Positions 1-64,000 of a stretch of 64,000 nt of DNA are shown here, piece after piece. The DNA lies in NCBI RefSeq assembly GCF_009902005.1, contig NZ_WUTT01000001.1, forward strand, positions 621,501 through 685,500, in the 5' to 3' direction. The translations under genes and the position numbers were made by a program. The notes under the pieces are model-generated. The model was not told the origin of the DNA. It searched no databases and saw only the letters and a list, made by a program, of their open reading frames with translations. The DNA comes from Halomonas alimentaria. Lineage in GTDB: Bacteria > Pseudomonadota > Gammaproteobacteria > Pseudomonadales > Halomonadaceae. Numbering within the stretch: position 1 is the stretch's first letter; each line of letters starts with the position of its first letter.

Positions 1-47
1 CTTGTGCGCCTACTATACACCGGGCGGGGTGTGGCGGATCAATCGCG

Positions 48-76
48 GGAACCTCCTGAGCATGCGCATTGTCTCA
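48..76 (+). promoter_or_regulatory. Candidate sigma-E promoter for rpoE
   Basis: GGAACCT at 48-54 and GTCTCA at 71-76, separated by 16 bases, each differ by one base from the known sigma-E elements GGAACTT and GTCTAA. Transcription would start near 83, giving a leader of about 190 bases before rpoE. Autoregulation of rpoE is well known in this class. The rest of 1-274 has no convincing gene. The site is read by eye, so confidence is moderate. Confidence 0.5.
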
Positions 77-274
77 GCGCCCGCGTCCGCTAACGACCAC
101 CGCTTGATGGATGAACTGGAAAAGGGAACACTTGTGCGACTCTTGTTGACGGTCATCGACCCCCATCCGCCCAGGCTCCAGGTAGACGCTATGCAAGCAC
201 GCCACGCTGTTGAAGTTTCAAGGCCTTCCGGACGACGATGCCTTTCCCGTCGCCTGATGACGGGGAGGGTCTAG

Positions 275-880
275 ATGGGCGCCAGGGAAACCGACCAGCA
301 GCTCGTCGAGCGTGCCCAGAAGGGCGATACTCGCGCCTTCGACCTGCTGGTGAAGAAGTATCAGCACAAGATCATCGGCCTGATCGGTCGCTATGTGCAC
401 GATCATGCCGAAGTGCAGGATGTGGCCCAGGAGGCCTTCATCAAGGCCTATCGTGCCCTGGGCAAGTTCCGCGCCGAGAGTGCGTTCTATACCTGGATGT
501 ACCGTATTGCCATCAATACGGCGAAGAACCATCTGGTGTCCCGGGGACGGCGTCCGCCGGGCAGCGATCTGGATATCGTCGATGCCGAGATCCTCGACCA
601 GAGCGGGCGTCTCTCAGATACCGAGACCCCCGAGGCGGCCATGGCCCGCGACCAGCTGGAGGCGGCCATCTTCGAGGCGATCGAGGCGCTGCCCGATGAC
701 CTGCGCACGGCGATCACGCTTCGCGAGCTGGATGGCCTCTCCTACGAGGATATCGCCAATATCATGGAGTGCCCGGTCGGCACGGTACGTTCGCGTATCT
801 TCCGGGCACGGGAGGCGGTGGATGCGCATATCCAGCCGCTGGTCACCACTGCACGTAATCGCGAGGCGGACGATGAGTGA
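275..880 (+). CDS. rpoE: RNA polymerase sigma factor RpoE/AlgU (ECF sigma-24)
   Basis: This 201-residue ECF sigma factor directs RNA polymerase to envelope-stress promoters. Region 2 is seen at about residues 25-95, with YQHKIIGLIGRYVHDHAEVQ, a conserved DVAQEAFIKAYRAL stretch and FYTWMYRIAINTAKNHL. Region 4 is at about 130-190, with LSYEDIANIMECPVGTVRSR as the helix-turn-helix. The length and nearly every motif fit AlgU/RpoE of pseudomonads. The ATG at 275 follows a GGGAGGG ribosome site. The rseA, rseB and mucD genes follow on the same strand, the classical order in which RseA and RseB hold the sigma factor inactive until misfolded envelope proteins trigger release. A candidate sigma-E promoter lies upstream. 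Confidence 0.97.
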   Translation: MGARETDQQLVERAQKGDTRAFDLLVKKYQHKIIGLIGRYVHDHAEVQDVAQEAFIKAYRALGKFRAESAFYTWMYRIAINTAKNHLVSRGRRPPGSDLDIVDAEILDQSGRLSDTETPEAAMARDQLEAAIFEAIEALPDDLRTAITLRELDGLSYEDIANIMECPVGTVRSRIFRAREAVDAHIQPLVTTARNREADDE

Positions 881-981
881 GCTGCGCCAGGAAATTGTCG
901 ATTTCTTGTCGATTCGCTGAACTGTCCGGCGCCTTTGGCGTCACATGCAGTGTTCGATCCGCCCATGGCGGTTCAGGATGT

Positions 982-1013
982 CGGCATTCCCGGAGCAGCT
1001 TCCGCGAATGCCG
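982..1013 (+). other. Hairpin in the rpoE-rseA intergenic region
   Basis: CGGCATTC at 982-989 pairs with GAATGCCG at 1006-1013 and partial pairing continues into the 16-base loop. No U-run follows, so this is not a standard terminator. It sits in an unusually long 189-base gap between the sigma factor and its anti-sigma factor. It could be a partial terminator or an RNA-processing site that sets their ratio, which is inference. The rest of 881-1069 has no credible gene. Confidence 0.4.
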
Positions 1014-1069
1014 ATATCAGGCTGATAACGGATGCAAGGCCAAGGCCTTGCCAGGCTGAGGTGTAGAGA

Positions 1070-1804
1070 ATGAGTCAGAACGCACGGGAATCGCTTTCTG
1101 CCCTGATGGACAACGAGGGCGACGAGCTGGAACTTCGCCGCGTGCTGAAGTCGCTGGAAGACGAACCGGATGCCGCCGAGGCGTGGCGACGCTATCACCT
1201 GATGCGCAGCCTGATGCGGCGTGAGACGGAAGTGGATGTCAGCGTCGACCTTTCCGCGGGTATCCTGGCGCGTCTCGAGAGTGAGCCGGCGCCGGTCCTT
1301 GACGCCACCACCACGCCATCCGCCCACCGGCGCTCGCTACCATTCGCGCGCAGTGCCGGCATCGCCGCCGCCGTATCGTTGATGGTGATCACCGGCGTGC
1401 AGTTCTACAACGGCGGGGGCCTTCCCGGCGAGTCCACGTCATCCGAACTTGCCGCCGGCGCCGGAGAGGGGTCGCAGATCTCACCCGCCGGCCTCTCGGA
1501 CCCCAGCCTCTCGGACCCCAGCCTCTCGGACCAGAGTGTTCAGCGACCCTCCCTGGCCGATCTGCCGCTCTTCCAGCTTCCCCAGGGGAGTGGCAGTGGT
1601 CTGATGACCGTGGGTGCCAGCATGCCGAGCACGCCGATGTTCATGGCCCCCAGCCAGCGGCAGTCGCTGATGGCAGACGAGGAGCAGGCGCGTCTGCTCC
1701 AGTCCTATCTGGATCGCCACGCCGAGGGGGCTGCCTATCGCAGCGGAGACTCCTGGATGCCGCTGCTGCGCGCCAGCGGTGGCGATAGCCTGGGCCAGCG
1801 CTGA
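1070..1804 (+). CDS. rseA: Anti-sigma-E factor RseA/MucA
   Basis: This 244-residue protein is the inner-membrane anti-sigma factor that sequesters RpoE. The N-terminal RseA domain, about residues 1-75, contains RESLSALMDNEGDELELRR and AWRRYHLMRSLMR, typical of the sigma-binding domain. One membrane segment near 103-123 is visible as SAGIAAAVSLMVITGVQFY, placing the C-terminal half in the periplasm. The periplasmic linker contains a repeated SDPSL motif from a 15-base tandem repeat. The start at 1070 follows GTAGAGA. Gene order with rpoE before and rseB after supports the call. Regulated proteolysis by site-1 and site-2 proteases is known for the family; those proteases are not seen here. Confidence 0.93.
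   Translation: MSQNARESLSALMDNEGDELELRRVLKSLEDEPDAAEAWRRYHLMRSLMRRETEVDVSVDLSAGILARLESEPAPVLDATTTPSAHRRSLPFARSAGIAAAVSLMVITGVQFYNGGGLPGESTSSELAAGAGEGSQISPAGLSDPSLSDPSLSDQSVQRPSLADLPLFQLPQGSGSGLMTVGASMPSTPMFMAPSQRQSLMADEEQARLLQSYLDRHAEGAAYRSGDSWMPLLRASGGDSLGQR
1492..1532 (+). repeat. 15-base tandem repeat inside rseA
   Basis: The unit CCTCTCGGACCCCAG is present twice exactly (1492-1506, 1507-1521), followed by a partial third copy to about 1532. It encodes repeated Ser-Asp-Pro-Ser-Leu in the periplasmic linker. The unit is a multiple of three, so copy-number change would alter linker length without breaking the frame. Confidence 0.8.
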
Positions 1805-1818
1805 ACGGGAGGCAGGCG

Positions 1819-2787
1819 ATGCGCGTTCTTCGCAGCTGCGCCGCGGGCCTTCTGCCGTTTCTTTTGGCAACCGCAGTGCCGGCAGTGGCGCTGCAGGTGA
1901 CACCCGAGGCGGATAGGTTCGATTGTCGTTCGCTCGAGAAGGAGCCTGTACCCCAGAGTGCGCTCGACTGGTATGAGCTCAGCCTCTGGGCGGGTCACTG
2001 CTACCGCTACGACGCTCACGCGGTGCGTATCGGCTTCGACGGCGTGCGTACCCTCGTGCTCAGTCACGAGGTCAGCGGCGGTCTCGAACATGGCCAGGTC
2101 CGTTTCCTCGATGGCCCCCCCATGGCCGTCGAGCGTCGCAGCCGCATTGGCCGCCTGGGCTGGTCGGGGGGTAGCGAGGCGCCCGCCACACCCAATGGGA
2201 TCGCCTCCAGCATTGCCTCCCACTACCGGCTGAGCCTGGGCGAAGAGGAGCGCATCGCCAACCGGCGTGCGCGTCGCCTGGATGTCTCACCGCTCGACAG
2301 TTTTCGCTACGGGAAGCGGCTGTGGCTCGATGTCGATACCGGATTGACCCTCAAGCAGAGCCTGCTCGACGAGACCGGGCGGGTCGTGGAGACCTTCCAG
2401 CTGACGGTGCTTGAGCGGCCGCGGTTGCACCAGGGTGAGGTGAGCGTCGACGCCCCCCGCGAGGCGCCCCAGGATGCGTGGAGCCCCGGCTGGCTGCCCG
2501 CCGGTTTCCTGCCGCAGCCGGTAGAGACCCGCAGCGGGCTCCATGGCAGTGATGTGACCCACCGTCTCTACAGCGATGGTCTCTCCACCTTCAGTGTCTT
2601 CGTCTCGCCCCTCGACGGCATCGAGCCCCTGGCCCCCGGTCTGCACCGGCTCGGCGTCTCCCACGCCGTGGTGCGTCACCGCGAGCTGGGCGGCTCCCCT
2701 CGCCAGGTGGTGGTCATGGGCGAGATGCCGCCGCGGGTATTGCTGCAGGTTGCCGATACCCTGAACTGGGAAGCCGCCGACTCCTGA
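1819..2787 (+). CDS. rseB: Sigma-E regulatory protein RseB/MucB
   Basis: This 322-residue periplasmic protein is the RseB/MucB partner that binds the periplasmic part of RseA and protects it from cleavage. An N-terminal signal peptide, about residues 1-24, is visible (RSCAAGLLPFLLATAVPAVA). The N-terminal lipoprotein-like domain includes FRYGKRLWLDVDTGLTLKQS, a strongly conserved stretch. The smaller C-terminal domain begins near residue 215. In known family members the large domain senses mislocalised lipopolysaccharide or lipoprotein. The gene begins 14 bases after the rseA stop, consistent with co-transcription. Confidence 0.93.
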   Translation: MRVLRSCAAGLLPFLLATAVPAVALQVTPEADRFDCRSLEKEPVPQSALDWYELSLWAGHCYRYDAHAVRIGFDGVRTLVLSHEVSGGLEHGQVRFLDGPPMAVERRSRIGRLGWSGGSEAPATPNGIASSIASHYRLSLGEEERIANRRARRLDVSPLDSFRYGKRLWLDVDTGLTLKQSLLDETGRVVETFQLTVLERPRLHQGEVSVDAPREAPQDAWSPGWLPAGFLPQPVETRSGLHGSDVTHRLYSDGLSTFSVFVSPLDGIEPLAPGLHRLGVSHAVVRHRELGGSPRQVVVMGEMPPRVLLQVADTLNWEAADS

Positions 2788-2857
2788 CCCCCTGGCGAGT
2801 CGATGTCGTTACCCCGTTATCTTCGCATTGCCCAACCAAAACCACGCAGGAGCTAAC

Positions 2858-4273
2858 ATGATGCGAACGTTGCGACACCTTTCCCTGTGGATGCTGCTGG
2901 CCGGGACCCTGCTGGCCTGGCAGAGCGCCATGGCCCGTGAGCTACCCGACTTCACCGAACTGGTGGAGGAGGCCGCCCCCGGCGTGGTGAACATCTCGAC
3001 GACTCGCATGGTCGAGAGCCGAAACCCCTTCCAGGGGTTCGGCAACGAGGAGATCCCCGAGATCTTCCGGCATTTCTTCGGCGACCGTTTTCCGATGCCG
3101 CCTGGCCAGGCGCCCGGAAGGCCCCAGGAGCGTCAGTCGCTGGGGTCCGGCTTCATCATCAGCAATGATGGTTACATCATGACCAACGCCCACGTGGTCG
3201 ATGGGGCCGACGAGATCCTGGTGCGCCTCAACGATCGCCGCGAGCTGGCGGCGGAGCTGGTGGGCAGCGACGAGCGAACCGACGTGGCGGTGCTCAAGGT
3301 CGACGCCAGTGACCTGCCAACGCTGCGTCTGGGCGACTCCGATGACCTCAGGGTCGGTGAGTGGGTGGCCGCCATCGGCTCCCCGTTCGGCTTCGACCAT
3401 TCGGTTACCGCGGGCATCGTCAGCGCCATCGACCGCACTCTGCCCCGGGATGCCTATGTGCCGTTCATCCAGACCGATGTGGCCATCAATCCGGGCAATT
3501 CCGGCGGGCCGCTTTTCAACCTCGACGGGGAGGTCGTGGGCATCAACTCCCAGATCTTCACCCGCAGCGGTGGCTTCATGGGGCTATCGTTCGCGATTCC
3601 CATCAACGTGGCCATGGACGTCGCCGACCAGCTGCGGGATGGCGGCGAGGTGCGCCGCGGCTGGCTGGGGGTGATGATCCAGCCGGTATCGCGTGACCTG
3701 GCCGAGTCGTTCGGCATGGACGAGCCGCGTGGTGCCCTGATCGCCGACATCGACCCCGAGGGTCCGGCGGCCGAGGGCGGCCTGCAGGCCGGCGACGTCA
3801 TCCTCGCCGTGGATGGTGCGCGAGTGCATGACTCCAGCACCCTGCCACGGCTGATCGGGCGCACCGCGCCGGGCAGCGACGTCGAACTCGAGCTGATGCG
3901 TGATGGCGAGCGCCAAACCCTCGAGCTGACCCTGGGTGATTGGCCCGACAGCGGCAGTGCCGCCGCCGGCGAGAGCCGCGACAGTCAGCAGGCGCGCCTG
4001 GGTATCTCCGTTGTCGAGCTGGATGCCACCGAGCGCGAGCGCCTGGGTATCGAGGGTGGCGTGCGCATCGCCGAGGTCGACCCCACTGGTGCCGCGGCGG
4101 CGGCGGGCCTGCAGCCCGGCGACATCCTGGTCAGCATCGATCACCGGGCCGTCACCAGCGCGTCACAGCTGGTCTCCCTGGTGAGTGAGCTGCCCGCGGA
4201 TCGCGCCGTGCCGGTGCGACTCTATCGTGATGGTCGTTCGCTGTTCGTGGCCCTGCGCCTGGCCGGCGACTGA
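2858..4273 (+). CDS. mucD: Periplasmic serine endoprotease MucD (DegP/HtrA family)
   Basis: This 471-residue protease-chaperone degrades misfolded envelope proteins. A signal peptide covers about residues 1-27. The trypsin-like domain shows the full catalytic triad: His in TNAHVVDGADEI, Asp in DERTDVAVLKVD and Ser in GNSGGPL. Two PDZ domains follow, roughly residues 270-360 and 385-465, each with the carboxylate-binding region of DegP proteins. Adjacent ATG codons lie at 2858 and 2861. AGGAG at 2848-2852 suits either, and 2858 is chosen. An upstream reading-frame extension lacks a ribosome site. Position after rseB is the usual mucD location in pseudomonad-like genomes. Confidence 0.95.
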   Translation: MMRTLRHLSLWMLLAGTLLAWQSAMARELPDFTELVEEAAPGVVNISTTRMVESRNPFQGFGNEEIPEIFRHFFGDRFPMPPGQAPGRPQERQSLGSGFIISNDGYIMTNAHVVDGADEILVRLNDRRELAAELVGSDERTDVAVLKVDASDLPTLRLGDSDDLRVGEWVAAIGSPFGFDHSVTAGIVSAIDRTLPRDAYVPFIQTDVAINPGNSGGPLFNLDGEVVGINSQIFTRSGGFMGLSFAIPINVAMDVADQLRDGGEVRRGWLGVMIQPVSRDLAESFGMDEPRGALIADIDPEGPAAEGGLQAGDVILAVDGARVHDSSTLPRLIGRTAPGSDVELELMRDGERQTLELTLGDWPDSGSAAAGESRDSQQARLGISVVELDATERERLGIEGGVRIAEVDPTGAAAAAGLQPGDILVSIDHRAVTSASQLVSLVSELPADRAVPVRLYRDGRSLFVALRLAGD

Positions 4274-4297
4274 CCCTCTCCTTCACGCCACGCCCCT

Positions 4298-4326
4298 GCA
4301 GCCCGACGGTCCTCCCGTCGGGCTGC
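4298..4326 (+). terminator. Intrinsic-type terminator after mucD
   Basis: GCAGCCCGACGG at 4298-4309 is the exact complement of CCGTCGGGCTGC at 4315-4326, a 12-bp GC-rich stem with a 5-base loop. The following bases contain only scattered T, so termination may be partial. It ends the sigma-E operon before lepA. Confidence 0.7.
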
Positions 4327-4355
4327 TGTATCTGGCACCAGCATCCCGGTACAAT
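4327..4355 (+). promoter_or_regulatory. Weak promoter candidate for lepA-lepB
   Basis: TACAAT at 4350-4355 is a good sigma-70 -10 element. The bases 17 upstream (TGTATC) match the -35 consensus poorly. It lies between the mucD terminator and lepA, where a new promoter is expected. The leader would be about 68 bases. Confidence 0.35.
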
Positions 4356-4429
4356 GCGCCTATCCTGGCCGCCGGCCAGCGCTGCTCTGCTCGGCCCCGG
4401 CCCGAACCCCATCAGGTAGAAGTCCATCG

Positions 4430-6247
4430 ATGTCCCAAGACACCTCCTCCGACAAGCTCAAGCATATCCGCAACTTCTCGATCATCGCGCATATCGACCA
4501 TGGCAAGTCCACGCTGGCCGACCGGTTGATCCAGACCTGCGGCGGTCTGACCGAACGCGAGCTCAAGGAGCAGGTGCTCGACTCCATGGACCTGGAGCGT
4601 GAGCGGGGCATCACCATCAAGGCGCAGTCGGTGACGCTCGACTACCACTCGCCGGATGGCAATACCTACCAGCTCAACTTCATCGACACTCCCGGGCACG
4701 TCGACTTCTCCTACGAGGTGTCGCGTTCGCTGTACGCCTGCGAGGGGGCGCTGCTGGTGGTGGATGCGGGCCAGGGCGTCGAGGCGCAGTCGGTGGCCAA
4801 CTGTTACACCGCCATCGAGCAGGGCCTCGAGGTGCTGCCGGTGCTCAACAAGATGGACCTGCCCCAGGCCGACCCCGACAAGGTCTCCCACGAGATCGAG
4901 GAGATCATCGGCCTGGACGCCACCGACGCTTGCCAGGTCTCGGCCAAGAGCGGGATGGGCATCGATGCGCTGCTCGAGCGGCTGGTGCGTGATATCCCGC
5001 CGCCCAAGGGAGATCCCGAGGGTCAGCTGCAGGCCCTGATCATCGACTCCTGGTTCGACAACTACCTGGGCGTGGTCTCGCTGGTGCGGATCTTCGATGG
5101 CACCCTGAAGAAGGGCGAGAAGATCCGCATCAAGTCCACCGGTCGCGACTGGCAGGTCAACGAGGTAGGCATCTTCACGCCCCAGCGCAAGGAGACCGGT
5201 GTGCTGCGTGCGGGCGAGGTGGGCTTCATCGTCGCCGGCATCAAGGAGATCCAGGGGGCACCGGTGGGTGACACCATCACCCACACCAAGACCCCGGATG
5301 TGGCGCGCCTGCCCGGCTTCCAGAAGGTCAAGCCCCAGGTCTATGCCGGCATGTTCCCGGTCAGTGCCGACGACTACGAGGACTTCCGCGACGCCCTGGA
5401 GAAGCTGGCACTCAACGACGCCTCCCTGGAGTACGAGCCGGAAAACTCCGATGCCCTGGGCTTCGGCTTCCGGGTCGGCTTCCTCGGCACCCTGCACATG
5501 GAGATCATCCAGGAGCGTCTCGAGCGCGAGTATGACCTGGACCTGCTGACCACGGCGCCCACCGTGGTGTATGAGTTGGCGCTCAAGAATGGCGAGGTGA
5601 TCTACGTCGCCAACCCCTCCAAGCTGCCCGACATGGCCGACGTCGAGGAGATGCGCGAGCCCATCGTGCGTGCCAGCATCCTGGTGCCCCAGGAGTTCGT
5701 CGGCAACGTCATCACCGAGTGTGAGCAGCGCCGCGGCACCCAGAAGGACATGCAGTTCCTGGGCAGCCAGATCCAGCTCACCTACGAGCTGCCGATGAGC
5801 GAGGTGGTGATGGACTTCTTCGATCGCCTGAAGTCGATCTCCAAGGGCTATGCCTCGCTGGAATACAACTTCGAGCGCTTCGAGGCCGCCAAGCTGGTGC
5901 GCCTGGATGTGCTGATCAACGGCGACAAGGTCGATGCCCTGGCGGTGATCATCCATCGCGATCATGCTCACTCCCGTGGTCGCCTGCTGGTCGAGAAGAT
6001 GAAGGAGCTGATTCCGCGCCAGATGTTCGACGTGGCGATCCAGGCGGCCATCGGCGGCCAGGTGGTGGCCCGCTCCACCGTCAAGGCGCTGCGCAAGAAC
6101 GTCACCGCCAAGTGCTATGGGGGCGATGTCTCCCGCAAGAAGAAGCTGCTCGAGAAGCAGAAAGCGGGCAAGAAGCGCATGAAGCAGGTCGGTCGGGTCG
6201 AAATTCCCCAGGACGCCTTCCTCGCCGTGCTCCGGGTCAACGACTGA
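4430..6247 (+). CDS. lepA: Elongation factor 4 (LepA), ribosome back-translocase GTPase
   Basis: This 605-residue protein is a translational GTPase that acts on stalled or misassembled ribosomes at the inner membrane face. The G domain starts with [20 protein letters not shown] (G1), followed by ERGITIKAQ (G2), DTPGHVDF (G3), NKMDLPQAD (G4) and a G5 SAKS. EF-G-like domains II, III and V follow, and the LepA-specific C-terminal domain ends with [20 protein letters not shown]. Length is close to the usual 599. lepB follows 28 bases downstream, the common lepA-lepB operon. A long open frame on the opposite strand is only a codon-bias shadow. Confidence 0.98.
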
Positions 6248-6275
6248 TTCCACCAGCCAGGGACAAACAACTGCC

Positions 6276-7079
6276 ATGGACTTCTCACTGCTGCTGGTGA
6301 TCGCCGTCGCCGTCACCGGCGTGATCACCCTGCTCAACCTTATCTGGTGGCGTCCGGCGCGCCGCCAGTCGCTGCAGGCCGCCGAGGCCGGCACTACCGA
6401 AGGCTTGACGCCCCATGCCCGGGAGCAGGTGCTGAAGGAGCCGTGGCCGGTGGACTACGCCCGCTCCTTCTTCCCCGTCTTGCTGGTGGTGTTGGTGCTG
6501 CGAAGCTTCGTGGTGGAGCCGTTCCAGATCCCCTCCGGCTCCATGCGCCCGACCCTGGAGATCGGTGACTTCATCCTGGTCAACAAGTTTGCCTACGGGC
6601 TGCGCCTGCCGGTGGTGCATACCGAGATCCTCGACCTGGGCGAGCCCGAGCGTGGCGATGTCATGGTGTTCCGCTTCCCCAGCGAGCCATCGGTCAACTT
6701 CATCAAGCGCGTGGTGGGACTGCCGGGCGATCGCATCCGCTATGAGGGCAAGCAGCTCTACATCAATGGCGAGGCGGTGCCCAAGGCGCTGCTGGCCGAG
6801 GGGCCGGCCAAGGCACCCGGTGAGCTGATGCTCGCCGAGCAGCTGGGCGAGGTGGAGCACCGCATCTACAATAATCCCCGGGATCCGGGACCCCAGATGC
6901 GCGAACTGGTCGTGCCGGACGGCCACTATTTCACCATGGGCGACAACCGCGACCACTCCAACGACAGCCGCTATTGGGGCTTCGTGCCGGAGGACAACGT
7001 GGTGGGTCGTGCCTTCGCCGTCTGGATGCACTGGGACGGCGGCCTGCCCAGCTTCACCAGCATGCGGCGCATCCACTGA
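6276..7079 (+). CDS. lepB: Signal peptidase I
   Basis: This 267-residue membrane protease removes signal peptides from exported proteins. Two N-terminal membrane segments are visible (about 3-25 and 65-83). The catalytic Ser is in [20 protein letters not shown] (box B) and the general-base Lys in [12 protein letters not shown] (box D). Box E follows as [20 protein letters not shown]. All conserved boxes are in order, and the protein is slightly shorter than the E. coli enzyme. It lies between lepA and rnc on the same strand. Confidence 0.98.
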
Positions 7080-7131
7080 CCGTGCCTTGCACACTCAGAA
7101 TCAGACGACAGAAACAGACAACAGGATTTTC

Positions 7132-7821
7132 GTGAGCCAAACCCTCAACGCCTTCAGCCGACGTCTCGGCCACGACTTCGGCGACGACTCGCTGCTCGAG
7201 CTTGCCATGACCCACCGCAGCTTCGGTGGCCAGAACAATGAGCGCCTCGAGTTCCTGGGTGACTCCATCGTCAACTTCGTCATCGCCGAGGCCCTGTTCC
7301 GGCGCTTCCCCGAGGCCCGGGAGGGGCAGCTCTCCCGCCTGCGCGCACGCCTGGTCAAGGGTCAGACCCTGGCCGAACTGGCCCGTGAGATGGGCTTCGG
7401 CGAGCACCTGCGCCTCGGCTCCGGGGAGATGAAGAGCGGCGGGCACCGCCGCGAGTCGATCCTTGCCGACGCCGTCGAAGCCATCATCGGTGCCATCTAT
7501 CTGGACGCCGGCATGGAGGCGGTGCGCGCCCGGATACTCTCCTGGTATGCCACGCGGCTCGAGGAGATCAGCCTGCAGGATACCCAGAAGGACCCCAAGA
7601 CGCGGCTTCAGGAGTTCCTGCAGTCGCGCCAGGTACCGCTGCCGCGCTACGAGGTGGTCAGCGTGGAAGGCGAGGCCCATGCCCAGACCTTCACCGTGGA
7701 GTGCCACGTGGAGTTGCTGGAGAAGCACACCACTGGCATCGGCTCCAGCCGCCGGCATGCCGAGCAGCAGGCCGCCGAGATGGCCCTGAAGCAACTCGAG
7801 CCGAAAGGAGTCCGGTCATGA
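7132..7821 (+). CDS. rnc: Ribonuclease III
   Basis: This 229-residue endonuclease cuts double-stranded RNA, including the rRNA precursor. The signature [16 protein letters not shown] is present, with a second acidic cluster in [18 protein letters not shown]. The double-stranded-RNA-binding domain occupies about residues 155-225 ([11 protein letters not shown] and [14 protein letters not shown]). A GTG at 7132 is chosen because it gives the family length and the usual N-terminus. The longer frame overlaps lepB in another frame. The stop overlaps the era start by four bases (ATGA), so the two are translationally coupled, as in many bacteria. Confidence 0.96.
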
Positions 7822-8717
7822 CCCAGACCTGTGGATTCGTGGCCATCGTCGGCCGTCCCAACGTCGGCAAGTCCACGCTGATGAACCGTATCCTCGGCCA
7901 GAAGGTCTCGATCACCTCTCGGCGGCCCCAGACCACTCGCCACCAGGTGATGGGCATCAAGACCGAGGGGGAGGCCCAGTTCATCTACGTCGACACCCCT
8001 GGCATCCATATCATGGCCCGCGATCGCAACAAGGCGATCAACCGCTTCATGAACCAGGCGGCCACCCAGGCCCTGCGCGACGTCGACTGCGTGGTCTTCA
8101 TCATCGACCGCACCCGCTGGAGCGAGGAGGACCAGGTGGTTCTGCAGCGTCTCGAGCATGTGGAGGCGCCGGTGATCCTGGCCGTCAACAAGGTCGACCG
8201 CCTCAAGGACAAGGCGGAACTGCTGCCCTGGCTGGAGTCGGTGGGGGCACGCCGTGATTTTGCCGCCATCGTGCCGATCTCCGCCAAGCACGGTACCAAC
8301 GTGCCGGAGCTCGAGGCCGAGGTCGCCAAGCACCTGCCGGAGAGCGTGCATTTCTTCCCCGAAGACCAGATCACCGACAAGAGCCAGCGTTTCCTGGCCG
8401 CGGAGCTGGTGCGTGAGAAGGTCATGCGCCAACTCGGCGACGAGCTGCCCTACCAGATGACCGTGGAGATCGAGGAGTTCCGCGACGAGGGCAGGGTGGT
8501 GCATATCAGCGCCCTGATCCTGGTCGAGCGCCAGGGGCAGAAGAAGATCCTCATCGGCGAGAACGGCGAACGCATCAAGAGCATCGGTCGCGAGGCGAGG
8601 CTCGACATGGAGCGTGCCCTGGGCGCCAAGGTAATGCTCAACCTCTGGGTCAAGGTCAAGCGCGGCTGGTCCGATGACGAGCGGGCGCTGAAGAGCCTGG
8701 GTTACGACCTCGACTGA
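7818..8717 (+). CDS. era: GTPase Era, 30S ribosome assembly
   Basis: This 299-residue GTPase binds the 3' end of 16S rRNA and checks small-subunit maturation. G1 is [12 protein letters not shown], the switch region [14 protein letters not shown]3 DTPGIH, G4 NKVD and G5 SAKHGTN. The C-terminal KH domain has [20 protein letters not shown]. Length equals that of E. coli Era. The start overlaps the rnc stop, and recO starts immediately after the stop codon. Confidence 0.98.
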
Positions 8718-9419
8718 ATGACCCCCGAACCGGCGTTCCTGCTGCATAAGCGGCCCTACCGAGAGGCGAGTGCTCTGGTGGAGCTGCTGACGCTGCACCA
8801 CGGGCGGGTGCGGGCCGTGGCCCAGGGTGTACAGCGCCCCGGCTCACGCTCCCGCGGCCGGTTGCAGCCGTTCGCTCCGCTGCATGTGACCTGGGTGGGC
8901 GAGGGTGAGCTCAAGCGACTGCGGCTGATGGAGAGCCGCGGCGCGGTGGCGCTGCTGGCCGGGGAGGGGCTGCTGTGCGGCCTCTATGCCAACGAGTTGC
9001 TGACACGCGCGCTGCCGGTGGAACTTCCGGTGGCCGAGGTCTTCGCCTTCTATACGTCGCTGCTCGAGGCGCTGCCGCGGCCCGACTCCCGCGCCGGTGC
9101 CCTGCGCTGCCTGGAGTTCTCGCTGCTCGAGGCGCTGGATGCCGCTCCGCGCTTCATCGACGCCGAGGGTGGCGAACTCGACCCTCAGGCACGTTATGTC
9201 TATGACGCCACCAGCTGCGCCTTCCGACCCGGTCAGCCGGGCCTCGACGGGCGCACCCTGCGCCTGCTCGCCGCCGGCGACTGGGCCGCACCCGGGCTCG
9301 CCGGGCCTGCCAAGGCGGTGGCCCGCGCCGCCCTGGCACCGCTGCTGGGCGCTCGCCCACTGCGCTCCCGGGAGCTGATGCGCCAGCTTGCCGAGCGACG
9401 CAGGGGCGGTTCACACTGA
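8718..9419 (+). CDS. recO: DNA repair protein RecO
   Basis: This 233-residue recombination mediator helps load RecA through RecFOR and anneals single strands. The N-terminal OB fold is visible from FLLHKRPYREASALVELLTL to LQPFAPLHVTWVG. The helical C-terminal domain contains LLCGLYANELLTRALP and LRCLEFSLLEALDAAP. No zinc cysteine cluster is seen, as in many gammaproteobacterial RecO proteins. The ATG begins directly after the era stop codon, with no spacer. The position era-recO-pdxJ is conserved. Confidence 0.95.
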   Translation: MTPEPAFLLHKRPYREASALVELLTLHHGRVRAVAQGVQRPGSRSRGRLQPFAPLHVTWVGEGELKRLRLMESRGAVALLAGEGLLCGLYANELLTRALPVELPVAEVFAFYTSLLEALPRPDSRAGALRCLEFSLLEALDAAPRFIDAEGGELDPQARYVYDATSCAFRPGQPGLDGRTLRLLAAGDWAAPGLAGPAKAVARAALAPLLGARPLRSRELMRQLAERRRGGSH

Positions 9420-9524
9420 TTGCTTTCTTGCGACTCTCGTTTTGGCCGCCGGATCAGCCCCGTGATCACGGCTATCTATCAAGCGTGACTTCCTGCTGAC
9501 TCTTTGACACTCCTGGAGCCATTC

Positions 9525-10334
9525 ATGCATCCCCCCCGTATCCTTCTCGGCGTCAATATCGACCACATCGCCACCCTGCGTCAGGCCCGTGGTACCCGCT
9601 ACCCGGACCCGGTCCAGGCGGCGCTGCTCGCGGAGGAGGCCGGCGCCGATGGGATCACCGTCCACCTGCGCGAGGACCGCCGGCATATCCAGGAGCGCGA
9701 TGTGCGCCTGCTGGCCGAGGTGCTCAACACCCGCATGAACCTCGAGATGGCGGTGACCGAGGAGATGATCGCCCTGGCCGAGGAGGTGCGCCCGGCACAC
9801 GTCTGCCTGGTGCCCGAGAAGCGCGAGGAGCTCACTACCGAGGGCGGCCTCGACGTGGTGGGAGGCTTCGAGACGATCCGCACCGCCTGCCGCCGCCTGG
9901 CCGCCGCGGGCTGCGAGGTGTCGCTGTTCATCGACCCGGAGCCTGCCCAGATCGAAGCCGCCGCCAAGGCCGGTGCCCCGGTCGTCGAACTGCATACCGG
10001 GGGTTACGCCGAGGCCACGAGAGACGCGGCAGCCCGCGAGCATGCGCGGCTCTCGGCGGCTGCCGAGATGGCCATGGAGCTGGGCCTGACCGTCAATGCG
10101 GGGCACGGGCTGCACTACCATAACGTCGAGGCAGTGGCCGCCATCCCGGGTATCCATGAGCTCAATATCGGCCACGCCATCATCGCCCGCGCGCTGTTCG
10201 TGGGCCTGAAGGAGGCGGTGGCGGAGATGAAGCGCCTGGCGATCGCCGGCCAGGAGGCGGGCTTCGTCGCCGCCCTCGAGGAGCATGACCATGACCACGA
10301 GCATGCGCACGACCACGACGACCGCGTGCACTGA
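9525..10334 (+). CDS. pdxJ: Pyridoxine 5'-phosphate synthase PdxJ with His-rich tail
   Basis: This 269-residue TIM-barrel enzyme condenses 1-deoxy-xylulose 5-phosphate with 3-amino-2-oxopropyl phosphate to make pyridoxine phosphate. Family motifs include [42 protein letters not shown] and [15 protein letters not shown]. The start is the ATG at 9525 after TGGAG; an upstream TTG would add seven residues. The protein is longer than the typical 243 residues because of a C-terminal tail, about residues 252-269, containing seven His alternating with Asp/Glu. This resembles a metal-binding tail and is not part of the catalytic fold. acpS follows after 3 bases. Confidence 0.96.
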
Positions 10335-10337
10335 GCG

Positions 10338-10715
10338 ATGATTCTGGGGATCGGTACCGATATTGCCAGGGTGGCGCGCTTCGAGGCCGCCCTGTCACGC
10401 CGGGGCGAACGCCTGGCGGGGCGCCTGCTGGGGGAGCTGGAGCGCGAGCGGCTCAACGAGCAGGTCCGGCCCGCGGCCTTCCTGGCCAAGCGCTTCGCGG
10501 CCAAGGAGGCCTTCGTCAAGGCGCTGGGTACCGGCCTCAGGAACGGCATGCGCTGGACCGAGATCCAGGTGGTCAATGACACCCTCGGCAGGCCCTCGCT
10601 GCTGCTCGCCGGCAAGGCCCACGAACTGGCGCGAGCCGCCGGGGTGCGTGCCACTCACCTGTCGCTATCCGACGAGGTGGAGTTCGCGGTGGCCTTCGTG
10701 GTGCTGGAGGGGTGA
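10338..10715 (+). CDS. acpS: Holo-[acyl-carrier-protein] synthase AcpS
   Basis: This 125-residue enzyme transfers 4'-phosphopantetheine from CoA to apo-ACP. MILGIGTDIARVARFE carries the metal-binding Asp, and FLAKRFAAKEAFVKALGTG carries the second acidic signature (KRFAAKEAxxKA). The C-terminal LSLSDEVEFAVAFVVLE strand matches the family. pdxJ-acpS is a conserved operon. The 3' end overlaps the convergent barA gene by 61 bases (10655-10715). Confidence 0.97.
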   Translation: MILGIGTDIARVARFEAALSRRGERLAGRLLGELERERLNEQVRPAAFLAKRFAAKEAFVKALGTGLRNGMRWTEIQVVNDTLGRPSLLLAGKAHELARAAGVRATHLSLSDEVEFAVAFVVLEG

Positions 10716-13378
10716 GGGTCCAGGGGATGCTCGCTACGCCAGCGGCGCAGCTCCCCCATGGCGCTGAACAGGTCCTCCAGCAGTGGTGTCACGGCCTCGC
10801 GCCCGCGGGTTCTCAGGCGGGTCTCCATGGTCTCGGCAAGCAGCCCCAGACGCGGCGCACCGCAGTAGCGGCAGGCGCCATTGAGGGCGTGAATCGCGTC
10901 CAGTAGCGCCTCGTCATCCTGCTCGGCGTGGGCACGACGTATCGTGGCTTCGCCCTCGTCGAGGGAGTCGATCAACTGGTCAAGCAGCTGTCGGGCCAGC
11001 GATTCCCGGCCGCCGGCCAGGTCCGTGCCCAACGACAGATCCACCGCGCGCAGCTCCGAGCCCGGGGGCTGGTCCGGCGGGGCGGTGCGGCTGGTGAGCG
11101 GTGCCGTGAGATGCTCGGGCGCTCTGCCCAGATGGCGAGTCAGCAGGGTGGCCAACTCCTCGGCGTCCAGGGGCTTGACCAGTACGTCATCCAGGCCACT
11201 GGCCAGCAGGCGTCGACGCTCGTCCTGCAGGGCATGAGCAGTCACGGCGACGATCGGCGTGCGGCTCCATGCCTCCCCGAGATGACGCAGCGCGTGGCTC
11301 GCCTCGATGCCGTCCATGCCCGGCATGCGGATATCCATCAGCACCAGGTCGAATTGCTGCCGGCGCCCCAGGGCCACGGCCTGCTCACCGCTGCTGGCCA
11401 GGGTGACTTCCATGCCGGGGCCGGCCAGCAGTTCGCTCATCAGCCGGCGGTTGGCGTCGTTGTCGTCCACGGCGAGCAGGTGCAGGCGGGTGTCGGGGCC
11501 GCTCGATGCGTCGCCGCTACCGGAGGCGTCCTGCTTCCGGGGCAACAGTCGCTCGATGGCGTCGGCCAGGGTATGTCGGGTCACCGGCTTGGCCAGGATC
11601 TCTCCGCCATGGGGCAGCGCCAGGTCGGGGAAGTCCAGCGGACTGGCGGTGCACAGCAGCAGGGCCGGACAGGGCAGCTCGGCGAGGCGTTCGCGCCAGT
11701 GGCGCAGCTGCTCGGAGGAGTAGGGCGGGGCACCCAGGCTGGCCACCAGTAGGCTGGCCGAAGAAGAGGCCGACGCCTTGGCGTCCAGTGCCCTGGCTCC
11801 CCAGCGCCGTAGGAGGTACTGCAGGGCACGCCGCGTGGCCGGGTGCGGTTCCTCCAGCAGGATACTCGCCCCCGCCAGATGCAGCTCCGCTGGCCGCTCT
11901 GTTCCGGTTTCGCCGGCCAGTGGCAGGGTGAAGGTGAAGGTGCTGCCGTGTCCCGGCTCGCTCTCCACCCCGATCTCACCGCCCATCTGCTCCACCAGCT
12001 GGCGGCAGATGGAGAGCCCCAGCCCGCTGCCGCCGAACTCCCGCGAGTGGCTCGGGGCCGCCTGCTGGAAGGCATCGAACAGCCCGCGGCAGTGCTCCGC
12101 CGACAGGCCGATGCCGGTGTCCGACACGCTGACGCGCAGGGTGACCCGGCCGGGCTCGGTTTCCTCCACCATGACGCGCACCAGGACCTCGCCGCGCTCG
12201 GTGAATTTCACCGCATTGTTCACCAGGTTGGTCAACAGCTGGCGGATGCGCATGGGGTCGCCATGCAGTATCGTCGGCACGTCGTCATAGACCATGCCGA
12301 CCAGTTCCAGTCCCTTCTGCTGGGCCGTGGGGGCTTGCAGGGCCAGTACCTCGTCGACCAGCTCCACCATCTCTACCGGCAGCCGCTCGAGCTCCAGCCG
12401 GCCCGCCTCGAGCCTGGAGTAGTCGAGCACGTCATTGACCAGCAGCAGCAGGTTGCCGCAGGCACGGTTGACGTGCTCCAGCCACTCCTGCTGCCGTGCA
12501 TCCAGTGGTGAACGGCCCAGCAGCCGACAGAAGCCCACGATACCGTTGAGCGGGGTGCGGATCTCATGACTCATGTTGGCCAGAAACTCCGACTTCACCC
12601 GGTTGGCTTCCACGGCGCGCCGATGGGCCAGGTCGAGCTGCATGTTCTGGACCTCGACGGTCTCCATCGACTCCTCGAGTTCCGCGGTGGCCTGGGCGAT
12701 CTGGCGCTGCATCTCCTCGCGGGCCTCCTCCAGTCGCGTGGCCAGCGTATTGATACGGCTGCCCAGGGGAGGTAGCTCGGTGGGCGAGGGGGGCAGAGGG
12801 CGTACAGGCTTGCCGCGGGTCAGGCGTTCCAGGGTGGCATCGATCTCCTCGAGGGGGCGTTGCAGGCGCCGATAGCTGACGCTCGTGGCCAGCCCCAGCA
12901 CGCCCGCACCCAGCAACAGCAGCAGGCCGGCACCCGCCAGCTGTCGGTAGTGCTCGAGGAGCAGCCCGCTGGCGTCGATATCCATGACCAGGCGTTCGCC
13001 GCTGCCATCGAGGGGGGTGCTCAGTCGCCAGTGGCCGTCGCCATGACGCTGCCACCCCGGCGCGTCGTCGAGGGTCACGCCCGTCTCGAGGCGCCCGATC
13101 TCCACGCGTGGCGTGCCGCCGGCATCGACCACCGCCACGGCCCTGACCTCCCTGAGATCCAGCAGACGGCCGGCGCCCGCTTCCAGGGCTTGAGTGTCAT
13201 TGTCCTGCAGTGCGGCCGTCAGGCCGGGCTCGATCAGACCCACGGCCCTTGCCAGTTCCGCCTCAAACCGCGCCTCATGCTGTCCGCGGTGCAGGGGCAG
13301 AGTGATAAGCGCCACGCTGACCATCAGCAGCAGGGGCAGTACCAGGGCGATCAACAGCAGGCGCAGCTTCAGTGACAT
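10655..13378 (-). CDS. barA: Hybrid sensor histidine kinase BarA/GacS
   Basis: This 907-residue inner-membrane hybrid kinase of the BarA/GacS type normally activates UvrY/GacA, controlling CsrA-binding small RNAs. Two membrane segments are visible (about 5-28 and 145-170) around a periplasmic domain. A HAMP region and coiled coil come next. The HisKA domain has FLANMSHEIRTPLNGIVGFC, and the ATP-binding domain has NLVNNAVKFTERGE, DTGIG and FGGSGLGLSICRQLVEQ. A degenerate receiver precedes a true receiver with DLVLMDIRMPGMDGIEA. The HPt domain has its His in HALNGACRYCGAPRLG. The ATG at 13378 is chosen because it sits directly before a membrane segment. The C-terminal Ser/Thr-rich tail is the part that overlaps acpS. 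Confidence 0.92.
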   Translation of the reverse strand: MSLKLRLLLIALVLPLLLMVSVALITLPLHRGQHEARFEAELARAVGLIEPGLTAALQDNDTQALEAGAGRLLDLREVRAVAVVDAGGTPRVEIGRLETGVTLDDAPGWQRHGDGHWRLSTPLDGSGERLVMDIDASGLLLEHYRQLAGAGLLLLLGAGVLGLATSVSYRRLQRPLEEIDATLERLTRGKPVRPLPPSPTELPPLGSRINTLATRLEEAREEMQRQIAQATAELEESMETVEVQNMQLDLAHRRAVEANRVKSEFLANMSHEIRTPLNGIVGFCRLLGRSPLDARQQEWLEHVNRACGNLLLLVNDVLDYSRLEAGRLELERLPVEMVELVDEVLALQAPTAQQKGLELVGMVYDDVPTILHGDPMRIRQLLTNLVNNAVKFTERGEVLVRVMVEETEPGRVTLRVSVSDTGIGLSAEHCRGLFDAFQQAAPSHSREFGGSGLGLSICRQLVEQMGGEIGVESEPGHGSTFTFTLPLAGETGTERPAELHLAGASILLEEPHPATRRALQYLLRRWGARALDAKASASSSASLLVASLGAPPYSSEQLRHWRERLAELPCPALLLCTASPLDFPDLALPHGGEILAKPVTRHTLADAIERLLPRKQDASGSGDASSGPDTRLHLLAVDDNDANRRLMSELLAGPGMEVTLASSGEQAVALGRRQQFDLVLMDIRMPGMDGIEASHALRHLGEAWSRTPIVAVTAHALQDERRRLLASGLDDVLVKPLDAEELATLLTRHLGRAPEHLTAPLTSRTAPPDQPPGSELRAVDLSLGTDLAGGRESLARQLLDQLIDSLDEGEATIRRAHAEQDDEALLDAIHALNGACRYCGAPRLGLLAETMETRLRTRGREAVTPLLEDLFSAMGELRRWRSEHPLDPHPSSTTKATANSTSSDSDR

Positions 13379-13428
13379 GGGAACTCTCGGGTAGGGATGA
13401 CACCAAATGCCACGCGGCCGAGGATGCC

Positions 13429-13457
13429 TGTCCACCCCGGAGCCACGCGGATATAAT
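13429..13457 (+). promoter_or_regulatory. Sigma-70 promoter of cysM
   Basis: A perfect TATAAT at 13452-13457 lies 17 bases after TGTCCA at 13429-13434, a weak -35. Transcription would start near 13464, about 25 bases before the cysM ATG. The divergent barA start is at 13378. Confidence 0.6.
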
Positions 13458-13488
13458 GTTGAAAATACCTTTAGAGAAGGATGCTTGC

Positions 13489-14385
13489 ATGCATTTTCCC
13501 ACCATCGAGGAGATTGTCGGCCACACTCCGCTGGTGCGCCTCAAGCGGATCGGCGCCGGCCGCAACAATGTGCTGCTGGCCAAGCTCGAGGGCAACAATC
13601 CGGCGGGCTCGGTAAAGGATCGTCCGGCCCTCTCGATGCTCGAGCAGGCGGAGGCTCGCGGCGAGATTGTGCCGGGTGACACCCTGATCGAGGCCACCTC
13701 GGGCAATACCGGCATCGCGCTGGCCATGGCCGCGGCCATCAAGGGCTATCGCATGGTGCTGATCATGCCCGAGAACGCCTCGGAGGAGCGCAAGCAGTGC
13801 ATGGCCGCCTATGGCGCCAGGCTGATCACGGTCAGCAAGGAGGGCGGCATGGAGGAGGCTCGCGACGTCGCCGAGGCGATGCTCGCCCGCGGCGAAGGCA
13901 AGCGGCTGGACCAGTTCGCCAACCCCGACAACCCGCTCTCTCACTACCGCGGCACCGGCCCGGAAATCTGGGAGCAGACCGGCGGCACGGTGACCCACTT
14001 CATCAGTTCCATGGGCACCACCGGCACCATCATGGGCGTCTCCCAGGCGCTCAAGGAGCGCAATCCCGGGGTCGAGATCATTGGCCTGCAGCCCGAGGAT
14101 GGCGCCAGCATCGCCGGCATCCGTCGCTGGCCGGCGGAGTACCTGCCGAGCATCTTCGATGCCAGTCGCGTCGATCGGGTACTCGATATCGGCCAGCGCG
14201 AGGCCGAGGTGCATATGCGCCGCCTGGCCCAGGAAGAGGGCATCCTGGCCGGCGTCAGCTCCGGTGGCGCCCTGGCCGGTGCCCTGCGCGTCGCCGAACA
14301 GGTGGAGGATGCGGTGATCGTGTTCATCGTCTGCGACCGCGGCGACCGCTACCTCTCCACCGGCCTGTTCGCCCCGGAGGCCTGA
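13489..14385 (+). CDS. cysM: Cysteine synthase B (CysM)
   Basis: This 298-residue PLP enzyme makes cysteine from O-acetylserine with sulfide or thiosulfate. The PLP lysine is in GNNPAGSVKDRPALSM. The substrate loop is EATSGNTGIALAMAAAIKGY and the phosphate-binding loop is SSMGTTGTIMG. VEIIGLQPEDGASIAGIRRW is the CysM-type sequence rather than CysK. The ATG at 13489 has AGAAGGA upstream at good spacing; the longer open frame would run through the promoter. Length fits CysM. rlmD follows after 3 bases. Confidence 0.95.
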   Translation: MHFPTIEEIVGHTPLVRLKRIGAGRNNVLLAKLEGNNPAGSVKDRPALSMLEQAEARGEIVPGDTLIEATSGNTGIALAMAAAIKGYRMVLIMPENASEERKQCMAAYGARLITVSKEGGMEEARDVAEAMLARGEGKRLDQFANPDNPLSHYRGTGPEIWEQTGGTVTHFISSMGTTGTIMGVSQALKERNPGVEIIGLQPEDGASIAGIRRWPAEYLPSIFDASRVDRVLDIGQREAEVHMRRLAQEEGILAGVSSGGALAGALRVAEQVEDAVIVFIVCDRGDRYLSTGLFAPEA

Positions 14386-14388
14386 ACC

Positions 14389-15840
14389 ATGGCGATGCTG
14401 GGCAAGCGGCGGCCGCGCCGTGAGCGGTCGGGGGTCTCCGGCCTGCAGGGCCGTCAGGCAGACGCCAGGACGGCGGCCAAGGCGCTGGAACACGGTGAGG
14501 CGCCGGGCCTGCGGATCGAGCGCCTGGCCCATGACGGCCGGGGGCTGGCCCACGATGCCGCCGGCAAGGCGCTGTTCGTCGAGGGGGCGCTGCCCGGCGA
14601 GCGCGTCGAGGTGGCGGTCCATCGCACCCGCAAGCGCTTCGACGAGGCTCATGTGCGTGAGGTGCTCGAACCCTCGCCGCAGCGTGTCGACCCGCCCTGC
14701 GCGTACTATGCCCGCTGTGGCGGCTGCGACCTCCAGCACCTGGCGGTACCCGACCAGCGTCGCCACAAGCAGGCGGTGCTCATCGACCTGCTGGCCCGTC
14801 AGGGCATCGAGATCGACGGCGAGCCCGAGTTGCTGGCCGGCGCCAGCCAGGGCTATCGCCGGCGTGCGCGGCTGGGGGTGAAGATTGATGCCGAGGGCCA
14901 GCTCCACCTGGGCTTCCGGGCGCGGCATACGCACCGCCTGGTAGATATCGAGCACTGCACCATCCTGGTGCCGGCGCTAGAGGCGCTGCTGGTTCCCCTG
15001 CACCGTCAGGTAGCATCGCTCCAGGCGCCACGCCAGGTGGGGCACCTGGCGTTGCTGGCCAGCGACCAGGGCACCACCCTGGTGGTGCGTCAGCTGAAGG
15101 AGAACACCGCGGATCGCGAGGCCTGGCGTGCATTCGGCGTCGAGCACGGGGTACACCTGGCCTGGCTGTCGGGACGCGACGCCCCCGTGCTCGAGTGGCT
15201 GACCCCAGCACCGGCGCTGAGCTGTCGTGTGCCGGGGGCCGCCGGCGAGCTGACCCTGGGCTTCTCGCCGGGTGACTTCCTGCAGGCCAATGCCGAGGTC
15301 AACCGGCAGATGGTCACAACCGCCCTCGAGTGGCTGGGCGCCCTCGAGGGCGCCGCGCTGCTCGACCTCTTCGCCGGGGTCGGCAACTTCAGCCTGCCGC
15401 TGGCCTCCGCCGGGGCTCGGGTGACCGCGGTGGAGGGCAGCCCGGCCATGGTCGAGCGCCTGGAGCGCAATGTCCTGGCCAACGCTCGGGAAACGGCCCT
15501 GTCGGTCGCGGCGCGTCAGGCCGATCTGGCGCAGGAGGGCGCCGTGGCGGCGCTGCTCGCGGAGGTCCGACCCGAGGTGGTGGTGCTCGACCCGCCGCGA
15601 GACGGTGCCGCGGAGGCCGCACGGGCGCTGGTGGCTGCGCCGGTCCCGCGGGTGCTCTATGTCTCCTGTGATCCGGCCACCCTGGCCCGGGATGTGGCAC
15701 ACCTCGTGCATGGGGGGTATCGGGTCACGCGTATCGCCGTGGCCGACATGTTCGTGCACACCTCACACCTGGAATCGATGCTGCTGTTCGAGCATTCACG
15801 GGCTCAGCAGCAGCGGCAAGGAGCATCAGCCGATGGTTAA
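14389..15840 (+). CDS. rlmD: 23S rRNA (uracil-1939-C5)-methyltransferase RlmD
   Basis: This 483-residue SAM-dependent enzyme methylates U1939 of 23S rRNA. A basic N-terminus precedes a TRAM domain (about 38-98). The iron-sulfur cysteines are in CAYYARCGGCDLQHL, with a later Cys in DIEHCTIL. The methyltransferase domain contains LLDLFAGVGNFSLPLASAG, LDPPRDGAAEAA and the nucleophile Cys in RVLYVSCDPATLARDVAHL. It is somewhat longer than E. coli RlmD because of the N-terminus. The 3' end overlaps relA by 8 bases, a conserved arrangement. Confidence 0.95.
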   Translation: MAMLGKRRPRRERSGVSGLQGRQADARTAAKALEHGEAPGLRIERLAHDGRGLAHDAAGKALFVEGALPGERVEVAVHRTRKRFDEAHVREVLEPSPQRVDPPCAYYARCGGCDLQHLAVPDQRRHKQAVLIDLLARQGIEIDGEPELLAGASQGYRRRARLGVKIDAEGQLHLGFRARHTHRLVDIEHCTILVPALEALLVPLHRQVASLQAPRQVGHLALLASDQGTTLVVRQLKENTADREAWRAFGVEHGVHLAWLSGRDAPVLEWLTPAPALSCRVPGAAGELTLGFSPGDFLQANAEVNRQMVTTALEWLGALEGAALLDLFAGVGNFSLPLASAGARVTAVEGSPAMVERLERNVLANARETALSVAARQADLAQEGAVAALLAEVRPEVVVLDPPRDGAAEAARALVAAPVPRVLYVSCDPATLARDVAHLVHGGYRVTRIAVADMFVHTSHLESMLLFEHSRAQQQRQGASADG

Positions 15841-18121
15841 AGTCCGTGAGGACCAGCCTCTCACCGCGTCGGGGCGTGTGGATATCGACCTGTGGGTGGC
15901 GCGCCTGCAGGAGGACGTCAGGCTGCGCGACCCGGCCAGGATGGTCGAGGCCTGCCGCCTCGCCGAGCGACTGGACCGCGAGTCGGAGCGGCCCCATCGC
16001 GACTGGCTGGCGGATGGCTCCAGCTTTCGCATGGGCCTGGAGATGGCCGATATCCTGGGAGAGCTCAAGCTCGACCAGGCGGTACTCGAGGCCGCCGTGC
16101 TCTATCGCGCGGTTCGCGAGGGGCTGATCGGCCTGGAGGCGGTCGCCAAGCAGTTCGGCGGTGAGGTGGCCAGCCTGATCGACGGCGTGCTGCAGATGGC
16201 GGCGATCAGTGCCACTCAGCTGCCCAGCCACGAGATGAGCCAGCATGACCAGCAGGACAACCTGCGCAAGATGCTGGTCAACATGATCGATGACGTGCGC
16301 GTGGCGCTGATCAAGATCGCCGAGCGCACCTGTGCGCTGCGCCAGGTCAGGGATGCCCCTCGCGAGAAGCAGCTGCGCGTGGCCCGTGAGGTGTTCGACA
16401 TCTATGCGCCCCTGGCGCATCGCCTGGGCATCGGTCACCTCAAGTGGGAGCTGGAGGACCTCTCCTTCCGCTACCTCCACGAGGACGACTACAAGGCCAT
16501 CGCCCGCCAGCTGGCCGAGAAGCGCCTGGATCGCGACCGCTACATCGCCGATGTGGTCGACACCCTCAAGGCGCTGCTCGAAGCCCAGGGCATCAACCGC
16601 TATGACGTCGAAGGTCGGGCCAAGCACATCTACTCGATCTGGCGGAAGATGAAGCGCAAGCGCATCGACTTCTCCCAGGTCCACGATATCCGCGCGGTGC
16701 GCATCCTGGTGCCCGAGGTGGCCGACTGCTACACCGTGCTGGGACTGGTGCATTCGCGCTGGCACCACGTGCCCAACGAGTTCGACGACTACATCGCCAA
16801 CCCCAAGAAGAACGGCTACCAGTCGCTGCATACGGCGGTGATCGGACCCGAGAACAAGGTGCTGGAGATCCAGATTCGCACCTTCGCCATGCACGAGGAG
16901 GCGGAGCTCGGGGTGTGTGCCCACTGGCGCTACAAGGGCCACGATACCAGGGCCAAGAGCAGTAGCTACGAGGAGAAGATCGCCTGGTTGCGCCAGGTGC
17001 TGGAGTGGCAGGAGGAGGTCGGCGACTTCGGCGACCTGCGCGAGGGGCTCAACAGCGACGTCGCCCCGGATCGCATCTATGTCTTCACACCCGACGGCCA
17101 TGTCATCGACCTGCCGCGCATCGCCACCCCCATCGACTTCGCCTACCGGGTGCACACCGAGGTGGGTCATCGCTGCCGGGGTGCCAAGGTCAACGGCCGT
17201 ATCGTGCCGCTCACCTACCGGCTCAAGACCGGCCAGCAGGTGGAGATCCTCACCGCCAGCAAGGGAGGCCCCAGCCGCGACTGGCTCAACCCGAGCCTGG
17301 GCTATGTGCGTACCTCCCGTGCCCGCGCCAAGATCCAGGCCTGGTTCAAGCACCAGGCCCGCGACCAGAACCTCGAGGAGGGGCGTGGGCTGTTCGAGCG
17401 CGAGATGAAGCGCCTCGACCTCGAGGACATGGACCTCGATACCCTGGCCCGCAAGGTCAACTACCAGAGCCCGGATGACATGTACGCGGCGCTGGGGGCG
17501 GGCGATCTGCGCATTGGCCAGGTGCTGCATCAGGCCCAGCAGCTGTTCGGCGAGAACGACGACCAGGAGCAGCTCGAGCGCCTGCTGGCCAAACCCAGGC
17601 GTTCTCCGGCCAAGGGGGCACAGAGCGATATCACCGTGCTCGGGGTCGGCAACCTCAAGACCAGCATGGCCAACTGCTGCCACCCGGTGCCCGGGGAGCC
17701 GATCGTCGGCTTCATCACCCAGGGGCGCGGCGTCACGGTCCATCGTCAGGACTGCCCCAACATCCTCCAGCTGCGCCTCGACGAGCCCCAGCGCATCATC
17801 GAGGTGGAGTGGGGCGAGCGGGCCCGTACCCAGTATCCGGTCAATATCGAGGTGCAGGCCTGGGACCGCTCCGGCCTGCTGCGCGACGTCACCGGGGTGC
17901 TCGGCAACGAGAAGGTCAACGTGCTGGCGGTGAACACCCTCACCGACAGCGACGACGGCATCGCTCGCCTGCAGATCACCGTGGAGGTGGATGGCCTGGA
18001 GACCCTGGGGCGACTCTTCTCGCGCATCCAGCAGCTCTCCAATGTCATCGAGGTGCGGCGCCTGCGCAGCGGCGCCGGCGGTGGCGGCCGCAAGGGCAGG
18101 AAGAAGGAGCGCAGATCATGA
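15833..18121 (+). CDS. relA: (p)ppGpp synthetase RelA
   Basis: This 762-residue ribosome-associated enzyme makes (p)ppGpp from ATP and GTP/GDP when uncharged tRNA enters the A site. The N-terminal hydrolase domain is degenerate: the metal-binding HD motif is replaced around EAAVLYRAVREGLI, as in monofunctional RelA. The synthetase domain carries NGYQSLHTAVIGPENKVLEI and IRTFAMHEEAELGVCAHW. A TGS domain (RIYVFTPDGHVIDLPRIATP), a Cys-containing region (ANCCHPVPGE) and a C-terminal ACT domain follow. The ATG at 15833 gives the typical RelA start MVKVRE. The stop overlaps the mazG start by ATGA. Confidence 0.97.
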   Translation: MVKVREDQPLTASGRVDIDLWVARLQEDVRLRDPARMVEACRLAERLDRESERPHRDWLADGSSFRMGLEMADILGELKLDQAVLEAAVLYRAVREGLIGLEAVAKQFGGEVASLIDGVLQMAAISATQLPSHEMSQHDQQDNLRKMLVNMIDDVRVALIKIAERTCALRQVRDAPREKQLRVAREVFDIYAPLAHRLGIGHLKWELEDLSFRYLHEDDYKAIARQLAEKRLDRDRYIADVVDTLKALLEAQGINRYDVEGRAKHIYSIWRKMKRKRIDFSQVHDIRAVRILVPEVADCYTVLGLVHSRWHHVPNEFDDYIANPKKNGYQSLHTAVIGPENKVLEIQIRTFAMHEEAELGVCAHWRYKGHDTRAKSSSYEEKIAWLRQVLEWQEEVGDFGDLREGLNSDVAPDRIYVFTPDGHVIDLPRIATPIDFAYRVHTEVGHRCRGAKVNGRIVPLTYRLKTGQQVEILTASKGGPSRDWLNPSLGYVRTSRARAKIQAWFKHQARDQNLEEGRGLFEREMKRLDLEDMDLDTLARKVNYQSPDDMYAALGAGDLRIGQVLHQAQQLFGENDDQEQLERLLAKPRRSPAKGAQSDITVLGVGNLKTSMANCCHPVPGEPIVGFITQGRGVTVHRQDCPNILQLRLDEPQRIIEVEWGERARTQYPVNIEVQAWDRSGLLRDVTGVLGNEKVNVLAVNTLTDSDDGIARLQITVEVDGLETLGRLFSRIQQLSNVIEVRRLRSGAGGGGRKGRKKERRS

Positions 18122-19086
18122 GCCATCGCCACTCCCTGGAGGAGCTGCTGACCCTGATGGCGGTGCTGCGCGACCCCGAGCAGGGCTGCCCCTGGGACCT
18201 CGCCCAGGGGTGGGACTCCATCGTGCCGCACACCCTGGAGGAGGCTTACGAGGTTGCCGACGCCATCGAGAGGCGCGCCTGGGACGAGTTGCCCGGCGAG
18301 CTCGGCGACCTGCTCTTCCAGGTGGTCTACTACGCCCGCTTTGGCGAGGAGGAGGGGCGCTTCGATTTCCACGACGTCGTGGATACCCTGACCGCCAAGA
18401 TGCTGCGCCGCCACCCCCATGTCTTCCCCGACGGCACCCTGGCCTCGCGGCGCCCGCCGGGCGTTTCTGCCGCGGAGATCGAGCAGCGTCAGGTCCACTC
18501 CCGCTGGGAGGTGCTCAAGGCCGAGGAGCGCGCCGCGCGGGCTGCCCAGGGAGCGGGCGCATCGGCGTCTGGCTCGGCGTCGGTGCTGGATAGCGCCGCG
18601 GCTTCGGTTCTGGATAGCGCCGCGGCTTCGGTTCTGGATGATGTCCCGCGCACGCTGCCGGCCCTTTCCCGCGCCGCCAAGCTCTCGAAGCGTGCCGCCC
18701 GGGTGGGCTTCGACTGGCCCGACTCCCGCGGAGTGATCGCCAAGATCCGCGAGGAACTCGACGAGGTGGAGGAGGCGCTGGCCGCGGGTGATCGGGACCA
18801 CGCCGCCGAGGAGGTCGGTGACCTGCTGTTCGCGGTGACCAACCTCGCCCGCACCCTCAAGGCCGACCCGGAGCAGTGCCTGCGCGCCACCAACGCCAAG
18901 TTCGAGCGTCGCTTCCGTCACGTGGAGGCTGCCCTGGCCGCCGAAGGTGGCAGCCCCGATGCTGCCGACCTCGACACCATGGAGCGTCACTGGCAGGCCG
19001 CCAAGCGCACCGAAGTCCGGCATTCGGACGCCACCGACGATATCGATAACAACGTCACCGCCATCCCCGGAGAGTCACGGCAATGA
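18118..19086 (+). CDS. mazG: Nucleoside triphosphate pyrophosphohydrolase MazG
   Basis: This 322-residue housekeeping enzyme hydrolyses NTPs to NMP and pyrophosphate, cleaning the nucleotide pool and moderating (p)ppGpp in E. coli. Two MazG domains are visible. The first is near residues 5-120 (PEQGCPWDLAQGW, ELPGELGDLLFQVVYYARFG) and the second near 185-290 (IREELDEVEEALAAG, AEEVGDLLFAVTNLAR). Both keep the metal-binding ExxE and ExxD pattern. It exceeds the usual roughly 263 residues because of an Ala/Ser-rich linker built from 24-base repeats. It overlaps relA at its start and ppc at its end by four bases each. Confidence 0.95.
   Translation: MSHRHSLEELLTLMAVLRDPEQGCPWDLAQGWDSIVPHTLEEAYEVADAIERRAWDELPGELGDLLFQVVYYARFGEEEGRFDFHDVVDTLTAKMLRRHPHVFPDGTLASRRPPGVSAAEIEQRQVHSRWEVLKAEERAARAAQGAGASASGSASVLDSAAASVLDSAAASVLDDVPRTLPALSRAAKLSKRAARVGFDWPDSRGVIAKIREELDEVEEALAAGDRDHAAEEVGDLLFAVTNLARTLKADPEQCLRATNAKFERRFRHVEAALAAEGGSPDAADLDTMERHWQAAKRTEVRHSDATDDIDNNVTAIPGESRQ
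18586..18640 (+). repeat. 24-base tandem repeat in the mazG linker
   Basis: The 24-base unit starting CTGGATAGCGCCGCGGCTTC occurs at 18586-18609 and 18610-18633, with a partial third copy from 18634. It encodes LDSAAASV twice. It lies between the two catalytic MazG domains and keeps the frame, so it lengthens a flexible linker. Confidence 0.85.
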
Positions 19087-21731
19087 GCCACGATCTACAC
19101 GAATCCCTGCGCGACAACGTCCGTATCCTGGGTGACAGCCTGGGACGCACCATCGCCGACCATCTGGGCCATGGTTTCGTCGACCGGATCGAGGCGATCC
19201 GTGGCTTCGCCAAGCGCGGTCGCCAGGGCGACGAAGCGGCCCAGCGTGAGCTGATCGACTACCTGCGCGGCCTGCCCGACCGCGACCTGCTGCCGGTGAC
19301 GCGGGCGTTCAACCAGTTCCTCAACCTGGCCAACATCGCCGAGCAGCACTACCGGGCGCGCTTCCGCCGCGTGGAGGACTACCGCCCGGGCACCCAGCCG
19401 GTGCTGTCGGAACTGGTGGAGCGGGCACGTCGTGCCGGCAACTCGCCGCGCAAGCTGGTGGAAAGCCTGGCCGGCATGCGGGTCGAGCTGGTGCTCACCG
19501 CCCATCCCACCGAGGTCATCCGGCGGACCCTGATCCAGAAGTACGACGCCATCGACGACTGCCTGACCGCCATCGAGTCCTCGGCGGATTATCCCGAACG
19601 AGGTGCCCGGGCCAAGGGGCGCCTCGAGGAGCTGATCAGCCAGGCGTGGCATACCGACGAGATTCGTCATGAGAGGCCCTCCCCGGTAGATGAGGCCAAG
19701 TGGGGCTTCGCGGTGATCGAGAACTCACTGTGGCAGGCGGTGCCCGACTTCCATCGCGACCTGGACAACCTGCTGCTGGAGACCGCCGGTGAGCGCCTGC
19801 CGTTGGACGCCGCGCCGATCCGCTTCGCGTCATGGATGGGCGGCGATCGTGATGGCAACCCCAATGTCACCTCCCGGGTGACCCGCGAGGTGCTCCTGCT
19901 GGGGCGCTGGATGGCGGCCGACCTCTATCTGAGAGACCTTGAGCAGCTCAAGGCGGAGCTCTCCATGTGGAAGGCCAACAGTGCCCTGAAGGCCGAGGTC
20001 GGCGATGCGGCGGAGCCCTATCGCGAGCTGCTGCGCCGGCTGCTGGCGCGGGTCGAGGCAACTCGCGACTGGGCAAAGGCGAGCCTCGACGGCAAGCCCT
20101 ACGACGGCGGCCCGATCATCGAGAGTCGTGACCAGCTCTATGCGCCCCTGCTTGCCTGCTACCGTTCGCTCTGCGACGTGGGGCTCGACACCATCGCCAA
20201 CGGCGTGCTGCTCGACACCCTGCGCCGGGTCGCGGTGTTCGGGGTCACCCTGACCAAGCTCGATATCCGCCAGGAGGCGGGGCGCCATGCCCAGGTGATG
20301 GAGGAGCTTACCGATGGCCTGGGGCTCGGGCACTATCGTGAATGGAGCGAGGAGCAGCGGCAATCCTTCCTGCTCGAGGAGCTCGCCTCGCGACGGCCGC
20401 TGATTCCGCGTCGCTGGGAGTGCTCGCCGGAGTCCCGGGAAGTGGTTGATACCTTCAGGGTGATCGCCGCCGAGCAGCCTGAGGCGCTGGGCACCTATAT
20501 CATCTCCATGGCGGCACAACCCTCCGACGTTCTGGCTGTGGCGCTGCTGATGAAGGAGGTGGGGGGCGAGGTCAAGCTGCCCATCGCGCCGCTGTTCGAG
20601 ACCCTCGACGATCTCAACCATTCCGGCGAGGTGATCGACCGGCTGCTGGCGCTGCCCGGCTACCGTCGTCACGCCGGGGATCGCCAGGAGGTGATGATCG
20701 GTTACTCGGACTCGGCCAAGGATGCCGGCCAACTGGCCGCCGCCTGGGCCCAGTACCGCGCCCAGGAGAGCCTGGTGGCGGTGTGTCGCCGATACGAAGT
20801 CGACCTGACCCTGTTCCACGGTCGCGGTGGCACCGTGGGGCGCGGTGGTGGCCCCGCCCATGCCGCTATCCTCTCCCAGCCGCCAGGCTCGGTGAACGGC
20901 AGCCTGCGGGTAACCGAGCAGGGCGAGATGATCCGCTTCAAGTTCGGCCAGCCGGAGATCGCCTTGCGCTCCATGGAGATCTACGCCTGTGCGGTGCTGG
21001 AGGCGACCCTGCTGCCGCCACCGGATCCGGAGCCCCAGTGGCGTGAGGAGATGGACCGCCTGGCCGAGATCGCCCATGGCGCCTATGTGGGAGTGGTGCG
21101 GGAGGATCCCGACTTCGTGCCCTACTTCCGGGCGGTGACCCCGGAGGGCTCGCTGGGACGACTGCCACTGGGTTCACGGCCTACCAAGCGCCGCCAGGAC
21201 GGCGGGGTGGAGACCCTGCGAGCGATCCCCTGGATCTTCGCCTGGACCCAGATCCGGCTGATGTTGCCGGCCTGGCTGGGCAGCGGTGAGGCCTTCGCCA
21301 CGCGCCTCGAGGAGGAGGGCGGCCGTGAGGTGCTTCAGGAGATGCGGGATCGCTGGCCCTTCTTCGGTACCTATCTGGACATGCTGGAGATGCTGCTGGC
21401 CAAGGCCGACGTGGGTATCGCCGCCTACTACGAGCATCGCCTGGTCGACGAGCCGTCCCTCAAGGCGCTGGGCCTGCGCCTGCGCGACCGCTTCGAACGT
21501 CTCAACGGAGTTCTGCTGGAGATACTCGAGCAGGAAGAACTGCTGGAGAAGACGCCGCTCATCCACCAGGCGATTGCGGTGCGCAACCCTTATATCGACC
21601 CGCTGCACGGCCTGCAGGCGGAACTGCTGCAGCGTAACCGCGACGCCGACGGGGCGATAAGCGCCGATCTCTCGCGGGCGCTGATGGTGACCATGGCGGG
21701 CATTGCGGCGGGGCTGCGTAATACGGGATAG
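19083..21731 (+). CDS. ppc: Phosphoenolpyruvate carboxylase
   Basis: This 882-residue enzyme carboxylates PEP to oxaloacetate and refills the TCA cycle. The first active-site signature is seen as VLTAHPTEVIRRTLIQKY, the second as MIGYSDSAKDAGQLAAAW with FHGRGGTVGRGGGP following. The C-terminal end RALMVTMAGIAAGLRNTG is the usual allosteric-site tail ending in NTG. Length matches E. coli Ppc (883). Its ATG overlaps the mazG stop. Confidence 0.98.
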   Translation: MSHDLHESLRDNVRILGDSLGRTIADHLGHGFVDRIEAIRGFAKRGRQGDEAAQRELIDYLRGLPDRDLLPVTRAFNQFLNLANIAEQHYRARFRRVEDYRPGTQPVLSELVERARRAGNSPRKLVESLAGMRVELVLTAHPTEVIRRTLIQKYDAIDDCLTAIESSADYPERGARAKGRLEELISQAWHTDEIRHERPSPVDEAKWGFAVIENSLWQAVPDFHRDLDNLLLETAGERLPLDAAPIRFASWMGGDRDGNPNVTSRVTREVLLLGRWMAADLYLRDLEQLKAELSMWKANSALKAEVGDAAEPYRELLRRLLARVEATRDWAKASLDGKPYDGGPIIESRDQLYAPLLACYRSLCDVGLDTIANGVLLDTLRRVAVFGVTLTKLDIRQEAGRHAQVMEELTDGLGLGHYREWSEEQRQSFLLEELASRRPLIPRRWECSPESREVVDTFRVIAAEQPEALGTYIISMAAQPSDVLAVALLMKEVGGEVKLPIAPLFETLDDLNHSGEVIDRLLALPGYRRHAGDRQEVMIGYSDSAKDAGQLAAAWAQYRAQESLVAVCRRYEVDLTLFHGRGGTVGRGGGPAHAAILSQPPGSVNGSLRVTEQGEMIRFKFGQPEIALRSMEIYACAVLEATLLPPPDPEPQWREEMDRLAEIAHGAYVGVVREDPDFVPYFRAVTPEGSLGRLPLGSRPTKRRQDGGVETLRAIPWIFAWTQIRLMLPAWLGSGEAFATRLEEEGGREVLQEMRDRWPFFGTYLDMLEMLLAKADVGIAAYYEHRLVDEPSLKALGLRLRDRFERLNGVLLEILEQEELLEKTPLIHQAIAVRNPYIDPLHGLQAELLQRNRDADGAISADLSRALMVTMAGIAAGLRNTG

Positions 21732-21801
21732 GCCTTCGGCCAGGAGCAAGGGGTAAGTAAGCAAGGATGCGAGGGCGTTGCGTTCATGCCTGGTAGCATC
21801 G

Positions 21802-21867
21802 CTACGCTGCTTTCGCCTTGGCCTTGGCCTTGGCCTTGGCCTTGGCCTTGGCCTTTAAGCGGCGTAG
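21802..21867 (+). repeat. (CCTTGG)6 array inside a hairpin
   Basis: Six exact CCTTGG hexamers occupy 21816-21851. They are flanked by CTACGCTGCTT (21802-21812) and AAGCGGCGTAG (21857-21867), which pair over 10 of 11 positions. The structure is a hairpin whose loop is the hexamer array, between the convergent ppc and outer-membrane genes. It may act as a bidirectional terminator. Hexamer arrays can also change length by slippage. Confidence 0.75.
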
Positions 21868-21875
21868 CCGCGCTC

Positions 21876-22493
21876 TTAGAAGGGAATATTGATCGAGGCG
21901 GTCAGCAGGTTGAGGTGAGCCATGTCGGGGGCGTCGTACTCCTCAAGCTCCAGGCGGCTGGTAAAGCCCGGGAACTGCAGCCGGGCGCCGAAACCCTGCA
22001 CCCGGGTGGTGCCGGCCTCATCGAAGTCGCCGCGGGGAATCACGGCATCTCCCTCCCAGCCCACCAGGCCGGATTTGGCATACAGGCCGAAGTGCCCCAG
22101 GCGAACGCCCGCCACCAGGCTGCCGCCGAGGCTGACGGTATTGACCAGCAGCTGCTGGTCGCCGAGGCGGGTGGGCACTTCGTCGCTCTCGCGGTAGCTG
22201 AACTCGGCACCGAGGTCGAGCTTGGGCAGCTGGAAGGGACTGAAACCGGCGATCAGCCGAAAGCCGGAGGTGAAACCATCGGGGCTTTCGATGTCCTGGC
22301 CGTCGATGACGACGCCGTTTTCCAGGCGCATGAGGTCTTCCGGCTGGCCGGCGTAGACGGGGCTTTCTCTATCCCCGCGTTTCGACTTCTTGGCAATGTC
22401 GTCACCGAGGCTACCCTCGGCGGCTGCAGCCCCGAGCGAGGCGGTGAGGGCAAGGCAGGCCAGCAGCACGGCGATGGTGTGACGGGATGTCAT
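21876..22493 (-). CDS. Probable outer-membrane beta-barrel protein
   Basis: This 205-residue protein begins with a clear signal peptide (about 1-25, IAVLLACLALTASLGAAAA). The mature part has alternating beta strands such as GFRLIAGF, LDLGAEFSYRE, SLGGSLVAGVRLGHFGLYAK and SRLELEEYDA, and it ends in a C-terminal Phe (SINIPF), the usual outer-membrane assembly signal. It resembles small YfaZ/OmpX-like barrels, but the exact family was not recognised. A charged N-terminal stretch (KKSKRGDRES) precedes the barrel. It is transcribed toward ppc and appears monocistronic. Confidence 0.65.
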   Translation of the reverse strand: MTSRHTIAVLLACLALTASLGAAAAEGSLGDDIAKKSKRGDRESPVYAGQPEDLMRLENGVVIDGQDIESPDGFTSGFRLIAGFSPFQLPKLDLGAEFSYRESDEVPTRLGDQQLLVNTVSLGGSLVAGVRLGHFGLYAKSGLVGWEGDAVIPRGDFDEAGTTRVQGFGARLQFPGFTSRLELEEYDAPDMAHLNLLTASINIPF

Positions 22494-22655
22494 GGGTCCC
22501 TGTCCTTGCGCTACGGCCTGTCCCGAGGGGCAAGCCGCAGGGCGAGTAGCGATGAGATCTCTCTAGGCTAGCAAGCCGTCTCGAGATCTGCCAGCGACAG
22601 GATCGCCCTGATCGCCACTCTTCACTCATTCATGGCGGCTGGCGGCCCCCTTGGC

Positions 22656-23555
22656 TCAGCGTCCGTTCATGGTGGCCAATAGCGCTTCCAGCTGCGGTGT
22701 AGCCAGGCCGTGGCAGGTGGCAGCCGACACCAGGGGGCCCAGGATGGCCTCATGCTCGGTGGGGCGTCCCGCCAGAACATCCTGAAGCATTGAAGCCCGG
22801 TTGGCGGCGGTGGCCTCCACCACCTTCCAGACCAGGGCCCGCCAGCCCTCGAGTCCCGTGGCTGCGGGCGGGGCAATCCCTTCGGCCTGCATCACCTCTG
22901 CCACCTCGGCGATGATCCCCTCCACCTCCTTTCGGTAGCGCGCATCGCGCAGCTCGCCATTGCGAATCCGGTAGCGAGCGACCAGCGGGTTGATGGCGGC
23001 ATTGACCGCCAGCTTCTGCCATAGCCGTTGCCGAATATCGGACACCGCCCGGGTCGGCAGCCCGGCGTCGCTCAGCAGCCCAGCCAGTGATTCGGCGAGG
23101 ACAGTATGCCCTCCGTCCAGGCAGCCGATGGCGGTGTCGCCGTGGCCTGCGTGAACCACCCGGTCATCCGCTTCCACATAGGCGCCTTCGGTGGTGGTGG
23201 CGCAGAGCACCGGACCCGGGTGACGCGCGCTTAGCCGCGGCTGGGAGTGAAAGCCGTTCTGCCACAGCACCAGCGGGGTATGCGCAGGAAGGTGCCCGGC
23301 CAGGGCCGCATAGGCCGCCTCGGCGGCGTAGGCCTTGGTGGTCAGGTGAACCACATCCGGAAAACCCTGGGGTGGGCCGGTTCGGGTGGTGACCTCGAGG
23401 GTCGACGCTGCACCCTCGGGTGTGATCAGGGTCTGGTGGCCAGGGAGGGGCCGGCGACCGATCAGCATCACCCGCTGGCCGTGCTGGACCAGGCGTAGGG
23501 CCAGCAGTCGACCGATGGCTCCCGGGCCGATGATCCAGTGGGTTTGCCGGGGCAT
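22656..23555 (-). CDS. panE: 2-dehydropantoate 2-reductase (ketopantoate reductase)
   Basis: This 299-residue enzyme reduces ketopantoate to pantoate with NADPH in CoA biosynthesis. The Rossmann motif is HWIIGPGAIGRLLALRL at the N-terminus. The catalytic Lys is in LWQKLAVNAAINPLVARYRI, with the family Asn close by. The C-terminal domain ends with the PTEHEAILGPLVSAA region. Length fits PanE. Its ATG overlaps the topB stop by one base, so it is probably translated from the topB transcript. Confidence 0.9.
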   Translation of the reverse strand: MPRQTHWIIGPGAIGRLLALRLVQHGQRVMLIGRRPLPGHQTLITPEGAASTLEVTTRTGPPQGFPDVVHLTTKAYAAEAAYAALAGHLPAHTPLVLWQNGFHSQPRLSARHPGPVLCATTTEGAYVEADDRVVHAGHGDTAIGCLDGGHTVLAESLAGLLSDAGLPTRAVSDIRQRLWQKLAVNAAINPLVARYRIRNGELRDARYRKEVEGIIAEVAEVMQAEGIAPPAATGLEGWRALVWKVVEATAANRASMLQDVLAGRPTEHEAILGPLVSAATCHGLATPQLEALLATMNGR

Positions 23556-25489
23556 CAGTTACCCTCCTGGCGGCGTCGCGGTGCACGGCGCTTGCTGCCC
23601 CTGCTCGTCGCGCGTCCCGTGCCGCGCCGTCGTGACGCCCGCTGGGGTACCTTGGCTTCCTCACCCTCGGCACTATGCAGCGCCTGGCGCAGTCGGTTGG
23701 CGTCAGCGGCGCCGAGGAGGGCACGCAGGTCGCTGATCAGCGAGTCGAGGAAGGGGCCTGGCGCGCAATTCTGCTCGGCGATGGCAGTGAGTCGCTGTTC
23801 CCACAGGGCGGTGCGCTCGGGGCGACCGACCGCCTCGGGCAGCGAGGCGATCAGCGCACTGCCCAGACGGGTGGCGCGCAGCGCCTTGCCCTGACGCACC
23901 AGGTAACCGCGCTCGACCAGGGTCTCGATGATGCCGGCACGCGTTGCCTCGGTGCCCAGGCCATCGTGCTCGCGCAGGGTGCGCCTGACCGCGGGGTCAT
24001 CCACGTAGCGGCCGATGTTCATCATCGCCTTGATCAGGCTGGCGTCGTTGAAAGGCTCGGGCGGGCGGGTCTCGCGATCCTCCACGCCGGCCTCCTGGAC
24101 CCGGCACACCTCGCCCTCGGTGAGAGGCGGCAGCGGTGGCGCCTCGTCGCGGGTGGTGAACAGCGGCTTCCAGCCGGGGTCGAGGACCTCCTGGCCACGA
24201 GCGCGAAAGATCTCCTCGAGGATGCGGAACTCGGCCTTGACCTCGCGGGTGGAGAGCGTTGGGTAGAACTGGGCCAGCACGTTGCGGGCGATCAGCCGGA
24301 AGACATTGGCCTCGGTGGCCGAGAGCCGCGTCGGGTCCATGGGACGCCCGGTGGGCGCCAGGGCGTGGTGGGCGCCTACCTTGGTGTCGTTCCAGGCCCT
24401 GGAACGACGCGTGAAGTCGGCGCCGGAAAGCCACCCGCGCAGGGTCTCATCGTCCCGGCAGGCGCTCTGCAGAGTGCTGGGGGCGGCGGCGAAGTGCTCC
24501 TCGGGCAGGTAGCGGCAGTCGGAGCGCGGGTAGGTGATCAGCTGGTGGCGTTCGTAGAGCGCCTGGCAGGTGTCCAGTACCACCTTGGCGGAGATGCCGT
24601 AGCGCCTGGCGGCGTCGACCTGCAGTGCCGACAGCGAGTAGGGCAGAGGGGCGGCCTGGCGCTTCTGCTGGGTCTCCAAGGCCTCCAGTCGGCCCTCGGC
24701 CCCCGGCAGGCGCTCGGCCAGGGTCGCGGCGGGCTCCCGGGCCAGCAGGCGCCCCTGGTCGTCGAGCGGATGGTGCTCCCCGGGGGCCCACCAGGCGCGC
24801 AGCTCACCGTGCGCCACCGCGAGGTCGGCCCACAGCACGAAGAAGGGCCGGGGCGTGAAGTCGCGGATCTCGGCATCGCGGCGCACCACCAGGCCCAGCA
24901 CCGGAGTCTGCACGCGGCCTACCGAGAGCACACCATCATGGCCGGCCTGGCGACCGGTCAGCGTCCAGGCCCGGGTCAGGTTGATGCCATACAGCCAGTC
25001 GGCACGCGAGCGCGATTCGGCGGCGCGGTAGAGCGGCTGGTAGCGGGCATTGTCCTCCAGGCGTGCAAGCGCCCGCTGCACCGCGGGGCGGTTGAGGTCG
25101 CTGACCAGAAGTCGGGATACCCTGCCCTTCCAGCCGAGGTATTCGATCACCTCCTGGACCAGCAGCTGACCCTCGCGGTCGGGATCCCCGGCGTGAACCA
25201 CCTCGTCGGCCGTCTTGAGCAGCTTGCGAATCGCCGCCAGCTGGCCGCGAGCCTTGGGGCGAGGCGTGAGTTTCCAGCGCTCGGGCAGGATCGGCAGGGT
25301 ATCCAGGCGCCACTGCTTGAGGGCGGGATCATAGGCATCGGGTGGTGCCTGCTCCAGCAGGTGGCCCAGGCACCAGGTCACGGTGGTATCGCCCACGGCA
25401 ATCGCCCCCTCCTGCTTGCGGGGAGTGCCGGGCAGGGCGTCGGCGATGGCCCGGGCCAGGCTGGGCTTCTCGGCGATGATCAGGCGCAT
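23555..25489 (-). CDS. topB: DNA topoisomerase III
   Basis: This 644-residue type IA topoisomerase decatenates DNA through single-strand passage. The N-terminal Toprim domain starts MRLIIAEKPSLARAIADALP and includes HAGDPDREGQLLVQEVIEYL. The active-site Tyr is in QLITYPRSDCRYLPEEHF. The motif DTKVGAHHALAPTGRP is typical of TopB. The C-terminus is Arg-rich (SRRRGTGRATSRGSKRRAPR), a likely DNA-binding tail. The ATG at 25489 is chosen for the canonical start; upstream codons in the frame are not family-like. panE follows in the same operon. Confidence 0.95.
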   Translation of the reverse strand: MRLIIAEKPSLARAIADALPGTPRKQEGAIAVGDTTVTWCLGHLLEQAPPDAYDPALKQWRLDTLPILPERWKLTPRPKARGQLAAIRKLLKTADEVVHAGDPDREGQLLVQEVIEYLGWKGRVSRLLVSDLNRPAVQRALARLEDNARYQPLYRAAESRSRADWLYGINLTRAWTLTGRQAGHDGVLSVGRVQTPVLGLVVRRDAEIRDFTPRPFFVLWADLAVAHGELRAWWAPGEHHPLDDQGRLLAREPAATLAERLPGAEGRLEALETQQKRQAAPLPYSLSALQVDAARRYGISAKVVLDTCQALYERHQLITYPRSDCRYLPEEHFAAAPSTLQSACRDDETLRGWLSGADFTRRSRAWNDTKVGAHHALAPTGRPMDPTRLSATEANVFRLIARNVLAQFYPTLSTREVKAEFRILEEIFRARGQEVLDPGWKPLFTTRDEAPPLPPLTEGEVCRVQEAGVEDRETRPPEPFNDASLIKAMMNIGRYVDDPAVRRTLREHDGLGTEATRAGIIETLVERGYLVRQGKALRATRLGSALIASLPEAVGRPERTALWEQRLTAIAEQNCAPGPFLDSLISDLRALLGAADANRLRQALHSAEGEEAKVPQRASRRRGTGRATSRGSKRRAPRRRQEGN

Positions 25490-25608
25490 GGTGGCCTCGG
25501 CGGCGGTGAAGTATGGACATTCTTCCAGTGTTGGTGGTGATTGGCCAGGTGTCACGTCGCAATCATGGTGTACAATTGTTGTAACACTATTTTCCCGCGG
25601 AGCATGCG

Positions 25609-26853
25609 ATGCGTGAGCGAGGCAGGACGAGGCGGTTGCTGGGACTGGGGGCACGCACCGGTGGGGCGCTGTTGCGCACCCGGATGGGCGGCCAGGCCGA
25701 CTGGCGCGCCCTCGGCGAGGCGCTGTTCGAAGGGCTCTCCGAGCTCAAGGGGCCGGCCATGAAGCTGGCCCAGATCATGTCCCAGTGGGATGACCTGCTG
25801 CCGCCGGACCTCGCCGAGGAGCTGGCCCGGCTGCAGCGACAGGCCGAGCCGATGCCCTGGGAGTCGATTCGCCGCACTCTGGATGATCACTACGGCGATA
25901 TCGATGACGTGTTTCGCGATGTCGAGACGCGCCCCTTCGCCAGCGCCTCCATGGGGCAGGTACACCGCGCAGTGACTCTCGACGGCGAAACGCTGGTACT
26001 CAAGGTGCAGTACCCCGGCCTTGCCGAGGTGCTGGAGGGGGATCTCGCCCAGGTCAGGCGTCTGATGCGTCTGGGGCGCTGGTTCAAGGTGCCCCAGGCG
26101 CGACTCGATGCGCTCTTCGAGGAGTTGGCGGCGAGCCTGCGCGGTGAGCTGGACTACCACGCCGAGGCCGCGGCGCTGGCACGCTATCGGCAGCGCTACG
26201 CCGACTGGCCGGGACTGGTGATCCCCGAGCCGCTGCCGGCGTACTCCGGTGAGCGGGTGCTGGCGATGCGCCATGTGCCTGGCACCCCGCTGCGCGAGCT
26301 GGAGGCCTCCGACGATGCCACCCGACAGCGCATCGCCCAGACCCTCGCCGACTGGCTCACCGAGGAACTCTTCACCCATGGCGAGCTGCACGCCGACCCG
26401 CATGCCGGCAACTTCGCCGCCGACGCCGAGGGGCGACTGGTGATCTATGATCTGGGTGCGGTCATACCCGTGCCCGAGGAGCGGCTCAAGGCGATGATGC
26501 GCCTGCTCGAGGCTACCCTGGCCGGAGACCCGATGGCCATGGACAGTGCGCTGCTCGAACTGGGCGGCCGTCAGGGGCAGGGTGCGCCGCTGGCGCTGTA
26601 CAGGGAATCCTCCGAGGCGGTCTCGGCGCTGTTCGCCCCCGGCGAGCAGGACTTCGGCGACGTGCGGGTGCATCGTCGCCTGCGCGAGCTCTCGCCCAGG
26701 GTGTGGGCGGCCATGGACCGCCTGCAGCCTCCCGCTGATACCCTGCTGCTGTCGCGCACGCTCAACGGCCACTACTGGAACTTGGTGCGCCTCGGCGCCC
26801 GGCTCGATATGCGCTCGCGCACTGCCCCCTTGAGGGCGTGGGCCAGATCCTAG
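25609..26853 (+). CDS. ABC1/UbiB-family atypical kinase (AarF-like)
   Basis: This 414-residue protein belongs to the ABC1/ADCK/UbiB kinase-like family, linked to ubiquinone or lipid metabolism. The N-terminal family motif reads KGPAMKLAQIMSQWDDLLPP, so the KxGQ glycine is Ala here, as in a shorter subgroup. ASMGQVHRA is the A-rich loop and VLKVQYPG carries the nucleotide-site Lys. The catalytic motif is HADPHAGNFA and the DFG equivalent is YDLGAV. It lacks the C-terminal membrane helices of true UbiB, so a cytosolic relative is likely. It is divergent from topB, with a TACAAT -10 at 25571-25576. Confidence 0.88.
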   Translation: MRERGRTRRLLGLGARTGGALLRTRMGGQADWRALGEALFEGLSELKGPAMKLAQIMSQWDDLLPPDLAEELARLQRQAEPMPWESIRRTLDDHYGDIDDVFRDVETRPFASASMGQVHRAVTLDGETLVLKVQYPGLAEVLEGDLAQVRRLMRLGRWFKVPQARLDALFEELAASLRGELDYHAEAAALARYRQRYADWPGLVIPEPLPAYSGERVLAMRHVPGTPLRELEASDDATRQRIAQTLADWLTEELFTHGELHADPHAGNFAADAEGRLVIYDLGAVIPVPEERLKAMMRLLEATLAGDPMAMDSALLELGGRQGQGAPLALYRESSEAVSALFAPGEQDFGDVRVHRRLRELSPRVWAAMDRLQPPADTLLLSRTLNGHYWNLVRLGARLDMRSRTAPLRAWARS

Positions 26854-27102
26854 CGGTTATTCCGGGGAATGTTATCGTGGAAGGAACGCTCGTGGCTGTT
26901 CCGTCGACAGGCCTTCGGGGAGGCGCTGTGAACCCTTCCTTGGGCGCTACCGATGCCATCCCTGGCATAGGACCTCCCCTTCGACCTGTCCCCGGCGCCT
27001 CTCGCTTCGGGTAGCTGGATAGCTCGAACGCAGCAGCTAGCGGCTGCCAAGCCCCCGCGCGGACTGCTAGACTGTGCCGTTTTCCGGACGGTGGAGTGCG
27101 CA

Positions 27103-28944
27103 ATGCTGGCGGTATGGGTCGAACAGCTGCTGGGATTTGCCTCGGGAGCGCTCAAGGCGATTCGCCAGGACGAGCGCTATCCGACGCTGATGGCCTGGGC
27201 TCGGGAAGAGGGACCCGCGCTGGTGGGTGGCAATCTGCCGCTGGCCCAGGCGCTGGCGCCGGAACTGTGGTCCCAGGCGCCGCTGGCGCGCCTGGATTTC
27301 CGCTGCGAGCCACTGGCGCGCCCGGGGCGTAACGAACCCTGCTGGTGTGACTCCGGCCGCAAGACCAAGCACTGCTGTGGCGCCGTGACACTGCCTGGCT
27401 CGGTGCCCGATCACTTGATGTGGATGCTCTCGCTGCGTGACTGGAAGGGCGACACCCTCAAGGCGGCGCTGGCCAGTGGCCGGGCCCCGGCCCAGGCGCT
27501 GCTCGAGGCGGGCTTGATCGCCGCCGAGACCGGCCAGCGCGGGCGCGCCCAGCAGATTCTCGAGTCGCTGTTCGAGCGTGGCGACTGGTCGCGGCTGCCG
27601 GAGCAGGCCGAACCCGCTTTCGAGATCCTCATCGACCTCTATCAGGAGCGCGGCTTCCATCGCAAGCGCGAGAGTCTGCTCGATGCCGTGCTCGAGCACG
27701 GTCCGCTGTTCCTGCGCGGCGTGGCCCTGGAGCGGCTGTGCCTGATGCACCTCGACAACGACGACCTGGACAGCGCCCGCGCCGCCTTCGTGCGCGCCCA
27801 GCAGGCCCTGCCCGACTCGCCCACTCTGGCCTATATCGAGGCCATGCTGCTGCTCCACGAGGGGCATGAAGAGGAGGCCGCCGAACGGGCCCGCTTCTGG
27901 TTCCGGCGCCTGGCTCGCCAGGGCGACCTGGATCCCGATCAGCTGCAGTTCCTCGCCGATCTGGCCGAGAATCCCGGCGCCACCCTGGCCGAACAGCTGC
28001 TCAACGCCGAGGAGGACTTGGCCGAGCCCCTGGCCTCCCTGCAGGCGCTCCTCGAGGAGCTGCCCATCGCGCCGCGCCTAGCCGTGTCATGCACAGCGGA
28101 AGGCCGGCTCGAATATCACACCACTGCCCGCGAAGACACCCTGCACGCTGCCTGGCGCCAGGTGTTTCCCGTGTCTGCCGTCTCCGACTCGCCGCTGGGG
28201 CTCGAGGATGACCCCTGGCCGAGCGCTGCGGAGTGGCTCCCCGAGCTCTGCAGCCACCCCGAATGGCTGGATGCCCCGGCGGTGGTCCAGGAGCTGGCGC
28301 TGGCGTTGACCACGCGCTTCGGCAGCCTGCCATGGATGGCTCCCAGCCTGTTTGTGCCGCTGGCCAGCCGGCTGGAGCGCTGGCTCGAACAGGTGGCGGC
28401 CGAAGGTCCCGGTACCCTGGCCTGGGAGGATGCCGACAACGCCCTGCTGTTGCGTACGGGGCTGGCGCTGGTGGTGGGCATGGAGCGCGGCGCCCGGGAG
28501 CGTTCCCGCCAGCTGGCCGAACGCCTGCTGGTCCTGGACAACCATGACAGCCTGGGCCTGCGGGAGCTGGTGCTCGATCAGCTGCTGCGGGATGGCCGCG
28601 ACAGCGATGCCCTGGCGCTCAGCGAGCAGCCGCCCGAAGCCGAGGCCGAGGGGCCGGCACTGGGCGTGCTGATGGGGCGGGCCCTGGCACTCTATCGCCT
28701 CGACCGGCCCGACGAGGCCGTCCAGGCACTGGCCGAGACCCAGGCACACAACGCCCATGCACTGAAACTGCTGTGCGCCGACACTCCACGGCCGCTGTCG
28801 GGAAATGATGATGACCCCGCCGAGCCCGGCAGCCGCGCCGAGGCCTGGCAGTACCGCACTCTGATGCGCGACCAGTGGCGGGCGACCCCGGGGGCGCTCG
28901 CCTGGCTGCAGGGGTGGCTGGATGGCGAGGCGCATCGCCGATAA
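27103..28944 (+). CDS. SEC-C motif and tetratricopeptide-like protein
   Basis: This 613-residue protein carries a zinc-binding SEC-C motif at about residues 75-93 (RNEPCWCDSGRKTKHCCG), similar to the C-terminal motif of SecA. The remainder is helical and Leu/Ala/Glu-rich, with repeated two-helix units such as IAAETGQRGRAQQILESLFE and RAAFVRAQQALPDSPTLAY, typical of TPR solenoids. The ATG at 27103 is preceded by GGAG at 27093-27096; a GTG at 27091 would add four residues. SEC-C proteins often contact ribosomes or the translocon, but no specific function can be assigned. The 249 bases before it show no gene. Confidence 0.75.
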   Translation: MLAVWVEQLLGFASGALKAIRQDERYPTLMAWAREEGPALVGGNLPLAQALAPELWSQAPLARLDFRCEPLARPGRNEPCWCDSGRKTKHCCGAVTLPGSVPDHLMWMLSLRDWKGDTLKAALASGRAPAQALLEAGLIAAETGQRGRAQQILESLFERGDWSRLPEQAEPAFEILIDLYQERGFHRKRESLLDAVLEHGPLFLRGVALERLCLMHLDNDDLDSARAAFVRAQQALPDSPTLAYIEAMLLLHEGHEEEAAERARFWFRRLARQGDLDPDQLQFLADLAENPGATLAEQLLNAEEDLAEPLASLQALLEELPIAPRLAVSCTAEGRLEYHTTAREDTLHAAWRQVFPVSAVSDSPLGLEDDPWPSAAEWLPELCSHPEWLDAPAVVQELALALTTRFGSLPWMAPSLFVPLASRLERWLEQVAAEGPGTLAWEDADNALLLRTGLALVVGMERGARERSRQLAERLLVLDNHDSLGLRELVLDQLLRDGRDSDALALSEQPPEAEAEGPALGVLMGRALALYRLDRPDEAVQALAETQAHNAHALKLLCADTPRPLSGNDDDPAEPGSRAEAWQYRTLMRDQWRATPGALAWLQGWLDGEAHRR

Positions 28945-28961
28945 ATCGGGCTCCCACGGGG

Positions 28962-30329
28962 TTACTGGGCGGTCGGCATCGGCGCCGGCACCAGTTCCCG
29001 GTCGCGGCTGATCCATAGCGCCAGCAGCACCGCCGGAATCCCCATGACGGCGGAGATCATGAAGAAGGTGGCGTAGCCCTCGACCTCGACCACCAGCCCA
29101 CCGAAGCCGCTCAGGAACTTGCCGGGCAGGGTCATCAGCGACGAGAACAGCGCGTACTGTGTCGCGGTGTAGGCGCGCGATGTCAGGCTGGAGAGAAAGG
29201 CGATAAACACCGCACTGGCCAGGCCGTTGGCCAGGTTGTCGCCGATGATGGCCATCACCAGCAGCGGCAGGCTCTGGCCGGTGAGCGCCAGGGCGGTGAA
29301 CAGCAGGTTGGTCAGCGCCGCCGCGGTGGCGCCCAGCACCAGGATGGGGCCGATGCCATAGCGTGCCACCAGCAGCCCACCCAGCATGCCCCCGGCGATG
29401 CTCATGGCGATCCCGAAGGCGTTGGTGACGTTGGCGATCTCGGTCAGCGTGAACCCCAGGTCGATATACAGCGGGTTGGCCATGGAGGCCATGGCCAGGT
29501 CGCTGATCCGGAATACCGCTACGAAGATCAGCAGCCACAGGGCCTTGCGCCGATAGCGGGTAAAGAAATCGGTGAAGGGGCAGACGATGGCGCCGATCCC
29601 CCAGGCGCCCAGGCGCCGCAGCGTCCTCGGCTTGCCGCGGCTGGCCCGCAGGAAGGCGCGCACGCGCGGCTCATGGATCAGCTGGCTGGTCAACGAGAGC
29701 CGCTCGGGCTCGGGGCGCACCAGCACCGTCACCACGCCGATGCCGACCAGCGCGGCCATGGTCAGGTAGGCCGCCTCCCAGGAGAGCCAGGAGGCGACAT
29801 AGAGCGCTCCGGCACCGGCCGCCAGCAGGCCGCCGCGATAGCCGATGATATAGGTCGAGGCCATGGCCGCCTGGATGTCCTCCGGCGCCGACTCGATGCG
29901 AAAGGCGTCGATGGCGATATCCTGGGTGGCGCTGCCGAAGGCGACCAGCAGGGCGAAGGCGGCCACCAGTGGCAGGTGACCCACCGGGTCTACCCCGGCG
30001 AGTCCCACCAGGCCGGCGACGATCAGCGCCTGTGCCAGCAGCATCCAGCCGCGGCGCTGGCCGAGGTGGCGGGTCAGCAGTGGCAGTGGCAGGCGGTCCA
30101 CCACCGGGGCCCAGAAGAACTTGATCGAGTAGAGCATGCCGATCCAGGCGAAGAAGCCGATCGCCGCTACCTCGACGCCGTCGCTGCGCAGCCAGGCCGA
30201 GAGTGTGGAGAACACCAGCAGGAAGGGCAGGCCGGCGGAGAAGCCCAGGAACAGCATGGTGATGACGGGGGCGCGCAGGTAGATCGCCAGGGAGGCTAGC
30301 CAGCTTCTCTGGACGGTAGGCGTCGGCAT
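28962..30329 (-). CDS. ampG: AmpG-type muropeptide permease (MFS)
   Basis: This 455-residue major-facilitator protein would import anhydro-muropeptides for peptidoglycan recycling and beta-lactamase regulation. About 12 hydrophobic segments are visible. The N-terminal MLFLGFSAGLPFLLVFSTLS, GMLYSIKFFWAPVVDRLPLP and RRGWMLLAQ are AmpG hallmarks. FGSATQDIAIDAFRIESA and TATQYALFSSLMTLPGKFLS are other conserved stretches. AAGGAG precedes the ATG. It is divergent from rfaH and convergent with the SEC-C gene. Confidence 0.9.
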   Translation of the reverse strand: MPTPTVQRSWLASLAIYLRAPVITMLFLGFSAGLPFLLVFSTLSAWLRSDGVEVAAIGFFAWIGMLYSIKFFWAPVVDRLPLPLLTRHLGQRRGWMLLAQALIVAGLVGLAGVDPVGHLPLVAAFALLVAFGSATQDIAIDAFRIESAPEDIQAAMASTYIIGYRGGLLAAGAGALYVASWLSWEAAYLTMAALVGIGVVTVLVRPEPERLSLTSQLIHEPRVRAFLRASRGKPRTLRRLGAWGIGAIVCPFTDFFTRYRRKALWLLIFVAVFRISDLAMASMANPLYIDLGFTLTEIANVTNAFGIAMSIAGGMLGGLLVARYGIGPILVLGATAAALTNLLFTALALTGQSLPLLVMAIIGDNLANGLASAVFIAFLSSLTSRAYTATQYALFSSLMTLPGKFLSGFGGLVVEVEGYATFFMISAVMGIPAVLLALWISRDRELVPAPMPTAQ

Positions 30330-30467
30330 GGGGCTCTCCTTGCAACGGTGTTAGAATCCTTGCCTCTTTCGCCGGGCTCCCGGCCTGCGAGACGGGTCGC
30401 GCAGGGCAGCAGCCGATTGTTGCAGAGCCCCGGCAGCGATACCAGCGTGCAGCGTGAAGGGAGAATC

Positions 30468-31001
30468 ATGAACGAGAGCGATGTGATCCGCGACGAAGGT
30501 GAAGCAGCGGTACCTCGCTGGTATGCGATCCAGTGCAAGGGCGGCGAATCCTTCCGCGCCACCGAAAACCTGGTCAATCAGGGCTTCGAGGTCTTTCATC
30601 CGGTGCTCGAGGTGCAGAAGAAGCGCCGCGGCAAGCTGACCTGGGTGGTCGAGCCGCTGTTTCCCTATTACCTGTTCATCCGCCTCGACCGGCTGGTGAG
30701 CAACTGGCGACCCATTCGTTCCACCCGAGGCGTGCTGAAGCTGGTCAGCTTCGGCGAGACGCCCATCGCCGTGGATGATGCCCTGGTGGAGACGCTGCGC
30801 GAGAAGGGCAGCGAGCGCGACCAGGATGCCAACCTCTACTTCCACGCTGGCGAGGCGGTGCAGATCACCGACGGCCCCTTCAAGGAGCTGCAGGCGGTGT
30901 TCGAGAGCCACAAGGGTGAGGAGCGCGCCATCGTGCTGCTCAACCTGCTGCATCGCCAGCAGCGCCTGGAGATGCCGGTGGCCAATCTGCGCCGCAACTG
31001 A
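30468..31001 (+). CDS. rfaH: Transcription antitermination factor RfaH
   Basis: This 177-residue NusG paralogue is recruited to ops-containing operons, usually lipopolysaccharide or capsule genes, and reduces termination. The NGN domain shows RWYAIQCKGGESFRATENL, FHPVLEVQKKRRGKLTW and EPLFPYYLFIRLD. RPIRSTRGVLKLVSFGE and the C-terminal KOW region VQITDGPFKELQAVFE follow. The length is nearer RfaH (162) than NusG. The start is the ATG at 30468 with AAGGGA upstream; the longer frame lacks family similarity. No ops element was spotted in the window. Confidence 0.88.
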   Translation: MNESDVIRDEGEAAVPRWYAIQCKGGESFRATENLVNQGFEVFHPVLEVQKKRRGKLTWVVEPLFPYYLFIRLDRLVSNWRPIRSTRGVLKLVSFGETPIAVDDALVETLREKGSERDQDANLYFHAGEAVQITDGPFKELQAVFESHKGEERAIVLLNLLHRQQRLEMPVANLRRN

Positions 31002-31054
31002 GCCGGTCACCACCGCCGGCTTCCACCCGTGATACCCCCATTCAGGAGATCCGC

Positions 31055-31561
31055 ATGACCATTGCCCCTCAGCGCGTCGTCACCCTGCACTATGTCCTCA
31101 GTGACGCCGACGGCCAGGTCCTCGATGACTCCCGTGCCCGCCAGCAGCCCCTCGAGTACCTGCATGGCCACCACAATATCGTCGCCGGCCTGGAGCGAGC
31201 CCTGGATGGACAGGATACCGGGGCCGAGCTGACCGTGACCCTGATGCCGGCCGAGGCCTACGGCCTGCGCGACGAGGCGCTGCAGCGCGAGGTGGGGCGT
31301 GACGCCTTCCCGGTTCCCGAGCTCACGCCGGGCATGCGCTTCCAGACGCCCGGGGATGATGGTCCCGAAATCGTCACCGTCATCGAGGTGCGCGATGACA
31401 GCGTGCTGATCGACACCAACCACCCGCTGGCCGGCCACACCCTGCGCTATGCGCTCCAGGTCCTGTCGGTGCGTGATGCCACTCGTGCCGAGCTGGCCAA
31501 GGGCCACCCCCTGCCCCCCGACACCGATCACACCCAGGTCGAGGACAAGAAGCTGCCGTGA
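31055..31561 (+). CDS. slyD: FKBP-type peptidyl-prolyl isomerase, SlyD-like
   Basis: This 168-residue protein has the SlyD/FkpB fold: VTLHYVLSDADGQVLDDSR, the insert-in-flap start PLEYLHGHHNIVAGLERAL, and VTLMPAEAYGLRDE. It would catalyse prolyl isomerisation and act as a chaperone. The His/Cys-rich metal-binding tail of E. coli SlyD is absent; the protein ends in Asp/Lys residues with two His (DTDHTQVEDKKLP region). AGGAGA precedes the ATG. A large inverted repeat begins at the stop codon. Confidence 0.88.
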   Translation: MTIAPQRVVTLHYVLSDADGQVLDDSRARQQPLEYLHGHHNIVAGLERALDGQDTGAELTVTLMPAEAYGLRDEALQREVGRDAFPVPELTPGMRFQTPGDDGPEIVTVIEVRDDSVLIDTNHPLAGHTLRYALQVLSVRDATRAELAKGHPLPPDTDHTQVEDKKLP

Positions 31562-31632
31562 AAACTGACCTGAATCAATTACGCTCCCTCTCTCGTCAGC
31601 CCCCGGGGCGTAACTTGATTCAGGTCAGGTTT
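31562..31632. repeat. Long inverted repeat after slyD with mirrored FNR-like sites
   Basis: The arms 31562-31584 and 31608-31632 match over 23 bases with two single-base insertions in the right arm. The loop is 23 bases. Each arm contains the same 14-mer: CTGACCTGAATCAA at 31565-31578 and its exact complement TTGATTCAGGTCAG at 31615-31628, with centres 50 bases apart. The right copy is placed like an activator site. The structure could also fold as an RNA hairpin ending slyD transcription. Confidence 0.8.
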
Positions 31633-31656
31633 CCCCTTGCCTTCCCGGTCTACAGT
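31615..31656 (+). promoter_or_regulatory. FNR/Anr-type class II promoter
   Basis: TTGATTCAGGTCAG (31615-31628) fits the FNR/Anr pattern TTGAT-N4-ATCAA in 8 of 10 positions. TACAGT at 31651-31656 is a -10 element, so transcription should start near 31663. The site centre is then at -41.5, the position of class II FNR activation. The small membrane gene starts at 31691 with a GGGGAGGA ribosome site. Confidence 0.6.
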
Positions 31657-31690
31657 GCACTCAACACATCGAGTCGGGGAGGACACCACC

Positions 31691-31801
31691 ATGTATCTGG
31701 ATGACGCCGTAATCTTCGGGTTGGTCACCGTCGCGATGATGATCGCTTTCATGGGTGGCTGGATTGCCTTCATCGTGCGGGACCACCGCAAGAAGCACTG
31801 A
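31691..31801 (+). CDS. 36-residue single-helix membrane protein, CcoM-like
   Basis: This small gene encodes a start of MYLDDAVIFGLVTVAMMIAF, then a hydrophobic stretch to about residue 29, ending RDHRKKH. Residues 8-29 form one membrane helix with an acidic N-terminus and a basic C-terminus. GGGGAGGA lies 7 bases before the ATG, and a strong terminator follows the stop. The pattern of acidic start, VI-GLVTV core, FI end and basic tail resembles, from memory, CcoM, the small subunit of cbb3-type cytochrome oxidase in Pseudomonas. The FNR/Anr-type promoter supports a low-oxygen respiratory role. The family assignment is inference. Confidence 0.65.
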   Translation: MYLDDAVIFGLVTVAMMIAFMGGWIAFIVRDHRKKH

Positions 31802-31853
31802 AGCCAGCCGCAGCACGAGTCGTCAGGGGAGGGGGGAGTTTTTCCCCCCAGTG

Positions 31854-31883
31854 GGCCGACCTTCACGGGTCGGCCTTTTTTTT
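31854..31883 (+). terminator. Intrinsic terminator
   Basis: GGCCGACC (31854-31861) and GGTCGGCC (31868-31875) form a perfect 8-bp stem with a 6-base loop, followed by eight T. This is the clearest Rho-independent terminator in the window. It ends the small membrane-protein transcript. A weaker G6/C6 hairpin precedes it at about 31832-31849. Confidence 0.93.
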
Positions 31884-32029
31884 CGTGTGTGATCAGCCGG
31901 TGTCGCGGTTCGGCAACGCCCGTGGAACAAATCGACAACGCTTCTCCGGCGGCGGCATCTCGCGGCCTCAGTGGCTAGGATGAACAGTGTTCGATCATGA
32001 CACTGCTCGCCGAGCCGCAGGAGGTTCCC

Positions 32030-32446
32030 ATGTCACACCACGAGCATGAAATCGAGGCCGCCGAGACCCATCGCCGGCGTCGGCGCCGGCTCCTCGCCAC
32101 CCTCGGCGTGGGTCTGGCCGGTGCCTATGTTGCCCCCACGCTGTTCAGCGTCGGCCAGGCCCAGGCCTGGGATGGGCGCCGCCGTTCGCGTCCCAGTCGC
32201 TCCCGGCCAAGCTGGTCGCGCCCCAGCCGCTCCCGGCCCAGCCGCTACGACGGCGCCTATCGGCGGCACGAGCGGGCCCGCCAGGAGCGCCACTATCGCC
32301 GCGGCGATGACCGCTATCGCCGGGACGACCGCTACTACTCGCGGCGTGAATACGAGCACGACCGTCGCCGGCTGCGCGATTATCGTGAAGACCCGGTGAC
32401 CATCGTCGAGGATATCGTCTTCGGTCGCCCCGATCGCCGCTGGTAA
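32030..32446 (+). CDS. Arg/Ser-rich protein with Tat-like signal, unrecognised
   Basis: This 138-residue protein has a His/Glu-rich start, a run of six Arg followed by LLATLGVGLAGAYVAPTLFS, and a likely cut after GQAQA. This resembles a twin-arginine signal. The mature part has RPSRSRPSWSRPSRSRPSRY, then Arg/Tyr/Asp-rich sequence to the end. The ATG at 32030 has AGGAGG at 32019-32024. The stop codon overlaps the next gene's ATG by one base (TAATG), so translation is coupled. The repeated Arg-Pro-Ser units offer many Ser residues to the kinase-like partner downstream. No function is known to me, and an exported structural or cofactor-binding protein is also possible. Confidence 0.7.
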   Translation: MSHHEHEIEAAETHRRRRRRLLATLGVGLAGAYVAPTLFSVGQAQAWDGRRRSRPSRSRPSWSRPSRSRPSRYDGAYRRHERARQERHYRRGDDRYRRDDRYYSRREYEHDRRRLRDYREDPVTIVEDIVFGRPDRRW

Positions 32447-33645
32447 TGGTCGACGCCCAGGATATTTCCCTGCCCGGCCTCGGACGCATTCTGCGCGTGC
32501 AGGAGGCGCCCGAGGTCGTCGCGGCCCTGAGCCAGGCGTTGCCCGGCTGGCCACTCTCCGTCGCGCGTGCCCGGGGCCTGGCACCGGCCATCCGCCTGCG
32601 GCGCAGTCGCGGAGGCTATCTGCAGCGCTCGCCCCAGCTGCCCCGAGGTCTCGAACTGCCGACGCCGGCCTCGGCGGTGTGCAGCCTGATCGCGGATCTG
32701 GGTGGCGAGTGTCTCGATCGGGATGGCTCGCTGTTGGGCCTGCACTGCGCCAGCGTGGAGGTGGATGGCCGCCTGGTGCTGTTTCCCGAGAGCCATCGCG
32801 CCGGCAAGAGCACCCTGGCGGTGGCCTTTGCCGCGGCCGGTTACCGGCTGTTCGGCGATGATGTGCTGGGCCTGACGCGGGAAGGGAATGGCGTGGGCCT
32901 GGGCATCGCGCCTCGGCTGCGCCTGCCGCTGCCCCAGACGTTGGCTCCGGAGCTCCTCGACTATGCCGAGGCCCATGCCGGCCCCGAGGATGCCCGCTAC
33001 CGCTTCGTGGTGCCGCCCGGGAATACCCTGGCTCGCCATGGCGAATCGGGTCCGGTGGGGGCGCTGGTGCTGCTGGAGCGTGATGACCAGGCGAGTATTC
33101 CCGAGGTCGTCCGGCTTCAGCCGCGAGAGGGGCTGTTGCAGCTGCTCTCCCAGAACTTTGCCCGGCATGCCGCTCCCGAATCGCTCATGGCACACCTGCT
33201 GCCGCTGCTGCAGCGCGTGCCCTGCCTGCTGCTGCGCTATGCCGAGCCGCTGGCAGCGGCTCGCCACCTGGGCGCCGTTCTCGCGGGTGAAAAGGGCGAG
33301 GTCGGTCAGGGAGAGAGCGACAGGTTCGTGGTGGCCAGGCGTGAGGCCTCGCCGCCTAGCGGCCCGGTGCCCGCAGGGCGGCGCTGGCGGGCAAGGCATG
33401 AGGTACGACGCTATCCCCTGGGCCACGAGCTGTTCCTGATCCAGCCCGCCAGCGGTGTCATCCACCGCCTCAACGCCACCGGCGAGGCGGTGTGGAGACT
33501 GCTGTGTCAGGAGCCGCTCAGCGGGGAGGAGCTGGGGGAGCTGTTGGCCGAACACTTCGGTGAGCCGCTCGAGTCGGTCAGCGAAGATGTCGGCTGGTTG
33601 CTGGCGGGGCTTGCCGATGCCGGCTTGGTGGCTGCCGTCGAGTAG
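32446..33645 (+). CDS. HPr kinase-like protein fused to a PqqD domain
   Basis: This 399-residue protein has an HprK-like nucleotide-binding region at about 105-150: a P-loop in LFPESHRAGKSTLAVAFAAA followed by YRLFGDDVLGL. The C-terminal 90 residues (LGHELFLIQPASGVIHRLNA, WRLLCQEPLSGEELGELLAE) form a PqqD-like domain, the peptide-recognition fold of many RiPP pathways. HprK-related kinases and PqqD proteins are known to occur side by side, and some lasso-peptide clusters use HprK homologues to phosphorylate a Ser of the precursor. Here both are one polypeptide, coupled to an Arg/Ser-rich peptide gene. Peptide modification is therefore a reasonable hypothesis. No glycosyl or radical-SAM gene is adjacent. 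Confidence 0.75.
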   Translation: MVDAQDISLPGLGRILRVQEAPEVVAALSQALPGWPLSVARARGLAPAIRLRRSRGGYLQRSPQLPRGLELPTPASAVCSLIADLGGECLDRDGSLLGLHCASVEVDGRLVLFPESHRAGKSTLAVAFAAAGYRLFGDDVLGLTREGNGVGLGIAPRLRLPLPQTLAPELLDYAEAHAGPEDARYRFVVPPGNTLARHGESGPVGALVLLERDDQASIPEVVRLQPREGLLQLLSQNFARHAAPESLMAHLLPLLQRVPCLLLRYAEPLAAARHLGAVLAGEKGEVGQGESDRFVVARREASPPSGPVPAGRRWRARHEVRRYPLGHELFLIQPASGVIHRLNATGEAVWRLLCQEPLSGEELGELLAEHFGEPLESVSEDVGWLLAGLADAGLVAAVE

Positions 33646-33655
33646 CAGGCAGCAC

Positions 33656-34303
33656 CTATCGCTGCACCGTGACGCGCTCCTCGGCGGGGCGCCAGTGGCG
33701 CTGCCAGGCCCGCATCACACGTTCCGGGTACCAGGTCTTGCCCAGGCTGCCGTTGTAGCGGGCCAGGGCCCGGGTGAAGTCGCCGCGCTCCACTGCCAGG
33801 TAGTGGGCGAGTATCGTGCAACCATAGCGCAGGTTTCGCCACGGATCCTTGAGGTCGTCGGCGGGCAGGCCCAGTTCGCGGATCCAGAATGGCATGATCT
33901 GCATCAGTCCCACCGCGCCGGCGGAAGAAACCGCCTCGACCTGGAAGGCACTCTCCACCTGGATCAGGGCCAGTACCAGCTCGGGAGGCAGCCCCGCCAG
34001 CGTCGCCTCGTGATAGACACGACGCAGCAACTCGCTGCGCAGCATTGGATCCTTCACATGGCGCGACAGCGCCGGCTCCATGGCGGTAAACCACTGGCGT
34101 GCGGCCCACACCTCGGCCGGGTCACGGGAGATGGAGAGCGTCTCGTCGAGGGTGGTGCGCAGCGTATGTGGGGTATCCGGCAGCGGCTGGACCAGCAGCG
34201 GCCGACTATCGGCCGCCAGGGATGCCAGGAAATCGCCGTCATCAGCCGCTACACCCGCCGCCAGCAGGCTGCTTGCCAGCATGGCGGCAAGTGAGCGGCG
34301 CAT
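33656..34303 (-). CDS. Lytic transglycosylase, SLT domain
   Basis: This 215-residue exported protein has a signal peptide (RRSLAAMLASSLLAAGVA) and a C-terminal SLT lysozyme-like domain. The catalytic Glu is in LALIQVESAFQVEAVSSAGA, followed by VGLMQIMPFWI, YGCTILAHYL and ALARYNGSLGKTWYPE. It would cleave murein glycan strands to anhydro-muramic ends. The ATG at 34303 is chosen at the signal peptide. It lies 16 bases after proS on the same strand, so it is probably co-transcribed, and it is convergent with the HprK-PqqD gene. Confidence 0.88.
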   Translation of the reverse strand: MRRSLAAMLASSLLAAGVAADDGDFLASLAADSRPLLVQPLPDTPHTLRTTLDETLSISRDPAEVWAARQWFTAMEPALSRHVKDPMLRSELLRRVYHEATLAGLPPELVLALIQVESAFQVEAVSSAGAVGLMQIMPFWIRELGLPADDLKDPWRNLRYGCTILAHYLAVERGDFTRALARYNGSLGKTWYPERVMRAWQRHWRPAEERVTVQR

Positions 34304-34319
34304 CCTGGCCAAGATGAAA

Positions 34320-36044
34320 CTAGCCGAGCTGGATCTTGTGGCGCAGGAAGTCGAGGATCTCCCCGGCCGGCACCATGGTGGCTTCGCTGTCACGGCGTCC
34401 CTTGTACTCCAGTTCACCCTTGTCCAGTCCGCGATCCCCGACCACCAGGCGGTGGGGCAGGCCCATCAGCTCATGGTCGGCAAACTTCACGCCGGGGCGC
34501 AGGTCGCGGTCGTCCAGCAGTACCTCGAAACCTGCGGCGGTCAGCTCGGCGTAGAGTTTCTCCGACTCCTCGCGCACGCGCTGCGACTTGTGGGCATTCA
34601 TCGGCACCAGCGCGATATGGAAGGGAGCGATGGGGTCTGGCCAAATGATGCCGGCGTCGTCGTGGTTCTGCTCGATAGCAGCCGCCACCACGCGGGTCAC
34701 CCCGATACCATAGCAGCCCATCCAGGGATGGATGGCACGACCTTCGTCGCCCAGCACGGTGGCATTCATCGCCTCGCTGTACTTGCGCCCTAGCTGGAAG
34801 ACGTGGCCCACCTCGATGCCGCGCTTGATGGAGAGCGTGCCCTGGCCGTCCGGCGAGGGGTCCCCTTCGACCACGTTGCGGATATCGGCCACCTTGGGCA
34901 GCGCCACATCGCGCTCCCAGTTGATGCCGAAGTAATGCTTGCCATCGATATTGGCGCCGGCACCGAAGTCGCTCATCAGTGCCACCGAGCGATCGATGAT
35001 CACCGGCATGTCCAGATTGACCGGGCCCAGGGAGCCGGGACCGGCACCCACTGCGGCGCGGATCTCCTCTTCACTGGCCATTGTGAGCGGGGCGGCCACC
35101 TCGGGCAGGTTCTCGGCCTTGACCTCGTTGAGCTCATGGTCGCCACGCACCAGCAGAGCGATCAGCCCGCCCTCGGCGGCGTGGACCATCAGAGTCTTGA
35201 TCGTCTTCTCGATGGGCAGGCCGTGCTGCTCCACCAGGGCGGCGATGGTTTTGGCATCCGGCGTATCCACCAGGCGCAGCTCCTCGCCGGGCGTGGGGCG
35301 CCGGGCATCGCTGCCCAGCGGTGCCGGCAGCGCCTCGGCCTTCTCCATATTGGCCGCGTAGTCGGAGCCGGTAGAGAAGACGATGTCGTCCTCGCCGGAG
35401 TCGGCCAGCACGTGGAACTCGTGGGAGCCGGTGCCGCCGATGGCGCCGTTGTCGGCGATCACCGGACGGAAGTCCAGTCCCAGGCGGGTGAAGATCCGCG
35501 TGTAGGCGTCATACATCGCCTGGTAGGTCTCCTTGAGGGAGTCCTCGTCGACGTGGAAGGAGTAGGCATCCTTCATGATGAACTCGCGGGAGCGCATCAC
35601 TCCGAAGCGCGGGCGGATCTCGTCACGGAACTTGGTCTGGATCTGGTAGAAGTTGGCCGGCAGCTGCTTGTAGCTGGAGATCTCCTTGCGGACCAGGTCG
35701 GTGATCACTTCCTCGTGGGTGGGGCCCACGCAGTAGTCGCGATCGTGGCGGTCCTTGAGGCGCAGCAGCTCGGGGCCGTACTGCTCCCAGCGGCCGGACT
35801 CCTGCCACAGTTCGGCGGGCTGGACCGCCGGCATCAGCACCTCCTGGGCGCCGGCCCGATCCATCTCCTCGCGCACGATGCGTTCGACCTTGCGCAGGGT
35901 CTTCAGCCCCAGCGGCAGCCAGGTATAGAGGCCGGAGGTGAGGCGGCGGATCATGCCTGAACGCAGCATCAGCTGGTGGCTGATGACTTCCGCATCGGCG
36001 GGGGTTTCCTTCAGTGTGGCGATCAGCATCTGGGTGGCGCGCAT
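34320..36044 (-). CDS. proS: Prolyl-tRNA synthetase
   Basis: This 574-residue class II enzyme charges tRNA-Pro. Motif 1 is in [20 protein letters not shown], motif 2 in [20 protein letters not shown], and motif 3 in [17 protein letters not shown]. An INS editing domain (about 225-400) is indicated by the length and by [14 protein letters not shown], as in bacterial-type ProRS. The C-terminal anticodon-binding domain has [20 protein letters not shown]. Length matches E. coli ProS (572). Confidence 0.98.
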
Positions 36045-36169
36045 GGGTCCGGCGTGTCCTCGGTGGTCAAACGGGATGGCCGCAAGGGCGGCAATGTTGG
36101 AGGCATTGTACGGCGAAGCCGGGGGCGCGGCAAAAGCCGTCGCGCCGTGGGCCGGCGTTGCGCTGGGCC

Positions 36170-36183
36170 TTGATGCGGATCAA
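36170..36183 (+). promoter_or_regulatory. Perfect FNR/Anr box
   Basis: TTGATGCGGATCAA is a full match to TTGAT-N4-ATCAA. It lies 100 bases before the CoA-transferase start in the 239-base gap after proS. TTGATC at 36185-36190 and GCTAAA near 36208 form a weak promoter starting near 36219-36220, which places the box near -43, close to the class II position. Regulation by oxygen is inferred. Confidence 0.6.
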
Positions 36184-36283
36184 CTTGATCACGCTTATAT
36201 CTAGCAAGCTAAAAGAAAGCATGGAATCATCATGCCGTGATCCAATTCTGCGGCCTCGCCGCCGATCGTGAAAGGAGACGACC

Positions 36284-37828
36284 TTGGACAAGCTGGACAG
36301 GAATTCCATCGAAGCGCGCTGCCGCTGGCCCGGCTGGCAGGACAAGCTGTGCTCCGCCGAAGAGGCCTCTGCCCTGATCGAGGATGGCATGACCGTGGGC
36401 ATGAGCGGCTTCACCCGGGCCGGAGAGGCCAAGGAAGTACCGCGGGCACTGGCCGAGCGCGCCGCCCTGGACCCGTTCTCGATCACCCTGATGACCGGGG
36501 CCTCGCTGGGCAACGACCTGGACAAGCTGCTCACCGATGCCAACGTGCTGTCACGGCGTATGCCGTTCCAGGTCGACGCCACCCTGCGCCGCGCCATCAA
36601 CGACGGCCGGGTGATGTTTATCGACCAGCATCTCTCCGAGACGGTGGAACTGCTGCGCAACCGCCAGCTGGCCGAGCTCGACGTGGCCGTGGTGGAAGCC
36701 TGCGCGATCACCGAGGAGGGCGGTATCGTGCCCACCACCTCGGTGGGCAACTCGGCCAGCTACGCGATCCTCGCCGACAAGGTGATCATCGAGCTCAACC
36801 TCGACTCGCCTGCCGAGATGGAGGGGCTGCACGATATCTATATCCCCCAGATGCGGCCCACGCGCCCGCCGATTCCAGTGGTGGCGCCCGACTCGCGCAT
36901 CGGCACGCCCTATATACCGATCGATCCGGAGAAGATCGCCGCCATCGTCGTCACCCGCGGCAAGGACAGTCCCTCCACGGTGCTGCCGCCGGACGCCGAT
37001 ACCCGACATATCGCCGATCACCTGATCCGCTTCTTCTCCGATGAGGTGAGTGCGGGGCGTCTTGCCCCCTCCCTGCTGCCGCTCCAGGCCGGCATCGGCA
37101 CCATGGCCAATGCGGTGATGAGCGGGCTGGCCGAGGGTCCCTTCGAGCACCTCACCATGTACTCCGAGGTGCTGCAGGATTCCACCTTCGACCTGCTGGA
37201 TGCCGGTAAGCTCGACTTCGCCTCCGGCTGCTCCATCACCCTCTCCGAGGCGTGTGGCGAGCGGGTCTGGTCGAACCTGGACGCCTATCGCGATCGCCTG
37301 ATCCTGCGCCCCCAGGAGCTCTCCAACCACCCGGGGATCGTGCGCCGCCTGGGCATCATCGCCGTAAACACGGCGCTGGAGGTGGATATCTACGGCAACG
37401 TCAACTCTACCCATGTGGGCGGCACCAGGATGATGAACGGCATCGGTGGCTCCGGTGACTTCGCGCGCAACGCCCAGCTCTCGGTGTTCGTCACCAAGTC
37501 GGTGGCCAAGGGCGGCGATCTCTCCAGCGTGGTGCCCTTCGTCAGCCACGTGGACCATACCGAGCACGATGTGGATGTGCTGGTGACCGAGCATGGGCTG
37601 GCCGACCTGCGTGGCCTGGCGCCGCGGGAGCGCGCCGAGCGGGTGATCGAGCAGTGTGCCGACCCACTCTATCGCCCGGCGCTGCGTCGCTATTTCGAGG
37701 AGGCCTGTCGGCGTGGCGGTCACACGCCGCACTGCCTGGAGCAGGCGCTGTCGTGGCATATCGCCGTGGAGCGTGATGGCCATATGCGCAGCCTCCAGGA
37801 GGAAGGTGTCGAGGCCGTGGGCGCCTGA
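36284..37828 (+). CDS. Acetyl-CoA hydrolase/CoA-transferase family protein
   Basis: This 514-residue protein belongs to the acetyl-CoA hydrolase/transferase family, which includes succinyl-CoA:acetate CoA-transferases. Seen are DGMTVGMSGFTRAGEAKEVP at the N-terminus, GGIVPTTSVGNSASYAILAD, and the C-terminal GGTRMMNGIGGSGDFARNA with SHVDHTEHDVDVLVTEHGLA. The start is a TTG at 36284 placed 6 bases after AAGGAG. No better ATG lies near, so a rare start codon is likely. Its role would be acetate or acetyl-CoA balancing, and an FNR box upstream suggests oxygen control. Hydrolase and transferase cannot be told apart here. Confidence 0.85.
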   Translation: MDKLDRNSIEARCRWPGWQDKLCSAEEASALIEDGMTVGMSGFTRAGEAKEVPRALAERAALDPFSITLMTGASLGNDLDKLLTDANVLSRRMPFQVDATLRRAINDGRVMFIDQHLSETVELLRNRQLAELDVAVVEACAITEEGGIVPTTSVGNSASYAILADKVIIELNLDSPAEMEGLHDIYIPQMRPTRPPIPVVAPDSRIGTPYIPIDPEKIAAIVVTRGKDSPSTVLPPDADTRHIADHLIRFFSDEVSAGRLAPSLLPLQAGIGTMANAVMSGLAEGPFEHLTMYSEVLQDSTFDLLDAGKLDFASGCSITLSEACGERVWSNLDAYRDRLILRPQELSNHPGIVRRLGIIAVNTALEVDIYGNVNSTHVGGTRMMNGIGGSGDFARNAQLSVFVTKSVAKGGDLSSVVPFVSHVDHTEHDVDVLVTEHGLADLRGLAPRERAERVIEQCADPLYRPALRRYFEEACRRGGHTPHCLEQALSWHIAVERDGHMRSLQEEGVEAVGA

Positions 37829-37837
37829 CCGGCCGGT

Positions 37838-38593
37838 TCAGGCCTGAAACAGCAGCAGGCGCACCAGCATGCCCAGCACCAGGGTGGTGGAGACGCTCAG
37901 CAGGGTGCCGAGCAGCACGTATTCGGTGAGCTTGCGGTCGGGGGAGTCGCGCAGATCGCCGAAGCGCAGCACCGACTTGGCGGCGAGCAGGAAGCCGACC
38001 GCGGTGAGCTGGTCCAGCAGCACCAGGGTCAGCACCAGCAGCCGCTCCAGCACGCCGATGCGCGCCCCGGCGCTGGCCAGGGTGCCGGTCTCCTCGAGCT
38101 GCTCGCTCCAGCGCTGCATCACCATGGCGATGGCGATGGACAGCGGTCGTGTTACCAGCAGGTAGGCGGCCGCCGTCCCCAGTACCGTCGGCGAGACCAG
38201 CCAGGCAGCAAGCTCGCGCAGCGGTGCCAGGTTGCCCAGCCAGGCCAGCCAGAGCCCCACCAGCACCAGCAGATGGGCGGCCTGGTCGAGCAGGAACCAG
38301 CGCAGCTCGCCGGCCGGCAGCCGGGCCTTGACCAGGTCGATCATCCAGTGGCTGGCGGCCAACGCCAGACTTCCGGTCGCCACCGCGGCCAGCCCCCTGG
38401 GCTGGGCGGCACTTGCCGCCAGCAGCACGCCCCCGGCGAGCAGGCCATGCAGCCCGGCATGCTGGAGCAGGTGCTTCGAGCGGTGGCGCAGTCGATAGCG
38501 CTCCGCCACCCAGGCGGATGGCTGTAGCAGGAAGTCGCCCACGAGATGGGCGAGGAGCAGTCCCATAAGCAGCGACAGGGGATCGAAGCTCAT
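37838..38593 (-). CDS. DUF3307 membrane protein
   Basis: This 251-residue integral membrane protein begins with LLMGLLLAHLVGDFLLQPSA and contains LQHAGLHGLLAGGVLLAA and ASHWMIDLVKARL, the DUF3307 pattern with conserved His and Asp in membrane helices. About seven hydrophobic segments are visible. The family commonly pairs with SatD, and here the ATG overlaps the satD stop by four bases. The function is unknown. Conserved HxxxH/D residues hint at metal or proton chemistry, which is inference. Confidence 0.8.
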   Translation of the reverse strand: MSFDPLSLLMGLLLAHLVGDFLLQPSAWVAERYRLRHRSKHLLQHAGLHGLLAGGVLLAASAAQPRGLAAVATGSLALAASHWMIDLVKARLPAGELRWFLLDQAAHLLVLVGLWLAWLGNLAPLRELAAWLVSPTVLGTAAAYLLVTRPLSIAIAMVMQRWSEQLEETGTLASAGARIGVLERLLVLTLVLLDQLTAVGFLLAAKSVLRFGDLRDSPDRKLTEYVLLGTLLSVSTTLVLGMLVRLLLFQA

Positions 38594-39225
38594 GGCCTTT
38601 CCTCCTGCTCGGCGAGGCGCTCACGCAGGTAGTCGAGGGAGTCGGAGAGCAGGGCCCAGCGGGCGACACGCAGGCGCTTGTGCACGCTGGGCTGGCGGAT
38701 GCCGAGACGCTCGGCCAGGGCCTGCTGGGAGGCGTCATGGCGCAGGCTCAGGCCGACGACCTCGGCGGAGTAGGGCGACCAGCCGTTGATCATGTCGTCG
38801 ATAAAGCGTACCAGCAGGGCGAGGCCGTGATCCTCGGGTGCCTCGAGCCGGGTCAGCGAGAGATGGGCGACGCCATCGGCCAGGGCATCCAGGGCGCGCC
38901 CCGATGCGACGAAGGTGGCGCCGTCGGCCGCCGCAATACCGTGCTCGGCTGGCCCGGCCGCCACGGCAATCCGGGCATCCCACCGCTGATGGGTTTCGGA
39001 GTGCTCGATCAGCGCCGCTCGCAGGGCCACCGCCGCTTCCATGGCCGGCGCCGCCTGCGGCAGAGCAAGCTGAAAGCCGTCGCCCCGGAAGCGTTCGCCG
39101 TGGCCGCCGTGCCGAGAGGCCAGCTCGGCGAGGCTGTCATCCAGCAGACGGTAGAGGCGGGGCCGGTCCTCGACCTTGCGCGAGTCGATGACGTCGCCGG
39201 TCAGCACCGCGATGCGCTGTGGCAT
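38590..39225 (-). CDS. satD: SatD-family protein with C-terminal helix-turn-helix
   Basis: This 211-residue protein starts RIAVLTGDVIDSRKVEDRPR and has RFRGDGFQLALP, the SatD-family pattern, which resembles a nucleotidyl-cyclase-like fold. The C-terminal part (about 165-200) reads as a helix-turn-helix: QALAERLGIRQPSVHKRLRV. It is therefore likely to bind DNA, and three spaced palindromes lie in its own promoter. The ATG at 39225 follows a GGAG ribosome site; the longer frame would cross the promoter. It is co-transcribed with the DUF3307 gene. The ligand sensed is unknown. Confidence 0.8.
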   Translation of the reverse strand: MPQRIAVLTGDVIDSRKVEDRPRLYRLLDDSLAELASRHGGHGERFRGDGFQLALPQAAPAMEAAVALRAALIEHSETHQRWDARIAVAAGPAEHGIAAADGATFVASGRALDALADGVAHLSLTRLEAPEDHGLALLVRFIDDMINGWSPYSAEVVGLSLRHDASQQALAERLGIRQPSVHKRLRVARWALLSDSLDYLRERLAEQEERP

Positions 39226-39254
39226 GGCGTTATTCTCCGGAGGTGCCTGCCTGG

Positions 39255-39332
39255 AGTATAGCCCTAATGGGCTATTTTTCAATCTAATAGCCCTTAAAGG
39301 TTATATTCATGATAAGTAGCCCATATGGGGTA
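39255..39332 (-). promoter_or_regulatory. satD promoter with three phased operator palindromes
   Basis: On the minus strand TTGAAA (39282-39277) and TATACT (39260-39255) are spaced 16 bases, a good sigma-70 promoter. The perfect palindrome TAGCCC-TAAT-GGGCTA at 39259-39274 fills the spacer. Related copies TAGCCCTTAAAGGTTA (39288-39303) and TAGCCCATATGGGGTA (39317-39332) follow, with starts exactly 29 bases apart. A half-site TAGCCT lies at 39337. Blocking the spacer is classical repression; SatD is the likely binder. Confidence 0.8.
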
Positions 39333-39340
39333 TAAATAGC

Positions 39341-40519
39341 CTACCGGGCCAGCTCCCGCATGGCGTTCTCCAGCCCCTCGAGGGTCATGGGGTACATGCG
39401 GTCATCGATCAGCTGGCGGATCAGCTGGGTGGAGTGGGTGTAATCCCAGGCGCGCGGCGGCATGGGGTTGAGCCAAGCCAGGCGCGGGAACTTGTCCGCC
39501 AGGCGCTTGAGCCACACGGCCCCGGTCTCGTCGTTGAAGTGCTCCACACTGCCGCCGGGATGGGTGATCTCGTACGGCGACATGGCGGCGTCACCGACGA
39601 TCACCACCTGGTAGTCATCGCCATAGGTGTGCAGCAAGTCCAGCGTCGGGATGCGCTCATGTCGGCGACGGGAGTTGTCGCGCCATAGTCCCTCATAGGG
39701 GCAGTTGTGAAAGTAGTAGGCCTCCAGGTGCTTGAACTCCGAGCGCGCCGCCGAGAAGAGCTCCTCGCAGGTGCGGATATGGTCATCCATGGAGCCGCCC
39801 ACATCGAGGAGCAGCAGCACCTTCACCGCGTTGTGACGTTCGGGGCGCATCTGCACGTTGAGCAGGCCGGCGTCCCGGGCCGTCTCGCGGATGGTGGCGT
39901 CGACATCGAATTCCTCCGCGGCCCCCTGGCGTGCGAACTTGCGCAGCCGGCGTAGCGCCATCTTGATATTGCGGGTGCCAAGCTCCAGGGAGTCGTCGTA
40001 GTCGCGGAAGCGGCGCTCGTCCCATACTTTCACCGCGCGGCGGTGGCGTGAGCCATCCTGGCCGATGCGGATCCCCTCGGGGTTGTAGCCATAGGCGCCG
40101 AAGGGACTGGTGCCGCCGGTACCGACCCACTTGTTGCCGCCGGCGTGGCGCTCCTTCTGCTCCTCGAGGCGCTGCTTGAAGGTCTCGATCAGTTTCTCGA
40201 GCCCGCCCAGGGACTCTATCTGCGCCTTCTCCTCCGCGGAGAGCTGCTTCTCGAACTCCCGGCGCAGCCAGTCGTCGGGGATCAGCGCCTCGATAGCGGC
40301 ATCCAGGTTCTCCAGCCCCTCGAACCAGGCGGCGAAGGCGCGATCGAAGCGGTCGAAGTGGCGCTCATCCTTGACCATCACGGTGCGGGCGATGCGGTAG
40401 AAGGCCTCCATGTCGGCGAACACCACGCCGCGCTCCACCACCGCGTGGAGGTCGAGCAGCTCGCGCAGCGATACCGGCACCCCGGCGCGCTTGAGGGTCT
40501 CGAACAGGCCGATAAACAT
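39341..40519 (-). CDS. VWA-domain protein, CoxE-like
   Basis: This 392-residue protein is the VWA partner of a MoxR ATPase. The N-terminal part has FETLKRAGVPVSLRELLDLH. The VWA domain near 220-380 has VLLLLDVGGSMDDHI, a MIDAS where the second Ser is replaced by Gly-Gly (DVGGSM), plus VIVGDAAMSPYEI. Conserved WLNPMPPRAWDYTHST and IRQLIDDRMYPMTLEGLE follow. It lies 3 bases after the moxR stop. Such pairs act as chaperones for metal-cofactor insertion or complex assembly; the substrate here is unknown. Confidence 0.88.
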   Translation of the reverse strand: MFIGLFETLKRAGVPVSLRELLDLHAVVERGVVFADMEAFYRIARTVMVKDERHFDRFDRAFAAWFEGLENLDAAIEALIPDDWLRREFEKQLSAEEKAQIESLGGLEKLIETFKQRLEEQKERHAGGNKWVGTGGTSPFGAYGYNPEGIRIGQDGSRHRRAVKVWDERRFRDYDDSLELGTRNIKMALRRLRKFARQGAAEEFDVDATIRETARDAGLLNVQMRPERHNAVKVLLLLDVGGSMDDHIRTCEELFSAARSEFKHLEAYYFHNCPYEGLWRDNSRRRHERIPTLDLLHTYGDDYQVVIVGDAAMSPYEITHPGGSVEHFNDETGAVWLKRLADKFPRLAWLNPMPPRAWDYTHSTQLIRQLIDDRMYPMTLEGLENAMRELAR

Positions 40520-40522
40520 GGG

Positions 40523-41377
40523 TCAGCGCCTCTGGTTGCCCTGGCGGCGCATCATAAAGGCCAGCCGCTCCAGTAACTGGGTGTCCTGCTCGTTCTTGAC
40601 CAGTGCCCCGGCCAGCGGCGGGATCGCCTTGGCGGGGTCGCGCTGGTAGAGCGCCTCCCGGGCCAGGTCGTCGGCCATCAACAGTTTCAGCCAGTCCACC
40701 AGCTCCGAGGTCGATGGCTTCTTCTTGAGTCCCGGTGCCTGGCGCAGCTCGAAGAACACCTCCAGCGCCTCGCCGACCAGCTTCGGGGCGATCTCGGGGA
40801 AGTGCACGTCGACGATCGCCTGCATGGTCTCGCGGTCGGGGAACTCGATGTAGTGGAAGAAGCAGCGGCGCAGGAAGGCGTCGGGGAGCTCCTTCTCGTT
40901 GTTGGAGGTGATGACGATGATCGGGCGGTGTTTCGCGCGGATGGTCTCGCCGGTCTCGTAGACATGGAACTCCATGCGATCCAGCTCCTGGAGCAGGTCG
41001 TTGGGGAATTCGATGTCCGCCTTGTCGATCTCGTCGATCAGCAGCACCACCCGCTCGTCGGCGGTGAAGGCGTCCCACAGCTTGCCGGGCCTGATGTAGT
41101 TGGCGACGTTCTCCACCCCCTCGACCCCGAGTTGGGAGTCGCGCAGGCGGCTCACCGCATCGTACTCGTAGAGCCCCTGGGCGGCCTTGGTGGAGGACTT
41201 GATATGCCAGGTGTGCAGCTCGGTACCTAATGATGCCGCCAGCTCCTCGGCGAGCAGGGTCTTGCCGGTGCCCGGCTCGCCCTTGATCAGCAGCGGACGC
41301 TCCAGGGTCACGGCGGCGTTGACCGCCTGCTTGAGGGCCTCGGTGGCCACATAGGTGGAAGTGGAATCAAACGCCAT
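40523..41377 (-). CDS. MoxR-family AAA+ ATPase
   Basis: This 284-residue ATPase has Walker A in LLIKGEPGTGKTLLAEELAA, Walker B in VVLLIDEIDKADIEFPNDLL, sensor 1 in RPIIVITSNNEKELPDAFLR, and an arginine finger region in LRRCFFHYIEFPDRE. It forms an operon with the downstream VWA gene. MoxR proteins remodel partner proteins together with the VWA factor. The promoter lies in the gap 41378-41460 or beyond; nothing distinctive is seen there. Confidence 0.92.
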   Translation of the reverse strand: MAFDSTSTYVATEALKQAVNAAVTLERPLLIKGEPGTGKTLLAEELAASLGTELHTWHIKSSTKAAQGLYEYDAVSRLRDSQLGVEGVENVANYIRPGKLWDAFTADERVVLLIDEIDKADIEFPNDLLQELDRMEFHVYETGETIRAKHRPIIVITSNNEKELPDAFLRRCFFHYIEFPDRETMQAIVDVHFPEIAPKLVGEALEVFFELRQAPGLKKKPSTSELVDWLKLLMADDLAREALYQRDPAKAIPPLAGALVKNEQDTQLLERLAFMMRRQGNQRR

Positions 41378-41460
41378 GAGTCTTGCCTCGGCTTGTCGTC
41401 AGCGGGTCAATGGGGATCAAACGAGTGTACGGAAGGGGCAGGGCGGGGACAAATATCGGC

Positions 41461-42390
41461 CTACATGGGAAATGGCGGGGCAGCCTCGGAGATCCGACCG
41501 CTATCCAGTTGCTGGACTACCCGGTTGATCAGCTCCGCGACAGTAGTGGCGAGGTAGGTTGAAAACCTGGCCTTGGAGAGAGTGCGGTCGAGCACGCCCT
41601 GGGGCAGGAAGCGCAGCATTTCCTCGAGAAACGGACGGCTCTGCACGATGTCGGAAAGCTGAGCCTGTCGTTGTTTGGCCCTCTCGAGGTAATGTTCCAC
41701 TCGGTAATCCTCGAGCTTTCTCCGGACAAGATCGACCTCGACCTTGGCGCCCTGTTGGGCTAGCCAGGCGAGATCCCAGATATCTCGATGGCGGATATAA
41801 CGCTGGTTGTTGACCAGCGATACCAGCTTGTCGGCCATGACCTCGTCGAGGGTTTCCATCATTACCAGTGTGTCGCGGTAACCATCCGGAAGGAAGTCAT
41901 AGTTGAGCTGCAGTGGGCGAGGTTCCCGTGTATAGGCCGGCACATTGGCAATTTCCAGCTTGATGCGCTGTTGGGGAATGTCGCGGCGTGCCGGAGCCGT
42001 CACTACGGATAACTGCCATTTATCGACTCGCACATCCGCATAGTGCGGCTCCTGCCGTAGTTCGGCAGGTTGCTTGACGTTAACCGTCAACTGGTAGCGT
42101 TTCCCGACGTAATGCTCGAGACATCGCTTGATATCGGCCATCTGCGCGGAGGCGAACTGGCGACCACCGACGAAGTCCAGATCCTCACTGAATCGTGAGG
42201 CGCCGTGACAGAGTCGCAGCGAGGTGCCTCCCTGAAAAGTGAGGTTCTCGAGCAGGCCCTTCTGGTCGAGTGCGAAGAGCATGTCGTAATGCAGAAGCTC
42301 CTTCTCGATCACCGGGCGCATGGCCTTTAGCCCGCTGGCCCGCATGGCTCTTTCCACCAGTGTTTCGAAATCTTCGGGTTCAATCCGCAT
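41461..42390 (-). CDS. AbiEii-type nucleotidyltransferase toxin
   Basis: This 309-residue protein is the toxin half of a type IV AbiE toxin-antitoxin or abortive-infection pair. The nucleotidyltransferase motif is LTFQGGTSLRLCHGASRFSE followed by DLDFVGG, matching AbiEii motif GGT(S)LRL and SEDLDF. MMETLDEVMADKLVSL is the second conserved block. It overlaps the antitoxin gene by 11 bases. AbiEii-family enzymes transfer nucleotides to RNA in known examples. The local AT content is higher than in the housekeeping genes, suggesting transfer. Confidence 0.88.
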   Translation of the reverse strand: MRIEPEDFETLVERAMRASGLKAMRPVIEKELLHYDMLFALDQKGLLENLTFQGGTSLRLCHGASRFSEDLDFVGGRQFASAQMADIKRCLEHYVGKRYQLTVNVKQPAELRQEPHYADVRVDKWQLSVVTAPARRDIPQQRIKLEIANVPAYTREPRPLQLNYDFLPDGYRDTLVMMETLDEVMADKLVSLVNNQRYIRHRDIWDLAWLAQQGAKVEVDLVRRKLEDYRVEHYLERAKQRQAQLSDIVQSRPFLEEMLRFLPQGVLDRTLSKARFSTYLATTVAELINRVVQQLDSGRISEAAPPFPM

Positions 42391-42916
42391 GCAGGGCCTC
42401 CATATCGACCAGGTGGCAATTGCGCCCTACACGCTTGAGGTCGGACCAGGCCGCCTCGCGAGTGGCAACGCGCAGCGGTCGCCCAGCATCAACCATGCGC
42501 ATCAGCAGCTCACGCACGGGGCGCTTGGTATGTGTGAACTCGATAGTGCCGAAGGGGGTTCGATAGGTCCCGCTGCGTCCGGTCGTCATGACAGTCAAGC
42601 GGTCAAGCGGAATCTGGGAGATGGCACCGTACTCCGACAAGGCAGACTCCAGGCTGAGGTAGTTGTACTCGCCCCTGCGCAAGGCGGCGGCTAGGCGTTC
42701 AAGGATATGGATATCGCCTCCGTCGCCATGTGGGTAGACGTATACTCCGCGGCAGGCGCGCACCAGCAAGCCCTGCTTGACCAGCCGGTTGAGGCCCTCC
42801 TTGCGTGTTTTGGGGCTATCTTCAGGAAATAGCTTGGCCAGGTCTTGAACCAGGAAGATGTATTTCCCCACCTGACGCCAGTGCTCAAATCGTAGCTGTG
42901 CGGTCTTGTAGTCCAT
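42380..42916 (-). CDS. AbiEi-type antitoxin and autorepressor
   Basis: This 178-residue protein has an N-terminal winged helix: FLVQDLAKLFPEDSPKTRKE and LNRLVKQGLLVRACRGVYVY. LSLESALSEYGAISQIP is typical of AbiEi antitoxins. The ATG at 42916 is chosen; the longer frame would pass through the operators. No clear ribosome site precedes it. AbiEi proteins repress their own promoter, and two matching palindromes lie immediately upstream. It overlaps the toxin gene. Confidence 0.87.
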   Translation of the reverse strand: MDYKTAQLRFEHWRQVGKYIFLVQDLAKLFPEDSPKTRKEGLNRLVKQGLLVRACRGVYVYPHGDGGDIHILERLAAALRRGEYNYLSLESALSEYGAISQIPLDRLTVMTTGRSGTYRTPFGTIEFTHTKRPVRELLMRMVDAGRPLRVATREAAWSDLKRVGRNCHLVDMEALHAD

Positions 42917-42921
42917 TAAAA

Positions 42922-42963
42922 AGTCTACAGTTAGACTATTTATATGTAGTCTAGTTGTAGACT
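42922..42963 (-). promoter_or_regulatory. abiE operators flanking a -10 element
   Basis: Two 16-bp palindromes share identical six-base arms: AGTCTA-CAGT-TAGACT (42922-42937) and AGTCTA-GTTG-TAGACT (42948-42963), 26 bases start to start. Between them the minus strand has TATAAA at 42944-42939, a -10 element. This suits autorepression by AbiEi. The transcript would have a short leader of about 16 bases. Confidence 0.82.
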
Positions 42964-42999
42964 TGCTGGCTGGCAACCTCACACCCCAGAGCAGACATC

Positions 43000-43320
43000 A
43001 TGCGGCACAATATTTTTGCATTGCCTCCAGGCATCATGGCAGCCGAGCAGTTCGATGAGCTGGAGGCCGGCAAGGACGTGCGCATCGAGCGCATCGTCTC
43101 CCGTGGCCACACCTCACCGGAGGAGGGCTGGTATGACCAGCCGCAGCACGAGTGGGTGACGGTGCTGCAGGGGCGGGCGGTGCTCGCATTCGCCTCGGGG
43201 GAGGAGGTCGAGCTGGCGCCGGGCGACCATCTGACGATCCCGGCCCACCGCCGACACCGTGTGAAGTGGACGGATCCTCAGCAGGCCACCGTCTGGCTGG
43301 CGGTGCACTATTCCGCGTAG
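43000..43320 (+). CDS. Small cupin-domain protein
   Basis: This 106-residue single-domain cupin has VSRGHTSPEEGWYDQPQHEW and LAPGDHLTIPAHRRHRVKW, the two cupin motifs with His and Glu positions for metal binding. It resembles small cupins of the family with HEWVxVLxGxAxL patterns. No substrate can be named. It is convergent with the SDR gene, overlapping 13 bases. A diverged partial copy lies at 45971-46202. Confidence 0.85.
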   Translation: MRHNIFALPPGIMAAEQFDELEAGKDVRIERIVSRGHTSPEEGWYDQPQHEWVTVLQGRAVLAFASGEEVELAPGDHLTIPAHRRHRVKWTDPQQATVWLAVHYSA

Positions 43321-44072
43321 AACATCCGCCGGGTCATGCCGCCGTCCACCACCAGGTTCTGGCCGGTGATGAAGCCTGCCTCGTCGGAGAGCAGGAAGGC
43401 CGCCATGGCGGCGATATCCTCGGGGCGCCCCACGCGCCCGACCGGGTGCTGGTCGCGATCGATATCGCGATGCTCGACGGGCGTACGCCTGGCCGCCTTC
43501 TGCTTGTCGCCGACCTCGATCCATCCCGGGCTGATGGCGTTGACGCGAATCTCGGGGCCCAGGCTGACCGCCAGGGCGTGGGTGAGCGCCACCACGCCGC
43601 CCTTGCTGGCGGCATAGGCTTCGGTGTCGGGTTCCGACTGTAGCGCCCGGGTGGAGGCCATCAGCACCATGGCGCCGCGGCTTGTGCGCAGGTGGGGCGC
43701 GGCGTGCTTGGCACAGAGCATCGCCCCGGTGAGGTTGGTGTCGAGGTAGGCCTGCCAGGTGTCGAGAGACAGCCTCTCCACCGGGCCCTGGAAGGGGTCG
43801 GCCAGGCCGGCATTGTGGATCACACCGTCGAGCCGGCCGAAGAGGGCCACCGTCCTGTCGAGGCTCTCGGCCACCTGGCGCTCGTCGCGCACGTCCGAGA
43901 CCATAGTCAGCAGGCGGTCGGGATGTGCGAGGCGCTCGCGGCACTCGGCCACCGCCTCGGCGTCGATATCGGTCAGCGCCACGCGGTAACCGCGGCCGAG
44001 CAGGTGCTCGGCGATGCCCAGGCCGATGCCCTGGGCGCCGCCGGTGAGATAGATCACGCGGGGTTCGCTCAT
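43308..44072 (-). CDS. Short-chain dehydrogenase/reductase
   Basis: This 254-residue SDR has the cofactor motif YLTGGAQGIGLGIAEHLLGR, NAG in GVIHNAGLADPFQ, the catalytic Ser region MASTRALQSEPD and the YxxxK motif in EAYAASKGGVVALTHALAV. VNAISPGWIEVGD and GFITGQNLVVDGGMT complete the fold. NAD rather than NADP preference is suggested by Asp in LTDIDAEA. The ATG at 44072 overlaps the stop of the next upstream dehydrogenase by four bases. Confidence 0.92.
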   Translation of the reverse strand: MSEPRVIYLTGGAQGIGLGIAEHLLGRGYRVALTDIDAEAVAECRERLAHPDRLLTMVSDVRDERQVAESLDRTVALFGRLDGVIHNAGLADPFQGPVERLSLDTWQAYLDTNLTGAMLCAKHAAPHLRTSRGAMVLMASTRALQSEPDTEAYAASKGGVVALTHALAVSLGPEIRVNAISPGWIEVGDKQKAARRTPVEHRDIDRDQHPVGRVGRPEDIAAMAAFLLSDEAGFITGQNLVVDGGMTRRMFYAE

Positions 44073-44965
44073 GCGCCGCTCCCCTTGCGGGCGGGGCGGT
44101 AGGCCTCCACCAGGGTCGCCGGGTCGTGCTCGGCATGGCCGCGGGTGGCGTGGGCGCGCAGCAGCTGGGCGGCCAGGCCGCTCATGGGCGTGGCGCTGGC
44201 GCTGCGGCGGCTCTGGGCCACCGCCATGTCCAGGTCCTTGAGCAGGGTACGCAGGTGCCAGGGCGGGTCGGCGAAGTCGCTCGCCGCCATGCGCGGGGTG
44301 AGGATCCGGAAGGGGGTGGAGTCCGCGAAGCCGCCTGCCAGCGCCTCGGTCAATCGGCCGGCTTCCACGCCGCTGGCCTCGGCGAGTGCCACCATCTCGG
44401 CGAGCACCGCGGCCTGACAGCCCACCACCATCTGGTTGCACACCTTGGTGACCTGGCCGGCACCCACAGGGCCCATATGGGTCACCCGCGTGGCCAGTGG
44501 GGCGAGCAGCGGGCGCAGGGCGTCGATCCGCGCCGCCTCACCGCCGGCCATCATCACCAGGCTCCCCGCCTCGGCGCCGGCCACGCCCCCGGAGACCGGG
44601 CAGTCGACCCAGGCCATGCCGCAGCGTTCCTCGAGCCTCACGGCGAAGTCACGGGTCGCCTCGGGGTCGCTGCTCGAGAAGTCGATCAGGGTCTGGCCGT
44701 GGTGGCCATGCTCCGCCACGCCGCCCTCGCCGAACACCACGGCTTCCACTACCTCGGTATTGGCCAGGCAGAGCATCACCACGTCCACTTTCTGCACCAG
44801 CTCGCCAATGGAGCCGGCGACCCTGGCTCCGGCGCTGCCCAACGTCTCTGCCTTGGCGGGGGTGCGGTTCCAGACGGTGACCTCGAAGCCGGCGTCGAGC
44901 AGGCGGCGGGTCATGGGGTCGCCCATCAGGCCGAGGCCGATGAAGCCGAGCGTGGGGTGGGGCAT
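44069..44965 (-). CDS. 3-hydroxyisobutyrate dehydrogenase-family oxidoreductase
   Basis: This 298-residue enzyme belongs to the beta-hydroxyacid dehydrogenase family. The N-terminal motif is LGFIGLGLMGDPMTRRLL with a following NRTPAKAE, favouring NADP. The substrate loop is DCPVSGGVAGAEAGSLVMM and the catalytic Lys is in GAGQVTKVCNQMVVG. It is translationally coupled to the SDR gene, suggesting a shared oxidation/reduction pathway for a hydroxyacid. The exact substrate is unknown. A fragment of a diverged copy lies at 46838-47020. Confidence 0.9.
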   Translation of the reverse strand: MPHPTLGFIGLGLMGDPMTRRLLDAGFEVTVWNRTPAKAETLGSAGARVAGSIGELVQKVDVVMLCLANTEVVEAVVFGEGGVAEHGHHGQTLIDFSSSDPEATRDFAVRLEERCGMAWVDCPVSGGVAGAEAGSLVMMAGGEAARIDALRPLLAPLATRVTHMGPVGAGQVTKVCNQMVVGCQAAVLAEMVALAEASGVEAGRLTEALAGGFADSTPFRILTPRMAASDFADPPWHLRTLLKDLDMAVAQSRRSASATPMSGLAAQLLRAHATRGHAEHDPATLVEAYRPARKGSGA

Positions 44966-45000
44966 GGAGGGTCTCCTGGCGAAGTGGACTGAGAGGCAGC

Positions 45001-45294
45001 ATGCGTGATGGACGGGTTTTTCGGCAACTCGGCGTGTCCGCCAAGGCGCGCTTCCCCTTTATGCCACCGCTTCAGTTCCTGTTCGGCACCGCACCCCTGG
45101 GTGCGATGGAGTGGGGCGGCATCCTGGCCTTCGGCGTGGTGCTCTTCTTCCTGGTGGAACTGGAAAAGGCCCTCTTCAGGCGGCGCACCCGGAGCGTGAA
45201 GGGACGAGGCCGGCGAAGGAAGGGTCGGCCATGGCGCCGGCCAGGATTTCGGACTAATTTAATGAGATCTAAGGAAGTGGGTGGCAAGCCTTGA
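45001..45294 (+). pseudogene. Remnant of a cation-transporting P-type ATPase C-terminus
   Basis: The frame translated from about 45054 contains FPFMPPLQFLFGTAPLGAME and ILAFGVVLFFLVELEKALFR. This is the pattern of the last two membrane helices of P-type calcium/cation ATPases, ending in ELEKALFRR. Only about 45 residues of the family remain; the other roughly 850 residues of such a pump are missing. The rest of the frame is unrelated basic sequence. It is read as a gene fragment rather than a functional gene. It sits just upstream of other gene remnants. Confidence 0.65.
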
Positions 45295-45400
45295 TGCCGC
45301 TCAAGACCAGTCGCCCCCCCTGGCGGGGTCCCATCCCGCTGACACGCCATGCCCGCCAGTGGAGACGGCATCGACCGGCCACCCAGACAAGGAATCCCTC

Positions 45401-45970
45401 ATGCTGCCTGCCGTGCGCCCCTTGCCACCGCTTTCGCCTGCGACTCATCACGACCATGGGGCCTGTTGTTGCGGCTCCCCGCTGCTGCAGCGCTTCCATG
45501 AGCGGATGATGGCGGAGATCAGCCGCCGCCACTTTCTGGGTGGCACGGCCGCCCTCATGGCGCTGTTTGCCGGCCTTCATGCCCCCTTCGCGGTGGGGAG
45601 AAGTCACGGGAGCGCGAGGGACCGCTGCTGCTGACCCACCTGAGGCTGTTCGACGGCAGCGGTTCGCCGCTGCGCGACAACTTGGCGGTGCGGGTGGTGG
45701 AGGGGCGTATCGAGGCCATCCTGCCCGGTGATGCCGACCCCGAGGGGGCCGAGGTGATCGATTGCGGTGGCCGTGTGGTGATGCCGGGGCTGATCGATGC
45801 CCACTGGCACACCACCCTGGCCGCTATCACCCAGGTGGCGGCGATGACCGCTGACGTGGGCTATGTGCACCTGGTGGCGGCCCGGGAGGTGGAGCGCACC
45901 CTGATGCGCGGGTGACCAGCGTGCGCGACGTGGGCGGGCCCTCCTTCGCGCTCAAGCGCGCCATCGACGA
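45401..45970 (+). pseudogene. Frameshifted N-terminal part of an exported amidohydrolase
   Basis: An ATG at 45401 after AAGGA starts a frame with a Tat-type signal (AEISRRHFLGGTAALMALFA). The reading frame then changes near 45600-45630, after which LLLTHLRLFDGSGSPL, VVEGRIEAILPGDAD and GGRVVMPGLIDAHWHTT show a metal-dependent amidohydrolase with the HxH motif. A second shift occurs near 45912, where one base appears lost between RG and TSVRDVGGPSFALKRA. Homology ends at AIDEG near 45970, where it runs into cupin sequence. The rest of the enzyme is absent. Confidence 0.75.
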
Positions 45971-46202
45971 GGGCATCGTGTCGCGCGGCCATACCTCGCC
46001 CGATACCGGCTGGTACGACCAGCCGCGCCACGAGTGGGTGCTGGTGCTCAAGGGCCAGGGAGTGGTGGCCTTCGAGAATGGCGAGTCGGTGAGGCTCGGC
46101 CCGGGCGACCATCTCACGATCCCGGCCCACTGCCGGCACCGTGTGAAGTGGACGGATCCTCAGCAGGCGACTGCCTGGCTGGCGGTGCACTACTCCGCAT
46201 AG
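45971..46202 (+). pseudogene. Truncated diverged copy of the cupin gene
   Basis: From IVSRGHTSPDTGWYDQP to the C-terminal WLAVHYSA this is homologous to the cupin at 43000-43320. The 5' third is missing and the frame is joined in phase to the end of the amidohydrolase fragment. Nucleotide identity to the intact copy is clearly below that of a fresh duplication. The same stop-proximal sequence continues into the SDR remnant. Confidence 0.8.
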
Positions 46203-46285
46203 AGCAGCATGCCACCGTCCACCACCAGATTCTGGCCGGTGATGAAGCCTGCCTCGTCGGAGAGCAGGAAGGCCGCCATGGTGGT
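46190..46285 (-). pseudogene. 3' remnant of a second SDR gene
   Basis: The minus strand encodes AAFLLSDEAGFITGQNLVVD followed by GGMLLYAE and a stop. This matches the last residues of the SDR at 43308-44072, with three residues lost near the end. Only about 31 codons remain. The break is immediately next to the BrnA stop codon. Confidence 0.8.
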
Positions 46286-46288
46286 GGA

Positions 46289-46519
46289 TTAATGAGGCTG
46301 ATGCTGCTCGAGCCTCTCGGCCAGCCAGATCTTGATGATCGATTGTCGTGTCACCCCCAGCCGAGCTGCCTCGCGATCCAGAGAGTCGATCATCCAGGTA
46401 GGGAAGTCGACATTGACGCGCTTCTGTTTCCTGAGGGGGCGTCTGGCGTTGTCCAGATCCAGCTCTTCGGTGATGTCGTCACCGTCATCGAAGCACCTGT
46501 CGAGTTCAGTCGCTTTCAT
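46289..46519 (-). CDS. brnA: BrnA-type antitoxin
   Basis: This 76-residue protein has an acidic N-terminus (CFDDGDDITEELDLDNAR), then KRVNVDFPTWMIDSLDREAA and LGVTRQSIIKIWLAERLEQ, a ribbon-helix-helix-type DNA-binding region. This fits BrnA antitoxins. The gene overlaps the brnT 3' end by 14 bases, the usual toxin-first order. It would bind BrnT and repress the operon. It is inserted between fragments of a decayed gene group. Confidence 0.85.
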   Translation of the reverse strand: MKATELDRCFDDGDDITEELDLDNARRPLRKQKRVNVDFPTWMIDSLDREAARLGVTRQSIIKIWLAERLEQHQPH

Positions 46520-46772
46520 ATAACTCAACCTCTCTGCTGCGGGCCCGCCTGACGGAGATAAAACGGATTCGAGCCCCGCGGTAGGTGATGATACCGGACC
46601 AGTGTTTCTCACCAATCCTGCCGATGACCACGTAACGAGGCTCATCGGTCGACTTTGCCGGTATCTCGAGCAGGTCGGGGTCCTGCCAGAGCAGCTGCGC
46701 CTCGACAAAATCGATGCCGTGCTTGTCACGATTCGCCTCGCTTTTTCGAGGGTCATACTCGAAGCTGGTCAT
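46506..46772 (-). CDS. brnT: BrnT-type RNase toxin
   Basis: This 88-residue protein shows FEYDPRKSEANRDKHGIDFV, RYVVIGRIGEKHWSGIITYR and IRFISVRRARSREVELYE, the BrnT pattern with a RelE-like fold and the conserved SxRRAR motif. It would cleave RNA and block translation unless bound by BrnA. TATAGT on the minus strand at 46786-46781 is a -10 element only 8 bases before the ATG and there is no ribosome site, so a leaderless mRNA is possible. Confidence 0.87.
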   Translation of the reverse strand: MTSFEYDPRKSEANRDKHGIDFVEAQLLWQDPDLLEIPAKSTDEPRYVVIGRIGEKHWSGIITYRGARIRFISVRRARSREVELYESD

Positions 46773-46837
46773 GAGTAGAAACTATACCTTTTTTGGCGCT
46801 TCCGAAAAGCCATTATTCGAGCGGATGAGTGAATGTT

Positions 46838-47020
46838 TCATTGTCGAGGGCGGTAGGCCTCCACCAGAGTCGCCGGGTCGTGTTCGGCATGGCCGCGGAT
46901 GGCGTGGGCGCGCAGCAGCTGGGCGCCCACCGGGCCCATGTGGGTGACACGCAAGGCCAACGGGGCGAGCAGCGGGCGCAGGGCGTCGATCCGCGCCGCC
47001 TCACCGCCAGCCTTCATCAT
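46838..47020 (-). pseudogene. Internally deleted copy of the hydroxyacid dehydrogenase
   Basis: The frame reads GGEAARIDALRPLLAPLALR, VTHMGPVGAQLLRAH and GHAEHDPATLVEAYRP. These match two separated parts of the dehydrogenase at 44069-44965. About 95 internal residues, including the catalytic Lys, are deleted in frame, and the Rossmann domain is missing. It cannot be active. With the other fragments it shows that a second copy of the group once stood here. Confidence 0.82.
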
Positions 47021-47051
47021 GCGGTCCGAGGAAAATCACGGCAACCCGTTG

Positions 47052-48536
47052 CTACCCGTAGACCTGGAAGCTCCCGGCATTGAGCCACAGGTGCACCAGG
47101 ATGCTGGCAACATACCCCAGGGCGATTACCGGCGCCCAGCGCAAGTGGCCAGCGAAGGTGTAGTAGCCGCGGGCCTGGCCCATCAGTGCCACCCCGGCGG
47201 CGGAGCCGATGGAGAGCAGGCTGCCACCGACGCCGGCGGTCAGGGTGATCAGCAGCCAGTGGCCGTGGGACATCTCCGGCTGCATGGTCAGCACCGCGAA
47301 CATCACCGGGATGTTGTCCACCACCGCCGAGATCAGGCCCAGGGCGATGTTGGCCCAGGTGGCGTCCCAGCCGGTGTAGAGCGCCTCGGAGAGCAGGCCG
47401 AGATAGCCCATGAACCCCAGGCCCCCCACGCACATTACCACGCCGTAGAAGAACAGCAGGGTGTCCCACTCGGCGCGCGCAACACGGTTGAAGACATCGA
47501 AGGGCAACACGCTGCCGAGCTGGGCCAGACGCTTGTCGTCGCCCAGGCGCGTGTAGCGGGCGCGCTTGCGTTCCAGTGAGCGGGGCAGGGTACGGCGCAG
47601 GAAGAAGCCGAAGAACTGCAGGTAGCCCAGGCCCGTCATCATGCCCAGCACCGGCGGAAGGTGCAGCAGGCTGTGGCAGGCCACGGCGGTGGCCACGGTG
47701 AGCAGGAAGAGCAGCACGATGCGGCGTGCGCCACGCTTGAGTTCCACCTCCTCCTGCACACCCTCCGGGGTGCGATTGCCGATGAACAGGCTCATGGCGA
47801 GGGCGGGTACCAGGAAGTTGACCAGCGAGGGGCCAAGCAGAGCGAAGAACTCGTAGAACTTGACCATGCCGGCCTGCCACACCATCAGGGTGGTGATATC
47901 GCCGAAGGGGCTGAAGGCGCCGCCGGCGTTGGCCGCTACCACGATATTGATGCACGCCATGTTGATGAAGCGCTTGTCGCCCACGGCCACCTTGATCACC
48001 ACCGCGCACATCAGCATGGCGGTGGTCAGGTTGTCGGCGATGGGGGAGATCACGAAGGCCAGGCCGCCGGTGATCCAGAACAGCTGGCGATAGCTGAAAC
48101 CCTTGCGCACCATCCAGGCGCGCAGGGCGTCGAACACCCGGCGCTCCTCCATGGCGTTGATATAGGTCATCGCCACCAGCAGGAACAGCATCAGCTCGGT
48201 GAACTCGAGCAGCGTCTCGCGAAAGGCGTGTTCGGCATCAATGGGCATGCCGGCCTGCACATAGACCCAGCCGATCAGCGCCCAGATCAGGCCGGCGGCG
48301 ATCAGCACCGGCTTGGACTTGCGCATATGCAGCTTCTCCTCGCCCATGACGAGTGCATAGGCGAGGATGAACAGCGCCACCGCCACGAACCCGGCAAGCG
48401 ACCCGGTCAGGTCCAGGGGGCCGGTGGCGGCATGGGCGGGAGCGCTGGCAAGCAGCAGAACGGGAACGACGGACAGCAGAAGACCCGGCCGGCGGAGGTT
48501 CCGCGGCCAGGCTGAAGGGTGACAGCCGGTAGGCAT
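47052..48536 (-). CDS. nhaD: Na+/H+ antiporter NhaD
   Basis: This 494-residue protein is a sodium/proton antiporter of the NhaD/CitM ion-transporter superfamily, typical of halophilic and marine bacteria. A signal-like N-terminus (LLLSVVPVLLLASAPAHA) is followed by about 12 membrane segments. Conserved stretches are VISPIADNLTTAMLMCAVVI, NIVVAANAGGAFSPFGDITT and LISAVVDNIPVMFAVLTMQ, with membrane Asp and Asn residues typical of the family. The ATG at 48536 is chosen because it places the hydrophobic N-terminus correctly. It supports salt tolerance at alkaline pH. Confidence 0.95.
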   Translation of the reverse strand: MPTGCHPSAWPRNLRRPGLLLSVVPVLLLASAPAHAATGPLDLTGSLAGFVAVALFILAYALVMGEEKLHMRKSKPVLIAAGLIWALIGWVYVQAGMPIDAEHAFRETLLEFTELMLFLLVAMTYINAMEERRVFDALRAWMVRKGFSYRQLFWITGGLAFVISPIADNLTTAMLMCAVVIKVAVGDKRFINMACINIVVAANAGGAFSPFGDITTLMVWQAGMVKFYEFFALLGPSLVNFLVPALAMSLFIGNRTPEGVQEEVELKRGARRIVLLFLLTVATAVACHSLLHLPPVLGMMTGLGYLQFFGFFLRRTLPRSLERKRARYTRLGDDKRLAQLGSVLPFDVFNRVARAEWDTLLFFYGVVMCVGGLGFMGYLGLLSEALYTGWDATWANIALGLISAVVDNIPVMFAVLTMQPEMSHGHWLLITLTAGVGGSLLSIGSAAGVALMGQARGYYTFAGHLRWAPVIALGYVASILVHLWLNAGSFQVYG

Positions 48537-48739
48537 GGCAGTGTGTCCTGGGAAGGAAGGGAAGGGTGGGAAAGCTCCTTCCTTATAGCATGTGATGCTG
48601 CGCTGCGGTATCGACACGCACTTCCCATGCCATGCCAATTCGGCATGATCCCTCTCGAGCTGCTTCCCGGCCATGGAGTGCGGTAGGCTCCCTCTTCCAA
48701 TCAACCCGGCACTCGCATGCCCAAGGTGAGGTTAACGCG

Positions 48740-49042
48740 ATGATCTGGATACTCGGTGTCTACCTGCTGGCAAGCCTGGTGGCCCTGGGCCTGTATGGCA
48801 TCGACAAGACCGCGGCGCGCCGGGATCGGCGACGCATCCGCGAGTCGACCCTGCAGCTTGTCGCCCTGGTGGGAGGCTGGCCCGGTGCCCTGCTGGCGCG
48901 GCGCTGGTTTCGCCACAAGACCCGTAAGCAGCCGTTCGGGATGATCCTCTGGGGGTGCGTTGCCTTGAATCTCGGCGCCGTGACCTGGCTGGCCATGGCG
49001 GATTCCGCGGCAGGGCTGCGGCGACTGGTCGCCCTGGGGTAG
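48740..49042 (+). CDS. DUF1294 membrane protein
   Basis: This 100-residue protein has the DUF1294 signature: [20 protein letters not shown], then [20 protein letters not shown] and [11 protein letters not shown]. Two or three membrane helices are visible. AAGGTGAGG precedes the ATG at 48740. The stop lies 4 bases before polB, so both are likely translated from one mRNA. The function is unknown. Confidence 0.85.
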
Positions 49043-49046
49043 CCCT

Positions 49047-51425
49047 TTGCCGAGTCGACAAGGTTTCATCCTGACGAGCCACTGGCAGGATGCCGCCGAG
49101 GGCATCCGGGTGTGGCTGTGGCTGGCCACCTATGAGGGGCCACTGTGCGTCACCCTGCCGGTGCAGCACGCGGTGGCCTTCCTGCCGGCTGAGCAGCGTG
49201 CCGAGGCCGAATCGGTGGTCGGTAGCGAACCGGGCCTCGAGCTGCGTGGCCTCGAGATGAAAGACTTTCGGCACCGACCGGTCCTTGGGCTATATGCGCG
49301 GCACTATCGTCAGCTGCAGGCGGCGGAGCGTCGCCTGCAGGAGGTTGGCGTCACGCTCTACGAGGCCGACATCCGTCCCCCGGAGCGCTATCTGATGGAG
49401 CGGTTCATCACCGCGCCTGTGGAGGTGCAGGGTGCGCCGGACGGAGAGGGTGGCCTGGTCGAGGCGCGCCTGCGCCCGGCCCCCGACTACCGCCCACGTC
49501 TTCGCACGGTCTCGCTGGATATCGAGACCAGTGCCCGGGGTGAGCTCTACTCCATTGCCCTGGAAGGCTGTGGGCAGCGCCAGGTCTACATGCTGGGGCC
49601 GGCCAACGGCGAGGCGGGCGAGCGGGACTTTTGTCTTGATTACTGCGCCACCCGAGGCGAGCTTCTCGAACGGCTCAACGCCTGGTTCGCGGAGTTCGAT
49701 CCCGATGCCATCATCGGCTGGAACCTGGTGCAGTTCGACCTGCGTCTGCTGTACGAGCATGCCCGGCAGTTGGGAGTGCCGCTGAGGCTCGGGCGCGGTG
49801 GGGCACAACTCGAGCTGCGCGCCCATGGCCACCAGCCCAGCCATCTCTTTGCCGCTGCCGAGGGGCGGCTGATCATCGATGGCATCGAGGCGCTGCGTTC
49901 GGCTACCTGGAGCTTCCCCTCCTTCAGCCTGGAGAACGTGGCCCAGACACTGCTCGGCGAGGGCAAGGCGATCGAGGATCCCTACCGGCGCCTCGACGAT
50001 ATCCTGCGCATGTTCGCCGAGGACAAGCCGGCGCTTGCCCGCTACAACCTCAAGGATTGTGAGCTTGTCACTCGCATCTTCGCCAGGACCGAGCTGCTGA
50101 CCTTCCTGCTGGAGCGGGCCACGGTGACCGGCCTGCCCGCCGACCGCAGCGGCGGCTCGGTGGCGGCCTTTACCCACCTCTACCTGCCGCGGCTGCACCG
50201 GCTGGGATGGGTGGCACCCAACTTCGGTGAGGGAGAAGTAGCGGAGAGCCCCGGTGGCTTCGTGATGGATTCCCGTCCGGGGCTTTACGATTCGGTGCTG
50301 GTGCTCGACTTCAAGAGCCTCTATCCCTCGATCATTCGCAGCTTCCTGATCGACCCGGCGGGGCTGGTGGCGGGGTTGGCCGAGCCCTCTGACGCAGCCT
50401 CGGTGCCGGGTTTTCGCGGCGCACGCTTCTCGCGCACCCGCCATGCACTGCCGGCCATCGTCGAACGGGTCTGGGCGGGTCGCGAGGTGGCCAAGGCGGA
50501 GGGCAACGTGCCGCTCTCTCAGGCGCTGAAGATCATCATGAACAGCTTCTACGGCGTGTTGGGCTCCCGGGGCTGTCGCTTCTTCGATGCACGTCTCGCC
50601 TCGTCGATCACCCTGCGCGGGCACGAGATCATGCAGCGGACGCGTGAACTGATCGAGGATAAGGGATATACCGTTATTTATGGCGACACCGACTCTACCT
50701 TCGTCTGGCTCGGGCGGGCCTGCGAGGAGGCCGACGCCGCGGCAATCGGAAAGGCACTCGTGAACCACGTCAACGCCTGGTGGCGTGACCATCTGGACGT
50801 CGAATATGGCCTGGCCAGTGCCCTGGAGCTGCAGTTCGAGACCCACTATCGACGCTTCCTGATGCCCACGATCCGTGGTGCCGAGGCGGGCAGCAAGAAG
50901 CGCTATGCTGGACTGGTGCGCGACCCAGCAGGGGAGGAGTGGGTCGTCTTCAAGGGCATGGAGACGGTACGCAGCGACTGGACACCACTGGCGCAACAGT
51001 TCCAGCGCGAGCTATACCGGCGCATCTTCCAGGAGGAGCCGTACCGGGACTACGTGCGTGGCTACGTGGCTGCCTTTATCGAAGGCGCCAGAGGCACGTC
51101 GCTGGATGAGCGGCTGGTCTACCGCAAGCGTCTGCGGCGTCGCCTGGAGGAGTACCGACGCAACGTGCCGCCCCATGTTCGGGCGGCCCGCCTGGCCGAT
51201 GCCGAGAATGATCGGCTGGGCCGGCCGCGCCGCTATCAGCGTGGTGGCTGGATTCGCTACGTGATCACCGTGGCCGGCCCGCAACCACTGGAGGCATGGC
51301 ACTCGCCCATCGATATCGACCACTACCTGAACCGCCAGCTGCAGCCCGTGGCGGATGCCATCCTGCCCTTCGTGGGCGACGACTTCGCTGCCCTGGTCGA
51401 TCGCCAGCTGGGGCTGTTCGGCTAG
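49047..51425 (+). CDS. polB: DNA polymerase II
   Basis: This 792-residue family B polymerase is an SOS/restart repair polymerase. The exonuclease has Exo [17 protein letters not shown] and Exo [22 protein letters not shown]. Polymerase motif A is [20 protein letters not shown], motif B is [18 protein letters not shown] and motif C is [14 protein letters not shown]. Length fits E. coli PolB (783). The start is a TTG at 49047, giving a start near [12 protein letters not shown] like the E. coli protein. It is translationally linked to the DUF1294 gene. No clear LexA box was seen. Confidence 0.95.
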
Positions 51426-51430
51426 GTTGC

Positions 51431-51781
51431 TCAGCCGCGCTCGGCGGCGAATGTGTCGTAGGCTTCCAGCGCCTGGGCGCCGGTGGTGAAGGCCGGGCCG
51501 CCACCCATGTAGATGCCCACGCCGATGGTTTCCATGATCTCGTCACGGCTGGCGCCGAGCTCCGCGGCCGCCTTGGCGTGGAAGGCGATACAGCCCTCGC
51601 AGCGGGTGCTGATGCCGATGGCCAGGGCCATCAGCTCCTTGTGCTTGTGGGAGAGGGCGCCATCGACGTTGGCCCCCTTGGCCATCTGGGTAAAGCCCTT
51701 GGCGACCTCGGGAACGCCCTTGCGGACCTCCTGCATGAGGGCAGAAAGGTCCTGGGTGGTCTTCTTCCAATCCTTGTGCAT
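51431..51781 (-). CDS. AhpD-like carboxymuconolactone decarboxylase-family protein
   Basis: This 116-residue all-helical protein has HKHKELMALAIGISTRCEGC and IAFHAKAAAELGASRDEIME, with the CxxC-type pattern reduced to CEGC and a following His. This matches the AhpD/CMD family, which includes peroxidase reductants. The ATG at 51781 is chosen; the longer frame crosses the promoter. An FNR/Anr-type site is upstream. It is convergent with polB. Confidence 0.85.
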   Translation of the reverse strand: MHKDWKKTTQDLSALMQEVRKGVPEVAKGFTQMAKGANVDGALSHKHKELMALAIGISTRCEGCIAFHAKAAAELGASRDEIMETIGVGIYMGGGPAFTTGAQALEAYDTFAAERG

Positions 51782-51825
51782 CGCGTAAGTCTCAATGTGG
51801 TTATCAGGGTATTCGGTAGCGCGAT

Positions 51826-51867
51826 ATGCTAGGGCCCGGGCTGGCCCGCGACCCTGACCTGGGTCAA
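51826..51867 (-). promoter_or_regulatory. FNR/Anr-type promoter of the AhpD-like gene
   Basis: On the minus strand TTGACCCAGGTCAG (51867-51854) resembles an Anr site of the TTGAC-N4-GTCAA type. TAGCAT at 51831-51826 is a -10 candidate, giving a start near 51819 and the site centre at -41.5. The ATG is 38 bases further on. The remaining part of the 320-base gap up to trxC at 52102 shows no gene. Confidence 0.5.
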
Positions 51868-52101
51868 CTCCCTCACCGTCCAGTGTCGGGCGGAATGTCG
51901 CACTCATGAGCCACTGGTGAAGGCATCGCGGGTCTCGACAGACAGGGAAGGAGGGCAGCATGCGCCGACCATAGCGGTCGGGCAAGGTACCCGCATGGCA
52001 ACTCGGGGTGGCCTCAGGAAGGCGCGACGGCATGTCGCTTGAAGGGGAGGCGGGCAGGCGCCATATTCGAGTGAGATGATTTTCTACCTGGAGACTCCAC
52101 C

Positions 52102-52539
52102 ATGTCCGATTCCCTGACCCTGGGATGCCCCCACTGCCACGCCGTCAACCGCGTCAGCCGGGCGCGCCTGAACGACGATCCCACCTGCGGCAAGTGCAAG
52201 CAGCCACTCTTTACCGGCGAGCCGGTGGCGCTGAGCTCGGCCAACTTCCGGGCCCTGGTGGAGCGCAGCGAACTGCCGGTGGTGGTGGACTTCTGGGCCG
52301 GCTGGTGCGGGCCCTGCAAGATGATGGCGCCGATCTTCGCCGAGGCGGCCCGCGAGCTGGAGCCGCGCATGCGCTTCGCCAAGCTCGATACCGAGGCGGA
52401 ACAGGCTTTGGCCGGGCGCTTCGGCATCCGCAGCATTCCCACCCTGATCGTGTTCAAGGGCGGGCGTGAGGTGGCACGCCAGGCCGGCGCGATGCAGGGG
52501 TCACAGCTGCGTCAGTGGTTGCAGCCCCACCTCGTGTGA
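52102..52539 (+). CDS. trxC: Thioredoxin 2
   Basis: This 145-residue thioredoxin has an N-terminal zinc domain (CPHCHAVNRVSR and CGKCKQPLF) and the active site VDFWAGWCGPCKMMAPIFAE. FGIRSIPTLIVFKGGREV contains the cis-Pro. It reduces protein disulfides and is often part of oxidative-stress responses. A ribosome site CTGGAG precedes the ATG. Length matches E. coli TrxC (139). Confidence 0.96.
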   Translation: MSDSLTLGCPHCHAVNRVSRARLNDDPTCGKCKQPLFTGEPVALSSANFRALVERSELPVVVDFWAGWCGPCKMMAPIFAEAARELEPRMRFAKLDTEAEQALAGRFGIRSIPTLIVFKGGREVARQAGAMQGSQLRQWLQPHLV

Positions 52540-52564
52540 GTACTGCTTCTAGGGAGGCACACGG

Positions 52565-53596
52565 CTATCCCTGGCGCTTGAGCTGCTCCTTCAACTGCTT
52601 GGGCACCTGCTTGATGATGAGCCGGTCGCTGTGTTCGTCGTACTCCACGCTGGAGCCCAGCAGGTGGGAGTCGAAGCTGATCGAGACCCCGCCCGCGCGG
52701 CCAGTGAAGCGCTTGAACTGGTTGAGGGTCTTCCTGTCTGGCGGGATCTCTGGCGACAGCCCGTAGTCGGCGTTACGAATGTGGTCGTAGAAGGCCTTGG
52801 GCTGCTGCTCGTCGAGCAGGCCCGAGAGCTCCTCCAGGGTCACCGGCTCTCCGCGACTGGCCTGCTCGCTGGCATAGTCGACCAGCGTCTCGGTCTTCTC
52901 GCGGCTGGCCTCTTCGGCCAGATCCTCCTTCTCCACGTAGTCGCTGAAGGCCTTGAGCAGGGTGCGGGTCTCTCCCGGGGCATCGACGCCTTCAACCCCG
53001 CCGAGCAGCGCCGCGAACCCCTCGGCCAGCGCCTTGCCGCCGCGCTCGCGGGTCCAGGAGAGGTACTGCCGGGAATCGCCGCTCTGCCACTGGCTGATAT
53101 CCAGCCGAGCGGCCAGGCTCATCTGCGTCAGGTTGAGCTGGCGTGCCGGCACCGGCTGCAGGTCACCGTCGATGGCGAACCCCTCGCGATGGTGCAGCAG
53201 GGCCAGGGTCAGGAAGCGCGCATCGCCGAAGCGGGTATCCAGCACCATCAGATCGCCGGATACCGAAAGGTGCGCGTCCAGCAGCCTGGCCAGACGCTCG
53301 GCGATGCCGCGCGTCAGGGTAACGAAGTCGCGCTTATCCGCGAGGTAGTCGGTGATCTCCGCGGCCAGCGCAGAGGCGGGCGCGTCGGCTTCTTCACCCT
53401 CCACGTTGCCGGCCTCCGTTGTCGTGTCGCTGAAGTGGCCCCAAGCCTTGCTCTTGGCGTGGTAGGCCCGCGTCAGGCCCTCGAGCATGGCCTCCAGGGT
53501 ATCCGAGGCGGATAGAGGCTCGCTTGCGGCCAGCAAGCGGGCCGGGGCGTCGCCGGCTTTCTCGATGCGATGAACGATGGCGTTGAGAATCGGCAT
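52565..53596 (-). CDS. yejK: Nucleoid-associated protein YejK/NdpA
   Basis: This 343-residue protein belongs to the YejK nucleoid-associated family. It starts PILNAIVHRIEKAGDAPARL and contains VLDTRFGDARFLTLALLHH, LDISQWQSGDSRQYLSWTR and GVSISFDSHLLGSSVEYDE, all conserved. Length fits E. coli YejK (335). The ATG at 53596 is chosen; the longer frame has no family similarity. It is convergent with trxC. Confidence 0.93.
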   Translation of the reverse strand: MPILNAIVHRIEKAGDAPARLLAASEPLSASDTLEAMLEGLTRAYHAKSKAWGHFSDTTTEAGNVEGEEADAPASALAAEITDYLADKRDFVTLTRGIAERLARLLDAHLSVSGDLMVLDTRFGDARFLTLALLHHREGFAIDGDLQPVPARQLNLTQMSLAARLDISQWQSGDSRQYLSWTRERGGKALAEGFAALLGGVEGVDAPGETRTLLKAFSDYVEKEDLAEEASREKTETLVDYASEQASRGEPVTLEELSGLLDEQQPKAFYDHIRNADYGLSPEIPPDRKTLNQFKRFTGRAGGVSISFDSHLLGSSVEYDEHSDRLIIKQVPKQLKEQLKRQG

Positions 53597-53669
53597 GGGG
53601 GCTCCCGCGGTGGTGGACGAGGAGCCGGATGATACCTGTCGCGGTGCCTTGCCGATAGGCGATGTCGCA

Positions 53670-54752
53670 TCAGCGCCCCTCAAGATAGGCGGTCATCGAA
53701 CCGGCCATCAGCAGGGCGATCAGGTCGGCCTGGCGATGGGTGTCGGTCTTCTGGAAGAGGTTGCGCAGGTGAAATGCCACGGTGGTGGGGGAGACGCTCA
53801 TCTGCTCGGCGATCTCCTCGGTGCGCAGCCCCTCCAGCAAGGCCAGCGCAATACGGGTCTCGGTGGGAGTCAGCCCGAACAGGCTGGCCAGCACCCCGCG
53901 TGGCAGTGGTGGCCGCTGGTCCGGCGCCGACAGCAGCGCCACCACGCTGGACTCGGTCCCGGCGGCATCCGTCGCTTGTCCCAGGGCGCAGACCAGTACC
54001 AGCAGGCCGTGATCCCCCGGTCGATGAGGGAGGCGCAGGGAGAAGACCGGCTCTTCTCCCTGCCGGCTGGCCTGGGTCGCCGCCGTGATGCACTCACGCA
54101 GGCGACGGGCCATGGACCCGCTTGCCGAGAGCGTCGCGTTCAATGCCAGCACGTCACTCTCGCTTGCCAGCTGTTGTGCGCGCTGGTTAGCGAAGGTGAT
54201 GCGGCCCTCGCCGTCCAGCAGCACCATGCCGGGAGCGACCAGATCCAGGGCGCGGGTGGCCGCCTGGAAGGCCTGCTGTGAGGCTTCATGGTGGAGTGTC
54301 GCCATGGCCTCGCGCAGCTCCTGCAACTCATGGTTGGACTTGTCGCGCATGCGCCGCACCTGGCGCAGGCGGGCGGCAACGGTGGCCAGCAGCAGGTCGT
54401 AGTCGATGGGCTTGACCAGGTAGTCATCGGCGCCGAGTCGCTTGCCGTCGACCACGTCTCGAGGGTCGGAGAGCGCAGTCAGGAACACGAAGGGCGTATC
54501 GGCCAGGTGAGGTCGGCGTTCTCGCACGGCATCGAGCACCGCGTAGCCGTTGAGGCCCGGCATGTTGATGTCGCAAAGGATCAGGTCCGGGGTACAGGCA
54601 TCCAGCTGCTGCAGGGTGGCGTCACCATCGGCCGCCTCGAGCACGGCATAGCCGGACTCCCTCAGCTCATCACAGATATCCGCACGCAGGTCCTCCTGGT
54701 CCTCGGCACACAGGATCAGCGGTGGACGGGTTGTGGGCTCAGGGCTGCTCAT
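53670..54752 (-). CDS. Response regulator with receiver, PAS-like and LuxR-type HTH
   Basis: This 360-residue protein has a receiver domain with acidic pocket LILCAEDQEDLRAD and phosphorylation Asp in DLILCDINMPGLNGYAVLDA. Lys is in DDYLVKPIDYDLLLATVA. A coiled coil near 125-165 leads to a PAS-like region (MVLLDGEGRITFANQRAQQL). The C-terminal LuxR HTH is FGLTPTETRIALALLEGL with EEIAEQMSVSPTTVAFHLRN. The gene overlaps the sensor kinase gene by 14 bases. The target genes are unknown. Confidence 0.9.
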   Translation of the reverse strand: MSSPEPTTRPPLILCAEDQEDLRADICDELRESGYAVLEAADGDATLQQLDACTPDLILCDINMPGLNGYAVLDAVRERRPHLADTPFVFLTALSDPRDVVDGKRLGADDYLVKPIDYDLLLATVAARLRQVRRMRDKSNHELQELREAMATLHHEASQQAFQAATRALDLVAPGMVLLDGEGRITFANQRAQQLASESDVLALNATLSASGSMARRLRECITAATQASRQGEEPVFSLRLPHRPGDHGLLVLVCALGQATDAAGTESSVVALLSAPDQRPPLPRGVLASLFGLTPTETRIALALLEGLRTEEIAEQMSVSPTTVAFHLRNLFQKTDTHRQADLIALLMAGSMTAYLEGR

Positions 54753-56172
54753 CGCCAGCCTCCCTGGTATCCGCGGCGGGCAGCCACAAGGTCACACGGG
54801 TGCCCTCATCCGGCGTTGAGAGCAGTGTCAGGTCGCCGTGCTGGATGCGTGCCAGGTGACGGGCGATGTTCAGCCCCAGGCCGGTGCCGTCGGTGCCCGT
54901 GGCGTTGCTGCCGCGGTAGAAGCGTTCGAACAGCTGCGGCTGCTCATCGGCAGGAATCCCGGGACCGAAGTCGGTGACCTGGCAGATTACCCGGTCGCCT
55001 TCGCGCGCGGTGGTGATGCGCACCGGCCGATCCCCGGGCGAATATTTCAGGGCATTGTTGACGAGGTTGGCCAGCACCTGCTCGGTCAGGGCGCGGTCGC
55101 ACCAGGCCCAGGGCTCCGGTGTGCCATGCTGCGTTTTCAGGCGCTGTGTGCCGGTGGCCTCCGACTGCAGCCGGCAGAGGTGGTCGACGATACCGCTCAG
55201 GGAGTGGCGTCCCATGCTGGGTTCGACCTGCTTGCCGTCGAGTCGCGCCGCAGTCAGCGAGGACTCCACCAGGCGAGTCATCTGGGCCACCGCCTCGCGC
55301 AGCCGCGTATAGCGCTCGCTGCGCTGCTCCGGTGTGAACTGGTGATGACGGCGCAGCAGCCGTTGCAGGCCGGAGTCGATCACCGCCAACGGTGTCCTGA
55401 ACTGATGCGAGACCATGGCCGCGAAACTGCGGTAGAACTCGCTGACGCCGCGTTCGCGGTCGAGTGCATGGGCAAGGGCCTCGGCGGCCTGTCGGTAGCG
55501 GTAGATATGCCGCTCCACCTCCTCCTCCAGACGGTCGCGATGGGCCATCAGCCCGCGCTGGGCCGCGCGCCGTTGGCGCAGGGCGGAAACCAGCAGCATG
55601 ACCAGTATCGCACCGCTGAGGCCGATGCCGGCGATGGCGGCGATGACCTTCTCGAGGCTGTTGCGATAGGTATCCAGGCGTGACCCGGTGCTCTCCCACT
55701 CGGCCATCATCACCCGGTTGGCGATGCGGTTGAGGCTGGCCATCAGCGCATCCAGGTGAGGTGTGAGTCGCTCGGGCGCGAACCGCGCCTCGCCCGGTGT
55801 TGTCGTGATGGTCTCGCGCAAGGCCTGCATCCGGGCCAGCGCCTCGTCGAGACGCGGCTCCAGCCCCTCGGCCGCCAGATAGCGCCGCTGCGGGCCATCA
55901 TCCATCAGGGTCAGGCGGCTGGAGAGGATGTCCAGGCGCAGTTCGGGGTCTTCGGCGCTGTTGCCCAGTGCCCGTCGGTTGACCGCCTGGTCCAGGCGGT
56001 GACTGGCCACCTGCGCCTGGGTGACGACCCATAGCATGTTCTCGTCGACGTTGACGCGCATGGCCTGTTCGACCTGGAAGAGGCGCACCAGGGCGAAGGC
56101 CAGGAGAGCGGTCAATGCCACGATCACCAGGCTGGGAACGGCGTAGGATGGTACGGCACGCAGCCTGGTCAT
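54739..56172 (-). CDS. Membrane sensor histidine kinase
   Basis: This 477-residue kinase has two membrane helices (about 12-32 and 185-205) around a helical periplasmic domain. A coiled coil follows. HisKA has AAMVSHQFRTPLAVIDSGLQ, the ATP-binding domain has LANLVNNALKYSPGDRPV, DFGPGIP and TGLGLNIARHLARIQHGDL. A start at ATG 56172 overlaps the upstream stop by one base (TGATG); a GTG at 56175 is also possible. It forms an operon with the exported protein gene before it and the regulator after it. Confidence 0.9.
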   Translation of the reverse strand: MTRLRAVPSYAVPSLVIVALTALLAFALVRLFQVEQAMRVNVDENMLWVVTQAQVASHRLDQAVNRRALGNSAEDPELRLDILSSRLTLMDDGPQRRYLAAEGLEPRLDEALARMQALRETITTTPGEARFAPERLTPHLDALMASLNRIANRVMMAEWESTGSRLDTYRNSLEKVIAAIAGIGLSGAILVMLLVSALRQRRAAQRGLMAHRDRLEEEVERHIYRYRQAAEALAHALDRERGVSEFYRSFAAMVSHQFRTPLAVIDSGLQRLLRRHHQFTPEQRSERYTRLREAVAQMTRLVESSLTAARLDGKQVEPSMGRHSLSGIVDHLCRLQSEATGTQRLKTQHGTPEPWAWCDRALTEQVLANLVNNALKYSPGDRPVRITTAREGDRVICQVTDFGPGIPADEQPQLFERFYRGSNATGTDGTGLGLNIARHLARIQHGDLTLLSTPDEGTRVTLWLPAADTREAGDEQP

Positions 56173-56690
56173 CACTCGACCTCGAGGCGGTACAGCTGCC
56201 AGACCCAGCGATAGTCGTAGCGGATGTCCTGCAACTCGTCGTGATCGTCTCGGGGATAGACGATCCAGAGTGGCCCCTTGTCGCGCCGGGTCAGGCGCTC
56301 GCCGTTCATGGTGTCGGCGAGCAGGACGTCATAGCGCTCGAAGTCCGCAACGGGAATCTCGGCCAGGTAGTCGTTGAGGGCCAGGGCCGTCACCGTCTCG
56401 CCCTCGGCATGCAGGGCATCCAGCAGGTCCCTGGCCAGAAAGCCTTCGAAGGTCTGGGGGCCATCGGTGACGCTGGTATGGGTCGTCAGTCGTTCACGGG
56501 GCAGGGCCGCCAGCATGTCGGCATCCAGATGCGCCTCGTCAGCCACGTTGGTCAGGCCGACCTCGCCGCTCACCGTCAGGACGACCTCCCCCGAGGGGGC
56601 AGGAAGCGGCGACTTGCCCTGGGCCGGTCCGACCAGCAGCAGCGTGCACAGCAGCAGAAAGGAGAGTCGTTTACTCGTTGCCTGGCTCAT
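56172..56690 (-). CDS. Exported molybdopterin-oxidoreductase-like protein
   Basis: This 172-residue protein has a signal peptide (LSFLLLCTLLLVGPAQG). The mature part contains VVLTVSGEVGLTN, QTFEGFLARDLLDALHA and LALNDYLAEIPVADFERYDV. GPLWIVYPRDDHDELQDI and a C-terminal YDYRWVWQLYRLEVE follow. This resembles a small subset of sulfite-oxidase-like folds without the cofactor-binding Cys. It probably serves as a periplasmic sensing partner of the kinase encoded next. Its ligand is unknown. Confidence 0.65.
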   Translation of the reverse strand: MSQATSKRLSFLLLCTLLLVGPAQGKSPLPAPSGEVVLTVSGEVGLTNVADEAHLDADMLAALPRERLTTHTSVTDGPQTFEGFLARDLLDALHAEGETVTALALNDYLAEIPVADFERYDVLLADTMNGERLTRRDKGPLWIVYPRDDHDELQDIRYDYRWVWQLYRLEVE

Positions 56691-56953
56691 GCTACCTCCT
56701 TGGGAGACTGTTCCTAGGGTAGCCGATTACCTGCCGTCATCCCCCCTGCGTATGGAGGGGGGCCATCGTCTGGGGGCGGAAGGCTACGCGGTTCCTCGCG
56801 GCAGGCACGCCTTCCCTATTCGTTTGCAGGGGGGAAAGCGACTGTCGCTGGTCTAGCCTTCGGACTGGGCCCGTCGGCCGAACCACCAGTCACCGAGTTT
56901 GTGGTACCGGCCAGCGTGCCGGGACGACTCACCCTGACGATAGGAATCATGCC

Positions 56954-57940
56954 ATGTGGGATTTCAGCATCCGTAGGGCGCTGGGGCTGATGCTCAAGAC
57001 CCTGCCCTTCATCATCTTCCGCCTGATGGTCTATTTCGGTGTTGCCTTGGCTTACGTACTGATGACGGGCATTGGTGCTGGCGTCGGCTGGGGTATCGGT
57101 GGTTTCGGAGAAGAAGGCTTTCGCGCCGCCAGTACCTTCTGGGGCGGCCTCATCGGATTCGGCATCGTTGGCGCCATCATGTATGCACTGCGGGAATACC
57201 TGCTTTATGTGGTCAAGGCAGGGCACATCGCCGTTCTGGTCGAACTGATCGATGGTGGCTCGCTTCCCGAGGGCAGGGGGCAACTTCAGCATGCCAGCGG
57301 TGTGATTCGCGAGCGCTTCGGACAGGCCAGCCTGCTGTTCGCTGTTGATCAGTTGATCAAAGGGGTGTTGCGCAGCATCACGGGGATGTTCCGTACGCTA
57401 TTCAGGCTTCTGCCGATACCCGGTGCCCAGACGCTGCTGCGTATCGTGGAGGGCTTCCTGCGCATGGCGGTGGGGTTCATCGACGAGGTGATCCTGGCCT
57501 ACTGCATTCGGACCCGAGCCGATAATGCCTGGGAGGCATCGCGGGAGTCCCTGGTGTTGTATGGCCAGAATGCCAGACCGATGCTCAAGAACGCCGCCTG
57601 GTTGACGCTGTTCGTCTACGGCCTGGCATTCATCATTTTCCTGGTGATGCTAGCGCCGGCGGCGTTGGTCGCCTATCTAATTCCGGGAGGTTGGTCGGCC
57701 ACCGGTGTGGTGGTGGCGCTGGTATTCGCCTGGAGTGTCAAGGCGGCATTGCTGGAACCCTTTGCCGTTGCGTGCATGATGCAGGCCTATTTCAAGGCCA
57801 TCGAAGGCCAGCAGCCCGATCCGGAGTGGGAGGCGCGGCTTGATGGCATGTCCAGCAAGTTCCGCCGCCTCAAGGAGAAGGCGGTCGAAGCCACCTCGAT
57901 CCCCGGCGGCAGAAAAGAAGCATCATCCGCTGCCAGTTAA
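56954..57940 (+). CDS. Multi-pass membrane protein, unrecognised
   Basis: This 328-residue protein has about five or six hydrophobic stretches: LPFIIFRLMVYFGVALAYVL, FWGGLIGFGIVGAIMYAL, LTLFVYGLAFIIFLVMLA and VVVALVFAWSVKAALL, with a Gly-rich early segment. A basic and Lys-rich C-terminus (FRRLKEKAVEATSI) is cytoplasmic or peripheral. TAGGAA precedes the ATG. I do not recognise the family. It is followed after 34 bases by an exported protein gene, so the two may work together. The 263 bases upstream show a C6/G6 hairpin near 56744-56762 but no gene. Confidence 0.7.
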   Translation: MWDFSIRRALGLMLKTLPFIIFRLMVYFGVALAYVLMTGIGAGVGWGIGGFGEEGFRAASTFWGGLIGFGIVGAIMYALREYLLYVVKAGHIAVLVELIDGGSLPEGRGQLQHASGVIRERFGQASLLFAVDQLIKGVLRSITGMFRTLFRLLPIPGAQTLLRIVEGFLRMAVGFIDEVILAYCIRTRADNAWEASRESLVLYGQNARPMLKNAAWLTLFVYGLAFIIFLVMLAPAALVAYLIPGGWSATGVVVALVFAWSVKAALLEPFAVACMMQAYFKAIEGQQPDPEWEARLDGMSSKFRRLKEKAVEATSIPGGRKEASSAAS

Positions 57941-57974
57941 TCCTGAACCGTCACGTTTCGAATAGGAGTAGATC

Positions 57975-58607
57975 ATGAACAACAGCATGACCTGGATGAT
58001 GAGCGGTGTGTTTGTCGCCTCCCTGGGCATTTCGGCCGTGGCCCTGGGGCAGTCGGATGAGGTCACGGAGCAGATTGAGCTGGGCCTGGAGCTATATCAG
58101 GAGCAGGAGTATGGCGCGGCGATCACCGAGCTGGAGTTCGCCATCAGCGATATTCGCGAGTTGATGGCGGGGCGCATCGGCGAGACCTTCCCGGAGCCTC
58201 CCGAGGGCTGGAGTGCCGCCGAGGTAGCCTCCAGCGGTGGAGGTGGTGCCGCGGCGATGTTCGGCGGCGGCGGCAGCATGCTGGAGCGTGAGTACCAGCA
58301 GGAGGGTGGAGAAGGGCGGCTGACCGCCAAGCTGATGATCGACAACCCCATGATTCAGGCGATGTCGGCCATGTTCAACAATCCGGCACTGATTGCCGCC
58401 CAGCCCAATATGGAGCGTATCCGCATCGGCCGTGACTCGGCGCTGCTCAAGTGGGACCCGGAGCGTGGCAATGCCGAGGTCTCCTTCCTGATGGATGGGC
58501 GTATCCTGGTTCAGGTCGATGGCCAGCGGCTGGAGTCCAGTGATCCTGCAGTGGCGCTGCTCAAGGCGTGGGATCTCGACGCCCTGCGTGAGCAGGCAGC
58601 CCGTTAG
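57975..58607 (+). CDS. Exported protein with TPR-like start, unrecognised
   Basis: This 210-residue protein has a signal peptide (about 1-25, VFVASLGISAVALG) followed by QIELGLELYQEQEYGAAITE, which resembles one TPR hairpin. A Gly/Ala-rich segment (SSGGGGAAAMFGGGG) leads into a beta-rich part with LTAKLMIDNPMIQAMSAMFN and DGRILVQVDGQRLESSDP. AATAGGAGTAG precedes the ATG. No family recognised. It is likely the second gene of an operon with the membrane protein upstream. Confidence 0.75.
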   Translation: MNNSMTWMMSGVFVASLGISAVALGQSDEVTEQIELGLELYQEQEYGAAITELEFAISDIRELMAGRIGETFPEPPEGWSAAEVASSGGGGAAAMFGGGGSMLEREYQQEGGEGRLTAKLMIDNPMIQAMSAMFNNPALIAAQPNMERIRIGRDSALLKWDPERGNAEVSFLMDGRILVQVDGQRLESSDPAVALLKAWDLDALREQAAR

Positions 58608-58609
58608 CC

Positions 58610-58655
58610 TTGATCTCACCTTGGTGGGCAGCTTCTGTCACCAAGGTGAGATCAA
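58610..58655 (+). terminator. Perfect 17-bp inverted repeat
   Basis: TTGATCTCACCTTGGTG (58610-58626) pairs exactly with 58639-58655, leaving a 12-base loop. A further copy of GTGAGATCAA lies at 58657-58666, so this sequence occurs three times within 60 bases. There is no U-run. It begins 3 bases after the stop codon of the preceding gene and probably serves as a terminator or transcript-stabilising hairpin. Confidence 0.65.
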
Positions 58656-58692
58656 CGTGAGATCAACCAGAACAGGCCCCGGCCAGCCATGC

Positions 58693-58762
58693 TGCCGGGG
58701 CCTGTCGTGTGTTGCCGGGGCCTGTCGTGTGTTGCCGGGGCCTGTCGTGTGTTGCCGGGGGC
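58693..58762 (+). repeat. 20-base tandem repeat
   Basis: The unit TGCCGGGGCCTGTCGTGTGT repeats with exact 20-base period three times from 58693, with a partial fourth copy ending near 58762. It lies between the exported-protein gene and the convergent VWA gene and encodes nothing evident. It has no spacers, so it is not CRISPR. Confidence 0.9.
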
Positions 58763-58785
58763 TGTTTTGCGGGCCGTGTCGGCGG

Positions 58786-60804
58786 CTACTTCACCTGGAA
58801 CTGCTGGCGGCCCAGGATCTCACCGCTGTCGCTGGCCCGGTAGCGCAGTTCATACTCACCCGCGGAAGCAGGGGCGAACATCTGCAGCGGGCTGCCCTGG
58901 CTGGCGCGGGCCTCGCGGATGGCCTCGGCATCGTCGGGGGCATCGGCCGCCACGATCTGGATGAAGTCCTCGTAGCGTCCCGGGCCTTGCCAAGCCACAT
59001 TGACCACGCTTCCCGCCTCGGCATTGCCCTCGACAGCCAGGCTGACCTCACCGGCGCCGACGCTGACTGGCTCGCTTGCCAGCACGCGCCGGGACTGCTG
59101 GATCACATAGCGTACCTCATAGTCGCCCGGGGCCTCCGGTGCCGCCAGCGTCAACGGTGATCCTCGGTTCGTACGCTGGTAGCTTTCGTAGGCGTCTTCC
59201 GGGGCCCCGGCGGGGACGATGGTGATGTAGTCCCGGGGGTTGTCTGGGCCCTGCCACTTCACCTCGAATTCGCCGCCGGGCAGGATCGGGTCGCGTACCA
59301 GTAGGGAGGCCGTGACCGGTGTCAGGGTTACCGGTTGGCTGGCCAACACACGTCTGGACTGCTGGACCACGTAGCGCACCTCGTAATTGCCCAGGGCGTC
59401 CGGGGCGGTAAGGGAGAGCGGCGAGCCGCGGCTGGTGCGCTGGTAGCTCTCGTAGGCGTCCTCCGGCGCACCGGCGGGCACGATAGTGATGTAATCACGC
59501 GGATTGTCGGGGCCTTCCCACTCGATGGTGAACTCGCTGCCGGCAGGGATCTCCTCAGGCGCCTTCACATGGGCACTGACCGGGGTCAGGGTTACCGGTT
59601 GGCTGGCCAGCACGCGCTTGGACTGCTGGACCACATAGCGTACCTCGTAGGAGCCCAGGGCATCCGGGGCGGTGAGCGAAAGCGGCGTGCCGCGGCTGGT
59701 GCGCTGGTAGCTCTCGTAGGCGTCCTCCGGCGCATCGGCGGGGACGATGGTGATGTAGTCCCGGGGGTTGTCGGGGCCCTCCCAGTCCACCTCGAACTCG
59801 CTGCCGGCGGAGATCTCCTCCGGCGCCTGCAGCGCGGCGCTGATCGGGGTCAGGGTCACCGTCTGGCTGGCCAGCACCCGCTTGGTGTCATTATGGATGT
59901 AGCGCACCTCGTGCTCGCCCAGGGCGTCCGGGGCGGTGAGGGAGAGCGGCGAGCCACGGCCGGTGCGCTGGTAGCTCTCGTAGGCGTCTTCCGGGGCCCC
60001 GGCAGGGACGATGGTGATGTAATCGCGCTTATCGTCGGGGCCCTCCCAGCTCACCTCGAACTCGCTGCCGGCAGGGATCTCGGCCGGCACATTCAGCGTG
60101 GCCTCCGCGGGCTGAGGTTCCGGTTCTGATTCTGGTTCGGGTTCCGGTTCGGGCTCGGCGGCCACCTCCTCCACCCGCGAGAGGGCGCCGGCCAGCTCGG
60201 CACCGGAGTGGGTCTGGAAGAGCTCTCCTCCGGTCTGCTCGGTCACGCAGGAGAGCTGCTGGATTTCGTCGTCGCTTAGCCCGAAGCCGACCACATGGGC
60301 GCGAATGGCCAACCCCTGTTCCGCCAGCCGTGCCGCCACGTCGCAGGGGTCGCCCCCGCAGGTCTCCAGGCCATCGGTCACCAGGATGATATCGGCCGCC
60401 TCGGCGGTAAGCGGGATCTGCTCGGCGGCGAGTCGCAAGCTTTCAGCGATGGGGGTCATGCCCTGGGGATTCAGTGCACGTACCTGCTCGGCCAGGGAAT
60501 CGGCATCTTGGAGCGACATGGCGGCGATCACCTCGATATCCCCACAGTCGCCGCGACGATTGTGGCCATAGGCCAGCATGCTCAGCGGCAACTGCGGGTC
60601 ACGATCATGCAGATACTCGTCGATCACATCGCGGGCGACTTCGATGCGCGTGATGTCACCATCCATGCGGTTCCACATGGAGCCCGAGGCGTCGAGTACC
60701 AGCACGCCGACACGCTCAGCCATGACAGGCGCCGAAACGAGCAGCAGTGCGGCGGGCAGCAGTGTGGTGGGCAACAGGGAGAGCGGCTGACGGGAGAGGG
60801 CCAT
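58786..60804 (-). CDS. Exported VWA protein with five C-terminal repeats
   Basis: This 672-residue protein has a signal peptide (PTTLLPAALLLVSAPVMA), then a von Willebrand A domain to about residue 215 with an intact MIDAS start VLVLDASGSMWNRMDG and DIILVTDGLETCGGDPCDVA. A Glu-Pro linker (EPEPEPEPESEPEPQP) near 217-232 joins five repeats of about 88 residues. Repeats 1-4 are close copies with GSEFEVDWEGPDNPRDYITI and DAYESYQRT; the fifth is diverged. Each repeat looks like a beta-sandwich. The ATG at 60804 follows GGAGG. A surface or periplasmic adhesion or scaffold role is likely but unproven. Confidence 0.82.
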   Translation of the reverse strand: MALSRQPLSLLPTTLLPAALLLVSAPVMAERVGVLVLDASGSMWNRMDGDITRIEVARDVIDEYLHDRDPQLPLSMLAYGHNRRGDCGDIEVIAAMSLQDADSLAEQVRALNPQGMTPIAESLRLAAEQIPLTAEAADIILVTDGLETCGGDPCDVAARLAEQGLAIRAHVVGFGLSDDEIQQLSCVTEQTGGELFQTHSGAELAGALSRVEEVAAEPEPEPEPESEPEPQPAEATLNVPAEIPAGSEFEVSWEGPDDKRDYITIVPAGAPEDAYESYQRTGRGSPLSLTAPDALGEHEVRYIHNDTKRVLASQTVTLTPISAALQAPEEISAGSEFEVDWEGPDNPRDYITIVPADAPEDAYESYQRTSRGTPLSLTAPDALGSYEVRYVVQQSKRVLASQPVTLTPVSAHVKAPEEIPAGSEFTIEWEGPDNPRDYITIVPAGAPEDAYESYQRTSRGSPLSLTAPDALGNYEVRYVVQQSRRVLASQPVTLTPVTASLLVRDPILPGGEFEVKWQGPDNPRDYITIVPAGAPEDAYESYQRTNRGSPLTLAAPEAPGDYEVRYVIQQSRRVLASEPVSVGAGEVSLAVEGNAEAGSVVNVAWQGPGRYEDFIQIVAADAPDDAEAIREARASQGSPLQMFAPASAGEYELRYRASDSGEILGRQQFQVK
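58789..60108 (-). repeat. Five 264-base coding repeats in the VWA gene
   Basis: About five units of 264 bases (88 codons) are arranged head to tail. The middle units are nearly identical at the DNA level, for example the region encoding EDAYESYQRTSRG. This points to recent internal duplication or gene conversion, and copy number could vary between strains. Such repeats are also prone to assembly collapse. Confidence 0.85.
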
Positions 60805-60982
60805 CCAGTACCTCCGAATGTCTATGCGTCGGGAAACAGGGTTCAACGATCAGCATAGGCAAGCAGGAGGCTCCGGGCCCCCTTCATCCGAACGGGGCCT
60901 GCATCGCCAGGCTGTCTTAAGCTTTCGGCAATGTGCTGGCTTGTGGGCAACGGGCGGACCTGTCCGAGATAAGGAGAACCCG

Positions 60983-61984
60983 ATGCGTGGATTCAGGTGC
61001 TGGATAGGGGCCGGGATAGCGGCGACAGGGCTGAGCGTCGGCTCGCTTGCTGCGGGCGAGATGAGTGGCATGCCTTCCGACTCGAGGCTTGGTGAGGCCG
61101 CGTCGATCGAGGCGATTGCTAGAGCCTTCCTGCCCGAAGCGCAGTGGCAGCCCCGGGATGCCCAGGCGCTGCAGGCCGAGATCCGACAGCGGTTGGATGA
61201 CGGTGATGGGTCTAGCATTTTCCATCCAGATGCCGATACCGGTCCGCTCACCAAGGCGTTGCTGGTGTTGATGATAGAAGAGGCGGACTTGCCCCATTCA
61301 CGGGTGCGGTTGCGTTACGCCAGGGCGAGCGTTGCCCCGCAAGGACAGGCACCGATTCCGGTGGAGTTGGTGGAGGTCGCCCGTTTCAATCTCGGGCCGG
61401 CACGCCGTGAGGGCCTGATAGCCCAGCACGGGGAGTCGCGTGTGGCAACCGCCGAGGACTTCGGTGACGGGAAGCATATCGCCTGGCGATTCATCACTCG
61501 TCCGATCATGGGTCAGGTGGCCGATATCACCCATGCGTCGCGTCGCGAGATTCCCCTCGAAGGTGCTTTCTGCCTCAATGCACCGTGCTCGACCGCGGAC
61601 TCGCTGATTGAACAGGCCCGTGACTGGCCGGCACCCTCGTCACTTGAACCAGCATCGAGCTCACTACCCCTGGAAGTCGCATTGCTGGAAATGGGACTGG
61701 AGCGCCTCGGGCTCGTGCAACGCGACAATAGCGGTCCGGGTCGCTGGCACCCCCCGGAGTGGCCCGAAAGCGTGCCGCCCGGCGCGTCCTTCATGGAGGT
61801 GCTGGTGGAGCGTGGACTGGGGCAGGACGACGGTGTTGACCTGGTGATCTATCTTGATCAGCTGATGGACGACGACATCAAGGCGCTGTGGCAGCGGTTG
61901 ATGGCGGTGGACACGGGGGCAGGAGAGCCGCCCCGGGTCTGGGAAACCCAGGACCGTGAACCCTGGCCGAGGCCCGACTGGTAG
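60983..61984 (+). CDS. Exported protein, unrecognised
   Basis: This 333-residue protein has a signal peptide (about 1-24, WIGAGIAATGLSVGSLAA). The mature part has helical Asp/Arg-rich sequence (QALQAEIRQRLDDGDGSS), VELVEVARFNLGPARREGLI and HIAWRFITRPIMGQVADITH. One Cys pair (FCLNAPCS) could form a disulfide. No family recognised. The ATG at 60983 has AAGGAG 6 bases upstream. It is divergent from the VWA gene. Confidence 0.75.
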   Translation: MRGFRCWIGAGIAATGLSVGSLAAGEMSGMPSDSRLGEAASIEAIARAFLPEAQWQPRDAQALQAEIRQRLDDGDGSSIFHPDADTGPLTKALLVLMIEEADLPHSRVRLRYARASVAPQGQAPIPVELVEVARFNLGPARREGLIAQHGESRVATAEDFGDGKHIAWRFITRPIMGQVADITHASRREIPLEGAFCLNAPCSTADSLIEQARDWPAPSSLEPASSSLPLEVALLEMGLERLGLVQRDNSGPGRWHPPEWPESVPPGASFMEVLVERGLGQDDGVDLVIYLDQLMDDDIKALWQRLMAVDTGAGEPPRVWETQDREPWPRPDW

Positions 61985-62033
61985 CTTGGTTGCCCTGGCC
62001 CCGGCGTTCAAGCAACTCAATAAGGAAATGGAT

Positions 62034-62546
62034 ATGAGAGACATCGGACAATCGTTCTGCCTGGCACTCTGTGCCGGCGTGATGACTCTGGCCTCGGCCC
62101 AGGCTCTGGCTAATGAGATCCACGGAAGCCTGGACGGCGAGGAGCGCGAGTGGCATGTGGTGACTCATGCCGAGGGCTCGACGGCCAACTACCACGAGCT
62201 GATGCCCGGCATGCTCAACGTCACCATCCAGGGGCATCGGGAGGAAAAGTTCGCGACCCAGGGCACGCTGAGCATCGATTTCATGGTGATGCAGGGGTCG
62301 CCAAGTGCCGCCTCGGTGACCTATTTTTCCGAAGCCAGCATGGTGCCGCATTATGGTACCGAGACGGAGGTGCCCATCGAGCTCGAGGTGCTGGAACTCG
62401 AGGGCGACAGCGGGCGCGCCAAGGGGAGGGTCCGCACTTCGTTGGCCTATGTGGAATCGATGCAGAGTTCCCACGACGCGGATAACAGCATCGACCTCGA
62501 CGTCGAGTTCGACGTGACCCTGGTGCGCGAAGAGCTGGAGCTGTAG
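62034..62546 (+). CDS. Small exported protein, unrecognised
   Basis: This 170-residue protein has a signal peptide cut after QALA (LALCAGVMTLASAQALA). The mature part is beta-rich with REWHVVTHAEGSTANY, LSIDFMVMQGSPSAASVTYF and IELEVLELEGDSGRAKGRV. ATG codons at 62028 and 62034 are possible; TAAGGA at 62021-62026 suits 62034. It follows the preceding exported protein after 49 bases, so the two may be co-transcribed. Function unknown. Confidence 0.75.
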   Translation: MRDIGQSFCLALCAGVMTLASAQALANEIHGSLDGEEREWHVVTHAEGSTANYHELMPGMLNVTIQGHREEKFATQGTLSIDFMVMQGSPSAASVTYFSEASMVPHYGTETEVPIELEVLELEGDSGRAKGRVRTSLAYVESMQSSHDADNSIDLDVEFDVTLVREELEL

Positions 62547-62560
62547 ACAGCGATGTGAGC

Positions 62561-62600
62561 GAGGTGAGCCGCCGCACGGCGTCCGGCGGCGGCTCACCTC
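62561..62600. terminator. 15-bp hairpin between convergent genes
   Basis: GAGGTGAGCCGCCGC (62561-62575) is the exact complement of 62586-62600, with a 10-base loop. It begins 14 bases after the exported protein's stop and 4 bases before the end of the convergent ABC permease. A two-way terminator is likely, although no U-run is present. Confidence 0.7.
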
Positions 62601-62604
62601 GATG

Positions 62605-63439
62605 TCACGGCTTCAGGCGGTACCCGGTGCGGAAGATCCAGGCCACCAGGGCGATGGCCGCCCCCAGGAACAGCAGGATCATGGCCAGGCTGACCAGTGG
62701 GCTGACGTCGCTGATGCCGTAGAAGCTCCAGCGGAAGCCGCTGACCAGATAGACCACGGGATTGGCCAGGGTCACCGCCTGCCAGAAGGGCGGCAGCATA
62801 TCGATGGAGTAGAAGGTGCCGCCGAGGAAGGTACGGGATTGGCCAGGGTCACCGCCTGCCAGAAGGGCGGCAGCATATCGATGGAGTAGAAGGTGCCGCC
62901 GAGGAAGGTGAGCGGGGTGATCACCAGCAGTGGCACCAGCTGCAGCTTCTCGAAGCCGTCGGCCCAGATGCCGATGATGAACCCCAGCAGGCTGAAGGTC
63001 GCCGCCGTCAGCACCAGGAACAGTACCATCATCAGCGGATGCTCGATGGAGTAGGGCACGAACAGCCGTGCGGTGGCCAGCACGATAAGCCCCAGGATCA
63101 GCGACTTGCTGGCCGCCGCCCCCACATAGCCGACCACCACCTCCCAGTAGGACATGGGCGCTGAGAGCACCTCGTAGATGGTCCCCGAGAAGCGTGGAAA
63201 GAAGATGCCGAAGGAGGCGTTTGAGACGCTCTGGGTGAGCAGCATCAGCATGATCAGCCCTGGCACGATGAAGGCGCCGTAGCTCACCCCGTCCACCTCG
63301 CTGATCCGCGAGCCGATGGCGGCGCCGAACACCACGAAGTAGAGCGAGGTCGAGAGCACCGGCGAGACGATGCTCTGCAGCACCGTGCGCAGGCTGCGCG
63401 CCATCTCGGCCAGGTAGAGGGTCTTCACGGATTCGAGGT

Positions 63440-63443
<4 letters not shown>
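62605..63443 (-). pseudogene. ABC-2 type permease disrupted by a 77-bp duplication
   Basis: The start at 63443 gives [40 protein letters not shown] and [20 protein letters not shown], the pattern of ABC-2 type permeases such as YadH. After LANPV the frame is lost because an exact 77-bp copy follows. Removing one copy restores a 253-residue protein continuing [20 protein letters not shown] and ending in TGYRLKP. The gene is therefore broken as given. It either decayed recently or the duplication is an assembly error. The ATP-binding gene upstream overlaps its start by four bases. Confidence 0.85.
62756..62909. repeat. Exact 77-bp tandem duplication
   Basis: The 77-base sequence at 62756-62832 is repeated without change at 62833-62909. 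Because 77 is not a multiple of three it shifts the permease frame. Absence of any mismatch indicates a very recent event or an assembly artefact. Confidence 0.95.

Positions 63444-64000
<557 letters not shown>

Follow-up and report, generated by a model that had tools for sequence, protein, structure and literature searches.

A predicted HprK-like kinase fused to a PqqD-type recognition element and paired with a Tat-like signal peptide in Halomonas alimentaria and scattered proteobacteria

HPr kinase/phosphorylase (HprK) has a folded carrier protein as its substrate. Relatives of this kinase occur in lasso peptide clusters, where HprK homologues phosphorylate a C-terminal Ser, according to the available part of PMC8498205. 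In a 2025 survey, the recognition sequence listed for lasso RREs is YxxP, and that for groups including FusE, McjB and PqqD is W/Y/LxxP/L/I (PMC12710340, available part). HPr-rel-A (TIGR04352 HprK_rel_A, TIGR04353 PqqD_rel_X) likewise combines an HprK-related kinase with a PqqD-type partner. In the Bacillus spore coat, the CotH kinase phosphorylates many Ser residues in the Ser/Lys/Arg-rich repeat proteins CotB and CotG encoded by neighbouring genes (PMC7821199, available part). No paper combining two of HprK, PqqD and Tat signal was found, and none on HPr-rel-A, in literature searches that left subscription papers and preprints mostly beyond their scope. PqqD together with an HprK-related kinase was the subject of none of the matches listed. 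The word 'kinase' is absent from the main text, as available, of the RRE-Finder paper PMC7470986 and of PMC12710340.

The locus described here lies in a 64,000-nucleotide stretch of the Halomonas alimentaria genome, referred to below as the window. It comprises a peptide gene and an enzyme gene that overlap by one base (TAATG), as the original prediction had stated (Table 1). The peptide has a run of Arg, a hydrophobic region that includes YVAPTLFSVG, a probable cleavage site between AQA and W, and four SRPS units. The motifs of a Tat substrate (twin arginines, a hydrophobic segment and AxA) are present; TIGR01409 does not match the window peptide and does match its homologue in genome G460. 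The pair is followed by a convergent lytic transglycosylase gene and preceded by CcoM and FKBP genes. The CcoM assignment concerns a 36-aa ORF (window 31691-31885) matching this cytochrome oxidase subunit at 58.8 bits (cut-off 40). A hairpin and T run after the ORF look terminator-like by eye.

Table 1. Positions in the window of the peptide gene, the enzyme gene and their parts.
Feature	Position	Strand	Basis
Ribosome-binding site AGGAGG of peptide gene	32019..32024	+	sequence
Peptide gene, 138 aa; Tat-like signal, SRPS repeats and Arg-rich tail	32030..32446	+	homologues aligned
Arg run (aa 15-20) in Tat-like signal	32072..32089	+	R18 and R19 invariant in 16 aligned rows
YVAPTLFSVG (aa 33-42), candidate RRE docking motif YxxPxL within signal	32126..32155	+	alignment, published motif, controls
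Four SRPS units (aa 53-71), predicted kinase substrate region	32186..32242	+	substrate role inferred
C-terminal segment EDPVTIVEDIVFGRPDRRW, final RW as in most aligned homologues	32387..32443	+	alignment
Enzyme gene, 399 aa; HprK/PEPCK-fold P-loop domain (predicted) and PqqD-type RRE	32446..33645	+	
His100, aligns with conserved His of HprK	32743..32745	+	22/22 rows; HprK alignment
GKS of P-loop (aa 120-122)	32803..32811	+	22/22 rows; HprK alignment
Asp138-Asp139, align with DD of HprK	32857..32862	+	22/22 rows; HprK alignment
PqqD-type RRE domain (aa 328-395)	33427..33630	+	PF05402, TbiB1 profile, structure comparison

The fusion of an HprK-like P-loop region to a PqqD domain, proposed in the original prediction, was confirmed by the PF05402 match, the predicted folds and the kinase-type residues. 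The enzyme C-terminus scored 39.9 bits against PF05402 (gathering score 23.4). Its RRE domain matched the TbiB1 profile with an E value of 9.1e-8, and the model of this domain superposed on 5v1v (TbiB1) with a TMt of 0.85 and an rmsd of 2.1. The P-loop part is confidently predicted to adopt the HprK/PEPCK fold, and an extra N-terminal part aligns with PEPCK in the structure model. Sequence similarity to HprK was weak (E 0.0018 to 0.11). The kinase residues that had been anticipated for this protein are present: the His, GKS and DD of HprK are in place in all 22 rows of the enzyme alignment and align with those of HprK.

The enzyme was rejected as a member of HprK_rel_A or of classical HprK on scores below the cut-offs, namely 12.3 bits against Pfam Hpr_kinase_C (gathering score 33.3) and 34.5 bits against TIGR04352 (curated cut-off 200). 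The score against TIGR04353 was 27.1 bits (cut-off 35). No HprK_rel_A match was found in the window genome at E≤1e-20, and the enzyme was the sole match to itself there at E≤0.001. It differs from HPr kinase/phosphorylase in its sub-cut-off scores, its extra N-terminal part and its C-terminal RRE.

Co-occurrence of the two genes was assessed in 151 genomes of the window's family, taken as Halomonadaceae. The fusion was matched at all in 28 of these and at full length in 20, and the peptide gene lay directly before the full-length fusion in 20/20, so that the expected pairing in relatives was found. In the other 131 genomes neither the enzyme nor the peptide was strongly matched. A peptide profile scored at least 75 bits in precisely these 20 and no more than 30.1 bits in the remaining 131; as 14 of the 20 peptides are rows of that profile, the independent part of this result is the other 6 together with the lack of a strong match in the 131. 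Chance pairing was rejected, the naive probability of identical sets of 20 in 151 being about 2e-25, a figure inflated by the relatedness of the genomes and by the 14 peptides that were themselves rows of the profile. The 20 genomes are spread over four genera, with 4/24 genomes of the window's own genus among them.

Beyond the family, a 22-row enzyme profile was matched in 12/398 phylum genomes and 8/369 class genomes at E≤1e-12, and in 4/199 and 7/12 genomes of two further samples at E≤1e-30; in these searches and in those of the family, only part of the first-look candidates was scored per genome, which limits how absences are to be read. Strong matches (E≤1e-30) outside the family were found in 16 genomes, and the peptide adjoins the enzyme in 12 of them (G460, G476, G596, G688, G864, G883, G885, G903, G919, G1065, G1066 and G1067). 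In G903 the peptide lies downstream and the contig stops before the enzyme. No such peptide was found with the diverged enzymes of G166, G1071 and G1072 (133-158 bits), nor in G889, where the enzyme gene is 5'-truncated and broken. Weak enzyme matches in G278, G274, G364, G151 and G568 (48-57 bits) also had no such peptide; an upstream Tat-like frame in G568 has no YxxP. Kinase and PqqD are two overlapping genes in G919 and apparently separate in G596 too, so the enzyme occurs in split as well as fused form. The two-gene unit is found in scattered proteobacteria.

Gene surroundings of the pair vary by lineage across the 18 neighbourhoods listed. Inspection of these by eye revealed no third gene common to the loci, and no lasso protease or cyclase genes were recognised. 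Some individual loci had further features. A methyltransferase-like gene (by eye) lies directly upstream of the weak HprK-like match in L085 and L086 (G278 and G274), and in G274 a PqqD-like match comes after it. In G903 a Ser/Gly/Arg-rich Tat-type protein (L133:1296-2063, reverse strand) carries an additional domain at its C-terminus that looks PepSY-like by eye, and a response-regulator-like gene comes next.

For the peptide family, 46 rows were collected. Seven spurious frames, three S8 proteins and L081 (a second, non-adjacent peptide of G688) were dropped, leaving 35 adjoining peptides. All 35 carry YxxPx[LMF] inside the hydrophobic region of the signal; the motif was used to collect the rows, and 26 of the 35 had already been found in listings that did not use it (12 + 7 + 4 + 3, the last three from plasmids). 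Other Tat signals served as controls, and 0/44 carried the motif: 0/17 TIGR01409 signals of the window genome and 0/27 signals extracted from six other enzyme-bearing genomes. The latter set derived from 78 Tat matches, from which 30 loci were fetched; L202, L210 and L227 gave no signal, and the doubtful frames L208 and L209 were kept among the 27.

Each of the 35 peptides is accordingly an adjoining precursor-like protein with a known RRE recognition motif, as in RiPP systems. Given the motif in 35/35 peptides, its agreement with the published RRE motif and its absence from the 44 controls, the Tat signal probably doubles as an RRE leader. The original prediction had allowed that the signal might act only in export, a reading that this probable second role disfavours. 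Its more general proposal of leader recognition by the PqqD domain has gained a specific candidate motif, YxxPxL, with binding itself a prediction.

Tail composition was tabulated for 14 residues over up to 80 residues past the predicted cut in the 35 tails. Ser made up 10-38% of every tail, and no other tabulated residue reached 10% in all. Arg was 0% in two tails, L082 (SGG repeats with an acidic end) and L084 (SVP repeats), Pro was 0% in several, and Gly ranged from 2 to 53%. Tail versions include YSRPS, SGRGG, GSRGS and SVPSVP, with a KSRSRSRS tail in G919; in the window tail Arg (35%) exceeds Ser (11%). The Arg-Pro-Ser units suggested earlier as substrates are present in the window as SRPS, a predicted substrate region. 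The two tails without Arg and the several without Pro led to rejection of Arg or Arg-Pro-Ser as a target across the family, Ser being the residue common to all tails. Tails end in Trp or other residues. Short conserved closing segments (EDIxxGxPxRW, IEIRxSRxLPRW, NILLHPSRW), mostly with final RW, were noted in the window peptide (32387-32443) and its homologues.

A second type of protein with this leader was found on plasmids of Paracoccus and Shinella, where four adjoining genes encode an ECF sigma factor (on the opposite strand), an S8 protease, a Ser/Arg/Gly-rich Tat peptide and the fusion. The same leader (YATPTL or YAAPAL) was present on the S8 protease beside the enzyme in 4/4 read of six records, followed in these four by a Ser/Arg linker of net charge +7 to +12. 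For comparison, 19 S8 relatives were taken, from plasmids only, where the enzyme was not detected. In all 18 with readable N-termini (L192 was unreadable) the leader is missing and a run of 4-15 Asp is present; for L165 and L196 the check for YxxP was by eye only. A second S8 protease on another plasmid of Shinella WSD5-1 is among these 18. Three of the Asp-run linkers are not net acidic (L162 +3, L163 +1, L197 0), and some also contain Ser. The replacement of encoded Asp by Ser where the enzyme is present is compatible with phosphorylation; the six records represent two lineages, and the Asp/Ser swap rests on these two.

The S8 protease as a general third part of the system was rejected, since 15/28 enzyme-bearing genomes, the window's included, had no S8 match at E≤1e-10; no such leader was seen in the family S8 N-termini examined by eye. 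An ECF sigma/S8 protease module with Asp-run linkers after the signal was also noted as such on alphaproteobacterial plasmids (L158-L165, L167, L168 and L189-L197). Its neighbours on two Aminobacter plasmids are DUF4956 and a polyphosphate polymerase gene.

Against this background the relation to the described systems can be specified. Lasso tailoring kinases accompanied by a PqqD-like B1 protein, for example in the paeninodin cluster, share with the window system an HprK-like kinase, a PqqD-type RRE, a YxxP leader and, by the prediction made here and as far as the available sources describe them, a Ser substrate. The window system differs in having kinase and RRE in one protein, in a motif that lies in a Tat-like signal, and in a repetitive tail whose final residue is not Ser. 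CotH with CotB/CotG resembles the predicted mode of the pair in that a kinase is encoded beside a Ser-rich repeat protein. In the available part of PMC7821199 the CotH fold is eukaryotic-type and Fam20C-related and no RRE or Tat leader is mentioned, whereas the window system has an HprK-like enzyme, an RRE and a Tat-like leader.

HprK_rel_A matches were obtained in 47/249 genomes searched, and 20 loci were read. A Tat-type protein lay upstream in 17/20 by reading and in 12 by regex; HprK/PqqD systems with Tat-type substrates may therefore be a broader theme. In HPr-rel-A the kinase and its PqqD-type partner are encoded separately, with another large ORF after them, whereas the window enzyme is a fusion, and the HPr-rel-A Tat proteins have no YxxPx[LM], about four Cys and low Ser, unlike the window peptide family. 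These Tat-type proteins (L169-L188) have a signal resembling RRRRLLKGL..GVPxIxTL and lie upstream of a PqqD-like gene and the kinase. Twelve of them, read over their full length, contain 3-4 Cys each, and the ending of most is SCWxSF or a comparable sequence. The window pair is predicted to represent a new and compact form of HprK-like peptide kinase guided by an RRE.

The mechanism that we favour, with somewhat better than even confidence, is that the PqqD domain docks on YxxPxL in the Tat-like signal and the HprK-like domain phosphorylates several tail Ser residues before export. The TAATG overlap would couple translation of peptide and enzyme. The RRE would bind YVAPTLFSVG of the signal, as the published motif and its invariance suggest. 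Tat proofreading chaperones hide the signal until maturation is done, and by analogy docking would also mask the signal until modification is complete. Fold, residues and tail composition point to transfer of phosphate onto Ser residues spaced by Pro or Gly. Tat export would follow, and a signal peptidase cut after AxA would remove the docking motif, so that no dedicated protease or transporter would be needed. The product would be an exported, charge-patterned phosphopeptide, with metal binding, envelope charge patterning or neutralisation of a cationic peptide before export as candidate roles. Several observations weigh against this mechanism: the weak sequence similarity to HprK, the window tail with far more Arg than Ser, the TIGR01409 profile missing the window peptide, the three diverged relatives that lack such a peptide, tail ends unlike the C-terminal Ser modified by lasso kinases, and an Asp/Ser swap known from two lineages, with some Asp-run linkers that also hold Ser or are not net acidic.

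An enzyme that docks on the same signal might instead carry out another modification: nucleotidyl transfer, formation of phospho-Arg, or addition of a Ser phosphate that enzymes from other loci then glycosylate or eliminate. The P-loop part falls under all curated HprK cut-offs, the window tail is Arg-rich, and kinase products in lasso clusters can be further glycosylated (PMC8498205, available part), all of which agree with this. Retention of the HprK His, GKS and DD, the occurrence of Ser in 35/35 tails with two tails lacking Arg, and the lack of a common third gene in the 18 neighbourhoods (by eye) make it unlikely. We consider it decidedly improbable that the kinase domain has another target, with the small protein a mere regulator or sensor docking on the RRE via its signal. 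HprK itself acts on a folded protein, and a PqqD domain can act purely as a docking element; yet the Ser-plus-spacer composition of the tail is kept despite wide sequence variation, and an adjoining S8 protease with the same leader and a Ser/Arg linker is what would be expected of a second substrate.

It is also conceivable that YxxPxL merely reflects the structure of this family of Tat signals and that docking, if any, occurs elsewhere on the peptide. The motif sits in the hydrophobic region, other Tat signals also contain Pro, the Tat proteins of HPr-rel-A lack the motif yet have a PqqD-like partner, and the lengths and sequences preceding the signal vary among the aligned homologues. This reading appears quite improbable given that 0/44 control Tat signals carry YxxPxL, that it occurs on S8 proteases beside the enzyme and is absent from their relatives, and that it is identical to the recognition motif published for RREs of the matching type (PMC12710340, available part).

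Docking on the signal followed by phosphorylation of tail Ser thus remains the preferred mechanism. Its fullest form, to which we give an even chance, is that the product is an exported polyphosphoserine polyampholyte for which the signal serves as RRE leader and signal peptidase as leader peptidase, and that the alphaproteobacterial protease has phosphoserine in place of poly-aspartate. Such a product would be the bacterial equivalent of phosphorylated SR or CotB/CotG repeats, made by a kinase of unrelated fold. If the proposal is true, a Tat signal can be the recognition leader of a peptide-modifying enzyme, and export and maturation would therefore use one sequence and only two genes. HprK-like kinases with an RRE would gain a substrate class that can be found by its motif, a Tat signal with YxxPxL followed by a Ser-rich tail. 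The S8 proteases would offer a natural comparison of encoded charge (Asp runs) with predicted post-translational charge (phosphoserine) at one position of a protease family.
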